Assembly (NCBI RefSeq): GCF_002127655.1 | Contig: NZ_NEHB01000029.1 | Span: forward strand, 1-64,000 | From: Janthinobacterium sp. GW456P | GTDB taxonomy: Bacteria; Pseudomonadota; Gammaproteobacteria; Burkholderiales; Burkholderiaceae_D | DNA length: 64,000 nt | Reading direction: 5' to 3' | Notes under the pieces: model-generated | Told to the model about the DNA's origin: nothing | Seen by the model: only the letters and a program-made list of their open reading frames with translations | The model's database searches: none | In this document: positions 1 through 64,000 of the stretch, piece by piece | How positions within the stretch are numbered: position 1 is the first letter of the stretch | Layout of the letters: every line of letters begins with the position of its first letter | Position numbers and translations under genes: made by a program

Positions 1-810
1 GAAGTGGCGCGCGGCGCGCTGGCGCCGGTCCAGCGCCATGCCACCGGGCGCCGGCGCGCCTTGCAGCTGCTGGGCCTGATCGCGGCGGGCGGCGGCACGG
101 CCCTGCTGGCGCACGAAGCGGGCCTGTGGCAAAGCACGGGCATGGGCATGGGCATGGGCATGGGCAGCGACTACCGCACCGCCGTGGGCGACACGCGCGC
201 CATCGTGCTGGCCGATGGTACGCGCGTGGTACTGGACACGGCCAGCGCCATTGATGTGCGCTACAGCGCCGGCGAGCGGCGCATCGTGCTGCGCGCCGGC
301 GCCATCCTCGTCACCAGCGCGCACGAACACGCGGCCGCGTACCGTCCGCTGCTGGTGGCAACGCCGCACGGCACGGCCACGGCGCTGGGCACGCGCTTTT
401 CCGTGCGCCTCGACGATGACGCCAGCCAGGTCGCCGTGTTCCAGGGCGCCGTCGCGCTGCAGCCTGCCCGCACCAGGGCGGAATCGCTGCATCTGCAGGC
501 GGGCCAGCGCGCCGGCTACACGCGCCATGCCGTGCAGGACGTCGGCCAGGTGGAAGACAGCGCCGACGCCTGGGCGCACGGCAGCCTGGTGGCCGAACGC
601 ATGCGCCTCGATGACTTGCTGGCGGAGCTGGCCCGCTACCGCCACGGCGTGCTGCGCTGCGACGAGTCCATCGGCGGCCTGCGCGTGACGGGCGTGTACT
701 CGCTGCGCGACACGGACCGCTCGCTGGCCAACCTGGCCCTGAGCCTGCCCGTGCAATTGCGCTACCGCACGCGCTACTGGGTCAGCGTGGGGCCGCGCCA
801 GGCGTCCTGA
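1..810 (+). CDS. FecR-family anti-sigma regulator (5' end outside window)
   Basis: Inner-membrane FecR-type protein that passes a signal from a TonB receptor to an ECF sigma factor. The frame is open to the first base, so the N-terminal DUF4880 part is missing. A membrane segment (about residues 20-40 of the visible part) is followed by a four-fold Gly-Met repeat and a periplasmic FecR domain with typical motifs such as ADGTRVVLDT and TPHGTATALGTRFSV. The C-terminal part resembles an STN-like fold, as in many FecR proteins. The receptor gene follows after 103 bases, the usual order fecI-fecR-receptor; the sigma gene would lie left of the window. Confidence 0.88.
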   Translation, partial: EVARGALAPVQRHATGRRRALQLLGLIAAGGGTALLAHEAGLWQSTGMGMGMGMGSDYRTAVGDTRAIVLADGTRVVLDTASAIDVRYSAGERRIVLRAGAILVTSAHEHAAAYRPLLVATPHGTATALGTRFSVRLDDDASQVAVFQGAVALQPARTRAESLHLQAGQRAGYTRHAVQDVGQVEDSADAWAHGSLVAERMRLDDLLAELARYRHGVLRCDESIGGLRVTGVYSLRDTDRSLANLALSLPVQLRYRTRYWVSVGPRQAS

Positions 811-913
811 AAAATACCTGCAAAATAAGTGAAAAAAACTTGAGGGTTTTGGCTTGTCGTTCGGAATACGGGAAGAACGAATTTTTTCCCGCCACTTTCC
901 AAGGATTTGCACC

Positions 914-3382
914 ATGCCTGCTCGCCTGACCGCTGCCGCACCCAAGCTGCGCCCGTTTCCCCTTGCCGCCGCCATCCAGGCCCTGTTCCTCGCTGGCGCC
1001 GCCGTGGGCACCATGGCCGTCACGGCCCCTGCCGCCCACGCCCAGGCCGCCGGCAACGCGCAGGCGCAGCGCCAGTACGCCATTCCCGCCGGACCGCTGG
1101 AACGTGCGCTGACCAGTTTCGCCAGCGCGGCCGGCGTGGAACTGTCGGCCGATGCGACGCTCCTGCAGGGCAAGCGCAGCGGCGGCCTGGCGGGCAGCTA
1201 CACGGTGCGCCAGGGCTTCGAGGAACTGCTGCGCGGCCAGGGCCTGCGCCTGGTGGCGGGCGCGAATGGCGCGTATGCGCTGCGCGCGGATGCCTCCGCG
1301 GCACAGACGCCTGCGCCGGCCCAGGCCAGCGCCACCCTGCCCGCGATCACCATCAGTGCCAGCAGCGAACGCGAGACGGCCACCGGCCCCGTGCGCGGCT
1401 ATGTGGCGCGGCGCGCCGCCTCGGCCACCAAGACCGACACGGCGCTCAATGAAAATCCGCAATCCGTCTCGGTCGTCACGGCCGATGAAATCAGCGACCG
1501 CAATGCCGAATCGCTCGACGAAACCCTGCGCTACACGGCGGGCGTGACGCCGAACCAGCGCCCGCTGGGCAGCGACGATTCCTCGCTGCTGCGCGGCTTC
1601 ACCATCGAGACGAACGGCATCCTGCAGGATGGCTTGCGCAATTCGGGCCGCACCTTTGGCGCCTCGATCGAACCGTATGGCCTGGAACGCCTGGAAGTGC
1701 TGCGCGGCCCCGCGTCCGTGCTGTACGGGCAGATTCCGCCCGGCGGCATGGTCAACGCCGTCAGCAAGCGTCCCAGCGCGGATGCCGTGCGCGAAGTGGG
1801 CGTGGAATACGGCAGCTACCAGCGCCGCCAGCTGAAAGCCGACGTGGGCGGCGCGCTCGACGCGCACGGCGCCTGGACCTACCGGGTCGTCATGCTGGGC
1901 CGCGAAGCCCAGACGCGGCTGGCCCACGACCGCGACAACCGGCTGTACTTCGCCCCCTCGCTCACGTGGCAGGCGGGACCGGCCACGCGTCTGACCCTGC
2001 TGGCGCGCCACGAGCAGGATAACCAGCAGTACGCGTTTCCCAACCAGCTGCTGCAGCCTGGCCCGCGCGGCCAGGTCGATCCGAAAATCAACCTGATGGG
2101 CGACGATAACCGCTTCAAGCGCAGCAATACCATGCTGGGCTACGAGTTCGAACACCAGTTCAACGACACCTGGTCGCTGCGCCAGAATCTGCGTTACACG
2201 CGCCTGGACAACGAGCGCACGGACATGTTCCCCCTGGGCTTGAACGGCGATGGCACGGTGGAGCGCTACTTCCGGCCCGTCGATACGGCATCGAAAAGCC
2301 TGTTCGCCGATACCCAGCTGCAGGCGCGCTTCGCCACGGGCGCCCTGGCGCACCAGGTGCTGCTGGGAGTGGACTACGCGAATATCCGCAATACCGACGA
2401 CTACATTTACCAGGTCGGCTTCGTCGCGCCGCTCGACCTGTACCAGCCCGTGTACGACAAACAGCTGCGGAAGCCATCGAAAAATCCCACGCGCGCCTAC
2501 GCGCCCTCGCGCCAGCTGGGCCTGTACGCGCAGGACCAGCTGAAATGGGACCACTGGGTGGTCACCGCCGGCGTGCGCCACGACAAGGCCACGCAATCGC
2601 AAACGACGACCAATGTGCTGACCGGTGCCGTGCGGCCCGACTATGCACAGTCGCCATCGGCCACCACGGGCCGCCTGGGCGCCGTCTACCTGTTCGACAG
2701 CGGCTGGGCGCCCTACGTCAGCTACGCCACCTCGTTCTCGCCCGAGCTGGGCAAGGCGGTCGGCGGCGGCGCCCTGACGCCCTCGCGCGGCAAGCAGCTG
2801 GAAGCGGGCGTGCGCTACGAACCCGTGGGCCGGCGCGCCAGCTACACGGCCGCCGTGTTCGATCTGGTGCGCGACAATGTCTCCACGTCCGCCATCGGCA
2901 ATCCGGGCTTCCTGCTGCAGACGGGGCAGGTCAAGTCGCGCGGCGTGGAACTGGAAGCGCGCACGGAGCCGACTGACCGCCTGAGTCTGATCGCGCAATA
3001 CACCTATCTCGATACGCGCATCGAGAAGAGCAATAACGGCGACCAGGGCTTGCAGCAGCCGGGCGCGCCGCGCCACAGCGCCTCGGCGTGGGCGCGCCAG
3101 TCGTTCAGCGCCGGCACGGGGCTGCCCGCGTATGCGGCGCTGGGCATGCGCTTTCTCGGCGCCATGCGCTCGAACTCCGACGGCGAGAACCTGAACATCC
3201 GCAATGGCGGCATCACGCAGTGGGATGCGGCGCTGGGCGTGTCGCGCGGACCGTGGCAGTTTTCCCTCAACGTCAACAATGTGCTGAACAAGCAGACCCT
3301 GTATGACTGCGGCTACCTGCCCGGCCTGTGCTACCGCAATGCCGAACGTACGGCCAACGCCAGCGCCATGTACCGCTTCTGA
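914..3382 (+). CDS. TonB-dependent siderophore receptor with N-terminal signalling (STN) domain
   Basis: Outer-membrane transducer for a ferric siderophore, 822 residues. The start ATG at 914 is preceded by AAGGA and gives a clean signal peptide ending in AHAQA; an earlier TTG in frame has no ribosome site. An STN domain (about 50-125, IPAGPLERALTSFASAAGVEL) contacts the neighbouring FecR. Then come a plug domain (TALNENPQSVSVVTADEI, with LEVLRGPASVLYGQIPPGG) and a 22-strand barrel ending in Phe (ASAMYRF). The STN domain beside fecR indicates cell-surface signalling. The ligand cannot be told from sequence. Confidence 0.92.
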   Translation: MPARLTAAAPKLRPFPLAAAIQALFLAGAAVGTMAVTAPAAHAQAAGNAQAQRQYAIPAGPLERALTSFASAAGVELSADATLLQGKRSGGLAGSYTVRQGFEELLRGQGLRLVAGANGAYALRADASAAQTPAPAQASATLPAITISASSERETATGPVRGYVARRAASATKTDTALNENPQSVSVVTADEISDRNAESLDETLRYTAGVTPNQRPLGSDDSSLLRGFTIETNGILQDGLRNSGRTFGASIEPYGLERLEVLRGPASVLYGQIPPGGMVNAVSKRPSADAVREVGVEYGSYQRRQLKADVGGALDAHGAWTYRVVMLGREAQTRLAHDRDNRLYFAPSLTWQAGPATRLTLLARHEQDNQQYAFPNQLLQPGPRGQVDPKINLMGDDNRFKRSNTMLGYEFEHQFNDTWSLRQNLRYTRLDNERTDMFPLGLNGDGTVERYFRPVDTASKSLFADTQLQARFATGALAHQVLLGVDYANIRNTDDYIYQVGFVAPLDLYQPVYDKQLRKPSKNPTRAYAPSRQLGLYAQDQLKWDHWVVTAGVRHDKATQSQTTTNVLTGAVRPDYAQSPSATTGRLGAVYLFDSGWAPYVSYATSFSPELGKAVGGGALTPSRGKQLEAGVRYEPVGRRASYTAAVFDLVRDNVSTSAIGNPGFLLQTGQVKSRGVELEARTEPTDRLSLIAQYTYLDTRIEKSNNGDQGLQQPGAPRHSASAWARQSFSAGTGLPAYAALGMRFLGAMRSNSDGENLNIRNGGITQWDAALGVSRGPWQFSLNVNNVLNKQTLYDCGYLPGLCYRNAERTANASAMYRF

Positions 3383-4581
3383 TGCGCCCTGCATTGGCGG
3401 CGCTGCACCGCTACGCCGGCCTGCTGATGGCCGGCTTCCTCATCGTGGCCGGCGTCACGGGCAGCGCGCTGGCGTGGAAGGATGAACTGGAGGCGGCCAT
3501 GCTGCCCGCCGTCTTCCGCGTGGCGCCGCCAACGCCCGGCGCCGCGCCGCTCGATCCGCTGCTGCTGCGCGAGTCCATCGCCGCGCGCTTTCCGCAGGCG
3601 CAGGTCAGCTACGCGCCGCTATCGGCGCCGCCCGGCCACAGCATGGTGTTCTACCTGCGCCCGGCGGCCGGCGCGGTGCCGGCCGATAATGAAGTCTTCG
3701 TCGATCCCTACACGGGCGCGATCCTGGGCCAGCGCGCCTGGGGCGACATACGCCAGGGCGCCATCAACCTGCTGCCCTTCATCGAGCGCCTGCATTACGC
3801 GCTGGCGCTGGGCGACACGGGCTTGCTGATTTTCGGCCTGATCGCCATCGTCTGGACCATCGACTGCTTCATCGGCGCCACCCTGACCTTCCCCGCGCGC
3901 CTGAAAAAACGCTCGCCGACCAGCAAACCATGGCTGCTGCGCTGGCGCCCGTCGTGGCTGCTGCGCCGCCATGGCGGCAGCTATAAGCTGGTATTCGACC
4001 TGCACCGCGCGGGCGGCCTGTGGCTGTGGCCCATGCTGCTGGTCTTCGCCTGGAGCGGCGTCGCCTTCAATCTGTATGGCGCGTATGCGGCCGTGATGCG
4101 GCCGCTGTTCCCCCATCAGCCAGCCGAGGAAGTGGTGGCGCGGCACACGCCATCGACGGCGCCGCACATGGACTGGCACGCCGCGCGCACGCAAGCGCGC
4201 GTGCTGATGGCGCAGCTGGCGCGCAGCGAGCACTTTGCCATCCTCGAGGAAAACGCGCTGGCCTACGAACGCGAACTGGGCGTGTACAGTTATAAAGTGC
4301 GCAGCAGCCGCGACGTGCGCGCGCAATATGGCTTGACCACCGTGTACTTCGATGCGGCCAGCGGCACGCAGCTGGCCGCCTGGCTGCCCACAGGCGCTGC
4401 CAGCGGCGACAGCATCCGCAGCTGGATCAGCGCCCTGCACATGGCATCGATGTGGGGCTGGCCCTATAAACTGTTCGTCTGCATCCTGGGCGTGCTGGTG
4501 GCCGGCCTGAGCGTGACGGGCGTGCTGGTCTGGCGGCGCAAGCGCCTGGGACAAGCCAAGGCCAGGGCGTTAAGCCACTAG
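3382..4581 (+). CDS. PepSY-associated TM-helix protein (iron-uptake reductase type)
   Basis: Inner-membrane PepSY protein of 399 residues. It has four evident membrane segments (near residues 8-30, 150-175, 210-235 and 370-392) and a large periplasmic loop. Such proteins often follow siderophore receptor genes and are thought to reduce or release iron from the siderophore; FoxB and FhuF-like roles are the usual comparison. Its ATG overlaps the receptor stop (ATGA), so the two are translationally coupled. The start MRPALAALHRYAGLL fits the family better than an upstream in-frame start inside the receptor. The stop abuts the convergent kptA stop with no spacer. Confidence 0.85.
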   Translation: MRPALAALHRYAGLLMAGFLIVAGVTGSALAWKDELEAAMLPAVFRVAPPTPGAAPLDPLLLRESIAARFPQAQVSYAPLSAPPGHSMVFYLRPAAGAVPADNEVFVDPYTGAILGQRAWGDIRQGAINLLPFIERLHYALALGDTGLLIFGLIAIVWTIDCFIGATLTFPARLKKRSPTSKPWLLRWRPSWLLRRHGGSYKLVFDLHRAGGLWLWPMLLVFAWSGVAFNLYGAYAAVMRPLFPHQPAEEVVARHTPSTAPHMDWHAARTQARVLMAQLARSEHFAILEENALAYERELGVYSYKVRSSRDVRAQYGLTTVYFDAASGTQLAAWLPTGAASGDSIRSWISALHMASMWGWPYKLFVCILGVLVAGLSVTGVLVWRRKRLGQAKARALSH

Positions 4582-5127
4582 TCAGGGAAAACCGATGAAC
4601 GCCTGCGGCACGGCCTGCGTCAACCACACGCCATTGGCCGACACATAAAACACGTGACCCCGCGCCTGCATGGCGGCAGCATCGACCGTCAGCACGACGG
4701 GCTTGCCGTGGCGCGCCCCCACGGCCACGGCCGTTTCGCGGTTGCTGGACAAGTGCACGTGATTGCGCGACCCGGGCAGCAGGCCGGCCGCGCGGATGGC
4801 CTCGACGAAGCGGCTGGCCGTGCCGTGGTACAGCATGGCGGGCGGCATGGCGGGCGGCAGATCGATATCGACGGCGGGCAGCGAGTGCCCCTGGTTGGCG
4901 CGGATGCGCAAGCCGTCGTCGCTGATCGCATAGCGCGTCTTGCCGTCGCGCGCCACGACCTCGTTCAAATCTTCGCGGGAAAGGGAGCGGCCATGCCGGG
5001 CGGCCTGCGCCAGCAACTGGCCGATGTCGGCCCAGCCATTGGCATCGAGCGCGAGGCCGATCTTTTCAGGCGCGTGGCGCAAGATAAGGGAGAGGAATTT
5101 ACTGGTTTGTACTAAGTTATCGGTCAT
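4582..5127 (-). CDS. kptA: RNA 2'-phosphotransferase (Tpt1/KptA)
   Basis: KptA/Tpt1 enzyme, 181 residues, the normal length. It transfers an internal RNA 2'-phosphate to NAD+, giving 2'-OH RNA, ADP-ribose 1'',2''-cyclic phosphate and nicotinamide. Visible signature: [17 protein letters not shown] with Arg17 and His18, [19 protein letters not shown] with Arg65 and basic residues 74-81, LYHGT with His101, and HVHLSS. In eukaryotes it completes tRNA splicing; the bacterial role is unclear. It lies 17 bases after a TonB receptor gene on the same strand, so it may be co-transcribed, though a functional link is not obvious. The ribosome site is weak (CTGGGGC). Confidence 0.93.
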
Positions 5128-5144
5128 GCCCCAGTTTACCGTTG

Positions 5145-7214
5145 TCAGAACACATACGACAAGGTCAACCGCGCGGAACGCGGCTCCACTGGATGAAAAT
5201 GCCGGTCGTTCACCCCCTCTTGCGCCTCGCCGGGCAGGCGCGACGCATAATAGTAATCGATGTCGCTGGCGCGTTTGTTCAACAGGTTGAAGACGTCGAG
5301 CGACAGCCGCGTCCTGCGGTTGAGCTGGTAGGCGAGGCGCGCATACGCCAGCGTGGTCGAGGCCGAGCGCACGCTATTGTCCTCGATCAAGGGACGCGGG
5401 CCGAAATAGCGTAATTGAAAAGCGCCCGACCACGGCCCCCGGTCCGTCACGGTCACGCCAAACGACGCCACCTTGCCGATGGCGCCCGGAATATGGTTGC
5501 CGGCCGGATCGTTTTGCGTGTAGCGCGAGCGCGAGGCGGCCAGGTCCAGGTCGAATAGCAGCCACGGCGCGGCAACATAATGGTTGTTCCACTCGATGCC
5601 GTGGCGGCGGCTGGCGCGGCTGGGCTGCGTTTCGCCCGCGTCGCCGACGAACAGCAGTTCCGACGCGAGATCGAGGCGCCACACGGCCAGCGAGCTTTGC
5701 AGGCCCGGCAGCCATTCCGTGCGCGCACCCAGTTCCAGGCCCCTGGTCGGCACCAGGGGCGTGACGGGCGCCGATGGCGTGCCATCGGGCAAGCGCGTCT
5801 GCGTCGCGCCGCGCGCATCGTTGCTATGAAAACCCTTGCCGTAATTCACGAAAAACTCCGTCTTGCTCCATGGCCCGAGGATCAAGGACAACTTGGGCGA
5901 TACCACGTGATCCTGCGCCGTGCCGCTGTTGCCGGCTATGCTGCTGGCGACATTGAAACGGTAGGCGTCGTAGCGCACGCCCGCCACGGAACGCAGCCAG
6001 GGCAGCCATTGCACCGTGTTTTCGCCGTACAGGCCGACGCTGGCCTCGCGCACCTTGTCTTCGCGCAGCGTGCCTTGCCGCACGCTGTCCACCGTGTTGT
6101 ACAGGCCCACAGGCGACAGGCGGTCGTAGCGGGCCTGCACGCCCAGCTTGTTGCGCAGGGGAAGACCTGACAGCTGCGTGGTCCAGCTTTCACTGGCGTT
6201 GACACCGGCCACCGTGCGCCGCTCGCTTTGCTGGAACTGGTCGCCGGTGGCCGGATTGGCCAGGAAATACGTGAAATCGCTGTTCAGTTCCAGTTGCGAG
6301 CGGATCAGGTACGCGTCGAAGTCGAACAGCCGGTTCTCCGTGCGGCGGCGCATCGCATACGACAGGCTGGTGCGCGAGGTGTCGCCGCCATCGCTGGGCG
6401 CCAGCGAGCCGAAACGGCCGATCTGGCCCCCTTCCACGGCCCGCAGCGGCACCTGGTCCGTGGCATTCCAGCTGTTCTTGTAGGCCATGGCCGTCACGCT
6501 GAAGCCGTCATCTTGCGTGCCCTGGCTGTAGCGCAGCACGCCGCTATATTTACGCACGCGCTCCGGCACGTCCCAGGGGCCATTGTTGCGGTTCACTTCC
6601 AGCCCGTACAGCAAGGTGCCTTGTCCTGCACCAAAGGAATCGGCCACGACGGCGCGCACATAGCCATGCTGGCCGACCGACACGCTGGCCTGGCCTTGCG
6701 GCAATTTATCGGCCAGGCGGATGCGCGCGCTGCCTGCCGAGGCAAAATCGCCTTCGCCGGCGAAATACGGCCCCTTCTTGTAGTCGATGCGCTGCACCAG
6801 TTCGGGAATGAGGAAATTGAGGTCGGAATAGCCTTGTCCATGCGCATGCGTGCGCATGTTGACGGGCATGCCGTCGACGTAGGTGGCGAAATCCGTGCCA
6901 TGGTCCAGGTTGAAGCCGCGCAGAAAATACTGGTTGGCCTTGCCGTCGCCGCTGTGCTGGGTGACGATCAGGCCCGGCACGAATTCCAGCAATTCGCCCG
7001 TACGCAAGGCGGGCCGGTTGACGATCAGCTCATTGGTGATGACGCCCTGGCTGGCCGCGTCCGAGGTGCCGACGGCGTTGTCGTAGTGGCCCGTCACGCG
7101 CACGATGCGCGACTCGTCAGCAGACGATGCGGCCTGCGGCGCAGCGGCCTTGCCGGCGCCGGAGAGCAGCAACAGCGCACAAGCTGCCAGCTGTTTGCGT
7201 TTTATCAATCGCAT
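5145..7214 (-). CDS. TonB-dependent outer-membrane receptor (no STN domain)
   Basis: TonB-dependent receptor of 689 residues. It has a signal peptide (to about GKAAA), then a plug domain ([27 protein letters not shown], with [14 protein letters not shown]) and a beta-barrel ending in Phe (RLTLSYVF). GGGGAG-type ribosome site stands before the ATG. There is no STN domain, so no trans-envelope signalling is expected. The plug pattern ([30 protein letters not shown]) is a recognisable subfamily of uncharacterised receptors, not a classical siderophore receptor. The substrate is unknown. No Fur box was found in the 94-base divergent promoter region. Confidence 0.88.
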
Positions 7215-7308
7215 CGCGTCTCCCCTTTTTATGATGTCAGTACAGGCTCCTACGGGATATATACGCGCAGGCTGGCGGCCTGGATTCAGCCTTTTTCAAG
7301 GAGCGACC

Positions 7309-8529
7309 GTGGACCTGAGCGACGGCAGCGGCAAGGCGAGCAAAAGCGTCACCGCGGCCGTGCGCAAGCGCGACGTGCTGCCCTACATCCTGCTGTTCAT
7401 CCTGCTCGCGGGCTTGCTGGCCGTACTGGCGGGCGCCCTGCTGCCGCCCTACTATCACGCCGTGCCGGCCCTGCTGTGGAGCCTGGGCTTTTGCGTCAGC
7501 GGCATGCTGCTGGGCTTTTTGTTCGGCATCCCGCGCACCCTGCCGTCGGGCACCGTCAACATGGCGCCGCCCGACGAAAGGGCCAATGGCAAGAGCCGCC
7601 CCGACGACGCGCCACCGGCAGGCGCCGAGGCGGCGGCCGGCACGCCCAGCAATACCCTGTTCCTGGGCACGCCCACGCCCATGGAAATCAATTCGAATCT
7701 GGTGGAAGTGTCGGACTGGCTGACGAAAATCATCGTCGGCGTGGGTTTGATCGAGCTCAAAAGCCTGCCCGGCAGCGCGCGCAGCATGGCCGCCTTCATC
7801 GCGCCCAGCCTGGCGACCGATACGGCCACGGCGATGGCGGTGGTGGGCGGCATCATGCTGTTCTTTTCCGTGCATGGCTTTTTGATCGGCTATTTGCTCA
7901 CGCGCATTTACCTGTCCATCATGATCAAACGGGCCGACAGCCTCGTCAAGAACGAGTCCGTGCGGCTCGAAAGCGGCAAGGAAATCGAAGTGACGGAATT
8001 GAGCCGCTTGCAGCAAAAGTCGCTCGACGACATGCAGGAAGCCGTCACGCAACTGCTGCTGGCCCATCCGCCCGATGGCGGCGCCGCCGTCACGGCCTTG
8101 GCCGGCGTGCCGACGGCGCAAAAGCCTGCCAGCCTCGTGCTGTGGCTGGACGACCATCCGCGCAACAATACCTTGCTGGTGGAACAGCTGGAACGGGAAA
8201 ACATCAAGGTGGACCAAGCGGTGTCGACGCGGCAGGCGCTGGCCATGCTGCAACAGAAACACTACGCGCTATTCATCACGGACATGGCGCGGGTGGAAAA
8301 CGGCCGCAGGCTCAAGGATGCAGGCGTGCGCACGGTGCGCGAAGTGCGCCAGACCTTGCCGGACCTGCCCATCGTCGTGTATTGCAGCAAGGATACGGTT
8401 ACCAGTTATGGCACGGAAGCGCAGGCGGCGGGCGCCCGCTTCATCACCACCTCGGGCACCAGCCTGCTGGCGGCAATCAACAAGTTATTGCATGAACAAC
8501 GGGAGGATGGCACTCAGCCACCGTCGTAG
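7309..8529 (+). CDS. Membrane-anchored atypical receiver-domain protein
   Basis: Protein of 406 residues. Two membrane segments near the N-terminus (about 22-44 and 52-73) end in the motif LFGIPRT (71-77). A Pro/Ala-rich loop follows, then a third segment (about 174-200), a helical linker, and a C-terminal receiver-like domain (about 275-395). This domain keeps the acidic pair (D281, D282 in LWLDDHPRNN), a candidate phospho-acceptor (D325 in FITDMAR) and the distal Lys (K361). The start is GTG with AAGGAG six bases upstream; longer in-frame starts lack such a site. No output domain or partner kinase is adjacent. WLDD-P-NN receivers occur in proteins of conflict systems (recollection, to be checked). 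Confidence 0.7.
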   Translation: MDLSDGSGKASKSVTAAVRKRDVLPYILLFILLAGLLAVLAGALLPPYYHAVPALLWSLGFCVSGMLLGFLFGIPRTLPSGTVNMAPPDERANGKSRPDDAPPAGAEAAAGTPSNTLFLGTPTPMEINSNLVEVSDWLTKIIVGVGLIELKSLPGSARSMAAFIAPSLATDTATAMAVVGGIMLFFSVHGFLIGYLLTRIYLSIMIKRADSLVKNESVRLESGKEIEVTELSRLQQKSLDDMQEAVTQLLLAHPPDGGAAVTALAGVPTAQKPASLVLWLDDHPRNNTLLVEQLERENIKVDQAVSTRQALAMLQQKHYALFITDMARVENGRRLKDAGVRTVREVRQTLPDLPIVVYCSKDTVTSYGTEAQAAGARFITTSGTSLLAAINKLLHEQREDGTQPPS

Positions 8530-8888
8530 GCGTAGCTGCCCACATGGTGCAGCGCGCTGCGCCGCGGATACGCCAGCTGATTCGGCGCAAACACGCAGAC
8601 GACCGTATCGGCCAGCACGCCCTGCGCGTCCGCGCAGGCTTGCGCCAGCCAGCTGTCGCCATACGACATGCCATCGAGCAGCTCTGCCAGCGGCGCGGGC
8701 GAGGCCAGCAGCGCGCTCTCGATGCAGGCCGGTTCGTAGCACGTCAGGCCCGTTTCCATGAAGAATGGCGACGGCACAACATCGCCATCCTCCGTGTACG
8801 CGGGCGCCAGGTAAGCCTGCAGCGCTTCCCAGCTGGGAAAGCGGCCGCTGCAGGTGAAGACGTGGACCATGGGCAAGCTGTCAGGCAC
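8514..8888 (-). CDS. Imm22-like immunity family protein
   Basis: Small acidic cytoplasmic protein of 124 residues without signal or membrane segment. The pattern VFTCSGRF, YTEDGD, SPFFMETGL, CYEPACIES and MSYGDSWL resembles the Imm22 (DUF4284) family, recalled as immunity proteins of contact-dependent and polymorphic toxin loci. No toxin gene is beside it, so it would be an orphan immunity protein or have been recruited elsewhere. Its 3' end overlaps the convergent receiver-protein gene by 16 bases. It starts only two bases before the stop of the next upstream gene on its strand. Family assignment is from memory of the pattern; moderate certainty. Confidence 0.55.
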   Translation of the reverse strand: MPDSLPMVHVFTCSGRFPSWEALQAYLAPAYTEDGDVVPSPFFMETGLTCYEPACIESALLASPAPLAELLDGMSYGDSWLAQACADAQGVLADTVVCVFAPNQLAYPRRSALHHVGSYAYDGG

Positions 8889-8890
8889 GC

Positions 8891-11584
8891 TTACAGCTTC
8901 TCCATCTTTTGCCGCACGGCCGGCGCCGTCGAGGCCGTCGGCGCCAGTTCCAGATAGGTTTTATAAGCCGCTTTCGCCTTGGCCGCATCGCCGGCCTTGG
9001 CATACGCGTCGCCCAGGTTCAGGTAGGCGATGGCGCGCGACGGGTCCATCTTGACCGTGTTTTCAAACCAGCGTGCCGCTTCGCGGTATTTTTCCTGCTT
9101 GTAGAAAACAAAACCCAGGTTGTTGGCCGCCAGTGCGAAATCGGGACGCAATTTCAGCGCTTCCGTAAATTGCGCTTCCGCTTGCGCATACTGTTTCTCC
9201 TTGTACAATTGCAAGCCGCGGTCGTTGGCCCGCTGCGCCAGCTGGCGCGTCGAGGTGGGCACGGCGCCCGGGGTGACGATCTTCTGCTCGCCGCCCTGCA
9301 AATCTTTCACCGTCACGCTGGCCGCTGCCGGCTTGGCGTCGAGCTTGCTGTTCAAGGCAATGGCTTCCGTCGACAGCTGCGTCGTGTTCGGGCTGAGGAA
9401 TTCCGTCTCGCCCGGCAATTCGAAGACGAAATCGCCCCCTTCCGAACCGGGCAGGCTGCCGAACGCGGGCGTCTGGTTCGACACGCTGGAGACGGCCGGC
9501 GCCACATACGCCGCCAGTTCCGTCGCCGTGATGAGGCCGTCGCCGTTCAGGTCGCCCTTGCCCGCCAGGCCTTGCAGCAGAGTCCACGTGAACACGGAAT
9601 GGCCGTTCGGTCCGCCATCGGCCACCAGCTGGTCGCCGCCGCCGGCCGTCAGCATTTGCCGGCCGATGCGCTTGGCGTTGTCGCGCAGGAAGGAACTGGA
9701 ACCGGCGCCGCGCGTCAGGCCCAGGCCGCTGTAGCAGGCATCCATGACAAAGAACGCATGCTTGGCCGTGAGGGACTCGGCGATATTCTGGATTTCCGTC
9801 ATCGGGATCGCATCCGTGGCAAACTGCGCCGGATCGGAATCGGCGGGCACGATGTAGCCGAGGTCGCGCCCCGAGCTGAGCTTGCGCGTGGCGCCGTGGC
9901 CCGCGAAGAAGACGAAGATGCGGTCATTCTTTTGCACGCCGCCATGGGCCAGCTTGTCGTGGAAGGCGGCCAGGATGTTGTTGCGCGTCGCTTCGCCATT
10001 TTTCAGGGTCACGACGCGTTCGGGCGCAAACGCGAACTTTTCGATCAGGGTTTCGCGGATGCCTTGCGCATCGCGCACCGCATATTGCAGTTTCGGCCAT
10101 TTCGCATAATCATCGATGCCGATCACGACGGCCCAGGAATTGGCGTAACCCGTGGTGACGGGCACTTTTTCCGGCGCCGGGACCGTGCTTTTCGCCACCT
10201 GGAAACTCGTGCCATCCCAGCCTGCGAATTGATAGCCTTCGGCGATCAGCTTGTCGAGCACGGCCGGCAAGGCTTTCACCGTGCGTTCATGGATGTCGTG
10301 GAACAGGACGATGCCGCGACCCGCCTTGTCGACGGACGCCAGCACCCGGTTGGTGATCGAGCTGGGCACGGGGTCGGCCCAGTCCAGTGAGTCGATATTC
10401 CACATCACGGATTTCAAATGCGCATCGGCCAGCGCAGCCATGCCTTCGCTATTGCGCGCGCCATACGGAAAGCGGAACAGCGCGGCCCGCTCGGGGCTGA
10501 TGGCCTTTAATAAAGTGTCGGTGCCGAGGATTTCGCCTTTCAGCTTGTCGCCCGTCTGCTTCGACAACTGTGCGTGGCTGAAACTGTGGTTGCCCACGGC
10601 ATAGCCCTCTTTCATCAGCTTGCGGCTCACTTCCGCGCCCGCGCCCAGCTTGGCATGGCCTTGCGCATCGAGCGAACCGAGATTGCGGCCCACGTTGAAG
10701 AACACGGCCGGCACGCCATACTGTTTCAGGATGGCGCTGATTTCTTCCGTGTAGCGGCGGTGCGGGCCGTCGTCGAAGGTCAGCACGATGGTTTTCTTGG
10801 GCAAGCCCAGGCCGAAGATTTCCGCCTCATCTTTCTTGGGCACGGGCTTGGCTTCGGGCATGGCACCGGCCGGCGGCACCGTATAAGGCACGACGATACC
10901 GTTTTCCTTGAGGATCTGTTCACGGCTGTAGAGCTTTTTCAGCTGCGCCACGTAATCGTCCCAGCGTTCACGCTTGAGTTCGATGGCGCGCTGGCCCAGG
11001 TTGCCGAAGATTTGCCGGATTTCCTTCTCGTAATTGCGCTCAATCTCGCCCAGCGCGTCGAGGTCTTCGGAAATGCGCTTGTGCAGCTTGATCGCCGGCA
11101 AGGACGAATCCTTGGCCACGTCGGCCAGCATGCTTTGCAGCAGTTCGCGGAAAGCCAGGCGGTCCGCGTCGTACAGGCTGGGGTCGGATTCGATATACGT
11201 CAATAAACTGTCGAGCGCTTCGAAACGGCCCGGATTGGTCGGTGCCGTCAACTGATCCAGCGCCGCATCGAGCTTGGCGATGCGTTCCTGGTTTTCATGG
11301 AACAGCGCCTGCCCCACTTTACGGGCTTCGTCGCGTGCGGCTTCGGGCAAGCTTTGCTCGTCGGCCAGCAGCACGATAATCTTGCGGAAATTGCCCAGCA
11401 AGTCGCGGAACTGGCTGGCCACGGCGGCCGTATCGACGGTCGATTGCGGCGCGGCGGCCGGGCTGCCCGATGCGGGTGCGCCGGGCGTGGCGGTGGCGGC
11501 CGGTCGGGTGTAGCTATAAATGCCGGCCCCAGCGGCGAGAGCCACGACAACGGTGGCGGCGATCTTGATCGGCTTGGAAGTCAC
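8891..11584 (-). CDS. Polysaccharide deacetylase-caspase-TPR fusion protein
   Basis: Exported or membrane-anchored protein of 897 residues. An N-terminal segment (5-25) precedes a helical region (50-225). A NodB-type deacetylase follows: LTFDDGP at 268-274, HSFSH with His333 and His337, RFPYG at 371-375 and LFHD at 427-430. Then comes a caspase-like peptidase C14 domain (478-720) with His563 in FFAGHG and Cys617 in MDACYSG, carrying a canonical EF-hand loop (D678-E689). Two or three TPR repeats (about 780-885) close the protein. All catalytic residues of both enzymes appear intact. It could remodel peptidoglycan or exopolysaccharide under proteolytic control. I know no characterised protein with this combination. 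Confidence 0.85.
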   Translation of the reverse strand: MTSKPIKIAATVVVALAAGAGIYSYTRPAATATPGAPASGSPAAAPQSTVDTAAVASQFRDLLGNFRKIIVLLADEQSLPEAARDEARKVGQALFHENQERIAKLDAALDQLTAPTNPGRFEALDSLLTYIESDPSLYDADRLAFRELLQSMLADVAKDSSLPAIKLHKRISEDLDALGEIERNYEKEIRQIFGNLGQRAIELKRERWDDYVAQLKKLYSREQILKENGIVVPYTVPPAGAMPEAKPVPKKDEAEIFGLGLPKKTIVLTFDDGPHRRYTEEISAILKQYGVPAVFFNVGRNLGSLDAQGHAKLGAGAEVSRKLMKEGYAVGNHSFSHAQLSKQTGDKLKGEILGTDTLLKAISPERAALFRFPYGARNSEGMAALADAHLKSVMWNIDSLDWADPVPSSITNRVLASVDKAGRGIVLFHDIHERTVKALPAVLDKLIAEGYQFAGWDGTSFQVAKSTVPAPEKVPVTTGYANSWAVVIGIDDYAKWPKLQYAVRDAQGIRETLIEKFAFAPERVVTLKNGEATRNNILAAFHDKLAHGGVQKNDRIFVFFAGHGATRKLSSGRDLGYIVPADSDPAQFATDAIPMTEIQNIAESLTAKHAFFVMDACYSGLGLTRGAGSSSFLRDNAKRIGRQMLTAGGGDQLVADGGPNGHSVFTWTLLQGLAGKGDLNGDGLITATELAAYVAPAVSSVSNQTPAFGSLPGSEGGDFVFELPGETEFLSPNTTQLSTEAIALNSKLDAKPAAASVTVKDLQGGEQKIVTPGAVPTSTRQLAQRANDRGLQLYKEKQYAQAEAQFTEALKLRPDFALAANNLGFVFYKQEKYREAARWFENTVKMDPSRAIAYLNLGDAYAKAGDAAKAKAAYKTYLELAPTASTAPAVRQKMEKL

Positions 11585-11747
11585 AGGCTTGTCATTCCCT
11601 TCACATACTATGCATACAATTCAGATGGCGCGGATGCGCAAGATGCATAATTGTAAAGCACGCTTGGCACTTGCTCAGCCCGCACGATGAATTTCGGCAA
11701 TAATATCGCTGCACACCTTCATTGAACGTAAAAAAACAGGAAAGACG

Positions 11748-11870
11748 ATGCACAAGAAACTCTGCGCTGCGGCGCTGATGCTGGGCGTGGCACTGATGCT
11801 GCTGCAATTGCGCGCGCATGCGGGCGACGACGTGGTCAATGTGGCGGGGCGCGTGTGCCTGCCGCACTGA
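11748..11870 (+). CDS. Small exported peptide, 40 residues, unknown
   Basis: Short reading frame of 40 residues with AGGAAAG eight bases before the ATG. The first 25 residues form a textbook signal peptide (MHKK, hydrophobic core ALMLGVALMLL, then AHA-G). This leaves a mature peptide of about 15 residues, GDDVVNVAGRVCLPH, with a single Cys. It lies between the divergent caspase-fusion gene and the end of the organosulfur operon. The leader quality and ribosome site argue that it is real, but there is no comparative evidence. Function unknown. Confidence 0.5.
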   Translation: MHKKLCAAALMLGVALMLLQLRAHAGDDVVNVAGRVCLPH

Positions 11871-11889
11871 GCCACGTCCCACGCTAGCA

Positions 11890-12945
11890 CTACACCTTGG
11901 CCGGTTCCCAGTAATTGACCAGGCCCAGCTTTTTCAAGCCGGCCGCCACGAAACGCGGTTCCAGCAACTCTTCCGCCGTCAATGGGTGGCGGATCAGCTT
12001 TTGCTCCTGCGCAAACGCCAGCACCCGGCGGTAATGGCGGTAGACGGCGTCGTCGTACAGCGGCGACCAGCGCTCCTTCCACTGCAAGCCCGGATCGTCG
12101 TAGCTGCGCCGCACCACGCCGTCGGGCGTGCCGTTACGCGTGCCATCCTTGATGATCGCCTCGCGGTTGCTATCGAGCGCCGCCCAATGCTGGGCCCGCA
12201 GCCAGGCCGTGGCCACCAGTTCGGCGATATCGGGATGGGCTTGCGTAAAGTCGCGCCGCGCCCACAGTTCCGCCCGCATTTTTCTCTCCGACAAGCCCTT
12301 GCTGGACCAGATGATGCGGCCGATGCCCTTGTCTTCCAGCGGATAACCATTGATCATGAACAAGGCGTCGACGGCCCCCGTGGCCAGCGCGGCCGTGCCC
12401 GGTTGGAGGTCCATATTAATCAGGCGAAAATCCGTGGGCGACATGCGCTGGTCGGCGATCAGCTGGCGCAGGCCCAGTTCCCACGGCCGGCCCCGGTGCA
12501 CGCTGATGCGCTTGCCCTTCAGCTCGGCCAATGAAGTGGCGCGCGAACCGGTGGGCACCAGCAGGAACTGGTCCGTGCCCCGCCCCGCCGGCACGATCAC
12601 CTGCGTGCGCACGCCGCCCGCGTTCAGGATAACGGACGGCAAGTCGCCATACGCGGCCATGTCGATGCGCCCGCTGGCGAACGCCTCGTTCATGGTCGCG
12701 CCCGTGTCGCCCGTGACGGGCAGCCATTCCAGCCGCACGCCGCGCAGCCTGAGTTCGCGGGCCAGCCAGCCTTCCTGCTGCACGCGGTAAGCGATGCCGC
12801 CCAGTTCCGCCTTGCCGTTTTCCGCAAAGCCCGTCGAGGCGATGCGCAGGGCCGCCGGCGGCGCCCCCGTTCCTTTCGCCGCCGAGGCCGCTTTTCCCGC
12901 CAGGGGCAGCAAGGCCAGCCCGCCCATCACCGTGCGTCGCCGCAT
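11890..12945 (-). CDS. ABC transporter substrate-binding protein, sulfonate/nitrate type (last gene of operon)
   Basis: Periplasmic binding protein of 351 residues in the SsuA/TauA superfamily. The start at 12945 is chosen because AGGAG stands six bases upstream and because it opens directly into MRRRTVMGGLALLPLAGKAASA, a leader with twin-arginine character. Typical motifs are IASTGF, FASGRIDMAAYGDLPSV, LKGKRISVHRGRPWELGLRQL and ALFMINGYPLEDKGIGRIIWSSK. It is paralogous to the protein at 17822-18895 (shared HRGRPWE, IIWSSK and MRAELWA), so the operon encodes two receptors for one importer, perhaps with different ligands. It is the last of eight genes, 48 bases after the DszB-like gene. Confidence 0.87.
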   Translation of the reverse strand: MRRRTVMGGLALLPLAGKAASAAKGTGAPPAALRIASTGFAENGKAELGGIAYRVQQEGWLARELRLRGVRLEWLPVTGDTGATMNEAFASGRIDMAAYGDLPSVILNAGGVRTQVIVPAGRGTDQFLLVPTGSRATSLAELKGKRISVHRGRPWELGLRQLIADQRMSPTDFRLINMDLQPGTAALATGAVDALFMINGYPLEDKGIGRIIWSSKGLSERKMRAELWARRDFTQAHPDIAELVATAWLRAQHWAALDSNREAIIKDGTRNGTPDGVVRRSYDDPGLQWKERWSPLYDDAVYRHYRRVLAFAQEQKLIRHPLTAEELLEPRFVAAGLKKLGLVNYWEPAKV

Positions 12946-12993
12946 CGCATTCTCCTCATCATCGAACATGGCCACCGTTGACGTGCTTCCCGC

Positions 12994-14052
12994 TCAGGCT
13001 GCGCGGCGCGTTTGCGCCAGCGCCGCGTCGAATGGACGGGGATCGATCCAGGCGCGCACGTCGACCTTGCTGGGCAGGAAGTTCCAGCGGAACAAAAAGT
13101 CGCTGAAATCCTGCAAGCCCGCGACCGACGTTTCCGCCAAATCCGTGTCCAGGCGCAGATGGGCATCCTTGCCGTAGGCCACTTGGACCCAGTGCTCGCT
13201 GGCATTCGATTCGCGTGCCAGGAAGCGCCGCGTCTCGTCCGCATGACCGCGTGCCCACGCTTCGGCCCGCAGCACCTGCTCCACCAGGGTGACGGCCGAG
13301 CTGAAATGGTGGTCGAGCAGGTGCGCATCGACGCTCAGGGTGCGCGGCGTGCCGTTGTTGGCGCGGATCAAGGGTTCCGGATGGCTGCCCGTGTCGATCA
13401 CCGTGTGCAAGCCGAACTGCTGCGCCAGCTGGGCAGCCGAGGCCCCTTTCAGGAAGATGGCGTCCACTTCGCCCCGCAGCAGCCCCAGCAATTCCGGGCT
13501 TTGCCCGCCGCGCCGTGCGCCGCTGAACAGATTCGTTGCCGCGCCCGGCTCCGGCGCCGTTTCGCTCTGGCCCGCCTGGATGACATAATCGACCAGTTCC
13601 ACGTCGGCAACCGTCAAACCTTCCAGGCTCAGCGCGTTTTCCAGTCCGCGCAAGGCTTGCGCGCGCGCAAAGTCGATCTGCGCCCTGGCCCACAGGGGCA
13701 AGCCGAAGCGCCGGCCCTTCAAGTCGCGCACCGTCTCGATGCCGCTGTTTGGCAGGGTCAGGATCAGCTGCGTCTCGTCCGACCACGACAGGCCGATCAC
13801 GCGCGTCTCGCGCCCCGCCGCGCGCGCCCACAGGGCCGGAATATTGCCGCCGTGGCGCACGGAGTTTTGCAAGGTGTGGTCGAAATGCGATTCGCGCACG
13901 GCTTCCTGCTCCGATTCGCGCAAGGAGCGCAAGCTGGTGCCGGCTGCGCGCAAGGCCTCTTCCAGCCAGCCTTGCTGCAGGGAAATACCCAAGCCCGTGG
14001 GGACGGGGCAGCGCGTGTACCACAGGGTGTCGAGTGCGTTGTTATTGCTCAT
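12994..14052 (-). CDS. DszB-like sulfinate desulfinase (SBP-fold enzyme), copy 1
   Basis: Protein of 352 residues with a periplasmic-binding-protein fold but no signal peptide, so cytoplasmic. It matches the pattern of DszB, the enzyme that cleaves 2-hydroxybiphenyl-2-sulfinate to hydroxybiphenyl and sulfite. YTRCPVP holds Cys15 (DszB Cys27), SHFDH holds His56 (His60), and VRHGGNIPAL holds Arg66 (Arg70). The His-to-Arg spacing of ten is identical to DszB as I recall it. Automated annotation would probably call it an ABC binding protein. It sits between the ATPase (39-base gap) and the last binding-protein gene. The true substrate is unknown; an aryl or alkyl sulfinate made by the nearby flavin monooxygenases is the natural guess. 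Confidence 0.72.
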   Translation of the reverse strand: MSNNNALDTLWYTRCPVPTGLGISLQQGWLEEALRAAGTSLRSLRESEQEAVRESHFDHTLQNSVRHGGNIPALWARAAGRETRVIGLSWSDETQLILTLPNSGIETVRDLKGRRFGLPLWARAQIDFARAQALRGLENALSLEGLTVADVELVDYVIQAGQSETAPEPGAATNLFSGARRGGQSPELLGLLRGEVDAIFLKGASAAQLAQQFGLHTVIDTGSHPEPLIRANNGTPRTLSVDAHLLDHHFSSAVTLVEQVLRAEAWARGHADETRRFLARESNASEHWVQVAYGKDAHLRLDTDLAETSVAGLQDFSDFLFRWNFLPSKVDVRAWIDPRPFDAALAQTRRAA

Positions 14053-14091
14053 CTTGTATCTCCAGAGTGGGTGGACCGGTCAAAAAGGAAA

Positions 14092-14973
14092 CTACAGCGC
14101 CATCCTGCGCGCCCATTCATTGCCATCCCACAGGCTGCTGGGATCCACTTCCTGCGCCACGGGCGCGTGCGTGTCGTCGAGGTCGCTGAAATCCGCATGC
14201 AAGCCATCGCGGATGGCAACGAAACCCGACGACCCGCGCTGGCGCGGGTGAGCCAGCGGCACGTCCTGCACCCGGCGCACCGTGCCCGGCCGCGCATCCA
14301 GCACGACGATGCGGTCGGCCAGGTAGACGGCTTCATCAATGTCATGCGTGACCATCACCATGGTGATGCCCTCCTCCTGCCACAGGCGGCGCAATTCCTG
14401 CTGCAGACGCAAGCGGGTCAACGCGTCGAGCGCGCCGAGCGGCTCGTCCAGCAGCAGCACGTCGGGCCGCCCGACGAGCGCGCGCGCGATGGCCGCCCGT
14501 TGCGACATGCCGCCCGACAATTGATGCGGATAGGCATCCGCATAGCCGTCGAGGCCCACGCGCGTGATTTCCGCCGCCGCGCGCGCATCGCGCTCGGCCA
14601 GCGGTACACGGGTATTGCTGAACGCCACGGCCACGTTCTCCTGCACCGTCAGCCACGGAAACAAACGGTGATCCTGGAACACGAGGCCCCGGCGCAGATC
14701 CGTGCCGCGGATCGGCACGCCGTCGTGCAGCAGCAAGCCCGTGTAATCCGTATCGAGGCCCGCCAGCAGGCGCAGCAAGGTGGATTTACCGCAACCGGAG
14801 GCGCCCACGATGGCGACGAATTCGCCGGGCGCAATCGTCAGGGAAATATCATCGAGCACCGGCAGCGGCGCGCCTTTCAGCGAAAATGACTTGCTCACGT
14901 GCTGCACTTGCAAGCCGCCGCTCAGGTGCTGCTTTTGCGGTGACAAGGCCAAAGGGGAAACAACATCATTCAT
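14092..14973 (-). CDS. ABC transporter ATP-binding protein (SsuB/TauB type)
   Basis: ATPase subunit of a sulfonate/nitrate/taurine-type importer, 293 residues. Walker A is GASGCGKST, the Q-loop lies in LVFQDHRLFPW, the signature is LSGGMSQR, and Walker B is VLLLDEPLGALD followed by the switch His in VTHDIDEA. FQDHRLFPWLTVQENVA and DLDDTHAP are typical of the SsuB/TauB branch. The ATG overlaps the stop of the upstream MFS gene by four bases. It powers the two permeases encoded upstream; an MFS gene between permeases and ATPase is an uncommon arrangement. Confidence 0.92.
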   Translation of the reverse strand: MNDVVSPLALSPQKQHLSGGLQVQHVSKSFSLKGAPLPVLDDISLTIAPGEFVAIVGASGCGKSTLLRLLAGLDTDYTGLLLHDGVPIRGTDLRRGLVFQDHRLFPWLTVQENVAVAFSNTRVPLAERDARAAAEITRVGLDGYADAYPHQLSGGMSQRAAIARALVGRPDVLLLDEPLGALDALTRLRLQQELRRLWQEEGITMVMVTHDIDEAVYLADRIVVLDARPGTVRRVQDVPLAHPRQRGSSGFVAIRDGLHADFSDLDDTHAPVAQEVDPSSLWDGNEWARRMAL

Positions 14974-16235
14974 GGCGCACTCTCTGCGGTGGGGGATAGG
15001 GAAGGAATCGCGGCGGGCGGCGCCCGGCGCAGCCAGCGGCTGCCGTGGAAACAGAGCCAGGCGGCCAGCCAGGGAAATAGCCAGATCAAAAACACATTGC
15101 GCAAGCCCGTCACGTCCGCCAGATGGCCGGCCGCCAGTGCGCCGGCCGTGCCCCCGACCATGCCGAACAGGGTCAAATGGGCCGAGACCCTGGCCTTGTC
15201 GACGGGCGCGCGGGCGATATTGTCCGTATTGACAAGGTTATTCACGCCCAGGCCCAGGCCCAGCAGCACGGAGGCTGCCAGGTAGGCGATGCTGGACGGC
15301 CACAGGCCCAGAATCAGCAAGGCCGCCATGATGGCCAGGTGCGCGCCGCCATACCATTGCTCGCGATGACGGCTGGCCAGCACGAAACGCCCCAGTAACA
15401 GCAGCACGAGCACGCAGCTGAGTCCCTGCACGGCCATCAACCAGACGGAGTGGTGCGCAGGCCAGTGCAGCACGCGGATGGCCAGCAAGATGGAAAATAC
15501 GCCCACGCTCGATGCCGTGAAGCTGGCGAGGATTTCAAACAGATACGTGCTGCGCACGATGGGCAGGCGCAGCAGTTCAAGCAGGCTGGCCGCAGCGGGC
15601 AGCGCCCCCTGTCCCCCCGGCTTGCGCGGTGCCGTATTGTCAGGCAGCACTTGCCAGCCCAGCACGGCGAGGATGGCGAACATCAGGGCGGAAATCAAAA
15701 AGCCCGCCTTCAAGCCCAACTGCGCGATCAGGTAATTGCCGCACAAGGGGCCCAGGAACTGCATACCGAGGATTAATGTTCCCTTGTACCAGCCCGCCTT
15801 GCCCTGCCCCAGTTCCGGCAGGCGCACGAGAAACACCGTGCTCATGGCCACGATGCGCAGCGAGATGCACAGCCCCACGAGAAACATCAGCAGGGCCACC
15901 CATTGCCAGCCGGGCAGCCACGGCAATACACAAAAGGCCAGCGCCAGGCTCAGGCTCACTCCCGCATACAAATGCTTCGGATTACCGCGCGACAAGATAT
16001 AGCCGGCCGGTATGGTACCGAGCGCCATGGCCAGGGTTTCCGCGCTGCTGATCGCGGCCAGCTGGAAATTGCTCACGTGCAGGTGCAAGCCCAGCAAGGT
16101 GGCCAGCACCTTGTTCATGCCGATGGTCACGCCCGACAGCAGGGTCAAGCCGATAAAGCGCAGCAAGAAGGCGCGCAACTCCCCTTCACGGGCGCTGGCG
16201 GCAGCGTCTGGCTGGAATGGCGGGGATTTACTCAC
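14970..16235 (-). CDS. MFS transporter inside the sulfur operon
   Basis: Major facilitator protein of 421 residues with about twelve hydrophobic segments, beginning near residue 25 (FLLRFIGLTLLSGVTIGMNKV). The cytoplasmic-loop signature is degenerate (PAGYILSRGNPKHLY). It is embedded in the operon: its start overlaps the upstream permease by eight bases and its stop overlaps the ATPase start by four. Because an ABC importer is already encoded, I infer export of a desulfurized product or of sulfite, or an alternative uptake route. No specific substrate family was recognised. Confidence 0.82.
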   Translation of the reverse strand: MSKSPPFQPDAAASAREGELRAFLLRFIGLTLLSGVTIGMNKVLATLLGLHLHVSNFQLAAISSAETLAMALGTIPAGYILSRGNPKHLYAGVSLSLALAFCVLPWLPGWQWVALLMFLVGLCISLRIVAMSTVFLVRLPELGQGKAGWYKGTLILGMQFLGPLCGNYLIAQLGLKAGFLISALMFAILAVLGWQVLPDNTAPRKPGGQGALPAAASLLELLRLPIVRSTYLFEILASFTASSVGVFSILLAIRVLHWPAHHSVWLMAVQGLSCVLVLLLLGRFVLASRHREQWYGGAHLAIMAALLILGLWPSSIAYLAASVLLGLGLGVNNLVNTDNIARAPVDKARVSAHLTLFGMVGGTAGALAAGHLADVTGLRNVFLIWLFPWLAAWLCFHGSRWLRRAPPAAIPSLSPTAESAP

Positions 16236-16992
16236 TGCTGCGCCCCTTCACCAGCAGACGCGCGAGCCGCGCAAACGCCACGTTCATCGCCTGCGCCAGC
16301 AAGGCGATCACGAGCACGGCCAGCAGCACGACGTCCATGCGGCCCGACACTTCGCCATTGAGCAACAATGCCCCCATGCCGGGGCCGGCCGCAAACAGCA
16401 GTTCGCCGCCCAGGCAAGCGAGCCAGGCAAACGCCAGCGCATGCGTGACACCGGTGACGATGGCCGGCATGGCGCCTGGCAACAGAATCTGGCGCAAGGT
16501 TTGCCAGCGCGTCAGGGTCAGCACCTGCCCCACTTCGCGCAAGCGCCCCTCCACCTGGCGCATGCCCGCATACGTGTTGAGCACGGTAGGATAAAAAGCG
16601 GCGATGGCGATCACCAGCAGCTTGGCGCCGTCGCCATTGCCCACCCACAAGCCCAGCAAGGGGATCAGCCCCAGCAAGGGGACTTGGCGGATGCTGTGGA
16701 ACAGGGGGCCGATCAGGCGGTCCGCCAGCGGCGACTGCGCCATCAGCGCGCCCGTGACGATGCCGGCGCTGCCGCCCAGCAGCAAGCCGGCCAGGGTACG
16801 GCCCAGGCTGGCGCGCAGATGCACCCACAGTTCGCCCGTCAAGACCAGGTCGCGCAAGCTGTGCGCCAGATCGTCCAGCGACACGAAGATGTAGGCGGCC
16901 GCCGCGCCCTGGCTCGAGGCCCATTGCCAGGCGCCCAGCAAGGCCAGCGGCAACATCGCGCCCTTGATAATCTGCATTAACCGTTGCTTCAT
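16228..16992 (-). CDS. ABC transporter permease, sulfonate/nitrate type, 2
   Basis: Inner-membrane permease of 254 residues in the SsuC/TauC (BPD_transp_1) family. It has five to six membrane segments and the cytoplasmic EAA-type loop, here read near GMRQVEGRLREVGQVLTL with TRWQTLRQILLPGAMP. The start at 16992 is set by GGGGAG upstream and a four-base overlap with the previous permease stop; a longer open frame upstream is only a shadow of that gene. It is paired with the permease at 16989-17825, probably forming a heterodimeric channel. Confidence 0.9.
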   Translation of the reverse strand: MKQRLMQIIKGAMLPLALLGAWQWASSQGAAAAYIFVSLDDLAHSLRDLVLTGELWVHLRASLGRTLAGLLLGGSAGIVTGALMAQSPLADRLIGPLFHSIRQVPLLGLIPLLGLWVGNGDGAKLLVIAIAAFYPTVLNTYAGMRQVEGRLREVGQVLTLTRWQTLRQILLPGAMPAIVTGVTHALAFAWLACLGGELLFAAGPGMGALLLNGEVSGRMDVVLLAVLVIALLAQAMNVAFARLARLLVKGRSSE

Positions 16993-17825
16993 GAGTTCTC
17001 CCCACTCCGCTTCCAGCGCATCAGCCGTGCTTCCAGCGCATGGCAAGCCCGGTCCAGGGCGAAGCCGATCACGCCCGTCAGCACCACGCCCACCATCACC
17101 ACATCGAGGCGGAACATTTGCCGGCCCATTTCCATCATCTGGCCCAGACCGCTGTCGGCGGCCAGCAATTCCGCGCCCACCAGGACCATCCACGAGCGCG
17201 ACAGCGCGATGCGCATGCCCGTCAGCGCGGCCGGCACGATGGCGGGCAGGACGATCAAACGGATGCGCTGCCAGCGCGAAAAGCAATACACTTGCGCCAC
17301 CTCAAAGTAGCGCTGCGACAAGTTGCGGATGGCGTCATGCACGGCCAGCGCGACGATGAAGAAACTGGCCTTGGCCACGATAAACACCTTGAAACTCTCG
17401 CCTATGCCGAACAGCAAGATAAACAGAGGAATCAGGGCGACGGTCGGCAGCTGGCGCAAGACATTGAACGTGGGGTCGACATAGCTGCGCAAGCCTGGCG
17501 ACAGGCCCAGCACGACGCCGAACGCCAGGCCCGCGCCGGCGCCCAGGCCGAAACCGGCCAGCAGGCGGAACAGGCTGATGCCCAGGTGCTGGCCCAGTTC
17601 GCCGCTCGCGGCCAGATCGCGCGCCGTCAGCAGCACTTGCCACGGCGACATCAAGATGTGCGCAGGCATCCATTCGAAAGTGGTGGCGACGCTCCAGAGC
17701 AGCAGCAAGGCCAGCGGCGACGCCCACACGGACCAGCGCGAGCGCACAAAGCGCCGCAGCCAGGGAATGGACGCCGCATGCGCTGGCGCGGGAGAACGCG
17801 GCAAGGCGATAGCGAGGGAAGTCAT
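16989..17825 (-). CDS. ABC transporter permease, sulfonate/nitrate type, 1
   Basis: SsuC-like permease of 278 residues. A cytoplasmic N-terminal stretch precedes five or six membrane helices, with the conserved loop YFEVAQVYCFSRWQRIRL then VLPAIVPAALTGMRIA. The start at 17825 overlaps the stop of the upstream binding-protein gene by four bases, which settles the start against a longer open frame. Together with the second permease, the ATPase and the two binding proteins it makes one importer of the sulfonate/taurine/nitrate class. Confidence 0.91.
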   Translation of the reverse strand: MTSLAIALPRSPAPAHAASIPWLRRFVRSRWSVWASPLALLLLWSVATTFEWMPAHILMSPWQVLLTARDLAASGELGQHLGISLFRLLAGFGLGAGAGLAFGVVLGLSPGLRSYVDPTFNVLRQLPTVALIPLFILLFGIGESFKVFIVAKASFFIVALAVHDAIRNLSQRYFEVAQVYCFSRWQRIRLIVLPAIVPAALTGMRIALSRSWMVLVGAELLAADSGLGQMMEMGRQMFRLDVVMVGVVLTGVIGFALDRACHALEARLMRWKRSGENS

Positions 17826-18895
17826 GGCGTCCAGTACGTTTGCAGCTTCAGCTGCGCCAGCGCCTGGTTGACGAACTGGGGCGCGAACAGGCTGTCGACT
17901 TGCAGGGGCCGCCCGATCAGGCCCGCGCTCTTCGCATACGCCGCCTCGCCCAGGTAATGCTGGCGCAGGCTGGCCGTAAACAGTGGCGACCAGCGCGCCT
18001 GCCACGGCGTATGGTCGCCCGCCAGTTCGCGCCGCACCACGCTTTCCACCTGGCCCGCCGACGCCTCGGTGCGCACATACTCGTCTTCGCCGCCGGCGCC
18101 GGCGGCCCGGTGGTGCTCGCGCACATACGCCGTCACCACCAGCTGGGCCAGCTGCGGCCAGCGTTGCAGGAAGCCGCTGTCGGCCCACAGTTCGGCGCGC
18201 ATCTTCCAATCCTGCGGCGGCGCCTTGCTGGACCAGATGATCTTGCCCACCTTTTTATCTTCCAGCAAAAAGGCGTCGCTGAGGGTAAAGAAGGCGTCCG
18301 CGCCGCCCGTGGCCACGGCCGCCGCGCCCGCCTGCGGGTTCAGGTTGAGGATTTTCACGTCGCGCAAGCTCATGCCGCTCGCTTCCAGCAGGCGGGCGAA
18401 CGGGTATTCCCATGGCCGGCCCCGGTGCAGAGCGATCTTCTTGCCTTTCAAGTCCTTGATCGAGCGGGCCGTGGAGCCGTTCGGCACCACCAGATACGTG
18501 TTGCTGAAGCTGCCGCCCGGCAAGATCAGCCGCGTCTGCAAACCCGAGGCATTGGCGATGATCGATGGCAGGTCGCCATACTGAGCCAGGTCGATCGAAT
18601 GGTTGGCAAACGCCTCGTTGACTTGCGTCGCCACGGAATTGGTGGTGACGGGCACCCATTCCAGCTTCACGCCCAGCTTGCCCAGTTCGGCCGCCAGCCA
18701 GCCTTGCGCGGCCACCTGGGCGGCCGAACCGGCAAACACGGTCTTGCCGGACGGCGCCGTGCGGGCCACGACGGCGATGCGCACGGCGGCCGGCAACGGC
18801 TCGGCGGCTGCCGCGATGGCTGGCGCCAGCAGGCTGGCCGCCACGGCGGCGGCGAGTAGCTTGCGCCAGCTCAAACGTAAGAATTTCAATGACAT
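17822..18895 (-). CDS. ABC transporter substrate-binding protein, SsuA type (second gene of operon)
   Basis: Periplasmic binding protein of 357 residues with a Sec signal peptide (MSLKFLRLSWRKLL, then AAVAASLLAPAIAAAA). SsuA-type motifs include NEAFANHSIDLAQYGDLPSI, NTYLVVPNGSTARSIKDLKG, KKIALHRGRPWEYPF and VGKIIWSSKAPP. The stop overlaps the first permease gene by four bases and the gene follows the class II aldolase by 22 bases. It is about as long as, and clearly paralogous to, the product of 11890-12945. The ligand is inferred to be an organosulfur anion, from the monooxygenases and desulfinases around it. Confidence 0.9.
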   Translation of the reverse strand: MSLKFLRLSWRKLLAAAVAASLLAPAIAAAAEPLPAAVRIAVVARTAPSGKTVFAGSAAQVAAQGWLAAELGKLGVKLEWVPVTTNSVATQVNEAFANHSIDLAQYGDLPSIIANASGLQTRLILPGGSFSNTYLVVPNGSTARSIKDLKGKKIALHRGRPWEYPFARLLEASGMSLRDVKILNLNPQAGAAAVATGGADAFFTLSDAFLLEDKKVGKIIWSSKAPPQDWKMRAELWADSGFLQRWPQLAQLVVTAYVREHHRAAGAGGEDEYVRTEASAGQVESVVRRELAGDHTPWQARWSPLFTASLRQHYLGEAAYAKSAGLIGRPLQVDSLFAPQFVNQALAQLKLQTYWTP

Positions 18896-18917
18896 TGCGG
18901 GCCTGTTCTTGAAAGGG

Positions 18918-19667
18918 TTACACCAGGTCGGTGGCAGGAAGCAAGGAGAGCGCGCGCGCCGTGTCGATCAGCTTGCTCATCTTCCATTGCTGCAGCAGCA
19001 CGCCGGGACCGAAATCGCGCGAACCGCCGATGGCTTCGGCCGCGATCTGGATCTGCGCGCCCTCTTCCAGCAGCAGGATGAACTCGGCCAGCTTCAGCAA
19101 GCCCTGCTTGCCCCACACGGTGGCGCCGCCGTTCGCTTCCAGGATCGCCGTGACATGCGTGTTGCGGGCGATTTCGCCGAGGATGAAATCGACTTCGGGC
19201 TGGCGGCGGTCGATATAGATGGGAATTTCGCGGATCAGCTGGAAGCGCTGCACGGGCACGTAGCGGATGGGCAGGGTGCGGTGCGTCTGCGCCCACGCGC
19301 CCAAGGAGGGCGAATGCACGTGCGAGATCGACGTGACCTCAGGCCGCTCGCGAAACAGTTTTAGGTAGCGCGCGCCGCCGTTGTTGGCGTCGCCGAGCAG
19401 CACCGTGCCGTCCAGCGCCAGCACGGCCGCCTTCAAGGGCTGGCCGCGGCGGAACGGACCGGGATCGTTGACCACCACGACCTTGTCGCCGCCAGGGGTG
19501 CGCTCGACGAAGCCCACCGTGCCATTGGCCGTCAGGCTGCCCGTCTCGCGCAAACCATCGAAGGCGATTTGCGCATCGCGCCGCACCTCTTCCACGAAGG
19601 CCAGTTCGGCCGCCGTCAGATCCTGCGCCTGTACTTGTTGTGCTGCCGCTTGTGCCACGTCCGTCAT
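18918..19667 (-). CDS. Class II aldolase/adducin-family protein (first gene of operon)
   Basis: Class II aldolase/adducin-fold protein of 249 residues. Metal-ligand candidates lie in ISHVHSPSLGAWAQ (His-x-His) with a third His likely further on; the family uses Zn to cleave or isomerise phosphorylated and free hydroxy-carbonyl compounds. The start at 19667 has GGAG six bases upstream; an ATG twelve bases earlier is less well placed. As first gene after a sigma-54 promoter it belongs to the sulfur operon. It may process the carbon skeleton left after C-S cleavage, but members also include enzymes with unrelated chemistry. Exact reaction unknown. Confidence 0.82.
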   Translation of the reverse strand: MTDVAQAAAQQVQAQDLTAAELAFVEEVRRDAQIAFDGLRETGSLTANGTVGFVERTPGGDKVVVVNDPGPFRRGQPLKAAVLALDGTVLLGDANNGGARYLKLFRERPEVTSISHVHSPSLGAWAQTHRTLPIRYVPVQRFQLIREIPIYIDRRQPEVDFILGEIARNTHVTAILEANGGATVWGKQGLLKLAEFILLLEEGAQIQIAAEAIGGSRDFGPGVLLQQWKMSKLIDTARALSLLPATDLV

Positions 19668-19719
19668 GTCATGCTCCATTCTTGAGGTTGAGGTAGGAAT
19701 CAGTCATGCCTGTACTTTC

Positions 19720-19734
19720 GCAAGACGCGTGCCA
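19720..19734 (-). promoter_or_regulatory. Sigma-54 promoter of the eight-gene organosulfur operon
   Basis: Read on the minus strand the site is TGGCACG-CGTC-TTGC, matching the -24/-12 consensus TGGCACG-N4-TTGC at every defined base. The predicted transcript starts near 19708, about 40 bases before the class II aldolase ATG. It drives 19667 leftward, apparently through 11890, because gene spacings are overlaps or at most 48 bases. Confidence 0.82.
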
Positions 19735-19763
19735 GCGCCGGGGCCGCACAAATGGCGGAGCGC

Positions 19764-19802
19764 TGCTGCCTGCGCAACAGCGGCTGCTGGCGCGGCAGCA
19801 GC
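19764..19802. promoter_or_regulatory. Upstream activator palindromes, shared divergent region
   Basis: Two adjacent elements, TGCTGCCTGCGCAACAGC (19764-19781) and a TGCTG/CAGCA dyad spaced by six bases within 19783-19802. They lie 30-70 bases upstream of the leftward sigma-54 promoter and 40-80 upstream of the rightward one. Near-identical elements occur at 23586-23604 and 26016-26036. Inferred to be binding sites of the activator encoded at 26136-27329. Confidence 0.6.
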
Positions 19803-19841
19803 GTTGCGCGCGGCAGCTGTCGGCAAGCCAGCAAGCGGCGC

Positions 19842-19857
19842 GGGCACGGTTCCTGCA
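19842..19857 (+). promoter_or_regulatory. Sigma-54 promoter of the second DszB-like gene
   Basis: GGGCACG-GTTC-CTGCA keeps the essential GG and GC with ten bases between, with two departures from TGGCACG-N4-TTGCA. Transcription would start near 19868, giving a leader of about 24 bases that holds AAGGA before the ATG at 19892. Confidence 0.7.
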
Positions 19858-19891
19858 CGGTTCCAGACTCCACCCACCACCAAGGAAATCC

Positions 19892-20944
19892 ATGACCACC
19901 GCAACTTCCCCCGCCGTCGATACCGTCTGGTTCACCCGCTGCCCCGTGCCCACGGCCACGGGCCTGGCCTATAAACTGGGCTGGCTGGACGAGGAATTCG
20001 CCCGCGACGGGATCGCCTTGAAGACGCTGCAGGAAGTGGGCGGCGAACTGGCGCGCCACCATTACGACCACGGCTTGTCCACGCTCGTGCGCGAAGGCGG
20101 CAACCTGCTGGCCCTGCCCGCGCGCGCGCAAGGGGCGCCCACGCGCCTGATCGGCCTGACCTGGATCGATGAATGGCAAGCCATCCTCGTGCGCCCCGGT
20201 TCCGGCATCGCCACGCCCGCGCAGTTGCAGGGTAAGCGTCTGGCGCTGCCCGTGTTCCGCGCCGAAGACTTGCGCGAGAACCGGCGCGGGCGCAGTATCG
20301 CGCGCGGCATGAGCCTGGCCGGCTACAAGGGCGTGCTGGCGTCGGCCGGCCTCACCTTGGACGATGTGCAGCTGGTGGAAGTGGGGGCCGACGCCCAGGC
20401 ATCGGCCGATCCGGGTGCGGGCCTGTGGCAAGGCATCGGCCCGCTCTTGCGCGGCGAAGTCGATGCCGTCTACGTGAAAGGCGCGGCGGCGGCCGAGGCG
20501 GCCCGCGCGGCGGGGCTGGAAGTGGGCATAGCCATCGACGCCCTGCCCGACCGGCGCTTCCGCGTGAATAACGGCACGCCGCGCCCGATCACCGTGCATG
20601 CAACCATGCTGGAGCAGCATTTCGAGTTGGTCGTGCGCTTCCTGACGCAGACCTTGCGCGCCGCCCACTGGGCGCGCAGCCACAAAGAAGATGTGCTGGC
20701 CATCCTGCAGGGCGAGACGCGGGCCGGCGCCGACGCCGTGGCCGAAGCCTACCGCGACGGTTTTCATTTGACGCTGGCGCCCGACCTGTCGGAAGAAAAA
20801 GTGGCGCTGTTCCGTCAGCAAAAGGATTTTCAATTGCAGCACGGCTTCCTCGACCGCGACGTCGATATCGACGGCTGGATCGACCGCCGGCCGTTGGAAG
20901 AGGCGCAGCGGCGGCTGGAGTCGCTGCTGCGGGTGGCGGCTTGA
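19892..20944 (+). CDS. DszB-like sulfinate desulfinase (SBP-fold enzyme), copy 2
   Basis: Cytoplasmic protein of 350 residues, paralogue of the product of 12994-14052 and again without a signal peptide. The ATG at 19892 has AAGGA upstream; the longer open frame to 19706 covers the promoter region and is rejected. It keeps the DszB-type triad: Cys17 (TRCPVP), His57 (RHHYDH) and Arg67 (VREGGN), with ten residues between His and Arg. FRVNNGTPRPITV parallels IRANNGTPRTLSV in copy 1. It is transcribed alone and divergently from the operon. Two desulfinase-like copies suggest different sulfinate substrates or hetero-oligomers; neither has been tested. Confidence 0.72.
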   Translation: MTTATSPAVDTVWFTRCPVPTATGLAYKLGWLDEEFARDGIALKTLQEVGGELARHHYDHGLSTLVREGGNLLALPARAQGAPTRLIGLTWIDEWQAILVRPGSGIATPAQLQGKRLALPVFRAEDLRENRRGRSIARGMSLAGYKGVLASAGLTLDDVQLVEVGADAQASADPGAGLWQGIGPLLRGEVDAVYVKGAAAAEAARAAGLEVGIAIDALPDRRFRVNNGTPRPITVHATMLEQHFELVVRFLTQTLRAAHWARSHKEDVLAILQGETRAGADAVAEAYRDGFHLTLAPDLSEEKVALFRQQKDFQLQHGFLDRDVDIDGWIDRRPLEEAQRRLESLLRVAA

Positions 20945-20961
20945 TGCTGGCGTATTGGTAT

Positions 20962-20993
20962 TGTCGGCTTACGCTGCGCTAAGCCGACCTACG
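20962..20993. repeat. REP-like palindromic repeat, copy A
   Basis: Short hairpin with arms TGTCGGCTTACGC and GCTAAGCCGACCTACG around a three-base loop. Both arms recur exactly, in the other orientation and with a longer loop, at 51672-51707. It lies just after the second DszB-like gene and before the terminator. Intergenic location and copy number support an interspersed REP-type element. Confidence 0.65.
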
Positions 20994-21002
20994 GGAAAAC
21001 GC

Positions 21003-21029
21003 AAAGGCCGGCGCATGTGCCGGCCTTTT
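21003..21029. terminator. Bidirectional rho-independent terminator
   Basis: AAAGGCCGGC-GCATGT-GCCGGCCTTTT forms a strong stem with T-run on one strand and the A-run giving Ts on the other. It separates two convergent units, the second DszB-like gene and the TonB receptor gene. Confidence 0.88.
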
Positions 21030-21046
21030 ACATCAGGCAGTCACGC

Positions 21047-23419
21047 TCAGAACTGCACCGTGTACAACGCCCCCACCGTGCGGCCCTGGCCGATGATGAC
21101 GGTGTCGCCGTTGACGGCGCCGGGCACGAAGCTGGTGAGCGTATGGTTGCGGTAAACCTTGTCGGCCAGGTTGTTCGCATATGCGGTGATCCGCTGCTTG
21201 CCGCCCGGGAACACATACGACAGGCGCGCATTGGCCAGTGAGAAGCCGCCCTGGTTCAACAGGCCGCGCGCGTCGCTTTGCGGGTCCACATAATAGTACT
21301 GCTTCGACGTATAGCGTACGTCGCCGCTGAAGACCAGCTGCGCGCCATTGCCCAGCGGGTAGCGGTAGTCGGCCGCCAGCAGGGCCGTCACGTGCGGCGA
21401 GCGCACGAATTCGTTGCCGGAGCGGTCGCCGCCATTGTTCTGGATGGCGAAGTCGTCGAATTCCGTGCGCAGCAGGCCCAGGTTGGCGTTGACGTGCAGA
21501 TTGTCCGTCGGCTGCGCCTCGATCTCGAATTCCGCGCCGTTCACGTGGGCGTTGCGCACGTTCTGCAGGTAATTCACGCTTTGCGTGGGGTCGCCGTTGT
21601 ACACGCCCGTGATATTCACCTGCACGTTCTTGTAATCATAGTGAAAAACGTTGGCGTTGAAATTCAAACGCCCGTCCAGCCATTCGGACTTGATGCCCGC
21701 CTCGAACGAGTTCAGGGTTTCCGGCTTGACCGTGTTCAGCGCCCGCACGTCCGTGGCGCTCGTGTTGTAGCCGCCCGACTTGATGCCGTGCGCGTACTTC
21801 AAATAGCCGCGCAGGGTACGGCTGAAGCGGTATTCGGGCGTCACGTCATACGTCAGCGCGTTCCACGTGGTCGATGGATTCGACGTGAAGTTATTGTTGG
21901 CGACGGATGCGGCCGTGTAATTGCCGCCCTGGACCGTGTTCCACCAGTTGGCCGCGTCGCCAAACGCCACAGTGTTCGAGACGGCCTGCACGCGCCGCAA
22001 GTCGAGGTCCTTGGTTTCCGTGGTCCAGCGCAGGCCGAAGGTGGACCGCAGCTGCTCGCTGAAGTTGACGGTGGTGCTGCCGAAAATGGCCGCGCTGCGC
22101 GCCTTGTGCTGGTAGATGGTGCGGTTGTAGCCGACGGGCTGCGTGCTGCCCGCCAGCGCCGGCACGGTGCCGTTGGGCAGGCGCGCGCCGGCCGAATCGG
22201 CATCGATCTTTTCATTGAAGTAGAACAGCCCCGCCACCCAGCTCACGGCGCCGTTCTGCGGCGACGTCAATCGCAGCTCCTGCGACACTTGCCGGCTGCT
22301 GGCCTTGGCGCGGCTGCGGCCCACTTCCAGCGGCGTGTTGTCGCTGTCGCCCGTGGCCTCGTTCCTGAAATTTTCATAGCCGGTGATGGACGTGAGGGTC
22401 AGCTCGCCCAGCGCATATTCGAGGTTCAGCTGGGCGCCGCCCTGTTTCACGTCGCTGTCGGCCGGGGCGTTCGTGCTGACGTCGTCGGGATTCGTGCCGG
22501 GGACATAGCCGTTGCGGTACACGCCATTGGCGCCGTAGCTGGCCACGGTGGTGGTGGCGCCTCTGGTCGTGTAGTCGCGGTAATGGAGGTTCAGGTTCGC
22601 CGTCAGGTCGCGCCCGATCAGGGCCTTGAGCTGGCCGCGGATGGCGCTGTCCTTGAGTTTTCCATCGCGCTCGCCCGTAAACTGGTTGCGGAAGCGGCCC
22701 TTGTCCTGCTGCTCCGTGTGGAAGGACAAGCGCCCCGCCAGCACCTCGTCGACCAGCGCACCGCCGACGGCGCCTTCGGCCAGAGTGGTGTCGTAGCTGC
22801 CGTAATCGAGCTTGGCGTAGCCGCTGGACTTGAACGAGGGCTTGCGCGAAATGACGTTGATGGCGCCACCCGTCGTATTCTTGCCCCACAAGGTGCCTTG
22901 CGGGCCGCGCAGCACTTCCACACGGTCCAGGTCGAACAGGGGAAAGCCCGTGGCGCTGGAATTGCTGATGTAGACGTCATCGAGATAGAAGCCGACGGGA
23001 TTCGGGAAATCCACCTGCTGCTGGCCCGCCCCGACGCCGCGTATCCACCAGCGCGGGCGGCCGTGCTGCTGCGTGCCGGCGGAGGCGTTCGGCACGTAAT
23101 TGAGGATTTCACTGGCCGAGCGGCCGATACCCGTGTCGAGCAGCTCCTTGCCGCCCAACACCGTGATCGCGCTGGGCACCTTCTGTGCCGATTCCTCGCG
23201 CTTTTGCGCCGTCACCGTCACCGATTGCAGCGAGGCGCCCTCGCCGGCGCCATTCGCGTCGGCCGCGGCAATGACATCGGCGCCAGGCGTTTCCGCCTGG
23301 GCCAAACCTGGAACGAGCATCAGGCCGCCGATGGCGAAGGCCGAGCGCAGCGCGCGGCGCACTGGGGTCAGGTGGAAAGGAAATGGGGAAGAGTCGGCAG
23401 AGGCAGTCGAACGGCGCAT
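21047..23419 (-). CDS. TonB-dependent receptor of the organosulfur locus
   Basis: Outer-membrane TonB receptor of 790 residues. An N-terminal signal sequence ends near GLAQAETPGAD. A TonB-box-like stretch and plug follow (QSVTVTAQKREESAQKVPSAITVLGGKELL, GPQGTLWGKNTTGGAINVISRKP). The barrel ends GALYTVQF. The subtype (VTAQKREES, GTLWGKNTTGGAIN) is the CirA/FecA-unlike group common in sphingomonads for aromatic and organic ligands. It has its own sigma-54 promoter with an activator palindrome upstream, so it belongs to the sulfur regulon, not the iron regulon. Inferred role: outer-membrane entry of the organosulfur substrate. Confidence 0.88.
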   Translation of the reverse strand: MRRSTASADSSPFPFHLTPVRRALRSAFAIGGLMLVPGLAQAETPGADVIAAADANGAGEGASLQSVTVTAQKREESAQKVPSAITVLGGKELLDTGIGRSASEILNYVPNASAGTQQHGRPRWWIRGVGAGQQQVDFPNPVGFYLDDVYISNSSATGFPLFDLDRVEVLRGPQGTLWGKNTTGGAINVISRKPSFKSSGYAKLDYGSYDTTLAEGAVGGALVDEVLAGRLSFHTEQQDKGRFRNQFTGERDGKLKDSAIRGQLKALIGRDLTANLNLHYRDYTTRGATTTVASYGANGVYRNGYVPGTNPDDVSTNAPADSDVKQGGAQLNLEYALGELTLTSITGYENFRNEATGDSDNTPLEVGRSRAKASSRQVSQELRLTSPQNGAVSWVAGLFYFNEKIDADSAGARLPNGTVPALAGSTQPVGYNRTIYQHKARSAAIFGSTTVNFSEQLRSTFGLRWTTETKDLDLRRVQAVSNTVAFGDAANWWNTVQGGNYTAASVANNNFTSNPSTTWNALTYDVTPEYRFSRTLRGYLKYAHGIKSGGYNTSATDVRALNTVKPETLNSFEAGIKSEWLDGRLNFNANVFHYDYKNVQVNITGVYNGDPTQSVNYLQNVRNAHVNGAEFEIEAQPTDNLHVNANLGLLRTEFDDFAIQNNGGDRSGNEFVRSPHVTALLAADYRYPLGNGAQLVFSGDVRYTSKQYYYVDPQSDARGLLNQGGFSLANARLSYVFPGGKQRITAYANNLADKVYRNHTLTSFVPGAVNGDTVIIGQGRTVGALYTVQF

Positions 23420-23471
23420 GGGTGATTATCCTTGAGTAAAGTCAAAACGCGAGATGGTGATGACCAGGATT

Positions 23472-23486
23472 GCAAGGGGCATGCCC
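23472..23486 (-). promoter_or_regulatory. Sigma-54 promoter of the TonB receptor
   Basis: Minus-strand GGGCATG-CCCC-TTGCA differs from TGGCACG-N4-TTGCA at two positions and keeps GG-N10-GC. The transcript would begin near 23460, about 40 bases before the receptor ATG at 23419. Confidence 0.7.
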
Positions 23487-23564
23487 GCTGCCGCAGCGCA
23501 GAAAAATTGAACTTAAGTGCTTGATTTCAAAGGAAGACTATCATGATGATAGTGCTGTTGATTT

Positions 23565-23632
23565 GGCAGCAGCGGCGCTGCCGCGTGCTGCCTGCGCGAC
23601 AGCAGGCGGTGGCGCTGCTGTCGCGGCAACAG
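23565..23632. promoter_or_regulatory. Upstream activator palindromes before the TonB receptor
   Basis: Cluster of related dyads: GGCAGC/GCTGCC (23565-23582), TGCTGCCTGCGCGACAGCA (23586-23604) and an inverted relative, TGCTGTCGCGGCAACAG (23616-23632). The middle element shares all but one base of its first 18 with 19764-19781. They sit 80-145 bases upstream of the -24 element, normal enhancer distance for a sigma-54 activator. Confidence 0.6.
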
Positions 23633-23641
23633 GGGAAGGGA

Positions 23642-24796
23642 TCAGGCGGCGCGCAGCAGTGCCGCCGTGTGGCCGCGCACGAGGGGCAGCACTTCCTCGC
23701 CCACCCTGTACGCTTCTTCCAGGTGCGGCGTGCTGGCCAGGATGAAGGCGTCGGCGCCCAGCTGCACCAGCTCGTCCAGGCGTTCGGCCACCTGCTGGTA
23801 GCTGCCGACGATGCCCTGCGTCTGCCCGCCGCGCAGCAGATTGAAGCCGGACCAGATATTCGGCGCCGTGATCAGGTCCTTGTAGCTGTTCAAGGTGGCC
23901 GGGCGGTTGCCCCGCTGGCGCGCCGCGCCCACGGAATCGCCGCCATCGGCGCCGAGGAACTGGCGCAGGGTGGCGGCATCGACGGCGTCAAAACCCTTGC
24001 GCACCTCGTCCCACGCCTCTTCTTCCGTGGCGCGGGCGACGATGTCGACGCGCACGGCGCACTTGATCTTGCGCCCCAGCAGCGCCGTCTTTTCCTGCAC
24101 GCGGGCGAATTTCTCGCGCAGCTGCTCGAACGGTTCCAGCCACGTCAGGTAGTAATCAGCGTGCTTCGAGGCCGAACCAAGGGCCGCGTCGGACGAACCG
24201 GAAAAATAGATCTCGGGGAAGTCCTGCTCCGACAACGGCGTGGCCAGGCCCGCGTCTTCCACCTGGTAGAACTTGCCCTGGTAGGAAAACGGTCCGCCGC
24301 GCCACACGCCGCGCACCACGTCGAGAAATTCCGTCGTGCGCGTGTAGCGGTCGTCGTGGCCGGCCGCATCGCCCCACCACAGCTGCGCCGGACCGCCGCC
24401 GCCCGTGATGACGTTGTACAGGGCGCGGCCGCCCGTGGCCCGCTGCAGGCTGGCCGTCATGCGCGCGGCCACCACGGGATTCAGAAAGCCGGGCTGGAAC
24501 GGGATCATGAAGCGGAAGGTGCGCGTTTCGCGCGCCAGCAGCGCGGAAATGGCCCACGGTTCGTCCGTCATGGGAAACGACGGAATCAGGCCGCCCTGAA
24601 AGCCCGATAGCTCGGCGGCGCGGGCGATCTCGGCCAGGTAGTCGATATACGTAAAACCGTCGGCGCCGCCGCCACCGAGGCCGGCCTGGCGCAGGTTGTC
24701 ATTGCCGGGAAACCAGTCGCCGCGAAACGGCGTGCGGGCGCGGTGCGAACTCGGTTCGCCATGCGTGGGGATGCGCCAGAAAAAATCGATTGCCAT
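23642..24796 (-). CDS. SsuD-like FMNH2-dependent monooxygenase 1
   Basis: Flavin-dependent monooxygenase of 384 residues in the bacterial-luciferase-like (LLM) family, SsuD branch. It matches alkanesulfonate monooxygenase in length and in PTHG (His12), YLTWLEPFEQLREK and TPHLEEAYRVGEEVLPL, the last holding the Tyr of the SsuD active site. In KCAVRVDIVAR the Arg is kept, but the position of SsuD His228 appears to be Asp. An insertion (about residues 22-45, Gly-rich) is absent from SsuD. It should need reduced flavin from a separate reductase; none is encoded nearby. It is second in an operon with monooxygenase 2 (26-base gap). Confidence 0.88.
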   Translation of the reverse strand: MAIDFFWRIPTHGEPSSHRARTPFRGDWFPGNDNLRQAGLGGGGADGFTYIDYLAEIARAAELSGFQGGLIPSFPMTDEPWAISALLARETRTFRFMIPFQPGFLNPVVAARMTASLQRATGGRALYNVITGGGGPAQLWWGDAAGHDDRYTRTTEFLDVVRGVWRGGPFSYQGKFYQVEDAGLATPLSEQDFPEIYFSGSSDAALGSASKHADYYLTWLEPFEQLREKFARVQEKTALLGRKIKCAVRVDIVARATEEEAWDEVRKGFDAVDAATLRQFLGADGGDSVGAARQRGNRPATLNSYKDLITAPNIWSGFNLLRGGQTQGIVGSYQQVAERLDELVQLGADAFILASTPHLEEAYRVGEEVLPLVRGHTAALLRAA

Positions 24797-24822
24797 GTGG
24801 GGTACTCCTTAGTAAGTTGGAT

Positions 24823-25902
24823 TCAGGCCGCTTGCAGCTGGGCGCTCAACGCTGCCCGCACGCAAGGCAGCACGTGCTCGCCGATGCGGTAGGCTTCCTC
24901 GAAATGGGGGATGGCCGCCAGCACGAAGCTCGACACGCCCGCCTGCGCGTACGCTTCGAGCGCGGCGGCCACCTGCGCATGGCTGCCGACCAGGGCGCCG
25001 TGGGCGCCCGTCTGCGCTTGCGCAAAGCCGGGCCAGAACGCGGCAGTGCTGCCGTCGGACGGCAATTCGTCGGGTAGCCCCGCCCCGCTGCGGTAACGGC
25101 GAGCGTCGCGCAAGGCTTCGTCGAGCGTTTCACGGGCCAGTACGTCGATGCGCAGGCCCGCCGCCACGGCGCGGCCCAGCTGGCGCGCCTGCGTTTGCAG
25201 GCTGTCGATGGCGGGCCGCAAATCCGCCACGGGTGCCGCGTCGAACACGTGCACGTCGGCCTGGCGCGCCGACAGGGCCAGCGCTTCGGCGGTATCGCCG
25301 GTCAGATAGATGCTGTTGACACGATGGTTCGCCAGCGGCCCCTTGAAGCCGCCGTCCTGCACTTCGAAAAACTTGCCCTTGAAGCTGAACGGCGACGCGT
25401 TCTGCACGCCGCGCGCCACCGTGATGAATTCATCGATGCGGGGCAGGATATCGGCGTCCGGCGCCGCATCGCCCTGGCGCCGGCGCGCGGCCGCATCGCC
25501 GCCCTGCCCGATCTGCCACGCGAAGCGTCCGCCCGTGAAGCGCTGGAAGCTGACGGCGTTCTTCGCCGCGTACACGGCCGAACCCCAGGCGGCGTCGAAT
25601 TCGGCGATCAGTTTCAGGTACCGCGTGCCGCGGGCCAGGTAGCCGGCGACGATCCAGCTTTCATCGCCCTGCGTATCGTGGTGTATCTGAATGCCGTCGA
25701 AGCCGGACAGGTCGGCCGCGCGGGCGATCTGGTGCAGGTAGTCGAAATAATTGAATGGCGGACGCGCGCCGCGCGGGTCGCTCACGCCCGCCTGCAGGGG
25801 ACTGGGGGCGCCGGCGTTTCGCTCGCCCCGGCGCGTGACGCCGGGCGCCGCGTAACGGCCGTCGCCGCTGGTGGGCAATTGCCAGATGAATTCAATGGTC
25901 AT
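24823..25902 (-). CDS. SsuD-like FMNH2-dependent monooxygenase 2
   Basis: LLM-family monooxygenase of 359 residues, paralogue of the previous entry. The start at 25902 (MTIEFIWQLPTSGDG) has AGGAG seven bases upstream; the open frame extending to 26079 covers promoter and activator sites. The SsuD His of PTHG is Ser here (PTSG), while AGLRIDVLARET and IPHFEEAYRIGEHVLP are kept. Altered active-site residues in both copies suggest a substrate other than simple alkanesulfonates, for example sulfones or aryl sulfonates. It is first in its operon, under a sigma-54 promoter. Confidence 0.88.
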   Translation of the reverse strand: MTIEFIWQLPTSGDGRYAAPGVTRRGERNAGAPSPLQAGVSDPRGARPPFNYFDYLHQIARAADLSGFDGIQIHHDTQGDESWIVAGYLARGTRYLKLIAEFDAAWGSAVYAAKNAVSFQRFTGGRFAWQIGQGGDAAARRRQGDAAPDADILPRIDEFITVARGVQNASPFSFKGKFFEVQDGGFKGPLANHRVNSIYLTGDTAEALALSARQADVHVFDAAPVADLRPAIDSLQTQARQLGRAVAAGLRIDVLARETLDEALRDARRYRSGAGLPDELPSDGSTAAFWPGFAQAQTGAHGALVGSHAQVAAALEAYAQAGVSSFVLAAIPHFEEAYRIGEHVLPCVRAALSAQLQAA

Positions 25903-25973
25903 GCATGGACTCCTGTCGTGGGTCGAAGAAAACACCGCTGCACATTGGCGCGGCGGCCTGCCCTTCCCTCCTC

Positions 25974-25988
25974 GCAGAAAGCATGCCA
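25974..25988 (-). promoter_or_regulatory. Sigma-54 promoter of the monooxygenase operon
   Basis: Minus-strand TGGCATG-CTTT-CTGC keeps TGG and GC with the correct spacing and has two changes from consensus. Predicted start near 25962, about 60 bases before the monooxygenase 2 ATG. Confidence 0.68.
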
Positions 25989-26015
25989 TGCGCTGGAGCC
26001 CCATCGACGTCCGAA

Positions 26016-26074
26016 GCTGCTGCTTGCGCAGCAAGCGGCTGCACCCATCGCAGCAATGTGCTGCGCGCGCAGCA
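26016..26074. promoter_or_regulatory. Upstream activator palindromes before the monooxygenase operon
   Basis: Contains GCTGCTGCTTGCGCAGCAAG (26016-26035), a relative of 19764 and 23586, and a perfect 16-base palindrome, TGCTGCGCGCGCAGCA (26059-26074). They lie about 30-90 bases upstream of the -24 element. One border runs into the regulator's terminator hairpin. Confidence 0.6.
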
Positions 26075-26080
26075 GCCATG

Positions 26081-26114
26081 AAAAAAGCCGGAGCCGCAGC
26101 GCTGCGGGTCCGGC
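26081..26114 (-). terminator. Rho-independent terminator of the sigma-54 activator gene
   Basis: GCCGGA and CCGCAGC pair with GCTGCGG and TCCGGC, and on the minus strand six Ts follow directly. It begins 22 bases after the activator stop and separates it from the monooxygenase promoter. Confidence 0.85.
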
Positions 26115-26135
26115 TTCAGGATTGAAGATGCAGGA

Positions 26136-27329
<1,194 letters not shown>

Positions 27330-27335
27330 GGACCG

Positions 27336-27365
27336 ACTATACCGCGCGCCATCTGCCGGCGTGAA
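27336..27365 (-). promoter_or_regulatory. Candidate sigma-70 promoter of the activator, leaderless
   Basis: Minus-strand TTCACG (27365-27360), 18 bases, TATAGT (27341-27336). The expected start point falls on the A of ATG 27329, which would make a leaderless mRNA and explain the lack of a ribosome site. The -35 is poor. Confidence 0.35.
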
Positions 27366-27440
27366 CGAATGGTGCCGCGCTAGCTTATCCGGATTTTGCA
27401 TATGCGGAGCGCTGGCGCGGACTGCGTGACCAGCGTTTGA

Positions 27441-28745
27441 CTAAGCCTGGTCCGGATCGAAATGCTTGCGCAAGCCTTGCCAGCATTCGAAATAATCGGG
27501 TTGCAGCAGGCCGCCGTCCAGCGCGAACGGCGTGGGCTTGAGGATGGTGCGCGTCTCGAACATGAAGGCCATCGTGTCGGCCACCTTCGCGGGCGTGGAC
27601 GTGTCGCTATGCGAGGCTTTTTCGAAGGTCTGCGCATCGGGGCCGTGGCCGGACATGCAATTGTGCAGGCTGGCGCCGCCCGGCACGAAACCGGCCGCCT
27701 TGGCGTCGTACACGCCGTGGATCAAGCCCATGAATTCGCTGGCCACGTTGCGGTGGAACCAGGGCGGCCGGAACGTGTGTTCGGCAGCCAGCCAGCGGGG
27801 CGGGAAAATGGCGAAGTCGATGGCGCCGAACAGCGGATTTTCGCTCGGCGCCTGCAGCACGAGGAAGATCGACGGGTCCGGATGGTCGTAGCTGATCGAG
27901 CCGATGACATTAAAGCGGCGCAAATCGTATTTGTACGGCGCGTAATTGCCATGCCAGGCCACCACGTCCAGCGGCGAATGGTCGAGGGTGGTGCGCCACA
28001 GATGACCGCCGAACTTGGCCAGCAGTTCGCAATCGCCCTCGATATCCTCGTAGGCCGCGTGCGGCGTGAGGAAATCGCGGCTGTTGGCCAGGCCATTCGA
28101 ACCGATGGGCCCCATGTCGGGCAGGCGGAATGCCGTGCCGAAGTTTTCGCAGACATAGCCGCGCGCCTTGCCGTCCGGCAGGGTGACGCGGAAGCGCACG
28201 CCGCGGGGAATCACGGCGATTTCCTGCGGCTCGAGCTCGACCAGCCCCAGTTCCGTGGCAATGGCCAGCCGCCCTTCCTGCGGCACGACCAGCAATTCGC
28301 CGTCGGCCGAATAAAAGAAGCGCTGCATGGAGCGGTTGGCCGCATACACGTGGATGGCGCAGCCGCTCATCGCTTCGGCGCTGCCGTTTCCCGCCATCGT
28401 TTGCCAGCCGTCGATGAAGTCCACCGGCGTGCCGGCATCGGGCAGCGGCAGCGGGTCCCAGCGCAGCTGGTTCGGCGGCGTGGGCGGCATGGCGTGGAAA
28501 TCGCTGACGATGCGGGTGTTTTCAGCAAGGGTAAACGGTGGATGCTGGCTGGCGGGACGGATGCGGTACAGCCAGGAGCGGCGGTTCTGCGCGCGCGGCG
28601 CCGTGAAGGCCGTGCCCGACAGCTGCTCCGCGTACAGGCCCAGGGGCGAGCGCTGCGGCGAATTCTGCCCTTGCGGCAAGGCGCCGGCGATGGCTTCCGT
28701 GGCAAATTCGTTGCCGAAGCCGCTTTGGTAGCCGGCGCCTATCAT
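27441..28745 (-). CDS. hmgA: Homogentisate 1,2-dioxygenase
   Basis: Iron(II) dioxygenase that opens the homogentisate ring to maleylacetoacetate, in phenylalanine, tyrosine and hydroxyphenylacetate breakdown. 434 residues, normal length. Diagnostic stretches: [54 protein letters not shown], and the metal-site region [18 protein letters not shown] with [17 protein letters not shown]. The ATG at 28745 overlaps the stop of the small upstream gene by four bases; the longer open frame is a shadow. The usual partners for the later steps (fumarylacetoacetase, maleylacetoacetate isomerase) are not in this window. Confidence 0.97.
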
Positions 28746-28927
28746 GCGTTCTCCGCCAGGCCGTCGGCCGCGTCGCGCAGCAAGCCCTGCACCACGTCGG
28801 CCTTGCCGATGGCGCCCATGGCCAGCAAGGCGAAGCGGGCCAGGAACAAGGGCGAGCGCTGTTCGCCCAGGCCGCCCATGGTGTGGCACAGCTCGGTATA
28901 AAGATTGTCCAGTTCGATGTCGGTCAT
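28742..28927 (-). CDS. mhaB: DUF2783 small protein, likely MhaB-type hydroxylase component
   Basis: Protein of 61 residues, all helical in appearance, matching the DUF2783 family. In Pseudomonas putida U, MhaB is a small coupling protein needed by the flavoprotein MhaA to hydroxylate 3-hydroxyphenylacetate to homogentisate. Size, position between a flavoprotein hydroxylase and hmgA, and tight spacing (four-base overlap with hmgA, 12 bases after the hydroxylase) fit that role. The assignment by context is stronger than by sequence, because I recall no MhaB residues to compare. Confidence 0.7.
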
Positions 28928-28939
28928 ATTCTCTCCTTG

Positions 28940-30619
28940 TTACTGTGATTGGACGATGCCGGCTTGCGCCAACGCTGCCGCCACCTGCCCCGCCCGCACT
29001 TGCCGCCAGCGGCCCAGCACGTGGCCATCCGGACGCACGAGATAAAACGTGCCTGGCTGCGCGTCGAACAGCGAGCATACCTGCGCCGTGTGGTCCCAGG
29101 CGCTCCCTTGCGCGCCGCTGCGGGAAATCGCCACGGTGCTCAAGGGCAAGGTGTCGCCCAGCGCCAGCAGTTCCGCGGGCACGGCGCCATCCTCGCTGAA
29201 GTACAGCCCCGTGAAATGGCTATCGTCGCGCTTGAGCAAATCGGTAATATACCGCGCTTTTTGCGCGCCGTCGTGCGCCAGCGCCAGCGGACATTCGGGC
29301 AAGACCGTGCCGGGCGCGGGACCGGCGGCGAACGTGTCGCCATCGGCCGCATTCAAGGCCGACTGGGCATACGCGATGGCGCTGGTCTGGCGCGGGTTGA
29401 TCAGCGAGCGCACATGCGCATGCTTGCCTGCCAGGCCCAGCACGGCCGTGCGCATCAGCTCGAAGGCGAACGTGGGCGGCGCCATGAATTCCGTGCTTTT
29501 CGTGCCGTGACGCAGGTTTTCACGGGCGGCGAACACGCGCTCGTCCGAATAGCTGTCGAGCAAGGCATGCGGCGCCTGCCCCTTGACGACATAGGCGAGC
29601 TTCCAGGCCAGATTGTCGGCGTCGTCGATGCCGGAATTGGCCCCGCGCACGCCGAAGATGGGCACCAGGTGGGCCGCATCGCCGGCGAACAGCACGCGGC
29701 CATGCCGGTATTTGTCCAGGGTCAGGGCATTCGCTTTATAAATGGTGATCCACACGGGATGCCAGGGGGCCGTTTCCCCCATCATGGCCAGCAGGCTGTC
29801 GACGCGCGGCGCCACGTTTTCCAGCAGCACGGCCGATTGCGCATCCTCGTCGTCGCGCAACTGGTAATCGATGCGCCAGATATCGTCGGGCTGCTTGTGC
29901 ACCAGCACGGTCGAACCCGGGTTCGACGGCGGGTCAAAATACGCAAGGCGCTCCGTCGGGCGCTCGCTCTTCAGGTGGATGTCGACGATCACATAGCGCC
30001 CTTCATAGCTGGTGCCCTGCAATTTCAAGCCCAGCGCCTCGCGCACGGCGCTGCGCCCGCCATCGGCCGCCACCAGCCAGTCCGTGTCGATCCGGTAAGT
30101 GTCATCCGGCGTGGCCACCGTGACGGTGGCGCCGTCGGCGCGCTGCTGCACGCCCGTGACCCGGGTTTGCCAGCGGATATCGATCAGTTCCAGCAGGCGT
30201 TCGGCCGCATCGAGCAGGAATTGCTCGATATGGTATTGCGCCAGGTTGACCATGGGCGGCAGCTTCTGCTTGGCATCCTGCGGCATCGTGAAGTGCAGTA
30301 CTTCCTCGTCGCGGTAAAAGCTGCGTCCGCCCGCCCACGGCAAGCCTTTGCTGATAAAACCGTCGAGCGCGCCCAGGCGTTCGATGATTTCCAGGCTGCG
30401 CCGCGAGATGCAGATGGCGCGGCTGCCCGTGCAGACGCCATCGTCCGCCTCGACCAGCACGGAGCGCACGCCGTGGCGCGCCAGGCCCAGCGCCGTTGCC
30501 AGGCCCACGGGGCCGCCGCCGACGATCAGGACGGGCACATGCTGCGTGCCGGCGCCAACAGCCTTGCCGGGCGGATACACCTTCGGCACATGGGGATAAG
30601 GGTGAAACGTGTCGCGCAT
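28940..30619 (-). CDS. mhaA: FAD-dependent aromatic hydroxylase, likely 3-hydroxyphenylacetate 6-hydroxylase
   Basis: Class A flavoprotein monooxygenase of 559 residues. An FAD-binding GGGPVG lies at 34-39, a DG-type motif in [16 protein letters not shown], and a GD motif in [26 protein letters not shown]-terminal thioredoxin-like part ([18 protein letters not shown]) is typical of the MhpA/phenol hydroxylase group. With the small gene and hmgA downstream it fits MhaA of the two-component 3-hydroxyphenylacetate hydroxylase, which would deliver homogentisate to HmgA. MhpA-like activity on hydroxyphenylpropionate is the main alternative, but no ring-cleavage extradiol gene is present. Confidence 0.78.
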
Positions 30620-30631
30620 GATGGTGTCCTT

Positions 30632-32008
30632 TCAAGAATGTGTTTTGCCGCCGCGCGCGATGGGCAGGGTCAGCACGATGGCCGCGCCGGCCACCAGCAG
30701 CACGCTCGCGTACAGCAAGCCCGTGGCAAAGCTGTGCGTGAAATCCTTCAGCCAGCCCACGACGACGGGGTTCAGGGCCGAGCCGATATTGCCCGTGGCA
30801 TTGATGACGGCGATGCCGATGGCGCGCGCCCCCAGGCTCAGGGCCCGGTCCGGCGTGGTCCAGAAGACGGACATGGCCGTGTAGGCGCCCGTCGAAGCCA
30901 TGCACACGCCCAGCAGTTGCAGCACGGGGTTGCCCGAGTACGCGGTCAACAGCCAGCCGCCGGCCGACAGCAGCATGGGCCAGACGATATGCCAGCGGCG
31001 CTCCTGCAGGCGGTCCGAGCGGCGGCCCCAGACGATCATGCCGATGACGGTGCACACCTGCGGTATCGCCGCCAGCAGACCGATTTGCGTGTTACTGGCG
31101 TTGCCACTAAAACTTTTCACGATCAGCGGCGTCCACACGGCCACCATCGCCAGGGTGTTGACCAGGCAGAAATAGGCGATGCCGAATTTCAATACCGTGG
31201 GCGACAGCATTTCCGCCAGCACCGAGGTTTTCTGTTGCTGCCCGATGTGCACTACGGCCGGCTTGTGCTCGGCCGCCAGCATGCGCGCCAGCACCTGCTG
31301 TTCCAGCTTGCCCAGCCAGTTTGCCTTGTTGGGCGAGTCATCGAGGTAGCCATACACCGCCAGGCCCAGCAGCACGGACGGCATGCCTTCGAGCAAGAAC
31401 AGCCATTGCCAGCCCGTCAGGCCCCATTGGCCGTCCAGTCCCAGGATCAGGCCCGACAGGGCCGAACCGATGGCGGCCGTGACGGGCATGGCGATCATGA
31501 ACAGGGCATTGGCGCGTGCCCGGTAGGCGCTGGGAAACCAGTACGTCAGGTACAGCAGCATGCCGGGCAGGAAGCCCGCCTCCGTCACGCCCACTAAAAA
31601 GCGCAGCGCATACAGGCTGGCCGGACCGCTGGCGAACAGGGTCGCCGTCGAGGCCAGGCCCCACGCGATCATCATGCTGCCGATCCACTTGCGCGCGCCG
31701 ATGCGCGCCAGCACGATATTGCTGGGGATGCTGCAAGCGATATAGGCGATGTAGAACAGCGTGGTGGCAAAGCCGAACTGGGTGCCGGACAGGCCCAGGT
31801 CTTGCATCATGGTCAGGCCGGCAAAGCCGATGTTGATGCGGTCAAGAAAGGAAAACACGAACAGCAGGAATAGAAAACCCAGCAGGTGGCGCGATACCTT
31901 GCGCATCACCTGCTGTTCCAGCTGATGGGTGGCCGCGTCGGGGACGGGCGCGGAACTAAGGGGCGTAGCGGGGGTGGCCGCTTGGGCGATGGTCATGCTG
32001 GTCTCCAT
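30632..32008 (-). CDS. MFS transporter, anion:cation symporter family (aromatic acid uptake)
   Basis: Carrier of about 458 residues with twelve membrane segments in the ACS family of MFS, which takes up carboxylates, including aromatic ones. Seen: FSFLDRINIGFAGLTMMQDLGLS, the typical first-helix motif, and RFLVGVTEAGFLPGMLLYLTYWFPS. It sits directly upstream of the hydroxylase gene (12 bases), so it probably imports hydroxyphenylacetate, like MhaC functionally. Two starts are plausible: 32008 (GGGGAGG ten bases upstream) and 31996 (GGAG six bases upstream). Confidence 0.85.
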   Translation of the reverse strand: METSMTIAQAATPATPLSSAPVPDAATHQLEQQVMRKVSRHLLGFLFLLFVFSFLDRINIGFAGLTMMQDLGLSGTQFGFATTLFYIAYIACSIPSNIVLARIGARKWIGSMMIAWGLASTATLFASGPASLYALRFLVGVTEAGFLPGMLLYLTYWFPSAYRARANALFMIAMPVTAAIGSALSGLILGLDGQWGLTGWQWLFLLEGMPSVLLGLAVYGYLDDSPNKANWLGKLEQQVLARMLAAEHKPAVVHIGQQQKTSVLAEMLSPTVLKFGIAYFCLVNTLAMVAVWTPLIVKSFSGNASNTQIGLLAAIPQVCTVIGMIVWGRRSDRLQERRWHIVWPMLLSAGGWLLTAYSGNPVLQLLGVCMASTGAYTAMSVFWTTPDRALSLGARAIGIAVINATGNIGSALNPVVVGWLKDFTHSFATGLLYASVLLVAGAAIVLTLPIARGGKTHS

Positions 32009-32170
32009 AAAGTGTCGCCCTCCCCTTGTGGTTTTTATTGGGTGAGAGCGGCCGGATGCTCCGGCTTGAAACACAGTATGCAGACGACGATGCCGGCGGC
32101 TGTCCCCATTTTGGGGACATTTCAGGGGCAAAACCGTCAAAAAGGCGGAGCCGTCCCTACGTCCAAGGGA

Positions 32171-32989
32171 CTAGACAGGCGCCGGCCCCATGCACAGCGC
32201 AAACAGCTGGCGCTGGCTGGAAATGCCCAGGCGCTTGTAGGCGCGTTTCTGGTACGTCGTCACGCTGGACGGTTGCACGCCCATGATGTCGGCGATCTCG
32301 GCGGCCGTGAGGCCTTCGAGCACGCAGCGCAGCACGTCCAGTTCGCGCTTGCTCAGGGCGGGACAATGTTGGCGCAACCTTGCCAGCATCATCGGCGCGA
32401 CGCCTTGCGCGGCCTGGCCATTCAAGCTGTAGTGATGCTTGACGGCATGGGCGAACAGCGGCGACAGGGTCTCGATGCCCGCCACTTCGCCGGGCAGGAA
32501 CTGCCCCTGGCTGCTGTCGCGGTAGAAATTGACGGACAGCCAGATATCGCCGGCCGGCTGCAGCAGCAGCGATAGCCGGTCCGAGACATTCGGTTTCTGA
32601 TAGCAGGCAGCGCGGTAGCCGGGGTGGTCGATCTCGTCGCTGGCTTGCTGGTGCAGCACGATGGAGGGATCGATCTTCCGCCCCGGCGCCGGCGCGATCA
32701 CGCGCTGGTTGCCATCGAGCGCATAGTAGTGGCGCGCGTAGCTGTCCGCGATATCTTGCAGGAAGCGTCCGCCGCGCCGGTCGGCCACAGCCACCGTCCG
32801 GGGGCGGTTGCCGAATTCATAGGCAAAGATCGTGCACTGGGCAATGGGCGCGACCGTGCTGACCGTCTTCAGGATGGCCCCGGCGACGGCATTCACGTCG
32901 GCATGGCCGATGGCAGCCATCAGCTCCAGGGTACGCCCGAAGTCCAGCTGCCCTTCCGCCTGCCGCCGCTCCACGCGCCAGTAACGCAT
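32171..32989 (-). CDS. LuxR-family transcriptional regulator
   Basis: One-component regulator of 272 residues. The N-terminal two thirds form an unassigned, probably GAF- or autoinducer-domain-like ligand region. The C-terminus (about 205-262) is a LuxR/GerE helix-turn-helix: LSKRELDVLRCVLEGLTAAEIADIMG then VTTYQKRAYKRLGISSQRQL. It stands at the head of the aromatic-acid cluster, 162 bases from the MFS start, and is the likely regulator of it. No direct evidence for the ligand. Confidence 0.85.
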   Translation of the reverse strand: MRYWRVERRQAEGQLDFGRTLELMAAIGHADVNAVAGAILKTVSTVAPIAQCTIFAYEFGNRPRTVAVADRRGGRFLQDIADSYARHYYALDGNQRVIAPAPGRKIDPSIVLHQQASDEIDHPGYRAACYQKPNVSDRLSLLLQPAGDIWLSVNFYRDSSQGQFLPGEVAGIETLSPLFAHAVKHHYSLNGQAAQGVAPMMLARLRQHCPALSKRELDVLRCVLEGLTAAEIADIMGVQPSSVTTYQKRAYKRLGISSQRQLFALCMGPAPV

Positions 32990-32999
32990 GCCGAGCTCT

Positions 33000-33509
33000 T
33001 TACTGCGCGCGCTGCGGCAAGACCCAGTCCGGCCGGATGTAATGGCAGGTGTAGCCGTGCGGCAAGCGCTGCAGATAATCCTGGTGCTCCGGCTCCGCTT
33101 CCCAGAACGGGCCGGCCGGAGCCACTTCCGTCACCACCTTGCCGGGCCACAGGCCGGACGCGTCGACGTCGCGGATGGTCTCTTCGGCCACGCGCTTTTG
33201 CGCGTCGTTCGTGTAGAAGATGGCCGAACGGTAGCTCGTGCCGCGGTCGTTGCCCTGGCGGTTTTCCGTGCTGGGATCGTGGATCTGGAAGAAGAATTCC
33301 AGGATCTTGCGGTAGCTGATGACCTTTGGGTCGAAGATGATCTCGATCGCTTCCGCATGCGTGCCGTGGTTGCGGTAGGTGGCGTTGGCCACGTCGCCGC
33401 CGCTGTAGCCCACGCGCGTGGCGAGCACGCCCGGATAGCGGCGCAGCAGGTCTTGCACGCCCCAGAAGCAGCCGCCGGCCAGGATCGCGGTTTCATTGTC
33501 TTGTGCCAT
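33000..33509 (-). CDS. msrA: Peptide methionine sulfoxide reductase MsrA
   Basis: Repairs oxidised methionine (S-sulfoxide) in proteins and free methionine. 169 residues with the catalytic motif AGGCFWG (Cys14), [23 protein letters not shown], and FFQIHDPS with [14 protein letters not shown] second Cys (in HGYTCHY) may serve as resolving Cys. Ten bases separate it from the LuxR gene, but the functions appear unrelated. The cytoplasmic form is complete with no signal peptide. Confidence 0.97.
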
Positions 33510-33543
33510 GGTGTCTTTCCCGTTCTAGTCAGAAGCCACCATC

Positions 33544-34911
33544 TTACCGCGTCGCGCCAATTCCTTCAGGGCGCGCCCGCAGGCGCTTGAGTTGCGCCGC
33601 CTGGTAGGCGCCGATGGCGTCGTTGAACAGGCAGCGGATCAGCGGGTCGTCGACGATGTCGGCCTCCTCCAGTGCGGCCCGCGTGGCCGCATCGAAAGGT
33701 CCATCGTTGATGCGCATGTACATCGACGTCAGCGATTCGCCCAGCACCAGCGCCGCATGGCATTTCACCAGCGGCACTTCCGTCGTCCAGCCGGGCGCCT
33801 CGCCGGTGGCGGGCACGAGGTCGATCAAGTCGCCCTGCGTGCGGTAATGCAGGACCGTGGCGGCGCCGTCATGGCCGTACAGCGACAAGCGCCACAGGCG
33901 CGGTTGCTGGAAGTAGCTGTCATCGGGCAGCTCCATGTCGCGGTAGCGTTCAAGTAAACCGTTCTGGCAGAAATCAAGCACCAGCGCCGTATCGGCGGCG
34001 TTCAAGGGGGCGAAACGCCGGGCGATGTCCGCCGTGGCGGGCGCAAGCGCCTCGGGGCGGTAGTCGAAATCCACGTCCTGCGGCCCCACAGGCAGTACCC
34101 AGGGCAAGGGGTCGGCGCTGCTCACGCCGTGGGCGTCGAGCAGCACGGCCGTCGACGGGTCGAGACGGAAAATATGCGTCCCGGGCAGCGCGGCGCCGAT
34201 TTCATCGGCAAAGCGGCGGTAAGTAATCGGGAACATCGCGTGGTTGTACCACGACCAGTCTTCCTGCACGAACTGGCAGGAACTGGGCACGAGGTAACGG
34301 GGCGCCAGCGCGCGCAGCTGCGGCACCCAGTCGTCGGGAAGCTCGACCGGGCCCTGCGCCGCCAGCGACGGCGCGATGACGGCGATCTCGCGCATGGTCT
34401 GGAACGGCCACAAGACCATGTCCCAGGGCGCGAACGCGGCCAGCTGTTCGAGCGTTTCGGGGCCGATCCACGAATCGACGACGTTGAGCACATTCAAGCC
34501 GGCCGCGCGCACCTGGAACAGCGAGTCGACGTCGTCGTCCAGCGCCCGGCGCGGGATCACTTCGATGGCGCCCACCTGCACCGGCACGTCCACGTGCAGC
34601 CGCTCCACCTGCGTAAAACCGAGCGCGCGGATCATCGCGAACAGTTCGTCGAAGACGCAGTACAGATAGATGGGCGTGGCGCGGTCGAGCACATCGAGGC
34701 TGTCGAGCGAGCAGTGGTCGTCGTGGAAGTGCGAAATGAAGACGGCATCCCAGCGCAGCCGGCGCACGGCATCGAGGTCGAAGCGCACGGAAGGAAAGGC
34801 GTGGCAGTTGCGGCTGAACGGATTTTCAACGATGGGGTCGAAGGCGATGGCCGTGCCTTCGCATTCGAAGACATAGCCGGCGTGCAGGATGCGGGAGATT
34901 TTCAGGGGCAT
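33544..34911 (-). CDS. MBL-fold metallo-hydrolase
   Basis: Metallo-beta-lactamase-fold hydrolase of 455 residues, longer than the core fold, with a C-terminal extension of about 200 residues. The metal motif is FISHFHDDHC, followed by the usual downstream His and Asp regions. It resembles the UlaG/RomA-like lactone or phospholipase-D-type enzymes more than RNases or glyoxalases. MPLKISRILHAGYVFE is the natural beginning; no ribosome site is visible and the in-frame extension to 34977 cannot be excluded. Substrate unknown. Confidence 0.78.
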   Translation of the reverse strand: MPLKISRILHAGYVFECEGTAIAFDPIVENPFSRNCHAFPSVRFDLDAVRRLRWDAVFISHFHDDHCSLDSLDVLDRATPIYLYCVFDELFAMIRALGFTQVERLHVDVPVQVGAIEVIPRRALDDDVDSLFQVRAAGLNVLNVVDSWIGPETLEQLAAFAPWDMVLWPFQTMREIAVIAPSLAAQGPVELPDDWVPQLRALAPRYLVPSSCQFVQEDWSWYNHAMFPITYRRFADEIGAALPGTHIFRLDPSTAVLLDAHGVSSADPLPWVLPVGPQDVDFDYRPEALAPATADIARRFAPLNAADTALVLDFCQNGLLERYRDMELPDDSYFQQPRLWRLSLYGHDGAATVLHYRTQGDLIDLVPATGEAPGWTTEVPLVKCHAALVLGESLTSMYMRINDGPFDAATRAALEEADIVDDPLIRCLFNDAIGAYQAAQLKRLRARPEGIGATR

Positions 34912-34990
34912 AAGAGACGACAAAGCGACAAATCGCGGCTTCGGATTGGGCAGCGCGCCATCATACTGGAACGCCACTGCCCTAACCGAC

Positions 34991-35965
34991 TTAATACGGA
35001 TTATTCAGCACATCCATCGCGAAATACGTAAAAATCATGTCCGCGCCCGCGCGCTTGATGGCGCCCAGGGTTTCCTGCACCACGCGGCGCTCGTCGATGG
35101 CGCCCGCCTGGGCGGCGAACTTGATCATCGCGTATTCGCCGCTGACCTGGTAGGCGCCGATCGGCAGGCGCGTAACTTCGCGCAGGTCGCGGATGATGTC
35201 CAGATACGCCCCGGCCGGTTTCACCATCAGCGCGTCGGCGCCTTCGGCTTCGTCGATAAGAGATTCGCGCACCGCTTCGCGGCGGTTCATCGGGTCCATC
35301 TGGTAGGTCTTGCGGTCGCCCTTCAGGGTGCTGCCGGCCGCGTCGCGGAACGGGCCATACAGGCCGGAGGCGAACTTGGTCGAATAGGCCATCACGGGCG
35401 TGTCGTGGAAGCCGGCAGAGTCGAGCGCGCTGCGGATGGCCGCCACCTGGCCATCCATGGCGGCCGATGGCGCGATGATGTCGGCGCCCGCCTGGGCCGC
35501 GATGACGGCCTGCTTGCCCAGATTCAGCACCGTGCTGTCATTGTCGACCGTGTCGCCATGCAGGATGCCGCAATGGCCGTGGTCCGTGTATTCGCAGAAG
35601 CAAGTGTCGGACATGACCACCATTTCCGGCACGGCGTCCTTGATGATGCGCGACATGCGCGCCACCAGGCCGTCCGGGTTCAGGGTGTCCGTGCCGTGGC
35701 TGTCCTTGTGGTGCGAAATGCCGAAGGTCATGACGGAGCGCAGGCCGGCGCGCGCGTAGCGTTCGACTTCCTGCGCCAGCTTCGCTTCGGGAATGCGGCG
35801 CACGCCGGGCATGGACTTGATGTCGATGAAATCGCTGCTGCCTTCGTCGACGAAGATCGGCAGGACCAGGTCGCGCGGATTGATCTCGGTTTCGCGGAAC
35901 AGCTCGCGCAGCTGCGGGGTCGCGCGCAGGCGGCGCATGCGCGAAGTGGGGAATTGTGCTGGCAT
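34991..35965 (-). CDS. hemB: Delta-aminolevulinate dehydratase (porphobilinogen synthase)
   Basis: Second common step of haem synthesis: joins two 5-aminolevulinates to porphobilinogen. 324 residues. A Cys-rich metal site, [15 protein letters not shown], marks the Zn-dependent type. Schiff-base lysines lie in [18 protein letters not shown] and [12 protein letters not shown], with the motif [14 protein letters not shown]. It is a stand-alone housekeeping gene. Confidence 0.98.
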
Positions 35966-36077
35966 GGGGTGACTGGCTTCAGGTTAAGAACGCCAGCAAG
36001 TATACGCCGATCGCGCCGCTTGCGCCGGGCAGCCCGGCAAAAAAGCCGCGCAGGTCAAAAAAAAACGCCCCGCGCCT

Positions 36078-36980
36078 TCATTGCGGCTGCAACAGGGCCG
36101 CCACTTGCCAGCGCATGTCCGCCGCCAGCTGCACCAGCATGGCGCCGCGGCGGCGCGCATCGGCGCGCTTTTTCGACGGCACCAGCTCCAGCTCCGGCAT
36201 CCGGCAAGGGCCGCATGGCAGGCGGTAGTTGCCGTCGCTGGTGGGCAGCGCATGCAGTTCGCGCCACGCCAGGTCGTAGTCGCACGAGATGTGGCGGCGC
36301 CGGCGCCAGTTCAGCGCGATGCGGTTGGCGTTGCTGACCAGATCCAGGTGGACGCAGCCGAAAAAATCGCCCAGGTCGCGCAAGGCGGCCACCATCAGGT
36401 TCTTCGGCCGGCAGCCGTGCAGCGCCCGCGTAGCGTCCTTCACCGCCTGCGCGCCCGCCTGCGAGCGCAGTCCCTGCAAGGCGCCCAGCTGGATGACGGC
36501 GCCGCCGGGCTGGGGACAGAACAGGAAACTGGCCAGGTACAGCGATACGCCGTCGCGCGTCAGGCGCAGGCATAGGTCCCCCTCGCGGTGGCTGTCGTGG
36601 ATGGCCGTCAGCTGCAGGCGGTAGGTGGCGCCATCCTTGCCCTCGATGGCGGCCAGCACCAGCGCGCGGCGCGCCGCGTATTCCACCAGCGGCCGCGCTC
36701 CCGCCTGCCACAGGAAGCGGTAATGCCCGCACAGCAGGTCCACCCTGGCCGCGCAGCCAAACTGGCGGCTGGCGTAGGGACGATAAATCTTGTACAGCAG
36801 GCTGGGATGGGCGTGCGCCAGCGCCGCCAGGCCAGGCGTGCCAGCGACAAAGGCTTGCCAGCGCGCGCGCTGCAGGGGAAAGACGATGGCGCCCAGCGCG
36901 GCCTTGATATGGTGGCCATGCTGGCGCAGTGCCGGCTGCTGCGGCGCGGCGTTGTCGCCGGTGGCGGTAAAAGTAGGCAT
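36078..36980 (-). CDS. VirK/YbjX family protein (DUF535)
   Basis: Protein of 300 residues matching DUF535, the family of Shigella VirK and E. coli YbjX. Seen: RPYASRQFGCAARVDLLCGHY, REGDLCLRLTRDGVSLYLASFLF, TRALHGCRPKNLMVAALRDLGDFFG and the C-terminal PSKKRADARRRGAMLVQL. The family is linked to envelope stress and virulence-protein export, but its biochemical role is not known. No signal peptide. It is isolated, and downstream, on its strand, a nine-T run follows. Confidence 0.82.
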   Translation of the reverse strand: MPTFTATGDNAAPQQPALRQHGHHIKAALGAIVFPLQRARWQAFVAGTPGLAALAHAHPSLLYKIYRPYASRQFGCAARVDLLCGHYRFLWQAGARPLVEYAARRALVLAAIEGKDGATYRLQLTAIHDSHREGDLCLRLTRDGVSLYLASFLFCPQPGGAVIQLGALQGLRSQAGAQAVKDATRALHGCRPKNLMVAALRDLGDFFGCVHLDLVSNANRIALNWRRRRHISCDYDLAWRELHALPTSDGNYRLPCGPCRMPELELVPSKKRADARRRGAMLVQLAADMRWQVAALLQPQ

Positions 36981-37074
36981 GCGAACGGCTCTGGGACGGG
37001 TCTAAACAGGGCCGATGATAGGAGGAGGCTATAACAAAGGGGGTTACAAGTTGGTAATGTGCAGCCCTGCCACC

Positions 37075-38427
37075 TTAGTGCGGCAGGCTCAGCCGCAAAC
37101 GCAAGCCCGGCGCCGCGTCCTCGATCTCCAGGCTGCCCCCATGCAGGGCCGCGATGGCCGCCACGATGGACAGGCCCAGGCCATTGCCGGGCAAATGGCG
37201 GCTCTTGTCGAGCCGGTAAAAACGCTGCGTCAGTTTCGGCAATTCCTCGGCAGGCACGCCGGGGCCGTTGTCGCGCACGGCCAGCCAGCTGCCCTGCTCA
37301 TCGCTGCCGGCCGACACTTCCACCGTGGCGCCCTGCCCCGCGTACTTGATGGCATTGTCGACCAGGCTGGCCAGCGCGCTGCCCAGCAGGTTGCGGTCGC
37401 CGCGCGCCGGCACGGCCTCGCCATACATCTGCACCAGCAGCACGCCCTGCTCGTCGGCCGTCGCTTCATACATTTCCACGATGTCGGCGCCGATCCGGTG
37501 CAGGTCGATGTCGTCGAAATTCTCGGGGCGCATGCCCGATTCGGCCGCCGCGATCTGCAGCAGCTTGTCGAACACGCGCGTCAGGTCGTCGATGTCGTCG
37601 ATGGCCGCCTGCGCCGCGCTTTCGTAGCCGGCCACGCCCTGCTGCTGGCGCAAGGCGCCATCGAGCTTGTTGCGGATGCGCGCCAGCGGCGTGCGCAAGT
37701 CGTGCGCGATGGCGTTCGACACGTGGCGCACGCCTTCCATCAGGTGTTCGATGCGGTCGAGCATGCGGTTGATGTCGCGGCTCAGCAAGCCGAATTCATC
37801 CTCGCTGGACACGGGAATGCGCCGGCTCAGGTCGCCCGCCTCGATCTCGCCCGCCGTGCGGCGGATTTGCCCGATGCGCGCCTCGAGCTGGCGGCGGAAC
37901 AGCCAGGCGCCCGCCGCCACCAGCACGATGGCCACCCCGCCGCCATAGGCCAGCGAGCGCAGCACCAGGGTGCGGATCGACCTGCCCTCCTCCATGTCGC
38001 GCCCGACGAACAGGCGCGCGCCGCCCGCCAGGTCGCGGATCAGCATGCGCGCGGGCACCCGGCGCCCTTCGCGCGTGACGTCGCGGTGCAGCAGGCGGCC
38101 CACGGGGCTGCCCACGTCGGGCCAGGACGACAGGTTGCCCGCCACCCGGCGGCCATCGGCATCGACCAGCAAAAAAATCTCCGTGTCGCTGTCGGTGCGG
38201 TCGGTCAGCAGATGGGCGATTTCCGCCGTCGTGCGGCTGCTGCCGCCCTGCTCATACAGCGCGGCGAGGCGCTCGGAAAGCAAGGCCAGCTTGCGGTCCA
38301 CGCTGCGATCGAGCACGCCGATGGTGCCGAAATAGAACACGGCGCAGACGATGCTGATCGACACGACCACCAGCACGCCATAGCCGAGCGCCAACCGGGC
38401 CGCGATCGAGCGGTGCAGCTTACGCAC
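37075..38427 (-). CDS. Two-component sensor histidine kinase
   Basis: Membrane sensor kinase of 450 residues. Helix 1 lies near 14-36, a periplasmic sensor near 40-160, and helix 2 near 160-180. HAMP follows, then HisKA with SNAIAHDLRTPLARI (phospho-His in the H-box) and HATPase with N-box SLVDNAIKYA, G1 DNGPGVP and GNGLGLSIVAAIAALHGG. It is in an operon with the regulator upstream, overlapping by eight bases. The arrangement resembles PmrB/QseC-type pairs that control envelope genes; the signal is unknown. Confidence 0.92.
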   Translation of the reverse strand: MRKLHRSIAARLALGYGVLVVVSISIVCAVFYFGTIGVLDRSVDRKLALLSERLAALYEQGGSSRTTAEIAHLLTDRTDSDTEIFLLVDADGRRVAGNLSSWPDVGSPVGRLLHRDVTREGRRVPARMLIRDLAGGARLFVGRDMEEGRSIRTLVLRSLAYGGGVAIVLVAAGAWLFRRQLEARIGQIRRTAGEIEAGDLSRRIPVSSEDEFGLLSRDINRMLDRIEHLMEGVRHVSNAIAHDLRTPLARIRNKLDGALRQQQGVAGYESAAQAAIDDIDDLTRVFDKLLQIAAAESGMRPENFDDIDLHRIGADIVEMYEATADEQGVLLVQMYGEAVPARGDRNLLGSALASLVDNAIKYAGQGATVEVSAGSDEQGSWLAVRDNGPGVPAEELPKLTQRFYRLDKSRHLPGNGLGLSIVAAIAALHGGSLEIEDAAPGLRLRLSLPH

Positions 38428-39106
38428 CGTCGAGCACGCCCAGGGTGTAGCCGACGCCGCGCACCGTGTGGATCAGCGGCGGCGCAAATTCCTTGTCCAC
38501 CTTGGTGCGCAAACGGCTCACCTGCACGTCGATGACGTTGGTCTGCGGGTCGAAATGGTAGTCCCACACGGCTTCGAGCAGCATGGCGCGCGTGACGGAC
38601 TGGCCCTGATGACGCATCAGGTATTCGAGCAGGCGAAATTCGCGCGGCTGCAGCGCGATTTGCCGGTTGGCGCGCGTTACGCGCATGGTGCGCATATCGA
38701 GCACCAGGTCGGCCACCTGCAGCTGCGTCGATTCGGGCACGGGCGCGGCGCGCCGCAGCAGCGCCTCGATGCGCGCCAGCAGTTCGGCGATGGCGAACGG
38801 CTTCGACAGGTAGTCGTCGCCGCCGCTGCGCAAGCCGCGCACGCGTTCGTCGACGCTGGACAGGGCCGACAGCACCAGCACGGGCGTGTTGCGGCCCATG
38901 CCGCGCAAGCGCGCGACGATGGCCAGGCCGTCGATTTCGCCGGGCAGCAGGCGGTCGAGCACCAGCGCATCCCAGTCTTCGCCGCAGGCCAGGCGCATGC
39001 CGTCGATGCCATTGTCGCAAGCGGTCACGTCGTGGCCCGCCTCGCGCAGGCCGGCACAGATATAGCGGGAAGTTTCGGCTTCGTCTTCGATGACCAGGCA
39101 GCGCAC
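38420..39106 (-). CDS. OmpR-family response regulator
   Basis: DNA-binding response regulator of 228 residues. The receiver domain has an acidic pair in VIEDE, phospho-acceptor Asp in LVLDRLLP and Lys in YLSKPF. A winged helix follows (LQPREFRLLEYLMRHQGQSVTRAMLLEAVW, with DVQVSRLRTKVD and HTVRGVGYTL). It is first gene of the pair with the overlapping kinase. No target sites were identified. Confidence 0.94.
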   Translation of the reverse strand: MRCLVIEDEAETSRYICAGLREAGHDVTACDNGIDGMRLACGEDWDALVLDRLLPGEIDGLAIVARLRGMGRNTPVLVLSALSSVDERVRGLRSGGDDYLSKPFAIAELLARIEALLRRAAPVPESTQLQVADLVLDMRTMRVTRANRQIALQPREFRLLEYLMRHQGQSVTRAMLLEAVWDYHFDPQTNVIDVQVSRLRTKVDKEFAPPLIHTVRGVGYTLGVLDGA

Positions 39107-39426
39107 GGGAGTTCCTTAATCAGGCAGCAAATAGGCGCAGCATACGCCAGCCGCGCGCCACTTGCCAGCCCCGCCGCGCAGGCATGCCGCCCGGCGGCTG
39201 GCGCCAGCTATCAAGTTGGCAAGATTGCAGCGGCCATGCCGCCTGCGGCGCGCCGCCGCGTGCGGCGAACCATCACAGGGTCGGGTACAATACAGCCTCG
39301 ACAATGTTTGGCCGCGCCCGCGCGCCCTGTTTTCAGGCGCCATGCGGATCGCCGCGGCCTGCACCGACACCGATGCCACCAACGAACAGCAGGCGCGCCT
39401 GGCGCGCGCCACAGACCAATACAGCC
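39107..39426. other. Intergenic region, 320 bases
   Basis: Between the divergent regulator gene and the DUF481 gene. GC-rich, no gene seen; short frames here are shadows. A possible -10 TACAAT (39286-39291) faces the DUF481 gene but without a good -35, and that gene's ATG lacks a clear ribosome site. No repeat or hairpin was recognised. Confidence 0.5.
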
Positions 39427-40203
39427 ATGAAATCGACCCACTCTCTCGCACTGGCGCTGGCCACGGCCATCACTTGCGGCAGCGCCGCCGCCGCCGACAC
39501 CAAGCAAAGCATGCTGTTCGATGAAATCCCCATCGGCAGCTGGAGCACTTCCGCCGAACTGGGCGCCATCACCACCTCGGGCAACACGGTCGGCACCTCC
39601 GTCACGGGCAAGATCGACGCGCGCCAGGAACTCGATGACTGGAGCAACCAGTACATCTTCAGCGGCTACTTCAAGGAAGACGAGACAACGAACGACGAGG
39701 GACAAAAGGTCCGCGAACGCTCGGCCGAACGCTTTTCCGCCTCCGCCAAGGCCGCCTACAAGCTGATGGCCGACCATGAAAAACTGTTCGTGCTGGCCTC
39801 GCACGTGAACGACAAGTTCGGCGCCTACACCAAGTACTCGACCCTGGCCGTCGGTCACGGCTCGCGCTGGTACCAGTCCAGTGACAAGAGCGTCGACGTG
39901 GAAATCGGTCCTGGCTATTTCAGCGGCACCAACGACGAAGGCATATCGGAGCACGGCCTGACGGTGCGCGGCGCGGCCGCGATGAAGTGGAAGATCAGCC
40001 AGTCGGCCATGTTCACGCAGACGGTCAGCGTGGAACGGGGCACCTCGAACACCCACTCGATCGCCGAGACGGCCCTGAGCACGAAGATCAACGGCACCAT
40101 GCAGATGAAGGCCGCCTTCAGCGCCCGCAACGACACGCGCGTACCGGACGACAAGAAGAACACGGATACGCAAACCTCGCTGACCCTGGTTTATTCGTTC
40201 TGA
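39427..40203 (+). CDS. DUF481 outer-membrane protein (YdiY type)
   Basis: Outer-membrane beta-barrel protein of 258 residues. The signal peptide (MKSTHSLALALATAITCGSAAAA) precedes a DUF481 region with GSWSTSAELGAITTSGNTVGTSVTGK and alternating strands, ending in Phe (TQTSLTLVYSF) as barrels do. The family includes the salt-induced YdiY. The start is chosen because it opens directly into the signal peptide. The lipoprotein esterase gene follows after one base, so the two form an operon of envelope proteins. Confidence 0.87.
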   Translation: MKSTHSLALALATAITCGSAAAADTKQSMLFDEIPIGSWSTSAELGAITTSGNTVGTSVTGKIDARQELDDWSNQYIFSGYFKEDETTNDEGQKVRERSAERFSASAKAAYKLMADHEKLFVLASHVNDKFGAYTKYSTLAVGHGSRWYQSSDKSVDVEIGPGYFSGTNDEGISEHGLTVRGAAAMKWKISQSAMFTQTVSVERGTSNTHSIAETALSTKINGTMQMKAAFSARNDTRVPDDKKNTDTQTSLTLVYSF

Positions 40204-40204
40204 G

Positions 40205-42088
40205 ATGCGGGCCACGCTGACGCGGCGCCTGCGCCTGGGCGCCCTCCTGTGCGCGGCGGCGCTGCTGAGCGGCTGCGCCGCCGTCACCGTCAGCGCCATT
40301 TCTCCGGCCGACTACCTGCAGCAGCGGCGCGGCGACATTCTCACCACGGGCAAACTCAGCGCCTCGGCCAGCGAAGTGCTGCGCATCATCGGCAGCGACA
40401 TCGCCGCCTGCGAAGCCAATACGGGCAGCTGCCGCGCCGACCTGGCCCGCTCCGAGCTGCTCAGCGACGAGCAGCGCCTGGCGACGCTGTCCGAATTGTG
40501 GCTGGAAACGGCGCTGGCGGAAGAAAAACAGGGCGGCCACGCCAGCGCAGAACTGCTGGCCGCCTGGCTGGAATCGGCCCGCTATGCGTATGCCTACCTG
40601 TTCTACACGACGCGCACGCCGGGCCAGCGCGCCTTCGAGGAACGCCAGACGCAGATCCGCGATTACTATAACTACGCCGTGCAAAAAGCCGTCGGCAACC
40701 TGTTCCGCCACCACGGCGAATACCGGCCGGACGGCAATGTGATCCGCGTGGCCGGCTGGCAGATCGACAGCGAATTGTCGGCCCTGCGCCTGCCCGACGA
40801 CGGCACCCTGCCCGACGAACTGCTGCCGGCCACCTCGCTGTCGTTTTCCGGCCTGCGCAATGTGTACCGTCGCGACGGCTTCGGCGCCGACCTGGTGGCC
40901 GTCATGCCCAGGCCCCCGGCGTCGACAGGCGACTATGTGCCGTACCAGGAGACGCGTTTTCCCGTCGTCACGGCGCTGATCCGCTTCGACGGCAACAGCC
41001 TGCAAGAAGTACTGGCCACGCAGCAACTGCTGGTGATGCTGGTCGACCCGACGCGCAGCGAATCGACGCGCATGGCGGGCCAGGAACTGCCCGTGGCCGC
41101 CAATTTCACGGCCGGCTATGGCCTGTGGCTGGCCCGTTCCGGCTTCGGCGTGCAGGCGCTGCGCACCCTGTTCGGCCGCGCCGACGGCATTTCGCGCCCG
41201 CAGGTGCACCTGATGCAGCCCTACGACCCGAACAAGCGCACCATCGTCATGCTGCACGGCCTGGCCAGCAGCCCGGAAGCGTGGATCAATGTGGCCAATG
41301 AACTGATGGGCGACGAACAGCTGCGCCGCCGCTACCAGATCTGGCAGGTGTACTACCCGAGCAACGCGCCGCTGGCCGCCAACAATGCGGCCATCCGCAA
41401 GGCGCTCGCCGCCACACTGGCGCAATTCGACCCGGCTGGCAAGGCGATGGCCGCGAACGACATGGTCTTGATCGGCCACAGCATGGGCGGCGTGCTGGCG
41501 CGCCTGATGGTGTCCGACGCCAGCAACACCCTGCTCGATGCCATCACGGAAGAATACAATTTGAAGGGCAAGAAGGCGGAAAAAGTGCGCGCCGGCCTGG
41601 CGCCCTACCTCAATTTCACGGCCATGCCGCAGGTCAACCGCGCCATCTTCATCGCCGCGCCGCACCGCGGCACCTCGTTCGCCAACCACAAGGTGGCGCG
41701 CTGGATCGCCAATCTGGTGACCCTGCCCATCAACATGCTCGACCAGCTGTCCGACGCGGCCGGCAGCCTGGCGCAGCTCGACACGGGCAGCAGCGAACCG
41801 CTGCGCATCCCCAACAGCATCGATAACCTCAGCGACAAGGACCCGTTCGTGCGCCTGGTGGCCGACTTGCCCATCAGCCCGAAAGTGCGCTACTACTCCA
41901 TCATGGGCAACGACACGCCGGAGCTGCCCCTGGCGGACTCCAGCGACGGCGTGGTGCCGTATGCCAGCGCCCACCTCGACGGCGCCCAGTCGGAAAAAGT
42001 CATTCCGTCCTGGCACAGCGTGCAGGAAAGCCCGCAGGCGATTCTGGAGATACGGCGGATCTTGCGGTTGCCTGACACCTTGCCCTGA
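40205..42088 (+). CDS. Lipoprotein alpha/beta-hydrolase (esterase/lipase)
   Basis: Predicted outer-membrane lipoprotein of 627 residues. A lipobox LLSGC at about 20-24 is followed by a helical N-terminal domain and then an alpha/beta-hydrolase with oxyanion-hole motif IVMLHGLASSPEAW and nucleophile elbow VLIGHSMGGVLARLMV. A later His (in IPSWHSVQESP) is the likely base. It belongs to the PGAP1/lipase group. Cleavage of lipids or esters at the envelope is inferred. It is one base after the DUF481 stop; translation is likely coupled. Confidence 0.86.
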   Translation: MRATLTRRLRLGALLCAAALLSGCAAVTVSAISPADYLQQRRGDILTTGKLSASASEVLRIIGSDIAACEANTGSCRADLARSELLSDEQRLATLSELWLETALAEEKQGGHASAELLAAWLESARYAYAYLFYTTRTPGQRAFEERQTQIRDYYNYAVQKAVGNLFRHHGEYRPDGNVIRVAGWQIDSELSALRLPDDGTLPDELLPATSLSFSGLRNVYRRDGFGADLVAVMPRPPASTGDYVPYQETRFPVVTALIRFDGNSLQEVLATQQLLVMLVDPTRSESTRMAGQELPVAANFTAGYGLWLARSGFGVQALRTLFGRADGISRPQVHLMQPYDPNKRTIVMLHGLASSPEAWINVANELMGDEQLRRRYQIWQVYYPSNAPLAANNAAIRKALAATLAQFDPAGKAMAANDMVLIGHSMGGVLARLMVSDASNTLLDAITEEYNLKGKKAEKVRAGLAPYLNFTAMPQVNRAIFIAAPHRGTSFANHKVARWIANLVTLPINMLDQLSDAAGSLAQLDTGSSEPLRIPNSIDNLSDKDPFVRLVADLPISPKVRYYSIMGNDTPELPLADSSDGVVPYASAHLDGAQSEKVIPSWHSVQESPQAILEIRRILRLPDTLP

Positions 42089-42130
42089 TGCACTTGGCAT
42101 TCTTCCTCATCGATGAGTGCTGGACAAGAC

Positions 42131-42179
42131 AATTTTCTCGTGTGATAAAGTTGCGAAACATGAGAATTTTGTATATGAT
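42131..42179 (+). promoter_or_regulatory. Sigma-70 promoter with overlapping inverted repeat
   Basis: TTGCGA (42151-42156), 17 bases, TATGAT (42174-42179), a strong promoter for the gene at 42212. An imperfect inverted repeat, AATTTTCTCGTG (42131-42142) and CATGAGAATTTT (42159-42170), 9 of 12 matching, overlaps the -35 and spacer, as an autorepression site would. Confidence 0.6.
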
Positions 42180-42211
42180 GTTCTTTAGTACGCTACTGCA
42201 AAGGAATCATC

Positions 42212-42856
42212 ATGACAGTGCATCTGCATCCCGCCACTTTGGTGCCCGATCGGCAGGCATTCACCGATAGCGACCTTCGGGCGGTGGAGCAATTCTCGCA
42301 GCTCGTCAGCTCACAGCTCGACATCCTGGCGCAAGGGCCCGAGCGCCAGCGCCTGATCGACCTGGCCACGCGCGCGCTCCATCAAGCGCGTGCCTCGCTG
42401 GGCGCCCCGCCGCCGCGCGCGCCGCTCCAGCTTCCCGTGTCAAAACTCAAGGTGTCCGATGTCATTGGGCAAGGATGGGTGGAACTGTCGCAAGCATCGC
42501 TGTATCGCGCGGTGGAAAGCCAGCGGTTCTATTGCGTGACGCCAAAAGGACGCAGTATCGGCAAGGAGTTTCCGGCTTGGCAATTTGTCCAGCCCGTGCC
42601 GGAACTGATCGCACCCGTGCTGGCCATCCTCGCCGGCCAGCCCAGCAGTGACATTCACGCCTTCTGGGTCAGCCGTGTTGACGAATTCAACGAACTGTCG
42701 CCAGCGGAGCTGCTTGCAGGCAAATCGTTCGAAACGCGGGCCGAGATCCACCCCAGCCAGCAGGCGCTGCTGGATCTGCCGGCAAACGAGAGATTGCGCA
42801 AGGTGCTTGCGGTGGCGAAGTGGCAGCATGGAGGGATGGCTGACATCGTAGGTTAA
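42212..42856 (+). CDS. Uncharacterised protein, orphan antitoxin-like
   Basis: Protein of 214 residues with AAGGA before its ATG. No signal or membrane segment. The C-terminal half (WVSRVDEFNELSPAELLAG, then QQALLDLPANERLRKVLAVA) vaguely recalls Xre/MbcA/ParS-type antitoxins, but no confident family match can be made. The gene has its own strong promoter with an inverted repeat and an AT-richer upstream region than its neighbours, consistent with acquisition. No partner toxin is adjacent; the next gene is convergent. Confidence 0.65.
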   Translation: MTVHLHPATLVPDRQAFTDSDLRAVEQFSQLVSSQLDILAQGPERQRLIDLATRALHQARASLGAPPPRAPLQLPVSKLKVSDVIGQGWVELSQASLYRAVESQRFYCVTPKGRSIGKEFPAWQFVQPVPELIAPVLAILAGQPSSDIHAFWVSRVDEFNELSPAELLAGKSFETRAEIHPSQQALLDLPANERLRKVLAVAKWQHGGMADIVG

Positions 42857-42882
42857 CATGCCCCGCCCTGAGCTGAAACGCC

Positions 42883-43878
42883 CTACGCCGGCTCGCGCCA
42901 CTTGTCCTTGATCGCAAGCATGGCCGGCAACTGCTCGATGAACAGCGCCAGCAGCGCGGGATCGAAATGCCTGCCGCTGTCGCGCTGCATGGCGGCGATG
43001 GCCTCTTCGACCGTCCAGGCGCGCTTGTACGGACGTTCGCTGGTGAGCGCGTCGAAGACGTCGGCGATGGCGACGATGCGGCCTTCGTGCGGGATGTCCT
43101 CGCCCTTCAAGCCTTGCGGATAGCCGCTGCCATCCCATTTTTCATGGTGCGTCAGGGCGATGGTGCGCGCCATTTTCAAGAGGCCGCCCGCATGCTCGCC
43201 GATAATGGCCGCGCCGATTTCCGCGTGGCGGCGCATGACATTCCATTCATCGACATCGAGCTTGCCCGGTTTTTGCAGGATGGCGTCGGGGATGCCGATC
43301 TTGCCCACGTCGTGCATGGGCGCCGCGTTCAATAAATCTTCCGCCCTGGCCGCGCTGTAGCCGGCCGCCAGCGCCAGCTGGCGCGCGTAATAGCTCATGC
43401 GGATGACGTGCATGCCCGTCTCGTTGTCCTTGTATTCGGCCGCCTGGCCCAGCGTCTGGATCACCTGCAGGCGCGAACGGCGCAATTCCTCGGCGGCCAC
43501 CAGAGACAAATGCGTGCGCACGCGGGCGCGCACGATGGGCGGGCTGACCGGCTTGATGATGTAGTCGACGGCGCCGGCGTCGAAGCCGTCCGCCTCGTCC
43601 TTCACGTCGCACAGCGCGGTGACGAAAATGACGGGGATGGCGGCCGTCGATGGCATGGCTTTCAGCCGGCGGCAGACTTCATAGCCCGTCATGGCCGGCA
43701 TCATGATATCGAGCAGGATCAGTTCAACGGGGTTGTTCTGCGCCAGTTCCAGCGCCTTCTCGCCATCCTTGGCGTACAGCAGGCGGTAATCGTCCTGCAG
43801 GATCTGGCGCAGCACCTGCAGATTCGTCGCTTCGTCGTCGACCAGCAGCAGGATAGGTTTGTCTTCTTGTAAGGTCAT
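42883..43878 (-). CDS. HD-GYP response regulator (c-di-GMP phosphodiesterase candidate)
   Basis: Response regulator of 331 residues. The receiver domain (about 8-125) has DD in LVDDE, Asp in LLDIMMP and Lys in YIIKP. An HD-GYP domain follows (about 150-320): the metal pair HDVGKIGIPDAIL, then HHEKWDGSGYPQGLKGEDIP and ADVFDALTSERPYKRAW. The complete motif predicts hydrolysis of cyclic di-GMP. The start at 43878 avoids a longer frame into the upstream kinase. It lies 13 bases after the hybrid kinase and is its probable partner. Confidence 0.92.
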   Translation of the reverse strand: MTLQEDKPILLLVDDEATNLQVLRQILQDDYRLLYAKDGEKALELAQNNPVELILLDIMMPAMTGYEVCRRLKAMPSTAAIPVIFVTALCDVKDEADGFDAGAVDYIIKPVSPPIVRARVRTHLSLVAAEELRRSRLQVIQTLGQAAEYKDNETGMHVIRMSYYARQLALAAGYSAARAEDLLNAAPMHDVGKIGIPDAILQKPGKLDVDEWNVMRRHAEIGAAIIGEHAGGLLKMARTIALTHHEKWDGSGYPQGLKGEDIPHEGRIVAIADVFDALTSERPYKRAWTVEEAIAAMQRDSGRHFDPALLALFIEQLPAMLAIKDKWREPA

Positions 43879-43891
43879 CGTTAGCCCAATA

Positions 43892-46800
43892 TCAGGAAAG
43901 GTCGGCAGCCGTCGGCTCCTCGAGCCACGCCAGCAGCTGGCGCAGCACGCCCACGGCATGCGCAAATTCAAAGTCGTCGATGGCGCTGGCCAGCGCCTGC
44001 AGGCGCTGCTGCTGGCCGTGCGGCGCCAGCATACCGGCGATCTGCGCCATCAGGGAATCGTCGAGCTGCCCGCCCTCCAGGCTGGCGATGGCTTGCCGCA
44101 GCAAGACGCCGGCAGCTGGCGCATCGAGGGGCGCGCTGGCGGCCGTCGCGTCCATGGCCACAGCCGGCATATTCACCTCTTCCAGTTCACCGGCCAGCGC
44201 CATGAAGGCGGCGGCCAGCTGCACCAGCAATTCGGTGGCCGGCAACTGGCGCGCGATCGCTTGTTCGATGCGTCCCAGCAGGCTTTCGACCTGCACCAGG
44301 CACAAATTGCCCGCCGCGCCCTTGATACGGTGCAGCAGGTGGCCGGCCACGCTGGCGCCGCCGCGCTCCAGTTCCGCCGCCAGCATGGCGGCACAATCGC
44401 CATTGGCCTGCACGAAGCGGCCGATCGCCCGCTGCAAGGCTACACGTCCGCCCCACAGGGCGATGCCGCGCTGCCAGTCGACCTGGCCGGCGGCCACGCG
44501 CGCCGCCGCGCCGGCGGCCGGCGGCGGCATGGTCACGGCGATATCGAGCAGACGGGCGATTTCCGCCGTCAGCTTGTGCATTTCCAGCGGCTTCGAGGCA
44601 AAGCCGTTCATGCCGGCCATCTGCGCGGCGCGGCGGTCCTGTTCCAGCACGCTGGCCGTCAGGGCGATGATGGGCGTCGCCTTCAGACCCTGCTCGCGCT
44701 CGTACACACGGATCAAACGCGTCGCTTCCAGTCCATCCATGCGCGGCATCTGCACGTCCATCAGGACGATGTCGAAGCTGCCCTTGCTGAACTCGCGCAC
44801 GGCGCTCTCGCCATCGCTGGCGGCGATCACCTGGTGACCGGCCGCGCCCAGGCTGATCAGGAGCAGCTCCACGTTCTGCGGCACGTCGTCTGCCGCCAGG
44901 ATGCGCAGCGGCGGCAAGGCCGCCACGGGCTGCTCGCTACGGCGCGCCACGGCCTTGCCCGGCGCCAGCGGCAGCAGCACGTGGAACACGCTGCCCACGC
45001 CCAGGGTGCTTTCCACCGTGATGCTGCCTTTCATCAGTTCGACCAGCTGCAGCGAAATCGTCGTGCCCAGGCCCGTGCCGCCAAAGCGGCGGCTCATCGA
45101 GGAATCGGCTTGCGTGAATGGGGCGAAGATCTTGTCCAGGCGGTCGGCGGGGATGCCGATGCCCGTGTCGTGCACGGCGATATGCACTTGCTCGCCCTGC
45201 ATGCCGACGGCGACGCGCACATGGCCCACTTCCGTAAACTTGACGGCGTTGCCGATCAGATTCGTCAGCACCTGCTGCACACGGCGCGCGTCGCCCAGGA
45301 AGAACTGGCCCATGCCGGGATCGACATCGACATGCAGCACCAGGTCGCGCGCATGTGCCGTGACGCGCAGCGACGCGGCCACATGATCAACCAGGTCGGG
45401 CAGCGAAAAGTCCACCAGTTCCAGCTCGGTGGCGCCTTTTTCCAGCTTGGCCATGTCGAGGATATCGTTGAGCAGTTCGAGCAGGGATCGCGCGGACTGG
45501 CGCACGGTGCCCAGGTGGCGGCGCTGCAGGCTGTCCAGGGCCGTCCCCAGCAGCACTTCCGTGAAACCGATAATGGCGTTCATCGGCGTGCGGATTTCAT
45601 GGCTCATGTTGGCCAGGAAGCTGGTCTTCGATTCGGCGGCCAGCTCGGCGCGGTCTTTCGCCGCGCGCAGGTTTTCCTGCATGGCGCGCCGCTCGCTCAC
45701 GTCGGTGGCCAGCTTGACCACCTTGAACGGCTTGCCGTCCGTGTTGAAGATCGGATTGTACGACGCCTGTATCCACACTTCGCGGCCATCCTTGCCGATG
45801 CGCTTGTACTCGCCCGTGTTGAATTCGCCGCCCGCCAGGTGCTGCCAGAACGCGATGTAGTCGGGCGATGTCACGTGGGCGGGTTCGCAGAAAATGCTGT
45901 GGTGCAAGCCCAGCACGTCGTCGAGCTGGTAGCCGACCAGGTCCAGGAAGTTCTGATTGGCCGCCAGGATGCGCCCCTGCAGGTCGAATTCCGCGACGGC
46001 CGTCGCGCGCGAGATGGCCGTCACCTTGCCCTCGTATTCGGCGTTGCGCAATTCGCTTTCCGTGATGTCGAGGATGACGCCGTCGATCCAGCGCACCACG
46101 CCGTCGTTGTCGAGCACGGGGCCGCTGCTTTCGCGCACCCAGCGCTCGCGCCCGTCGCGGTGGATCAGGCGGTAGACGTTCTCGAAGTCGCGCTGTTCGC
46201 CGGCCGCCTGCACGCAGGTATCGTTCACGCGCTGGCGGTCATCGGGATGCACGAGGTCGAACAGCCTGACCCGCCCTTCGATGAAGTCCTGCGGTGTCCA
46301 GCCCGTCAGGTTGAAGACGGCGTCGCTGATGAAAATCATCTTCCATTCGGGCGCGAAGCTGCAGTGGAAAGACACGCCGGGAATATTGCGGATCAGGGTA
46401 CGGTACTGGCGCTCGCTGTCCTTGAGCGCCTGCTCCATGCTGCGCGACGAGCGCATGTCCGTGACGAAGGCCACGAACAGGGGCTGGCCCGGCGTATCGA
46501 TCTTGCCGATCGCCACGCGCATGGGCAGCACGGCGCCGTCCTTGTGGCAGCCATCGAGTTCGCGTCCGCTGTCGAGGATGCGCGAAGCGCCCTTTTCCAG
46601 ATAGTCGCGCAGATAGCCCTCGTATTCGGCCGCGTCGGACGGTTGCAGCAGCACGCTGGCGTCGCGCCCGACGATTTCCGCTTCGCGCCAGCCGAACAGC
46701 TTTTCCGCGGCAGGATTGAAGGAGCGCACCTTGCCCTGGCCATCGATGGTGATCAAGCCATCGGCAGCCGTGTCGACGATGGCGCGCAGGCGCGATTCGC

Positions 46801-47599
46801 CGGCGCTGGCGTGGCGCAGCAGCTGGCGGTAGCGCAGCAAGCCGTTCGCGGCGGCCACAAAGACGGTCAAGGTGACGGTGATCAGGGCCACGGCAAGCGC
46901 CACGAACGAAGCTTGCACGGTAATCGTGTTCTCGCCTGCCGTGGGCGTGCCCGAAAAGCGCGCCGCCAGCATGCCCGTGTAGTGCATGCCAGAAATGGCC
47001 AGGCCCATCACCACGCTGCTGGCCAACAAGGATGCCAGCGGACTGAGGCGCTGGCGCATCGCGTTCAGGCCGAAGCGCACCCACAGCGCCAGCATGGCCA
47101 TGGTGACGGCCACCAGCAGCGATAGCACGAACAGCCAGGGTTCGTAGCGCAGGACCAGCGACGTCTGCATGGCGGCCATGCCGCTGTAATGCATGGAGCC
47201 GATCCCAACTCCGACGAGCACGCCGCCGACCACCAATTGCCGCCAGTTGATGCTCGGACGCGCCAGCAGGTGCAGCGCCACCCACGAGGCGGCCATGCCG
47301 GGCAGCATCGACAGCAGGGTCAGGCCGGGCGCGAAGGACACGCGCGTGCAGATATCAAAGGCCAGCATGCCGATGAAGTGCATCGACCAGATGCCGCCGC
47401 CGAGCGCGATGGCGCCCGTGATGATGGCCGTCTGGCGCTGGAAGCCGCGCTCGCTGCTGCGTGCCATGCCGGCGATCTGCAAGGCCATGAACGAGGCAAA
47501 AATGGCGATGCCGATAGAAAACAGCACCAGCCAGGCATTGTGCGTGCCATAGATGTACGGCAAGGTATCGTTCGATACGGCAAAGAGGGAACTCAGCAT
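43892..47599 (-). CDS. MHYT-PAS hybrid sensor histidine kinase with receiver and Hpt
   Basis: Very large sensor of 1235 residues. An N-terminal seven-helix MHYT module has three signature repeats (SMHFIGM, SMHYSGM, GMHYTGM), proposed in the family to bind copper and sense oxygen, CO or NO. Three PAS domains follow, then HisKA (FLANMSHEIRTPMNAIIGF) and HATPase (DTGIGIP, GGTGLGTTI). A receiver (ILAADD, MDVQMPRMDG) and an Hpt domain (HLLHRIKGAAGNL) complete the phosphorelay. A relay His-Asp-His to the HD-GYP regulator 13 bases downstream is inferred. The ATG at 47599 lacks a strong ribosome site, but the MHYT module begins there. Confidence 0.92.
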   Translation of the reverse strand: MLSSLFAVSNDTLPYIYGTHNAWLVLFSIGIAIFASFMALQIAGMARSSERGFQRQTAIITGAIALGGGIWSMHFIGMLAFDICTRVSFAPGLTLLSMLPGMAASWVALHLLARPSINWRQLVVGGVLVGVGIGSMHYSGMAAMQTSLVLRYEPWLFVLSLLVAVTMAMLALWVRFGLNAMRQRLSPLASLLASSVVMGLAISGMHYTGMLAARFSGTPTAGENTITVQASFVALAVALITVTLTVFVAAANGLLRYRQLLRHASAGESRLRAIVDTAADGLITIDGQGKVRSFNPAAEKLFGWREAEIVGRDASVLLQPSDAAEYEGYLRDYLEKGASRILDSGRELDGCHKDGAVLPMRVAIGKIDTPGQPLFVAFVTDMRSSRSMEQALKDSERQYRTLIRNIPGVSFHCSFAPEWKMIFISDAVFNLTGWTPQDFIEGRVRLFDLVHPDDRQRVNDTCVQAAGEQRDFENVYRLIHRDGRERWVRESSGPVLDNDGVVRWIDGVILDITESELRNAEYEGKVTAISRATAVAEFDLQGRILAANQNFLDLVGYQLDDVLGLHHSIFCEPAHVTSPDYIAFWQHLAGGEFNTGEYKRIGKDGREVWIQASYNPIFNTDGKPFKVVKLATDVSERRAMQENLRAAKDRAELAAESKTSFLANMSHEIRTPMNAIIGFTEVLLGTALDSLQRRHLGTVRQSARSLLELLNDILDMAKLEKGATELELVDFSLPDLVDHVAASLRVTAHARDLVLHVDVDPGMGQFFLGDARRVQQVLTNLIGNAVKFTEVGHVRVAVGMQGEQVHIAVHDTGIGIPADRLDKIFAPFTQADSSMSRRFGGTGLGTTISLQLVELMKGSITVESTLGVGSVFHVLLPLAPGKAVARRSEQPVAALPPLRILAADDVPQNVELLLISLGAAGHQVIAASDGESAVREFSKGSFDIVLMDVQMPRMDGLEATRLIRVYEREQGLKATPIIALTASVLEQDRRAAQMAGMNGFASKPLEMHKLTAEIARLLDIAVTMPPPAAGAAARVAAGQVDWQRGIALWGGRVALQRAIGRFVQANGDCAAMLAAELERGGASVAGHLLHRIKGAAGNLCLVQVESLLGRIEQAIARQLPATELLVQLAAAFMALAGELEEVNMPAVAMDATAASAPLDAPAAGVLLRQAIASLEGGQLDDSLMAQIAGMLAPHGQQQRLQALASAIDDFEFAHAVGVLRQLLAWLEEPTAADLS

Positions 47600-47959
47600 A
47601 CTGTCGTGAACCGAATAGAGTGAAACGTGACGTCGCAAAACATGACGGCGCACCGCGCGCCGGCGCCGGGCTTTTTGGTAAAGCGGCAACACAGCAAAAA
47701 TGACAACGGCAGCAGTCGACCAGGGCAAGGCTCGGTCATCACGCCCGCGCCTGCCGCGCGGGGGAAAGGCGCTTTTTTTTACAGAGCGAAAAAGCGGAAT
47801 GCGTACGAACTCTGGCGCGGATATCTGGCCGCCAGCGTGACGATGATTTTTTAAAGAATTCTGAGTATAGTTGCTTTGCGAACATATTCATAGGACTTCA
47901 GCAATATAGTTGCCAAAAGAAAAATGTTCCGCAGCCGTGATGCGACAATTCCCGGCCGC
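47600..47959. other. Intergenic region, 360 bases
   Basis: No convincing gene. A short rightward frame (47627-47854) has no recognisable features. The right third (about 47850-47935) is AT-rich and holds the direct repeat TATAGTTGC at 47866-47874 and 47905-47913. It lies upstream of the MHYT kinase gene and downstream of a frameshifted gene, so it probably carries the kinase promoter. Confidence 0.45.
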
Positions 47960-48600
47960 TCAGCCTGGCGGCCACTGCGCGCGTATCACGGAAGATTCCT
48001 GACAGGCGGGCCCGGCCCGCACGGCGACAGGAATACCGGCCAGCTTGCAACGGCGGCTCAACTCGTCCTTGACCTGCCGCAACGACCAGCGCTGCGGCAC
48101 GGGCAGATCCATGCCAATCACGCGAATCAGCGGGCAGTCGTCGAGTGTCGTGTGCAGCAACAGCTCCAGGCGCGCCATCGGTGGCCCGCCCCGGTAGACA
48201 CTTACCGCGCCCGCGTAGGCGACCACCTCGGGCATGCGTATCTGCTGCGGCGCCAGCTGCAGCGTCTTCTCATGGCCGGGCAGGCGCCGCGCCACCCGGC
48301 GCAGCAACAGGCGGCGTCGTTGATTTCGACATGAAAAGACAGCTTCGGCCCCGGCAACAGGAACAGGCCGACGACCCAGGCGGCCAGCGCCGGCAGGAGC
48401 AGCAGCACGGCCTCGCCCGCGTATGGCACGTCGCGCCAGACGGCTTGCAGCACAAAGGCGAGGATCAGGGCGCAGCCGCCCAGCAGCACGCCGCGCCACA
48501 GCACGGGACGCAGATTGGCCATCATCGCCGCCTGGGAACTTGCATCGTCGGCCGGCGCAAAACGTATCCATTCGGCGCGCGCCGGTTTCAGCTTGCGCAC
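47960..48600 (-). pseudogene. Frameshifted small membrane protein gene
   Basis: Two overlapping minus-strand frames together spell one protein of about 213 residues. The first part starts at GTG 48600 (MRKLKPARAEWIRF by GTG), with two hydrophobic segments and LSFHVEIND. The second frame continues RRLLLRRVARRLPGHEK to a stop at 47960. The break lies near 48310-48325, and one missing base would restore the frame. No slippery site is seen, so this is a decayed gene or a sequencing error. The product family is not recognised. It follows the SseB-like gene by 11 bases and was probably in its operon. Confidence 0.6.
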
Positions 48601-48611
48601 CGCCTTTCCGC

Positions 48612-48980
48612 TCAGGCGTTTTGCGCCAGCATGCCGCGGAACCACGCCAGCTGTTCGCGCGTCAGGTAATTGGCGCCATCGCCATGCAGGATGACGATCT
48701 CGATCTCGGGAGGAATCGACGCGATCAGTTGCGCGCCCGTGACGGGGATCTTGGGAAAATTGATGCCGGCCAGGAAGGCCGGGTCTTCCGCTACCGTCAC
48801 GCACTGGCGCTCGGGATTCGGCGACGGCACGAGGAACAGGTCGATCTGCTCGCTCTGCCCGCCGATCACGACGTGCAATTGCGCGGCCAGCAGTTCGGGC
48901 AGGATCAGTTCGATGTTATTTTCGGTGCGCGATTGCTGGAAAGCGCTTTTCAGGGGCGTGAGGACAGGCGTGGCGGACAT
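48612..48980 (-). CDS. SseB-like small protein, uncharacterised
   Basis: Soluble protein of 122 residues. TPLKSAFQQSRTENNIELILPELLAAQLHVVIG then a strand-rich middle and GANYLTREQLAWFRGML at the end recall the N-terminal domain of SseB-type proteins, but the match is loose. No signal or membrane segment. It is upstream of the frameshifted membrane gene. Role unknown. Confidence 0.55.
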   Translation of the reverse strand: MSATPVLTPLKSAFQQSRTENNIELILPELLAAQLHVVIGGQSEQIDLFLVPSPNPERQCVTVAEDPAFLAGINFPKIPVTGAQLIASIPPEIEIVILHGDGANYLTREQLAWFRGMLAQNA

Positions 48981-49055
48981 GGGAACCGTGTAAAAGTGAA
49001 GACGGCGGCAGTGTAGCAGAGGCGCCCGGCCGGGCGCGCTCCGCTGGCATCACCC

Positions 49056-51551
49056 CTACAGCTTGTAGTTCAGCGACAGCAGCACGCTGCGCGGCGCGCC
49101 GTAGCGTTCCAGCCCGCCCGACCACGCATAGCCGAGGCCCTGGTAGTAGCGGCGGTCCAGCACGTTGTCGACGCTGACGCGCAGCTGCACCTGCTCGCTC
49201 AGGCGGTAGCCGGCCGTCAAGCCGACGATGGCGTAGCCGCCCTGTTGCGTCAAATAGCCCGTGTCGCGGCGGTAGATCTTGTCCTGCGCGTACACGGAGC
49301 CGCCCAGATTCCACCGCGCCAGGCTGCCGCGCAGCTGTACATTCGTGTACAGCTTGAACAACTGCTTCGGCTCATCCGTGGCGATGCGCTGGCCGATGTT
49401 CGCCGCCACGCCGTCTTTCGTGTATTTGGCCAGCACATAGGTGTAGCCGCCCGCGATCTGCCAGCCCGGCAGTGGCGAGCCCGACAATTGCAGATCAACG
49501 CCTTCGCTCTGCACCTGCCCGGCCGGGCGGGCGCAATAGATGGCGCCGCCCGTGGGGCAATTGACTTCATCGGCCATCGCGCGGTTATTCTGCTTGATAC
49601 GGAACAGGGCGCCGCCGGCATTGAGGCGGCCGCCGAAATACTCGCCCTTGACGCCCACTTCCAGGTTGGTGCCGCTCAACGGCGGCAAGGTATTGCCGCG
49701 CACGTCCAGCGAGCTTTGCGGCTCGAATATCTGCGTGCCGCTCGCATACACGGAGTGATGCTGGTCCAGGTCGTAGACGAGGCCCGCATACGGCGTAAAC
49801 TTCGCGTTTTCCGTCAGGCCGCGCCTCCACGTGGGGTTGCTGGCATACCAGCCCGTCACATCCTGCGCATACCAGCCGAAGCGCCCGCCCAGCACCAGGC
49901 GCAGTGGATCGGCCAGGCTGAAGTTGCCGGCCGCATAAACTCCCTTCTCATCCGTCTTACGGCCCCAGTTGTACGGCTCGAACGGCGCGCCGTGCATGCG
50001 ATAGGCATGGGGATTCCAGTGGCGGATGTCGATCACGTGCGTCCCGGCGCCCTCCCAGCTCTGACCCGCATCCGAATCGTCGTGGCGGTAGCTGGCGCCG
50101 ATGAGAAGATCGTGCTGGCGGCCGAACCAGGTGACGGGGCCGCTCAGGCGCCAGTCAGCCACCACCTGTTCCGTGCTGTACTTCCAGCCCGTTTCCGACT
50201 GGCTGAAGCGATAGATCTCGCCATCGATGCGGCTATTGGTGGTGTTGCGCGTGCTGGAAGAAGCCTCGATGCGCGTGATGGCAAAGCGGCTGCGCCAGCC
50301 CTTCTCCAGCTTGGTTTCCAGGTTGGCGAAAACGACGTTGTTGTCGCGTTTCTGGAACGAGTCGGCATTATTCAGAAAGGTCGGGCGCGGCAAGTCCATG
50401 TGGCGTCCATCGGCAAACGTCGGCAAGCCGACAAACACGCCATCGGTGCGGCTGTGCTGGCGCGAGAAACCGATGCCGGCCGTGGTGGACGGCGTCAGGT
50501 CCGCTTCGACGATCGCATACACGGTGCCATTGGTGTTGTTGACCACGTCGACGAAACTGTCGCTGTCGCGCCAGCTGGCCGCCACCCTGCCGCGCACGCT
50601 GCCCGAGGCGTTCAAGGCATTGCTGGCGTCCACCGTCAATTGCCGGTCCTTCCAGCTACCCAGGTGAGCGGATGCGTTCAGCAGCGGCGTGGCTGTGGGG
50701 CGCTTGCGTATCATGTTGATGCTGCCCGACGGCGCGCCCGCCCCTTCCATCAAACCCGTGGCGCCGCGCACCACTTCCACCCGGTCGTACATCAGCATGT
50801 CGGCCGAGACGTTGCGTTCATTGAAACCCGTGACGTCCAGAGGCAAGCCATCGACGTTAACGTGGCTCAAGGCAAACCCGCGCGCAAAATACGTGGTTTC
50901 CTGGTCGGACACGCCCTGGGTCTTGCCATAGATGCCAGGCGTGGCGCGCGCGACGTCCTGCAAGGTGGTCAAATCGAAATCTTCCATCTGCTGGCGCGAA
51001 ATCACGCTGACCGTTTGCGGCGTGTGGCGTTGCGACAGGTTCAAGCCCGTGGCCGTCGACATGGCGCGCGCCGTATATAAACCCGTGCCTTCCGTGGCGC
51101 CGTCCGCCTCGGCGCTGACGACCACGGCGGGCATGCTGGCCAGGCCGCCATCGGCCGCGCTGGCATTCATTTTGCGCAACAGATAATTGCCGCTGTTGCT
51201 GGCTATCACCTCCAGGCCGCTGCCTTGCAGCAACGTTTGCAGCCCGGCCGCGACGCCATAACGGCCCTGCAAGCCCGGCGTCATGAGGCCGTCGAGCGCC
51301 ACGCCTTGCGTGGACAGGTTCACGCCGGCGGCGATGGCAAACGAGGCCAGCGCATCGCGCAGGTTGCCGGCGGGAATGCTGTAGTCGCGTGTGCTGGCGG
51401 CCTGGCTGGCCTCGGCCGCCAGCGCCATGTGCGGCAACGTGGCGCCGGCCCCGCCCACGGCGAGAAACAAGACCAGCGCGGCGCGCACGGCGCCGGTGGT
51501 GGGATGGAGCGTCATGCGTGCTGCTGTCAAAGTGCGGTGCTGCAAAGCCAT
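49056..51551 (-). CDS. TonB-dependent siderophore receptor with STN domain, second system
   Basis: Outer-membrane siderophore transducer of 831 residues. The start at 51551 has AAGGG upstream and opens into a long signal region ending near PHMALAAEA. The STN domain (IPAGNLRDALASFAIAAGVNL) comes first, then the plug (LSQRHTPQTVSVISRQQM, VEVVRGATGLMEGAGAPSGSINMIRKRP) and a barrel ending VLLSLNYKL. The plug type is that of FpvA/FoxA/FhuE receptors for hydroxamate or mixed siderophores. With fecI and fecR directly upstream and a Fur box before fecI it forms a complete surface-signalling iron-uptake unit. Confidence 0.93.
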   Translation of the reverse strand: MALQHRTLTAARMTLHPTTGAVRAALVLFLAVGGAGATLPHMALAAEASQAASTRDYSIPAGNLRDALASFAIAAGVNLSTQGVALDGLMTPGLQGRYGVAAGLQTLLQGSGLEVIASNSGNYLLRKMNASAADGGLASMPAVVVSAEADGATEGTGLYTARAMSTATGLNLSQRHTPQTVSVISRQQMEDFDLTTLQDVARATPGIYGKTQGVSDQETTYFARGFALSHVNVDGLPLDVTGFNERNVSADMLMYDRVEVVRGATGLMEGAGAPSGSINMIRKRPTATPLLNASAHLGSWKDRQLTVDASNALNASGSVRGRVAASWRDSDSFVDVVNNTNGTVYAIVEADLTPSTTAGIGFSRQHSRTDGVFVGLPTFADGRHMDLPRPTFLNNADSFQKRDNNVVFANLETKLEKGWRSRFAITRIEASSSTRNTTNSRIDGEIYRFSQSETGWKYSTEQVVADWRLSGPVTWFGRQHDLLIGASYRHDDSDAGQSWEGAGTHVIDIRHWNPHAYRMHGAPFEPYNWGRKTDEKGVYAAGNFSLADPLRLVLGGRFGWYAQDVTGWYASNPTWRRGLTENAKFTPYAGLVYDLDQHHSVYASGTQIFEPQSSLDVRGNTLPPLSGTNLEVGVKGEYFGGRLNAGGALFRIKQNNRAMADEVNCPTGGAIYCARPAGQVQSEGVDLQLSGSPLPGWQIAGGYTYVLAKYTKDGVAANIGQRIATDEPKQLFKLYTNVQLRGSLARWNLGGSVYAQDKIYRRDTGYLTQQGGYAIVGLTAGYRLSEQVQLRVSVDNVLDRRYYQGLGYAWSGGLERYGAPRSVLLSLNYKL

Positions 51552-51671
51552 GTAAACCCTTTCGATGGTTCGGATTGTTCGTTCTCTACCTTGTATGACG
51601 AAGCAATCCGAAAAAAGGGACAGGGAAAATGCACATGGCGGCGCTTGGCGGGGATAACAGTATCTTCGAGT

Positions 51672-51707
51672 CGTAGGTCGGCTTAGCCCACAGGGCGTAA
51701 GCCGACA
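51672..51707. repeat. REP-like palindromic repeat, copy B
   Basis: Inverted copy of the element at 20962-20993: on the minus strand TGTCGGCTTACGC, a seven-base loop, then GCTAAGCCGACCTACG. Located between fecR and the receptor gene, ending four bases from the fecR stop. It may double as an attenuating hairpin. Confidence 0.65.
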
Positions 51708-51710
51708 CAC

Positions 51711-52688
51711 TCAAGCCGCCTCGACACTGATCCAGTAGCGCGTGCGGCGCGCCAGCCGGATCGGCAAGGCGCGCTGCAGCAAGAGCAGGATGTTCTCCGG
51801 ATCGTGCAACTGGAAGATGCCGTCCACGGGCATGGCAGCGAGCACCGGATCGCAGCGCAGCACGCCATAGCGGTAGCGGGCCACCTGCGCAAGCACCTCG
51901 CCCAGCGGCATCTGCTCGGCGATCAGCACGCCCCGCAACCAGGCGTCCGCATGCGGCACCAGTGGCGTCAAGGCAGAAACGGCACGCTCATCGAAACTGC
52001 CCTGCTGGCCCGCATTGACCCTGCGCAAGGCATCGGGCGCTTGCGATGGCCGGATCTCGACGGCACCCTCGCTGACGCTCACCCGCGTGCGCGGTGCCAG
52101 CACGCTGCCGCCCTGGCGCACGCTGAAGTGCGTGCCCAGCGCGCGCACCACGCCATTGCTGCTGCGCACGAGGAACGGGCGCGCTGGCACGGCCCCGTCG
52201 TGTGCCGTGGCAACGTGGACTTCCCCGGCATGCAAGGCCACCAGCCGCGCCGCCCCGTCAAAGCGCACGTCGATGGCCGTGTCCGTATTGAGCACCAGTT
52301 GCGTACCATCGGGCAAGTTCATGTGACGGATTTCCCCCCGGGCCGTGCGGATGGCCGCGTGCCACGCCTGCCAGGGCGCCGATTCGCTGGCCAGCCACAG
52401 CGCCGGCCCGGCTACGATCAGCCCCGCCAGACCGTAGAGCACGGCACGCCTGTGCGGCGACTGCGGCGGCGTCTCCGCCGTCTGGCGCAGCGCGGGCGGC
52501 ACGCTGGCCAGGGTGCCGCATACCAGCTCGGCCCGTTTCCACGCCGCCTCATGCGCGGGATCGCTGGCGCGCCAGGCCCGGAAGGCTTGCTGTTCGTCAA
52601 CGTTCAACGGGCCCGCATGCAGGCGCACCAGCCATTGCGCCGCCGCGCGGGCGGCGCGCGGGTCGATGGCAGCCATGCTGGCGTTCAC
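51711..52688 (-). CDS. FecR-family anti-sigma regulator
   Basis: Complete FecR protein of 325 residues, partner of the sigma factor encoded just upstream. An N-terminal DUF4880 domain (AAQWLVRLHAGPLNVDEQQAFRAW) is cytoplasmic and holds the sigma factor. A membrane helix (about 83-103) and a periplasmic FecR domain (GEIRHMNLPDGTQLVLNTDTAID, RALGTHFSVRQ) follow. It starts at GTG, overlapping the sigma-factor stop by four bases; an ATG twelve bases later is the alternative. It relays receptor occupancy to the sigma factor. Confidence 0.93.
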   Translation of the reverse strand: MNASMAAIDPRAARAAAQWLVRLHAGPLNVDEQQAFRAWRASDPAHEAAWKRAELVCGTLASVPPALRQTAETPPQSPHRRAVLYGLAGLIVAGPALWLASESAPWQAWHAAIRTARGEIRHMNLPDGTQLVLNTDTAIDVRFDGAARLVALHAGEVHVATAHDGAVPARPFLVRSSNGVVRALGTHFSVRQGGSVLAPRTRVSVSEGAVEIRPSQAPDALRRVNAGQQGSFDERAVSALTPLVPHADAWLRGVLIAEQMPLGEVLAQVARYRYGVLRCDPVLAAMPVDGIFQLHDPENILLLLQRALPIRLARRTRYWISVEAA

Positions 52689-53191
52689 AGGATCAAGAGG
52701 ATGCAGTGCTCGAAAGCCTGCACCATGTAACGCTTGATGCTGCGCTCGCTCACGGCCAGGCGCCGGGCGATTTCCCCATACGCGAGGCCATCGACATGCG
52801 CCAGCAGAAAGGCGTTGCGCACCAGCGGCGGCAAGCCGTCGAGCATGGCATCGATGCGCTGCAAGGCTTCCAGTACCAGCAAACGCTCTTCCGGCGACTG
52901 CATCAGCAATTCAGGCTGCTGCGCCAGGGTTTCCAGCCACGCCTGCTCCAGCGACAGGCGCCGGTAATGGTCGATCAGCAGACGCTGTGCCACGGTGGTC
53001 AGGTAGGCGCGCGGTTCGCGCAAGGTTTGCCGGCCCTCGGGCGGCGCCGTCAGCAGGCGCACGAAGGTATCCTGCGCCAGGTCGGCCGCATGGTCGGTGC
53101 ACTGCAGCTTGGCGCGCAGCCAGCGCATCAGCCAGCCGTGATGATTGCCATAGATGGCTGCGATCGATTCGCCGGACTGCGCAATGTTCAC
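52685..53191 (-). CDS. ECF sigma factor, FecI type
   Basis: Iron-starvation sigma factor of 168 residues. The start is GTG at 53191 with GGAG six bases before; a longer frame reaches back across the Fur box and is rejected. Region 2 reads LAQDTFVRLL and region 4 contains GLAYGEIARRLAVSERSIKRYMVQAFEHC. It is expected to transcribe the downstream receptor gene once the receptor is occupied. Transcription of the sigma gene itself is presumably iron-repressed through the Fur box upstream. Confidence 0.93.
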   Translation of the reverse strand: MNIAQSGESIAAIYGNHHGWLMRWLRAKLQCTDHAADLAQDTFVRLLTAPPEGRQTLREPRAYLTTVAQRLLIDHYRRLSLEQAWLETLAQQPELLMQSPEERLLVLEALQRIDAMLDGLPPLVRNAFLLAHVDGLAYGEIARRLAVSERSIKRYMVQAFEHCILLIL

Positions 53192-53262
53192 TAGGGACTC
53201 CGATGCGCTCAAGGCAAGGCGCGGCCACGCTGACGGCCGGCCGCAAGGCAAGCGACTCAATT

Positions 53263-53281
53263 GATAATAATTCTCATTATC
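53263..53281 (-). promoter_or_regulatory. Fur box upstream of the FecI-type sigma gene
   Basis: Minus-strand GATAATGAGAATTATTATC matches the 19-base Fur consensus GATAATGATAATCATTATC at 17 positions. It lies 72-90 bases before the sigma-factor start. Iron-replete Fur should repress this system. Confidence 0.85.
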
Positions 53282-53339
53282 ACAAATCATTGCCGCCTGC
53301 GTCAATGCCGGCGCCTGCCTATCTCTGGAAACCGTTGTT

Positions 53340-53834
53340 TCAGCGCGGCGCCTGGCGATTCACATACAGGCTCTTCATGATCATGCCGCCACGCATTTTC
53401 TTCGCGCCCGGCGCCAGCCCAGCGGGACAGGCACCGAGGAACACGCCCGCCAGTTCCGTGCGCTGCACCTCGGTCTTGCCGTTCAGTTCCACGGTCGTGT
53501 CGGCGATCAGGGTGTACGCCTTGGCCAGGTCGCCCTTGAAGGTGCCCGCCAGCCTGGCGCCCGGGCAGCTGGACTGGAAGGTATAGCTGTCGCCCTCGCG
53601 GCTTTGCGACGCCATCGTGCACTCCTGCTCGAAGTCGCTCCACAAGTCGTCATCGATCAGGCGGTCGCGCTGCTGGTCGACGCAGATTTCCCAGGAAAAC
53701 GGCGAGGTGGCGGGCGTCACCTTCCACAGCCCCGTGGCGCGCTGCAGGCGCTGCGCAGGCTCGGCCGCTGTGGCGAACGTGGCGGCGCACAGGGGAAGAA
53801 TAGTCATCAGGAACAAGGTCGCGCTGCGCTTCAT
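53340..53834 (-). CDS. DUF3617 exported protein
   Basis: Periplasmic protein of 164 residues with a signal peptide (MKRSATLFLMTILPLCAATFATA) and the DUF3617 pattern: LWKVTPATSPFSWEICVDQQRDR near the start, a Cys in FEQECTMASQSREGD and CPGARLAGTFKGD, then a C-terminal LGACPAG. Three to four Cys may form disulfides. The start at 53834 has GAGGG upstream. Function of the family is not established. Confidence 0.82.
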   Translation of the reverse strand: MKRSATLFLMTILPLCAATFATAAEPAQRLQRATGLWKVTPATSPFSWEICVDQQRDRLIDDDLWSDFEQECTMASQSREGDSYTFQSSCPGARLAGTFKGDLAKAYTLIADTTVELNGKTEVQRTELAGVFLGACPAGLAPGAKKMRGGMIMKSLYVNRQAPR

Positions 53835-53910
53835 GGGTATGCCCTCTGCTAAAAGGTGAAAATATAGCAAAGGGACAAGCGTAGCGGCCACACGTTTAGC
53901 GGCGCCTGAG

Positions 53911-54087
53911 TCAAGCCAGCTTGCGTTGATCCGGTTTTGCGGCCAGCACGAAGGGAATGGCAAGCGGCCCCAGCAAAGTTACCAGGATGGCCCGGACAGC
54001 CGTTGTTTTCAAGCTGCGGCATTTGGCAATGAAGAGACAGGCGAAAGCCGACAGCGACCAGATCAAGGCAGGCAGGTATTCAGTCAT
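53911..54087 (-). CDS. Small two-helix membrane protein
   Basis: Protein of 58 residues beginning MTEYLPALIWSLSAFACLFIA. It has two hydrophobic segments (about 5-20 and 32-50) separated by a basic loop, and ends in a charged tail. GGAG stands six bases before ATG 54087; the preceding ATG at 54090 is too close to it. The gene lies between DUF3617 and pyk with no evident partner. Unknown function. Confidence 0.6.
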   Translation of the reverse strand: MTEYLPALIWSLSAFACLFIAKCRSLKTTAVRAILVTLLGPLAIPFVLAAKPDQRKLA

Positions 54088-54147
54088 CATGCACTCCGTA
54101 TGCGCCTTATGAGGCAAGGAACCATGCTGACACGAAAAAGCGCCCAC

Positions 54148-54178
54148 CGCAATGGCAGATTGGGCATCTGCCATTGCG
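54148..54178 (-). terminator. Terminator of pyk
   Basis: Perfect 13-base-pair stem, CGCAATGGCAGAT with ATCTGCCATTGCG, five-base loop. On the minus strand GGTGGGCGC and then five Ts follow. It starts about 20 bases after the pyk stop. Confidence 0.8.
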
Positions 54179-54198
54179 CCTGGCGGCCGGCGATACGG

Positions 54199-55659
54199 TC
54201 AATGCTGGCCGATCTTCATGATTTTCAGCGCGTTCGTGCCGCCGACCTTGCCCATAGGCTCGCCCCAGGTCAACACGACGGTATCGCCCTTGGCCACGAC
54301 TTTATGTTCCAGTAGCAAGTCTTCCGCCTGCTGCAAGACCTTGTCGCGGTCGGTGCCGGACGTCAGTTCCAGGGTGCTGACGTTGCGGTACAGGGCGAGT
54401 TTACGGCGCGTGCCCACGCTCGGGGTCAGCGCGACGATGGGGATATCGATGTTGCAACGGCTCATCCACAGGGCCGTGGAACCCGATTCCGTCAGGGTGG
54501 CGATGGCTTTCACGCGCAGGTGGTGGGCCGTAAACAGCGCGCCATAGGCGATCGACTGGTCGATGCGCGAGAACGTGGCATTGAGGAAATCGGCATCGAG
54601 CTTGCAGGTATCCCATTTTTCCGCGTCCAGGCAGATGGCGGCCATCGCTTCGACCGTTTCGATCGGGTAGCGGCCCGAGGCCGTTTCCGCCGAGGTCATG
54701 ACGGCGTCCGTACCGTCGAGCACGGCATTGGCGACGTCGGACACTTCCGCGCGCGTCGGCACGGCGTTGACGATCATCGACTCCATCATCTGCGTGGCCG
54801 TGATGGCCAATTTATTCGACGCGCGCGCCATCTTGATCATGCGCTTTTGCAGGGCCGGCACGGCCGCGTTGCCCACTTCGACGGCCAGGTCGCCGCGCGC
54901 CACCATGATGCCGTCGGAAGCATCGAGAATTTCCTGCAGGGCGGGAATGGCTTCCGCCCGTTCGATCTTGGCGATCATCATCGGCTTGTGGTCCCACGCT
55001 TCGCCTGCGATATTGGCCAACTGGCGCGCCATGACCATGTCGGTGGCGTTTTTCGGGAACGATACGGCCACGTAATCGGCCTGGAAGCTCATCGCCGTTT
55101 TCACGTCTTCCATGTCTTTCGCCGTCAGCGCCGGCGCGGACAAGCCGCCGCCCTGGCGGTTGATACCCTTGTTGTTCGACAATTCGCCGCCGATCTTGAC
55201 GGTCGTGTGGATTTCGCTGCCGACGACTTTATCGACCGTCAGGACGATGAGGCCGTCGTTCAGCAGCAGCACGTCGGCCGTGCGCAAGTCGCGCGGCAAT
55301 TCCTTGTAGTCGAGGCCGCAGCGCTCGATATTGCCCAGCTCGCCGTTTTCGCCCCATTTCGCGTCGAGGATGAAGGAAGCGCCGTTGACGAGGAAAATCT
55401 TGCCTTCTTCAAACTTGCCGACGCGGATTTTCGGACCTTGCAAGTCGGCCATGATGGCCACTTCGCGGCCGCACAGCGCTGCCGCTTCGCGCACCATGCG
55501 GGCACGGTCGATATGGTCTTGCGCCTTGCCATGCGAGAAGTTCAGGCGCACGACGTCGACGCCGGCCTTGAACATGCGGACCAGGGTATCGATATCGTTC
55601 GAAGCGGGGCCGATGGTGGAAACGATCTTGGTGGCGCGTTGCTGTACTTGCATGGTCAT
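54199..55659 (-). CDS. pyk: Pyruvate kinase
   Basis: Converts phosphoenolpyruvate and ADP to pyruvate and ATP, the last step of glycolysis. 486 residues. Seen: ATKIVSTIGPAS, VVRLNFSHG, IMADLQGPKIRVG, LLLNDGL, the catalytic-Lys region MIAKIERAEAI, MVARGDLAVEVG and NKLAITATQMMESM. A second ATG two codons later could be the start. Next upstream on the strand is gap, so glycolytic genes are grouped, but a terminator-like hairpin stands between them. Confidence 0.97.
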   Translation of the reverse strand: MTMQVQQRATKIVSTIGPASNDIDTLVRMFKAGVDVVRLNFSHGKAQDHIDRARMVREAAALCGREVAIMADLQGPKIRVGKFEEGKIFLVNGASFILDAKWGENGELGNIERCGLDYKELPRDLRTADVLLLNDGLIVLTVDKVVGSEIHTTVKIGGELSNNKGINRQGGGLSAPALTAKDMEDVKTAMSFQADYVAVSFPKNATDMVMARQLANIAGEAWDHKPMMIAKIERAEAIPALQEILDASDGIMVARGDLAVEVGNAAVPALQKRMIKMARASNKLAITATQMMESMIVNAVPTRAEVSDVANAVLDGTDAVMTSAETASGRYPIETVEAMAAICLDAEKWDTCKLDADFLNATFSRIDQSIAYGALFTAHHLRVKAIATLTESGSTALWMSRCNIDIPIVALTPSVGTRRKLALYRNVSTLELTSGTDRDKVLQQAEDLLLEHKVVAKGDTVVLTWGEPMGKVGGTNALKIMKIGQH

Positions 55660-55695
55660 GGTGTGCTGCTTTCTATAAGGTGCGTGCTACTACAA

Positions 55696-55717
55696 GGGCC
55701 GGCCTTGTGGGCCGGCC
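55696..55717. terminator. Hairpin between gap and pyk, terminator-like
   Basis: GGCCGGCC repeated as a palindrome around TTGTG makes an eight-pair GC stem. No long T-run follows. It lies 36 bases after the gap stop, with a perfect 16-base palindrome TGCGCTGATCAGCGCA (55725-55740) between. Could attenuate or process a gap-pyk transcript. Confidence 0.5.
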
Positions 55718-55752
55718 GTCCTGGTGCGCTGATCAGCGCAGATACTGTGTGC

Positions 55753-56763
55753 TTACTTGGCCGCCATCAGGGCGACGGTCGTGTCGAGCATGCGGTTCGA
55801 GAAACCCCACTCATTGTCGTACCACGACGATACTTTCACGAGGCGGCCCGACACCTTGGTCAGGGTCGCATCGAAGTTCGACGAAGCCGGGTTGTGGTTG
55901 AAATCGATGGAAACGAGCGGTTCCGTCTGGTACGTCAAAATACCTTTCAGCGCGCCTTCCGACGCCGCTTTCAGCAAGGCGTTGACTTCCTCGACGCTGG
56001 TATCGCGCTTGGCGATGAACGACAGGTCGACCAAGGAGACGTTGATCGTCGGCACGCGGATGGCGAAACCATCGAGCTTGCCATTGAGTTCCGGCAAGAC
56101 CAGGCCCACAGCGGCAGCCGCGCCCGTCTTGGTGGGGATCATCGAATGCGTGGCCGAGCGGGCGCGGCGCAGGTCTTCATGCATCACGTCGGACAATACC
56201 TGGTCGTTCGTGTAGGCGTGCACGGTGGTCATCAAGCCCGATTCGATGCCGATGGCGTCGTTGAGCGGTTTCACCAGCGGCGCCAGGCAATTCGTCGTGC
56301 ACGAGGCATTCGAAATCACGGTGTCCGATGCCTTCAAGACATGCTGGTTGACGCCGAACACGATGGTGGCGTCCACGTCCTTGCCGCCCGGCGCGGAAAT
56401 GATGACTTTCTTTGCCCCGCCCTTCAGGTGGGCCGAGGCTTTTTCCTTGGTGGTGAAGAAACCCGTGCATTCGAGCACGACGTCCACGCCCAGTTCGCCC
56501 CACGGAATCAGGGCCGGGTCGCGCTGCGCGAAGACGCGGATGCGGTCGCCGTTGACGAGCATGTTCTCGCCATCGATGGTGACGACGCCGGGAAACTTGC
56601 CGTGCACCGTGTCGTAGCGCGTCAAATGCGCATTCGACTTGGCGTCGCCCAGGTCGTTGATGGCGACGATCTCGATATCCTGCCGCTTGCCGCCTTCATA
56701 GAATGCGCGCAACACATTGCGGCCGATGCGGCCATAGCCGTTGATGGCAACTTTGATGGTCAT
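55753..56763 (-). CDS. gap: Glyceraldehyde-3-phosphate dehydrogenase, type I
   Basis: NAD-dependent glycolytic enzyme making 1,3-bisphosphoglycerate, 336 residues. The Rossmann motif [14 protein letters not shown] is at the N-terminus, the catalytic Cys155 in [13 protein letters not shown], and the His in [10 protein letters not shown]; the C-terminus has [19 protein letters not shown] precedes ATG 56763, so the longer frame to 56802 is not used. An Asp-type residue in the coenzyme loop (INDLGD) supports NAD preference. Confidence 0.98.
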
Positions 56764-56807
56764 GCTGTCTCCTCGAATTTGTTTAAATGATTCACCTGAC
56801 ACTTACA

Positions 56808-56925
56808 GCGCCGAACAAAACCGTAGCGAGCGGAAGGGAGTTGTGGCTGAGAAGCGGAACTGTGCTATAGCACAGTGAGCATCGCAGGCCGCAAATCACG
56901 ACGCGCAGTAGGTTTGGTTCGGTGC
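56808..56925. repeat. 118-base imperfect palindrome between gap and ppc
   Basis: The whole spacer folds on itself around 56867/56868. The centre is a perfect 18-base palindrome, ACTGTGCTATAGCACAGT (56859-56876). Middle arms pair at 56838-56847 with 56888-56897. Outer arms GCGCCGAAC-AAAACC and GGTTTGGTTCGGTGC (56808-56822 with 56911-56925) pair almost fully. It fills the gap from the ppc stop and may act as terminator, processing site or interspersed extragenic element. Confidence 0.7.
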
Positions 56926-56928
56926 CAT

Positions 56929-59682
56929 CTAACCGCTATTGCGCAACCCCGCCGCGATCCCGTTGATCGACAAATGGATGCCCGTGCGCGCCGCCGCATC
57001 CTGCTTACCCTCGCGGAAGCGTTTCAACAGCTCCACCTGCACATGGTTGAGCGGATCGATGTAGGGGAAACGATTGCGTATCGAGCGCTGCATCAGCGGG
57101 TTGGCCTGCTGCAACTCTTCCTGGCCCGTGATCAGCTTCAGGGCATCCAAAGTGGCCGCATATTCGGCGCGGATGCGGGTAAAGATGGCGTCGCGCAAGG
57201 CCTTGTCCTTGACCAATTCCGCATACTTGCCGGCGATGGCGATGTCGCTCTTGGCCAGCACCATATCCATGTTCGACAGCAGGGACGTGAAGAAGGGCCA
57301 GTCCGTGTACATGCCGCGCAGCACGTCCGCGCCATCGGCCGGATGGGCGGCCAGGTAGGCTTGCACGGCGGAACCGAAACCGAACCAGCCCGGCAGCATC
57401 AAGCGGCATTGCGCCCAGCTCAAGACCCAGGGAATCGCGCGCAAATCCTCGATCGAGGTCGATTTCTTGCGCGAGGCGGGACGGCTGCCGATATTCAGGG
57501 CGGCGATTTCCGCGATCACCGTCGATTCCCAGAAATACTGTTCGAAGCCCTCGGTGCCATACACGAGGTCACGGTAGGCGTTCAGGGCCGTGCCGGACAG
57601 CTCTTCCATCGCGGCCAGGTGGCCCGCGCCGGCCGACGCTTTCGGTTGCAGCTGCGCCTGCGGCAGCAGGGTCGACTGGATGGTGGCGGCCACCAGCACT
57701 TCCAGGTTGCGGCGCCCCACTTCCGGGTTCGCATATTTGGCCGTGATGACCTCGCCCTGCTCCGTCAGCCGGATCTGGCCCTGCACGGCGCCGGCCGGCT
57801 GGGCCAGGATGGCTTCGTAGCTGGGTCCGCCGCCACGGCCCACGGAACCGCCACGGCCGTGGAACAAACGCAGCTTGACTTGATACTCCTTGAAGACCGT
57901 CACCAGCTCGATCTCGGCCTTGTAGAGTTCCCAGCCCGAGGTCAAAAAGCCGCCGTCCTTGTTGCTGTCGGAATAACCGAGCATGACTTCCTGCTGGTCC
58001 GCGCGCGAAGCGAGCAAGCCCCGGTAGAACGGCAAGCCGAAGGCGCGCGCCATGATGGCGGGGCCGGCACGCAAGTCGTCGATGGTTTCGAACAGGGGAA
58101 TGATATTGACGTCGACTTCGCGGCTGTCCTGGCGCAGCAAGCCCACTTCTTTCAGCAGCAAGGCCACTTCCAGCAAGTCGGACACGCTGGCCGCCTTCGA
58201 GATGATGCAGTTCGGTACCGATTCACGGCCGTACTTGACGTGGGCTTCGCGCACGGCACGGAAGATGTCGAGTTCGGACGTGGTTACGTCCGAGTACTGC
58301 GCATACGGCGACGTCAGCAGGCGTGGCGATTCCAGCTCGGCCAGCAGCAAGCTGATGCGCTGCTCTTCATCGAGGTTCAGGTAGACCAGGCCCGGCTGGG
58401 CGCCGGCGAACAGTTCGCCCACGACGCGCTCGTGCACGTCGGAATTCTGGCGCAGATCGAGCGGCGCCAGCGAAAAGCCGAACACCTTGACGGCCCGGCG
58501 CAGCTGGCGCAGGCGGCCACGCGCCAGCGCGCGCAAGCCATTGCTGATGAGCGAATGCTGGACCACGTCCAGGTCGGCCAGCAATTCGGCGGCGGAAGAG
58601 TAAGCCTGCACGCCGTCGGCCGGCTTGCCCTTGCCCGACAACGTGCAGCGCGTGGCATCGAGGCGCGCATGGATGCCATGCAGGGCGCGGCGGTACGGCT
58701 CGTCAACGCGGTGTGGCGAGGCATCGGCCGAGCGCTCGGCCAGCGCGCGCAGCGGCTCGCTGCAGGCGTTCAGGATTTGCGCCAGCGACAGTTGCGAAGC
58801 GAGCTTGCGCAATTCGCCGAGGTAAAAATCGAGCACCTTGTCGGCCTGCGTCTGCAGGGTGCTGCGCAGGATGTCGGCCGTGACAAACGGGTTGCCGTCG
58901 CGGTCGCCGCCTATCCAGCTGCCGACCTTCATAAAATTGGGCAATTCCGCATCTTCCCAGCGGGCATCGCGCTGGGCCAGCATCGTTTCCAGCGAAGAAT
59001 ACAATTTCGGTAGTTCGCGCAAGATCGTGTGGTCGTAGAACGACAGGCCATTGGCCACTTCGTCCATGACGGACAGTTTGCTCGTGCGCAACAGGCGCGT
59101 TTGCCACAGGGTGACGATGCCGCGGCCCAGCGCTTCCTCGTTCTGTTCCGCCTCTTCCGGCGTCATTTGCACGCGGTCGCGCTCGCTCAACAGGCGTGCG
59201 ATGGCCATCTGGCAATTCTGGATGCTCTTGCGCTGCACTTCCGTCGGATGCGCCGTGAAGACGGGGCTGACGAAAGCATCTTCAAAAAACGTTTCCAGCG
59301 CATCGGCATGGCCCGCCTCAAACACATTGCCGACGGCATGGCTGAGGCTACCCTGGCGCGGCGGCGAACCGGCGATCAAATGGGCACGCGTGCGGCGGAT
59401 ATGGTGTTGGTCTTCCGCAATATTGGCCAGCAGCGAGAAATAACTGAAGGCGCGCGTCAATTGCGTGGTTTCTTCCTGCGACAGCGCCTGCAGCGCGGCC
59501 GACAGCTGCGCGCGCGCCGCTTCATCATTGTCGCGACGGAAACGGATGGCGAGCTGGCGCACATGTTCGATGCGCTCGAAGGCGGGATCGCCCAGGTGGT
59601 TGCGGATGGCGTCGCCCAGCAGACGGCCCAGCTGGCGGATATCGCTGCTCAGCAGCTCGTCTTTCACTTCATTCATTTGCAT
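56929..59682 (-). CDS. ppc: Phosphoenolpyruvate carboxylase
   Basis: Anaplerotic enzyme forming oxaloacetate from PEP and bicarbonate, 917 residues, the usual bacterial length. Catalytic motifs are FTAHPTEVQRKSI, GYSDSNKDGG, LRLFHGRGGSVGRGGGP and the C-terminal end RNSG with the family's terminal Gly. The start at 59682 has AGGA upstream. It is the first gene of the ppc-gap-pyk series, all leftward, though separated by strong secondary structures. Confidence 0.98.
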   Translation of the reverse strand: MQMNEVKDELLSSDIRQLGRLLGDAIRNHLGDPAFERIEHVRQLAIRFRRDNDEAARAQLSAALQALSQEETTQLTRAFSYFSLLANIAEDQHHIRRTRAHLIAGSPPRQGSLSHAVGNVFEAGHADALETFFEDAFVSPVFTAHPTEVQRKSIQNCQMAIARLLSERDRVQMTPEEAEQNEEALGRGIVTLWQTRLLRTSKLSVMDEVANGLSFYDHTILRELPKLYSSLETMLAQRDARWEDAELPNFMKVGSWIGGDRDGNPFVTADILRSTLQTQADKVLDFYLGELRKLASQLSLAQILNACSEPLRALAERSADASPHRVDEPYRRALHGIHARLDATRCTLSGKGKPADGVQAYSSAAELLADLDVVQHSLISNGLRALARGRLRQLRRAVKVFGFSLAPLDLRQNSDVHERVVGELFAGAQPGLVYLNLDEEQRISLLLAELESPRLLTSPYAQYSDVTTSELDIFRAVREAHVKYGRESVPNCIISKAASVSDLLEVALLLKEVGLLRQDSREVDVNIIPLFETIDDLRAGPAIMARAFGLPFYRGLLASRADQQEVMLGYSDSNKDGGFLTSGWELYKAEIELVTVFKEYQVKLRLFHGRGGSVGRGGGPSYEAILAQPAGAVQGQIRLTEQGEVITAKYANPEVGRRNLEVLVAATIQSTLLPQAQLQPKASAGAGHLAAMEELSGTALNAYRDLVYGTEGFEQYFWESTVIAEIAALNIGSRPASRKKSTSIEDLRAIPWVLSWAQCRLMLPGWFGFGSAVQAYLAAHPADGADVLRGMYTDWPFFTSLLSNMDMVLAKSDIAIAGKYAELVKDKALRDAIFTRIRAEYAATLDALKLITGQEELQQANPLMQRSIRNRFPYIDPLNHVQVELLKRFREGKQDAAARTGIHLSINGIAAGLRNSG

Positions 59683-60037
59683 GGTATGTATTTCCTGGAG
59701 CGGCCACGGCGGCACCGCACAGATTGCGTAGTACGCGCTCCCCGGCCGGGAAACGCCCATCATCCGATTTTTGTAGTAAATTTACCTTATCGCTTCACCA
59801 CCCTCTTGATTTTCATCAATAAAATCCATGCTCAAAGGCCCATCAGGGGCTTGCGAGCTATTTAGCTGGGCAACAATATGAAAATTTACTACGCATTTAA
59901 GCGAAAGGCAATCAACTTTTGTCTTTCGAGGATGAAAAGTGACGGCGCCACACACATCGCGGTGGCGGCGAATACGCGCTCTCCTGTATGCTGGAGGCTG
60001 AACAAGGATGTAATCCACATCTTTATGAACGAAGCCC
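59683..60037. other. Divergent ppc/nsrR intergenic region, 355 bases
   Basis: AT-richer than its neighbours. It contains an 11-base inverted repeat, GTAGTAAATTT (59773-59783) and AAATTTACTAC (59882-59892), the left arm overlapping a perfect palindrome GTAAATTTAC. A dyad AAGGATGT-AATCC-ACATCTT (60004-60023) lies just before nsrR. A leftward frame here looks like noise. Confidence 0.5.
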
Positions 60038-60493
60038 ATGCGACTGACTGCCTATACCGACTACACCCTGCGCACCCTGATGTACCTTGGCGTGCACCGC
60101 GACCGCCTCGTGACCATCCAGGATATCGCCGACCTGCACGCGATCTCGAAGAATCACCTGATGAAGGTGGTGCACCAGCTGGGCCTGTCCGGCATCGTGG
60201 AAACCGTGCGCGGACGTAACGGCGGCCTGCGCCTGGCCCGCGACCCGGCCGAGATCAATATCGGCACGGTCGTGCGCGAGACGGAAAGCGATTTCTTCAT
60301 GGCGGAATGTTTTAACAAGGAAAATAATACCTGCCCGCTGACGCCCGATTGCCTGCTGAAGGCCAAGCTGGGCCAGGCCACGGCCGCCTTCCTGGCCGTG
60401 CTCGACACGGTGACCCTGGCATCGATACTCGAAGCGACGCCGGGCGCGCCGGCGCCGGCGGCCGGCGTGATTCCCCTGCACGTGGCCAGGTAA
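60038..60493 (+). CDS. nsrR: Nitric-oxide-sensing Rrf2 repressor NsrR
   Basis: Iron-sulfur repressor of nitrosative-stress genes, 151 residues. Winged-helix N-terminus MRLTAYTDYTLRTLMYL, recognition region ISKNHLMKVVHQL and wing VRGRNGGLRLA are typical of NsrR, as are three cluster cysteines, C91, C99 and C105. A plausible target is the hmp gene at 62696-63877, which in other bacteria is NsrR-controlled. A short ATG-proximal dyad (60004-60023) may be its own operator, but its spacing differs from the usual NsrR site. Confidence 0.92.
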   Translation: MRLTAYTDYTLRTLMYLGVHRDRLVTIQDIADLHAISKNHLMKVVHQLGLSGIVETVRGRNGGLRLARDPAEINIGTVVRETESDFFMAECFNKENNTCPLTPDCLLKAKLGQATAAFLAVLDTVTLASILEATPGAPAPAAGVIPLHVAR

Positions 60494-60519
60494 GCGCCTT
60501 CCACTGTGCGCTAAAACGA

Positions 60520-60543
60520 CAATGCCCGGCGAACCGGGCATTG
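60520..60543. terminator. Terminator between nsrR and actP
   Basis: CAATGCCCGG-CGAA-CCGGGCATTG, a ten-pair stem with tetraloop, followed by TTT on the plus strand. It serves nsrR and, in the other direction, possibly actP. Confidence 0.78.
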
Positions 60544-60568
60544 TTTCCTGCGGTAAGTACCTACAACA

Positions 60569-62263
60569 TCAATGCGCGCTGGCGCCTGCCGCGCCGATGC
60601 CCGTTTCCGAACGCATTTGCTGCGCTTCGTAGCCGGCGCGGTCGATGCGCGCGCGCGGGCTCTTGTCGAGCACCGAGAACAGCCAGATGCCGACAAAACC
60701 TGCCGTCATCGAGAACAGCGCCGGCGAGGCGTACGGGAACAGCGCTTCGCCATGACCGAGCACGTCGACCCACACGGACTTCGACACCACCGTCAGCGCG
60801 ACGGCCGTGATCAAGCCCAGGAAGCCGCCGATGGTGGCGCCCCGCGTGGTGCAATCCTTCCACAGCACCGACATGAACAGCACGGGGAAGTTGGCCGAGG
60901 CGGCAATGGCAAAAGCCAGCGAGACCATGAAGGCGATGTTCTGCTTTTCAAAGGCAATGCCCAGCACCACGGCGATAATGCCCAGCACGATGGTCGTCAC
61001 GCGCGACACCTTCAATTCGTTGGCGCCCGTGGCCTTGCCCTTCTTGATGACGGTGGCATACAGGTCGTGCGAGACGGCCGAGGCGCCCGACAGGGTCAGG
61101 CCCGCCACGACGGCCAGGATGGTGGCGAAGGCGACCGCCGACATGAAGCCGAGGAAGACGTTGCCGCCCACGGCCTTGGCCAGGTGCACGGCCGCCATGT
61201 TGTTACCGCCCAGCAGCTTGCCGGCGGCATCCTTGAACTCGGGATTGGTGCTGACCAGCACGATGGCGCCAAAGCCGATGATGAAGGTCAAAATGTAGAA
61301 ATAGGCGATCCAGGTGGTGGCCCAGAACACGGACTTGCGCGCTTCCTTGGCGCTCGGCACCGTGAAGAAACGCATCAGGATGTGCGGCAGGCCGGCCGTG
61401 CCGAACATCAGCGCCATGCCGAAGGAGATGGCCGAGACCGGGTCCTTGATGAAGGAACCGGGACCCATGATGGCTTCCTTGGTGGCATGCACGTCGACCG
61501 ACTTGGCGAACAGCGCTTCCGGGCTGAAGTTGAACTGCGCCAGCACGGCCACGGCCATGAAGGTGGCGCCGCCCAGCAGCATCACGGCCTTGATGATCTG
61601 CACCCAGGTGGTGGCCGTCATGCCGCCGAACAGCACGTAAATCATCATCAGGGTACCGACCAGCACGACGGCGATCCAGTATTCGAGGCCGAACAGCAGC
61701 TTGATCAGCTGGCCCGCGCCCACCATCTGCGCGATCAGGTAGAAGGCCACCACGACGAGGGTGCCGGAGGCCGAGAAAATGCGGATCGGCGCCTGCTTGA
61801 AGCGGTAGGCGGCCACGTCGGCAAAAGTAAAACGGCCCAGGTTGCGCAGGCGTTCGGCCATCAAAAAGGTGATGACGGGCCAGCCGACGAGAAAGCCGAT
61901 GGCGTAGATCAGGCCATCATAGCCATTCAAAAAGACGGCGGCGGAAATGCCGAGGAACGAGGCGGCCGACATATAGTCGCCCGCGATCGCCAGGCCATTC
62001 TGGAAGCCCGTGATGCCGCCGCCGGCCGTGTAGAAATCGGAGGCCGACTTGGTCTTCTTGGCGGCCCACTTGGTGACGAACAGGGTAAAGACGACGAAGA
62101 CGGCGAACATGATGATGGCCGTCCAGTTGGTCGGCTGCTTGACGGCCTGGCCCAGGTCGGCGCCGGCCGCGAACACGGCATTGCTGGCACCCAGCAAGGC
62201 CAGCGCGCTCAGGCCGGAGCCAAGGCAAAACATGCCGCGCCGCGCATGCTTGGCGGCGCTCAT
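60569..62263 (-). CDS. actP: Cation/acetate symporter ActP
   Basis: Sodium:solute symporter of 564 residues that takes up acetate and other short carboxylates. An N-terminal signal-like segment is followed by about thirteen membrane helices. Seen: [34 protein letters not shown], the SSS signature, and [22 protein letters not shown]. The ATG overlaps the YjcH stop by four bases, the standard yjcH-actP arrangement (acs is absent here). Confidence 0.95.
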
Positions 62264-62568
62264 GCCTGCACCCGTGCCTGGATGGCGCTGGTCAGGTCGT
62301 CGAATTGCTTGTTGGCGCGGCGCACGTAGATGCCCGTGATCACCACGGTAAACACGATGACGAACAGGCCGATCGGCATGCCCCAGGTCATCACGCCCGC
62401 GCCCGTTTTAGCGGCCAGAAATTCCTTGTCGAACGCGATCAGCAAGATGTAGCCGTAATACACCAGCATCATCAGGCCCGTCAGGGCCCAGCCGAAGCGG
62501 GAGCGTACCTTGACCAGCTGATGGTAGCTGGGGTCGCGCTTGATTTGTTGCACCAGATCGTCATGCAT
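62260..62568 (-). CDS. yjcH: DUF485 membrane protein YjcH
   Basis: Inner-membrane protein of 102 residues with two hydrophobic segments (about 27-47 and 62-83). The DUF485 pattern [33 protein letters not shown] is clear. It always accompanies actP and is taken as an auxiliary factor of acetate uptake. It overlaps actP by four bases and is the first gene of that pair. Confidence 0.93.
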
Positions 62569-62695
62569 GTGTTGCCTCCGTTATGTAAAAACCTGCTCTT
62601 TTCTTGTCGAGCTTGCATTCACAATACGGCGCGAGGCTTACCCGCCCCTTACGGCGGCGGTTTTTTCTCGCTGGGGCAACACCAGACAGGCAAGA

Positions 62696-63877
62696 TCAGT
62701 TCAATGCGGCAGCCGGTCCGAAGAATTCATGGTGCGTCTGCCGTTCCGGCACGCCCAGCTCGCGCAGGTATTGCTTGACTGCCCGCATGAACGGCTGGGG
62801 TCCCAGGAAATACGCATCGATGTCGCGCGAGGCGGGCAGCCAGCTGTTCAACTGCTCTTTATTGAGCAAACCGACGGCGTCCGGGGCGTCCTGTTCGCCG
62901 CCATGTTCCGCATAGCAGTAATAGCGTTTCAATTGCGGATGCCGCGCGGCCAGTTCATCGATCTGCGCGCGGAACGCATGCACGCAGTGGTTGCGCGCCG
63001 CGTGGATGAAATGCACGGGGCGCTTGCCGCGCAGGGCCGCCGTCAGCATGGCCAGGGTCGGCGTGATCCCCACGCCGCCGCTGATCAGCACCAGCGGCTT
63101 GTCACCATCGGTCAGCACGAAGTCGCCCGAGGGCGGCGTCAGCTGGACTGTATCGCCCGCCTGCACGTGATCGTGGAAGAAATTCGACACCTTGCCGCCC
63201 TCTTCGCGCTTGACGCTGATGCGGTAGGTCTGGCCATTGCTGGCGGCCGACAAGGAGTACTGGCGGCGCATGGGCACGCCATCGACCGTGGCGACCACGC
63301 CGATGTACTGGCCCGGCGCGAAATCGAGCACGGGCTGGCCGTCGGCGGGCGCCAGCAAAAAGGACGTGATCTCGCCGCTTTCCGCCGTCTTGCTGCGCAC
63401 CAGAAAATCGCGTGCGCCGCTCCAGCCGCCCGGCGCGGCCGCTTGCGCCTTGTAGATGCGCCCTTCCTCGCCGGCCAGGATGTCGGCCAGCTGGCCGTAG
63501 GCCGCGCCCCAGGCGTCGATGACGGCGTCGCTGGCCACCTCTTCGCCCAGCACTTCGCGGATCGCCTGCAGCAGGCTGGCGCCCACCAGCGGATAGTGCT
63601 CGGCACGGATCTGCAGGGCCACGTGCTTGTTGACGATGGTGGCCACCAGGTCGCCCAGGGCGGCAAGCTGGTCGATATGTTTGGCATACATCAGCACGCC
63701 ATTGGCCAGCGCGCGCTGCTGGTCGCCGCTGTGTTGATGTGCCTGGTTAAAGTACGGCAGCACTTCGGGATGGTCGCGGAACAGGTTCTTGTAGAAATGG
63801 CGCGTCAGCGCTTCGCCGCCCTGCTCGAGGATGGGGACGGTGGCCGTGATGATGGCGCGTTGTTCTTGGGTCAGCAT
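62696..63877 (-). CDS. hmp: Flavohemoglobin (nitric oxide dioxygenase)
   Basis: Converts NO to nitrate with oxygen and NAD(P)H. 393 residues. The globin domain (1-140) has Tyr29 in RHFYKNLF and the proximal His region NKHVALQIRAEHYPLVG. The FAD domain has RQYSLSAA, and the NAD domain GVGITPTLAML and the C-terminal FLGPQPFM. AGGAG stands six bases before ATG 63877. It lies 31 bases after a hemerythrin-like gene on its strand, and NsrR is encoded nearby, so NO detoxification is the theme. Confidence 0.96.
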   Translation of the reverse strand: MLTQEQRAIITATVPILEQGGEALTRHFYKNLFRDHPEVLPYFNQAHQHSGDQQRALANGVLMYAKHIDQLAALGDLVATIVNKHVALQIRAEHYPLVGASLLQAIREVLGEEVASDAVIDAWGAAYGQLADILAGEEGRIYKAQAAAPGGWSGARDFLVRSKTAESGEITSFLLAPADGQPVLDFAPGQYIGVVATVDGVPMRRQYSLSAASNGQTYRISVKREEGGKVSNFFHDHVQAGDTVQLTPPSGDFVLTDGDKPLVLISGGVGITPTLAMLTAALRGKRPVHFIHAARNHCVHAFRAQIDELAARHPQLKRYYCYAEHGGEQDAPDAVGLLNKEQLNSWLPASRDIDAYFLGPQPFMRAVKQYLRELGVPERQTHHEFFGPAAALN

Positions 63878-63908
63878 GTAAAACTCCTGTATCTATTAGT
63901 AGGCGGTC

Positions 63909-64000
63909 TCAGGCCAGCATTTCAACGGCCGGGTATAACTCATGGTCTTCGCGGCGCATGCGCTGGAACAGCGCGTGCAGCACGGTATTGGCTTCGCTGC
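63909..64000 (-). CDS. C-terminal end of a hemerythrin-like (RIC/YtfE type) protein, cut by window edge
   Basis: The last 30 codons of a leftward gene: SEANTVLHALFQRMRREDHELYPAVEMLA by composition, stop at 63911-63909. The REDHELYPAVE pattern is typical of the last iron-ligand helix of hemerythrin-like di-iron proteins. With hmp 31 bases downstream, a role in NO or iron-sulfur repair is likely, such as YtfE, or the shorter bacteriohemerythrin group. The start is outside the window, so domain architecture cannot be told. Confidence 0.62.
   Translation of the reverse strand, partial: SEANTVLHALFQRMRREDHELYPAVEMLA

Follow-up and report, generated by a model that had tools for sequence, protein, structure and literature searches.

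A DszB-like protein, probably a desulfinase, encoded among sulfonate-transport and monooxygenase genes of Janthinobacterium sp. GW456P

Results

Genes and features of the locus

The window analysed here, a 64,000-nucleotide stretch of Janthinobacterium sp. GW456P, contains a 352-residue open reading frame (copy 1) whose protein begins MSNNNALDTLWYTRCPVPTG. A previous sequence-only reading had placed this frame at the same positions without naming its strand, which is the minus strand, and had read it as a DszB-like desulfinase that passes for an ABC binding protein. The second copy that it mentioned is real and is 40% identical to copy 1. Features of the locus are listed in Table 1.

Table 1. 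Positions of the DszB-like genes, their site codons and the surrounding features in the window
Feature	Position	Strand	Basis
SsuA-like periplasmic binding protein SBP1, last operon gene, N-terminal hydrophobic segment	11890..12975	-	
Copy 1, DszB-like protein with Cys15, His56 and Arg66-x-Gly68-Gly69	12994..14052	-	homology, model, alignment
Arg66 codon (= DszB Arg70), RxGG motif	13855..13857	-	position computed from ORF start
His56 codon (= DszB His60)	13885..13887	-	position computed from ORF start
Cys15 codon, sole cysteine of copy 1	14008..14010	-	position computed from ORF start
SsuB/SaoA-like ABC ATPase	14092..14973	-	
MFS transporter	14970..16235	-	
Second SsuC-like permease, start codon not settled	16228..17004	-	
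SsuC-like permease, start codon not settled	16989..17834	-	
SsuA-like periplasmic binding protein SBP2, N-terminal hydrophobic segment	17822..18895	-	
Class II aldolase/adducin-family protein, first operon gene	18918..19679	-	
Candidate sigma-54 promoter TGGCACGCGTCTTGCG, ends 39 bp upstream of first operon gene	19719..19734	-	
Copy 2, second DszB-like protein, divergently transcribed	19892..20944	+	
TonB-dependent receptor, 790 aa	21047..23419	-	
SsuD/MsuD-like flavin monooxygenase	23642..24796	-	
Second SsuD-like flavin monooxygenase; start chosen at 25902 within an ORF open from 26079	24823..25902	-	
Sigma-54-interacting (NtrC-type) activator	26136..27401	-	

Eight genes on the same strand run from 19679 down to 11890 in the order aldolase-like protein, SBP2, two permeases, MFS transporter, ATPase, copy 1 and SBP1, which makes copy 1 the seventh. 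Each gene overlaps the next or is separated from it by no more than 39 bp, with the permease starts not settled, and ABC permease and ATPase genes are adjacent to copy 1. The dszA-dszB-dszC arrangement was not found around copy 1, where the neighbors are ABC, MFS, aldolase-like and SsuD-like genes. Both monooxygenases scored best as SsuD, and among the cluster genes scanned there was no NtaA/DszA-type protein above cut-off and no DszC-type protein. The aldolase-like protein had no relative in the PDB by sequence at E 0.01. Judging from its setting, the activator may be comparable to SfnR. Elsewhere in the window, positions 8891-11584 encode a single protein with polysaccharide deacetylase and caspase (Peptidase_C14) domains and TPR repeats, and positions 8514-8888 encode a small Imm22/DUF4284-type protein.

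Copy 1 is related to DszB over its full length

When copy 1 was compared with all PDB chains using phmmer, the closest sequence was DszB (E 3.6e-12), followed at a distance by SsuA (4.4e-4), and the alignment paired residues 7-343 of copy 1 with residues 19-359 of DszB. For copy 2, DszB was the only PDB match at E up to 1 (1.4e-13). A family profile of 69 rows gave a wider separation, with 4.7e-36 for DszB vs 5.5e-6 for SsuA. Identity between copy 1 and DszB was 26-30%.

The residues that the sequence-only reading had singled out proved to be in place. The opening YTRCPVP is present at the N-terminus, Cys15, His56 and Arg66 lie exactly where it had put them, and the spacing from His to Arg is ten in both copy 1 (56 to 66) and DszB (60 to 70). 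Its DszB numbers were also right, since the alignment with the 2de2 chain pairs C15 with C27, H56 with H60 and R66 with R70. Invariant columns in an alignment of 15 rows, chosen for having the Cys and comprising window proteins, plasmid and genome homologs and DszB, include C15, P16, H56, R66, G68 and G69. None of the Cys, His and Arg residues occurred in the matching columns of any of six binding-protein controls (two from the window, one from Sphingobium, E. coli SsuA and TauA, and one from Streptomyces). Thr13 of copy 1 occupies the position of DszB Ser25, the hydroxyl partner of His60. A chance motif was ruled out, as the Cys, His and Arg sit within full-length homology.

Copy 1 scored 67.3 bits against the NCBIfam model SsuA_fam (cut-off 163.5), and the cluster binding proteins SBP1 and SBP2 also fell below this cut-off (86.9 and 93.0 bits), so that the miss by copy 1 is weak evidence when taken alone. 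Pfam NMT1 was barely passed (20.7 vs 20.5). The low SsuA_fam score and the marginal NMT1 match are consistent with the usual label for such proteins, ABC transporter substrate-binding protein.

In a tree of 43 rows, with support from a quick method only and a program warning of long branches, seven binding proteins were split from two DszB and 34 family rows (SH-aLRT 99). The two DszB rows formed a clade of their own (99) and the other 34 family rows grouped without them (86); copy 1 was not inside the DszB clade of this tree. By this quick tree, copy 1 would not be a DszB ortholog and would belong to a separate, mainly proteobacterial clade. It is therefore rightly called DszB-like but not DszB.

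The absence of a signal peptide, also proposed earlier, was borne out by a crude hydropathy test. The best 10-residue mean within the first 40 residues was 1.08 for copy 1 and 2.07-2.87 for six of seven binding proteins; the seventh, from Streptomyces, reached 1.30 and is likewise without an evident signal peptide. By the same measure a mycobacterial DszB gave 1.80 and other family members up to 1.87. The idea that copy 1 is a misread binding protein was rejected on the combination of SsuA_fam score, tree, N-terminus and site residues.

The expectation that automatic annotation would miss the enzymatic role largely held. An annotation is attached to 19 of the 60 listed plasmid homologs, and in 18 it reads ABC transporter substrate-binding protein. 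The nineteenth, which is 66.6% identical to copy 1, is named soxB with the product monooxygenase. However, a chromosomal protein of Rhodococcus IGTS8 is termed SsuA/DszB in the available part of PMC8557817.

Predicted structure

Structure prediction with overlay on DszB had been suggested as a check, and its outcome agreed with the sequence comparison. The AlphaFold2 model of copy 1, built from 69 rows, was confident (pLDDT 91.8, pTM 0.90). Its top Foldseek matches were three DszB chains (1.9e-21 to 9.3e-21), followed by SsuA (7.0e-15). In VIA-align, run on the 1000 chains ranked highest by Foldseek, the best fit was the C27S form of DszB with bound sulfinate (Z 32.6 over 318 residues at 2.9 A); free DszB gave Z 31.7, the best SsuA 25.9, and other enzymes of the fold (Thi5, MqnD, MqnA and dihydroxyphthalate decarboxylase) 13.2-17.3. 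His56 lies within a predicted helix (residues 50-58) of the model. According to the available text of PMC6100217, the DszB loop 55-62 turns into a helix on substrate binding and carries His60 into the site. We counted this correspondence, of a predicted helix with the DszB loop that is helical with substrate, in favor of a desulfinase.

Single cysteine and sulfur sparing

Cys15 is the sole cysteine of copy 1, and there is no methionine beyond the start. Among 80 Cys-bearing orthologs from the best 80 loci of at least 587 relatives, counted over the matched region, 70 had exactly one cysteine, at the Cys15 site, and the other ten had one more; the median number of methionines was 0. DszB was itself reported to have one cysteine and no methionine in an account of sulfur sparing, as given in the portion of PMC8557817 available. 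Judging by the alignment, the one cysteine that copy 1 keeps is the one that DszB uses.

Copy 1 contains 0.28 Cys plus Met per 100 residues, compared with a median of 2.09 and a lowest value of 0.46 in the background, which consisted of the 26 non-overlapping longest open reading frames of the window outside the cluster and not of confirmed genes. Low values were also found for the TonB receptor (0.13), the second monooxygenase (0.28), SBP2 (0.56), the aldolase-like protein (0.79) and copy 2 (0.86), but not for SBP1 (2.49), the MFS transporter (3.33), the permeases (3.88 and 4.63) or the activator (1.9). Much of the cluster, though not all of it, thus appears to be adapted to sulfur starvation. 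Sulfur sparing is strong in the TonB receptor, with no cysteine and one methionine beyond the start in 790 residues, and in the second monooxygenase, with one cysteine and no methionine beyond the start.

Distribution and gene neighborhood

One genome from each of 84,980 species was scanned, yielding at least 587 relatives, of which the best 80 loci were kept, a set that by its construction lies closest to copy 1. Because the scan looked for the Cys, it could not pick up loci whose only copy has Ser. Within 8 kb, or less at contig ends, the 80 loci contained an aldolase-like gene in 61 cases, an SsuD-like monooxygenase in 52, a TonB receptor in 46, a copy-2 homolog in 39 and a sigma-54 activator in 30. 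Labels are the best BLAST match to 13 window genes, such that monooxygenase and activator include distant members, and the counts leave out NtaA- and SfnB-type genes.

A match at 1e-20 was present in 25 of 294 sampled genomes of the bacterial family of the window and a match at 1e-30 in seven of 398 genomes of a phylum sample (the own genome included in each), the latter indicating a patchy distribution. One genome of the same bacterial family carried seven DszB-like matches within about 55 kb (loci L036-L039).

A plasmid search with DszB gave 87 records, of which one is a true DszB operon (65.9% identity) and the others were listed at 30% identity or less. This search shared records with that for copy 1, including NZ_CP021819, NC_022049, NZ_CP015882 and AP027331. 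Distant plasmid homologs lie directly beside an LLM monooxygenase in Mesorhizobium and Rhizobium, and directly beside an acyl-CoA-dehydrogenase-like flavoenzyme in Paracoccus, Sinorhizobium and Allorhizobium; in Variovorax, both enzyme types occur within about 10 kb of the plasmid homolog, not adjacent to it. Two of the flavoenzymes were scored and gave 103 and 120 bits as SfnB and 42 and 86 bits as DszC, all below the cut-offs, with one scoring slightly higher as acryloyl-CoA reductase (109).

A conserved sigma-54-type site

Candidate sites were scored against the sigma-54 consensus. Of 73 rows from the best 80 loci of at least 587 relatives, some of them duplicates of one genome region, 47 carried a site with no or one mismatch ahead of the aldolase gene, vs 68 of 4000 random 200-base pieces of the 80 loci. 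All eight loci with the Janthinobacterium-type layout of the window (L061-L068) carry such a site. Sphingomonad rows, in which the aldolase gene stands behind the copy-2 homolog, have three to four mismatches there. In the Pseudomonas rows the aldolase gene is oriented away from copy 1, and the site therefore speaks for co-regulation of the cluster and not for a promoter belonging to copy 1.

By gene, in stretches of up to 180 bases from the same 80 loci (the best of at least 587 relatives), good sites preceded 25 of 43 aldolase, 25 of 50 copy-2, 36 of 50 monooxygenase and 10 of 25 TonB genes. They were few before copy-1-like (21/128), ATPase (2/41), MFS (1/35) and activator (1/6) genes and absent before permeases and binding proteins (0/43, 0/18, 0/7 and 0/7). 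Across the whole window, sigma-54 sites were not above chance (43 vs a mean of 46.8), and five of them, the operon site included, have a single mismatch; only the place and the conservation of the operon site therefore count.

Natural serine copies

The 80 loci contained 180 family open reading frames, comprising 115 copy-1-like, 49 copy-2-like and 14 other rows, with two fragments set aside. In the copy-1-like rows, position 15 is Cys in 80 and Ser in 35, and T13, H56, R66, G68 and G69 are kept in all 115. Each of the 35 Ser copies shares its locus with a Cys copy and lies directly downstream of it (e.g., L136:4896-5927 and L098:9147-10178). These loci belong to Pseudomonas (33), Aquipseudomonas (one) and Zestomonas (one); no Pseudomonas locus of the set was without a Ser copy, and ten loci had no genus label. 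Four Ser copies included in a tree formed one clade, which fits a single event that has since been kept. A few rows with Ser for Cys were also seen outside the 80 loci, on a Burkholderia plasmid and in the window's own bacterial family.

The Ser copies differ from the Cys copies beyond this one position. No cysteine at all was present in 31 of the 35. Of 144 columns in which 97.5% or more of the Cys copies agree, 14 have another majority residue in Ser copies; R14H, C15S, W29R and S55A are changed in all 35, and three of these four lie at or next to catalytic residues. The C27S form of DszB is inactive, yet was crystallised with substrate (PMC6100217, as far as its text was available). Together with the Ser copies, the inactivity of this form argues against every member of the family being the same enzyme.

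In the complete family rows (n=178), Arg66 and Gly69 are kept in 178 and Gly68 in 177. The Cys is replaced by Ser, Gly, Arg or Pro and the His by Asp, Tyr, Phe, Ile or Gln, while the Arg is unchanged, so a single chemistry for the whole family cannot be taken for granted. Copy-2-like rows keep the Cys in 48 of 49 and have Asp for His in ten, one of which also has Ser for Cys. Copy-2-like rows of sphingomonads and L033:9204-10256 form a subclade with Asp for His, in which Cys and Arg are kept in nearly all. Among the 14 other family rows, eight have another residue for Cys and one has a gap. A strict coupling of Cys and His loss was looked for and not found, as the large classes lose one of the two (Ser/His in 35, Cys/Asp in ten).

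Discussion

Copy 1 is probably a cytosolic desulfinase of the DszB superfamily that ends a sulfur-scavenging pathway. Sequence, predicted fold, site residues, the apparent lack of a signal peptide, the operon and the single cysteine all support the DszB-like reading given earlier. We infer catalysis, a sulfinate substrate and a sulfur-starvation signal for copy 1, and carry over the role of each site residue from DszB by analogy. Sulfur starvation would cause sigma-54 and its activator to switch the operon on, and flavin monooxygenases would turn an imported organosulfur compound into a sulfinate by oxidation. This substrate would enter copy 1, a presumably cofactor-free C-S lyase, where the His56 helix may close over the sulfinate, with Arg66 and the Gly68-Gly69 turn holding the SO2- group. 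Cys15 would give a proton to the carbon or, in an older proposal, attack the sulfur, and His56, backed by the Thr13 hydroxyl, would steady the charge. SO2/sulfite would then leave for assimilation.

Several points were counted against a desulfinase. Identity to DszB is only 26-30%, and the site Cys and His vary within the family, with a Ser copy next to the Cys copy in all 35 of the Pseudomonadaceae loci. The monooxygenases of the window score best as SsuD, an enzyme type that frees sulfite from sulfonates by itself and has no need of a desulfinase, and the cluster genes scanned gave no NtaA/DszA-type protein above cut-off and no DszC-type protein. A desulfinase would therefore imply a sulfinate derived from a sulfone-type substrate, or formed by a monooxygenase encoded elsewhere in the genome. 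The computed mechanism of DszB, as described in the accessible part of PMC6100217, requires an aromatic sulfinate.

Three other explanations were weighed. It is rather unlikely that copy 1 is a cytosolic, non-catalytic binder of a sulfinate or sulfonate that informs the sigma-54 activator or feeds a monooxygenase. The substrate-binding-protein fold, the constancy of Arg66 across all complete family rows while Cys and His change, and the persistence of Ser-for-Cys paralogs, with the substrate-bound C27S crystal as a parallel (PMC6100217, seen in part), would suit a binder; however, a mere binder would have no need of the sole cysteine retained by most copy-1 orthologs among the best 80 loci, and the constancy of T13, H56, R66, G68 and G69 in every copy-1-like row also speaks against it. 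We consider unlikely a lyase on the same scaffold that acts on a sulfonate, a beta-keto acid or an aromatic acid and passes its product to the aldolase-like protein. The fold does include 4,5-dihydroxyphthalate decarboxylase (9jp7), MqnD (2czl), MqnA (6o9a) and Thi5, and the aldolase-like gene is the commonest neighbor counted in the best 80 loci, but the structural scores of those enzymes are far below that of DszB, and none of them was matched by the family profile at E 0.01.

It is highly improbable that copy 1 is an ordinary periplasmic sulfonate-binding protein of the adjacent ABC importer whose N-terminus was misread. Although copy 1 matches SsuA-family and NMT1 models and lies next to permease and ATPase genes, it is without a hydrophobic N-terminal segment, its SsuA_fam score is far below the cut-off (as are those of SBP1 and SBP2), the tree places it apart from binding proteins, and two SsuA-like binding proteins that do have such a segment are already encoded in the cluster.

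A broader proposal is possible, though doubtful at present: a sigma-54-controlled, DszB-related family, mainly of Proteobacteria, may supply the missing sulfur-releasing step of as yet uncharacterised routes for scavenging sulfones or thioethers, and in Pseudomonadaceae the Cys enzyme may be accompanied by a constant tandem Ser partner whose rebuilt site serves a second chemistry or holds substrate. If copy 1 is a desulfinase, its family may explain organisms reported to desulfurize without dszB. Available excerpts describe a sulfolane-degrading Rhodoferax in which no dszB was found and a dszA homolog ends the ssu operon (PMC6395730), and a dibenzothiophene-using Gordonia in which no DszB analog was found (PMC11852219). 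Slow turnover of DszB is given as an obstacle to biological fuel desulfurization in the available text of PMC12168087; a large family of DszB relatives, mostly filed as binding proteins, would supply many new enzymes to test. The single-cysteine pattern could also offer an inexpensive way to spot catalytic cysteines in other proteins of sulfur starvation.

Comparison with known systems

Copy 1 is known in kind; its clade, regulation and partners are new, as are the Cys/Ser pairs. Among open-licence papers none on this clade was recognised, and the term DszB-like occurred in none of them. DszB-like genes near ssu genes have been mentioned before in the parts of PMC8557817 and PMC3868597 available, so the finding is not categorically new.

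DszB and copy 1 have in common full-length homology, the fold, the residues Cys27/His60/Arg70 with RxGG, the lack of a signal peptide, one cysteine, no methionine beyond the start and a sulfur-scavenging setting. Unlike DszB, copy 1 has Thr13 in place of Ser25 and eight more residues between Cys and His, and it stands at low identity outside the DszB clade. Its partners also differ, with SsuD-type enzymes, a class II aldolase-like gene and a sigma-54-type site where DszB has dszA and dszC.

By gene setting, copy 1 can be likened to IGTS8_peg4802 (SsuA/DszB) of Rhodococcus qingshengii IGTS8 and to the desulfinase gene bdsA (GTC6_01605) of Gordonia terrae C-6, which are DszB-related and lie beside sulfonate ABC importers and alkanesulfonate monooxygenases; both are actinobacterial, unlike copy 1. 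In the sections available, bdsA is induced on benzothiophene (PMC3868597), and peg4802 appears in a table of differentially abundant proteins, above the heading for downregulated ones (PMC8557817).

The sulfonate-binding proteins SsuA and TauA share the fold of copy 1 (Z up to 25.9) but have an N-terminal hydrophobic segment and are without the site Cys, His and Arg. A further relative is the soxB-named gene of the Sphingobium plasmid pTomTYG65a (66.6% identical). The gene immediately before it encodes an NtaA/DmoA-type monooxygenase (521.6 bits, cut-off 279.7), a type not seen among the cluster genes of the window; DszA is a member of this family. Like the window, the pTomTYG65a cluster contains a class II aldolase homolog, a Fis-family regulator and LLM monooxygenases.
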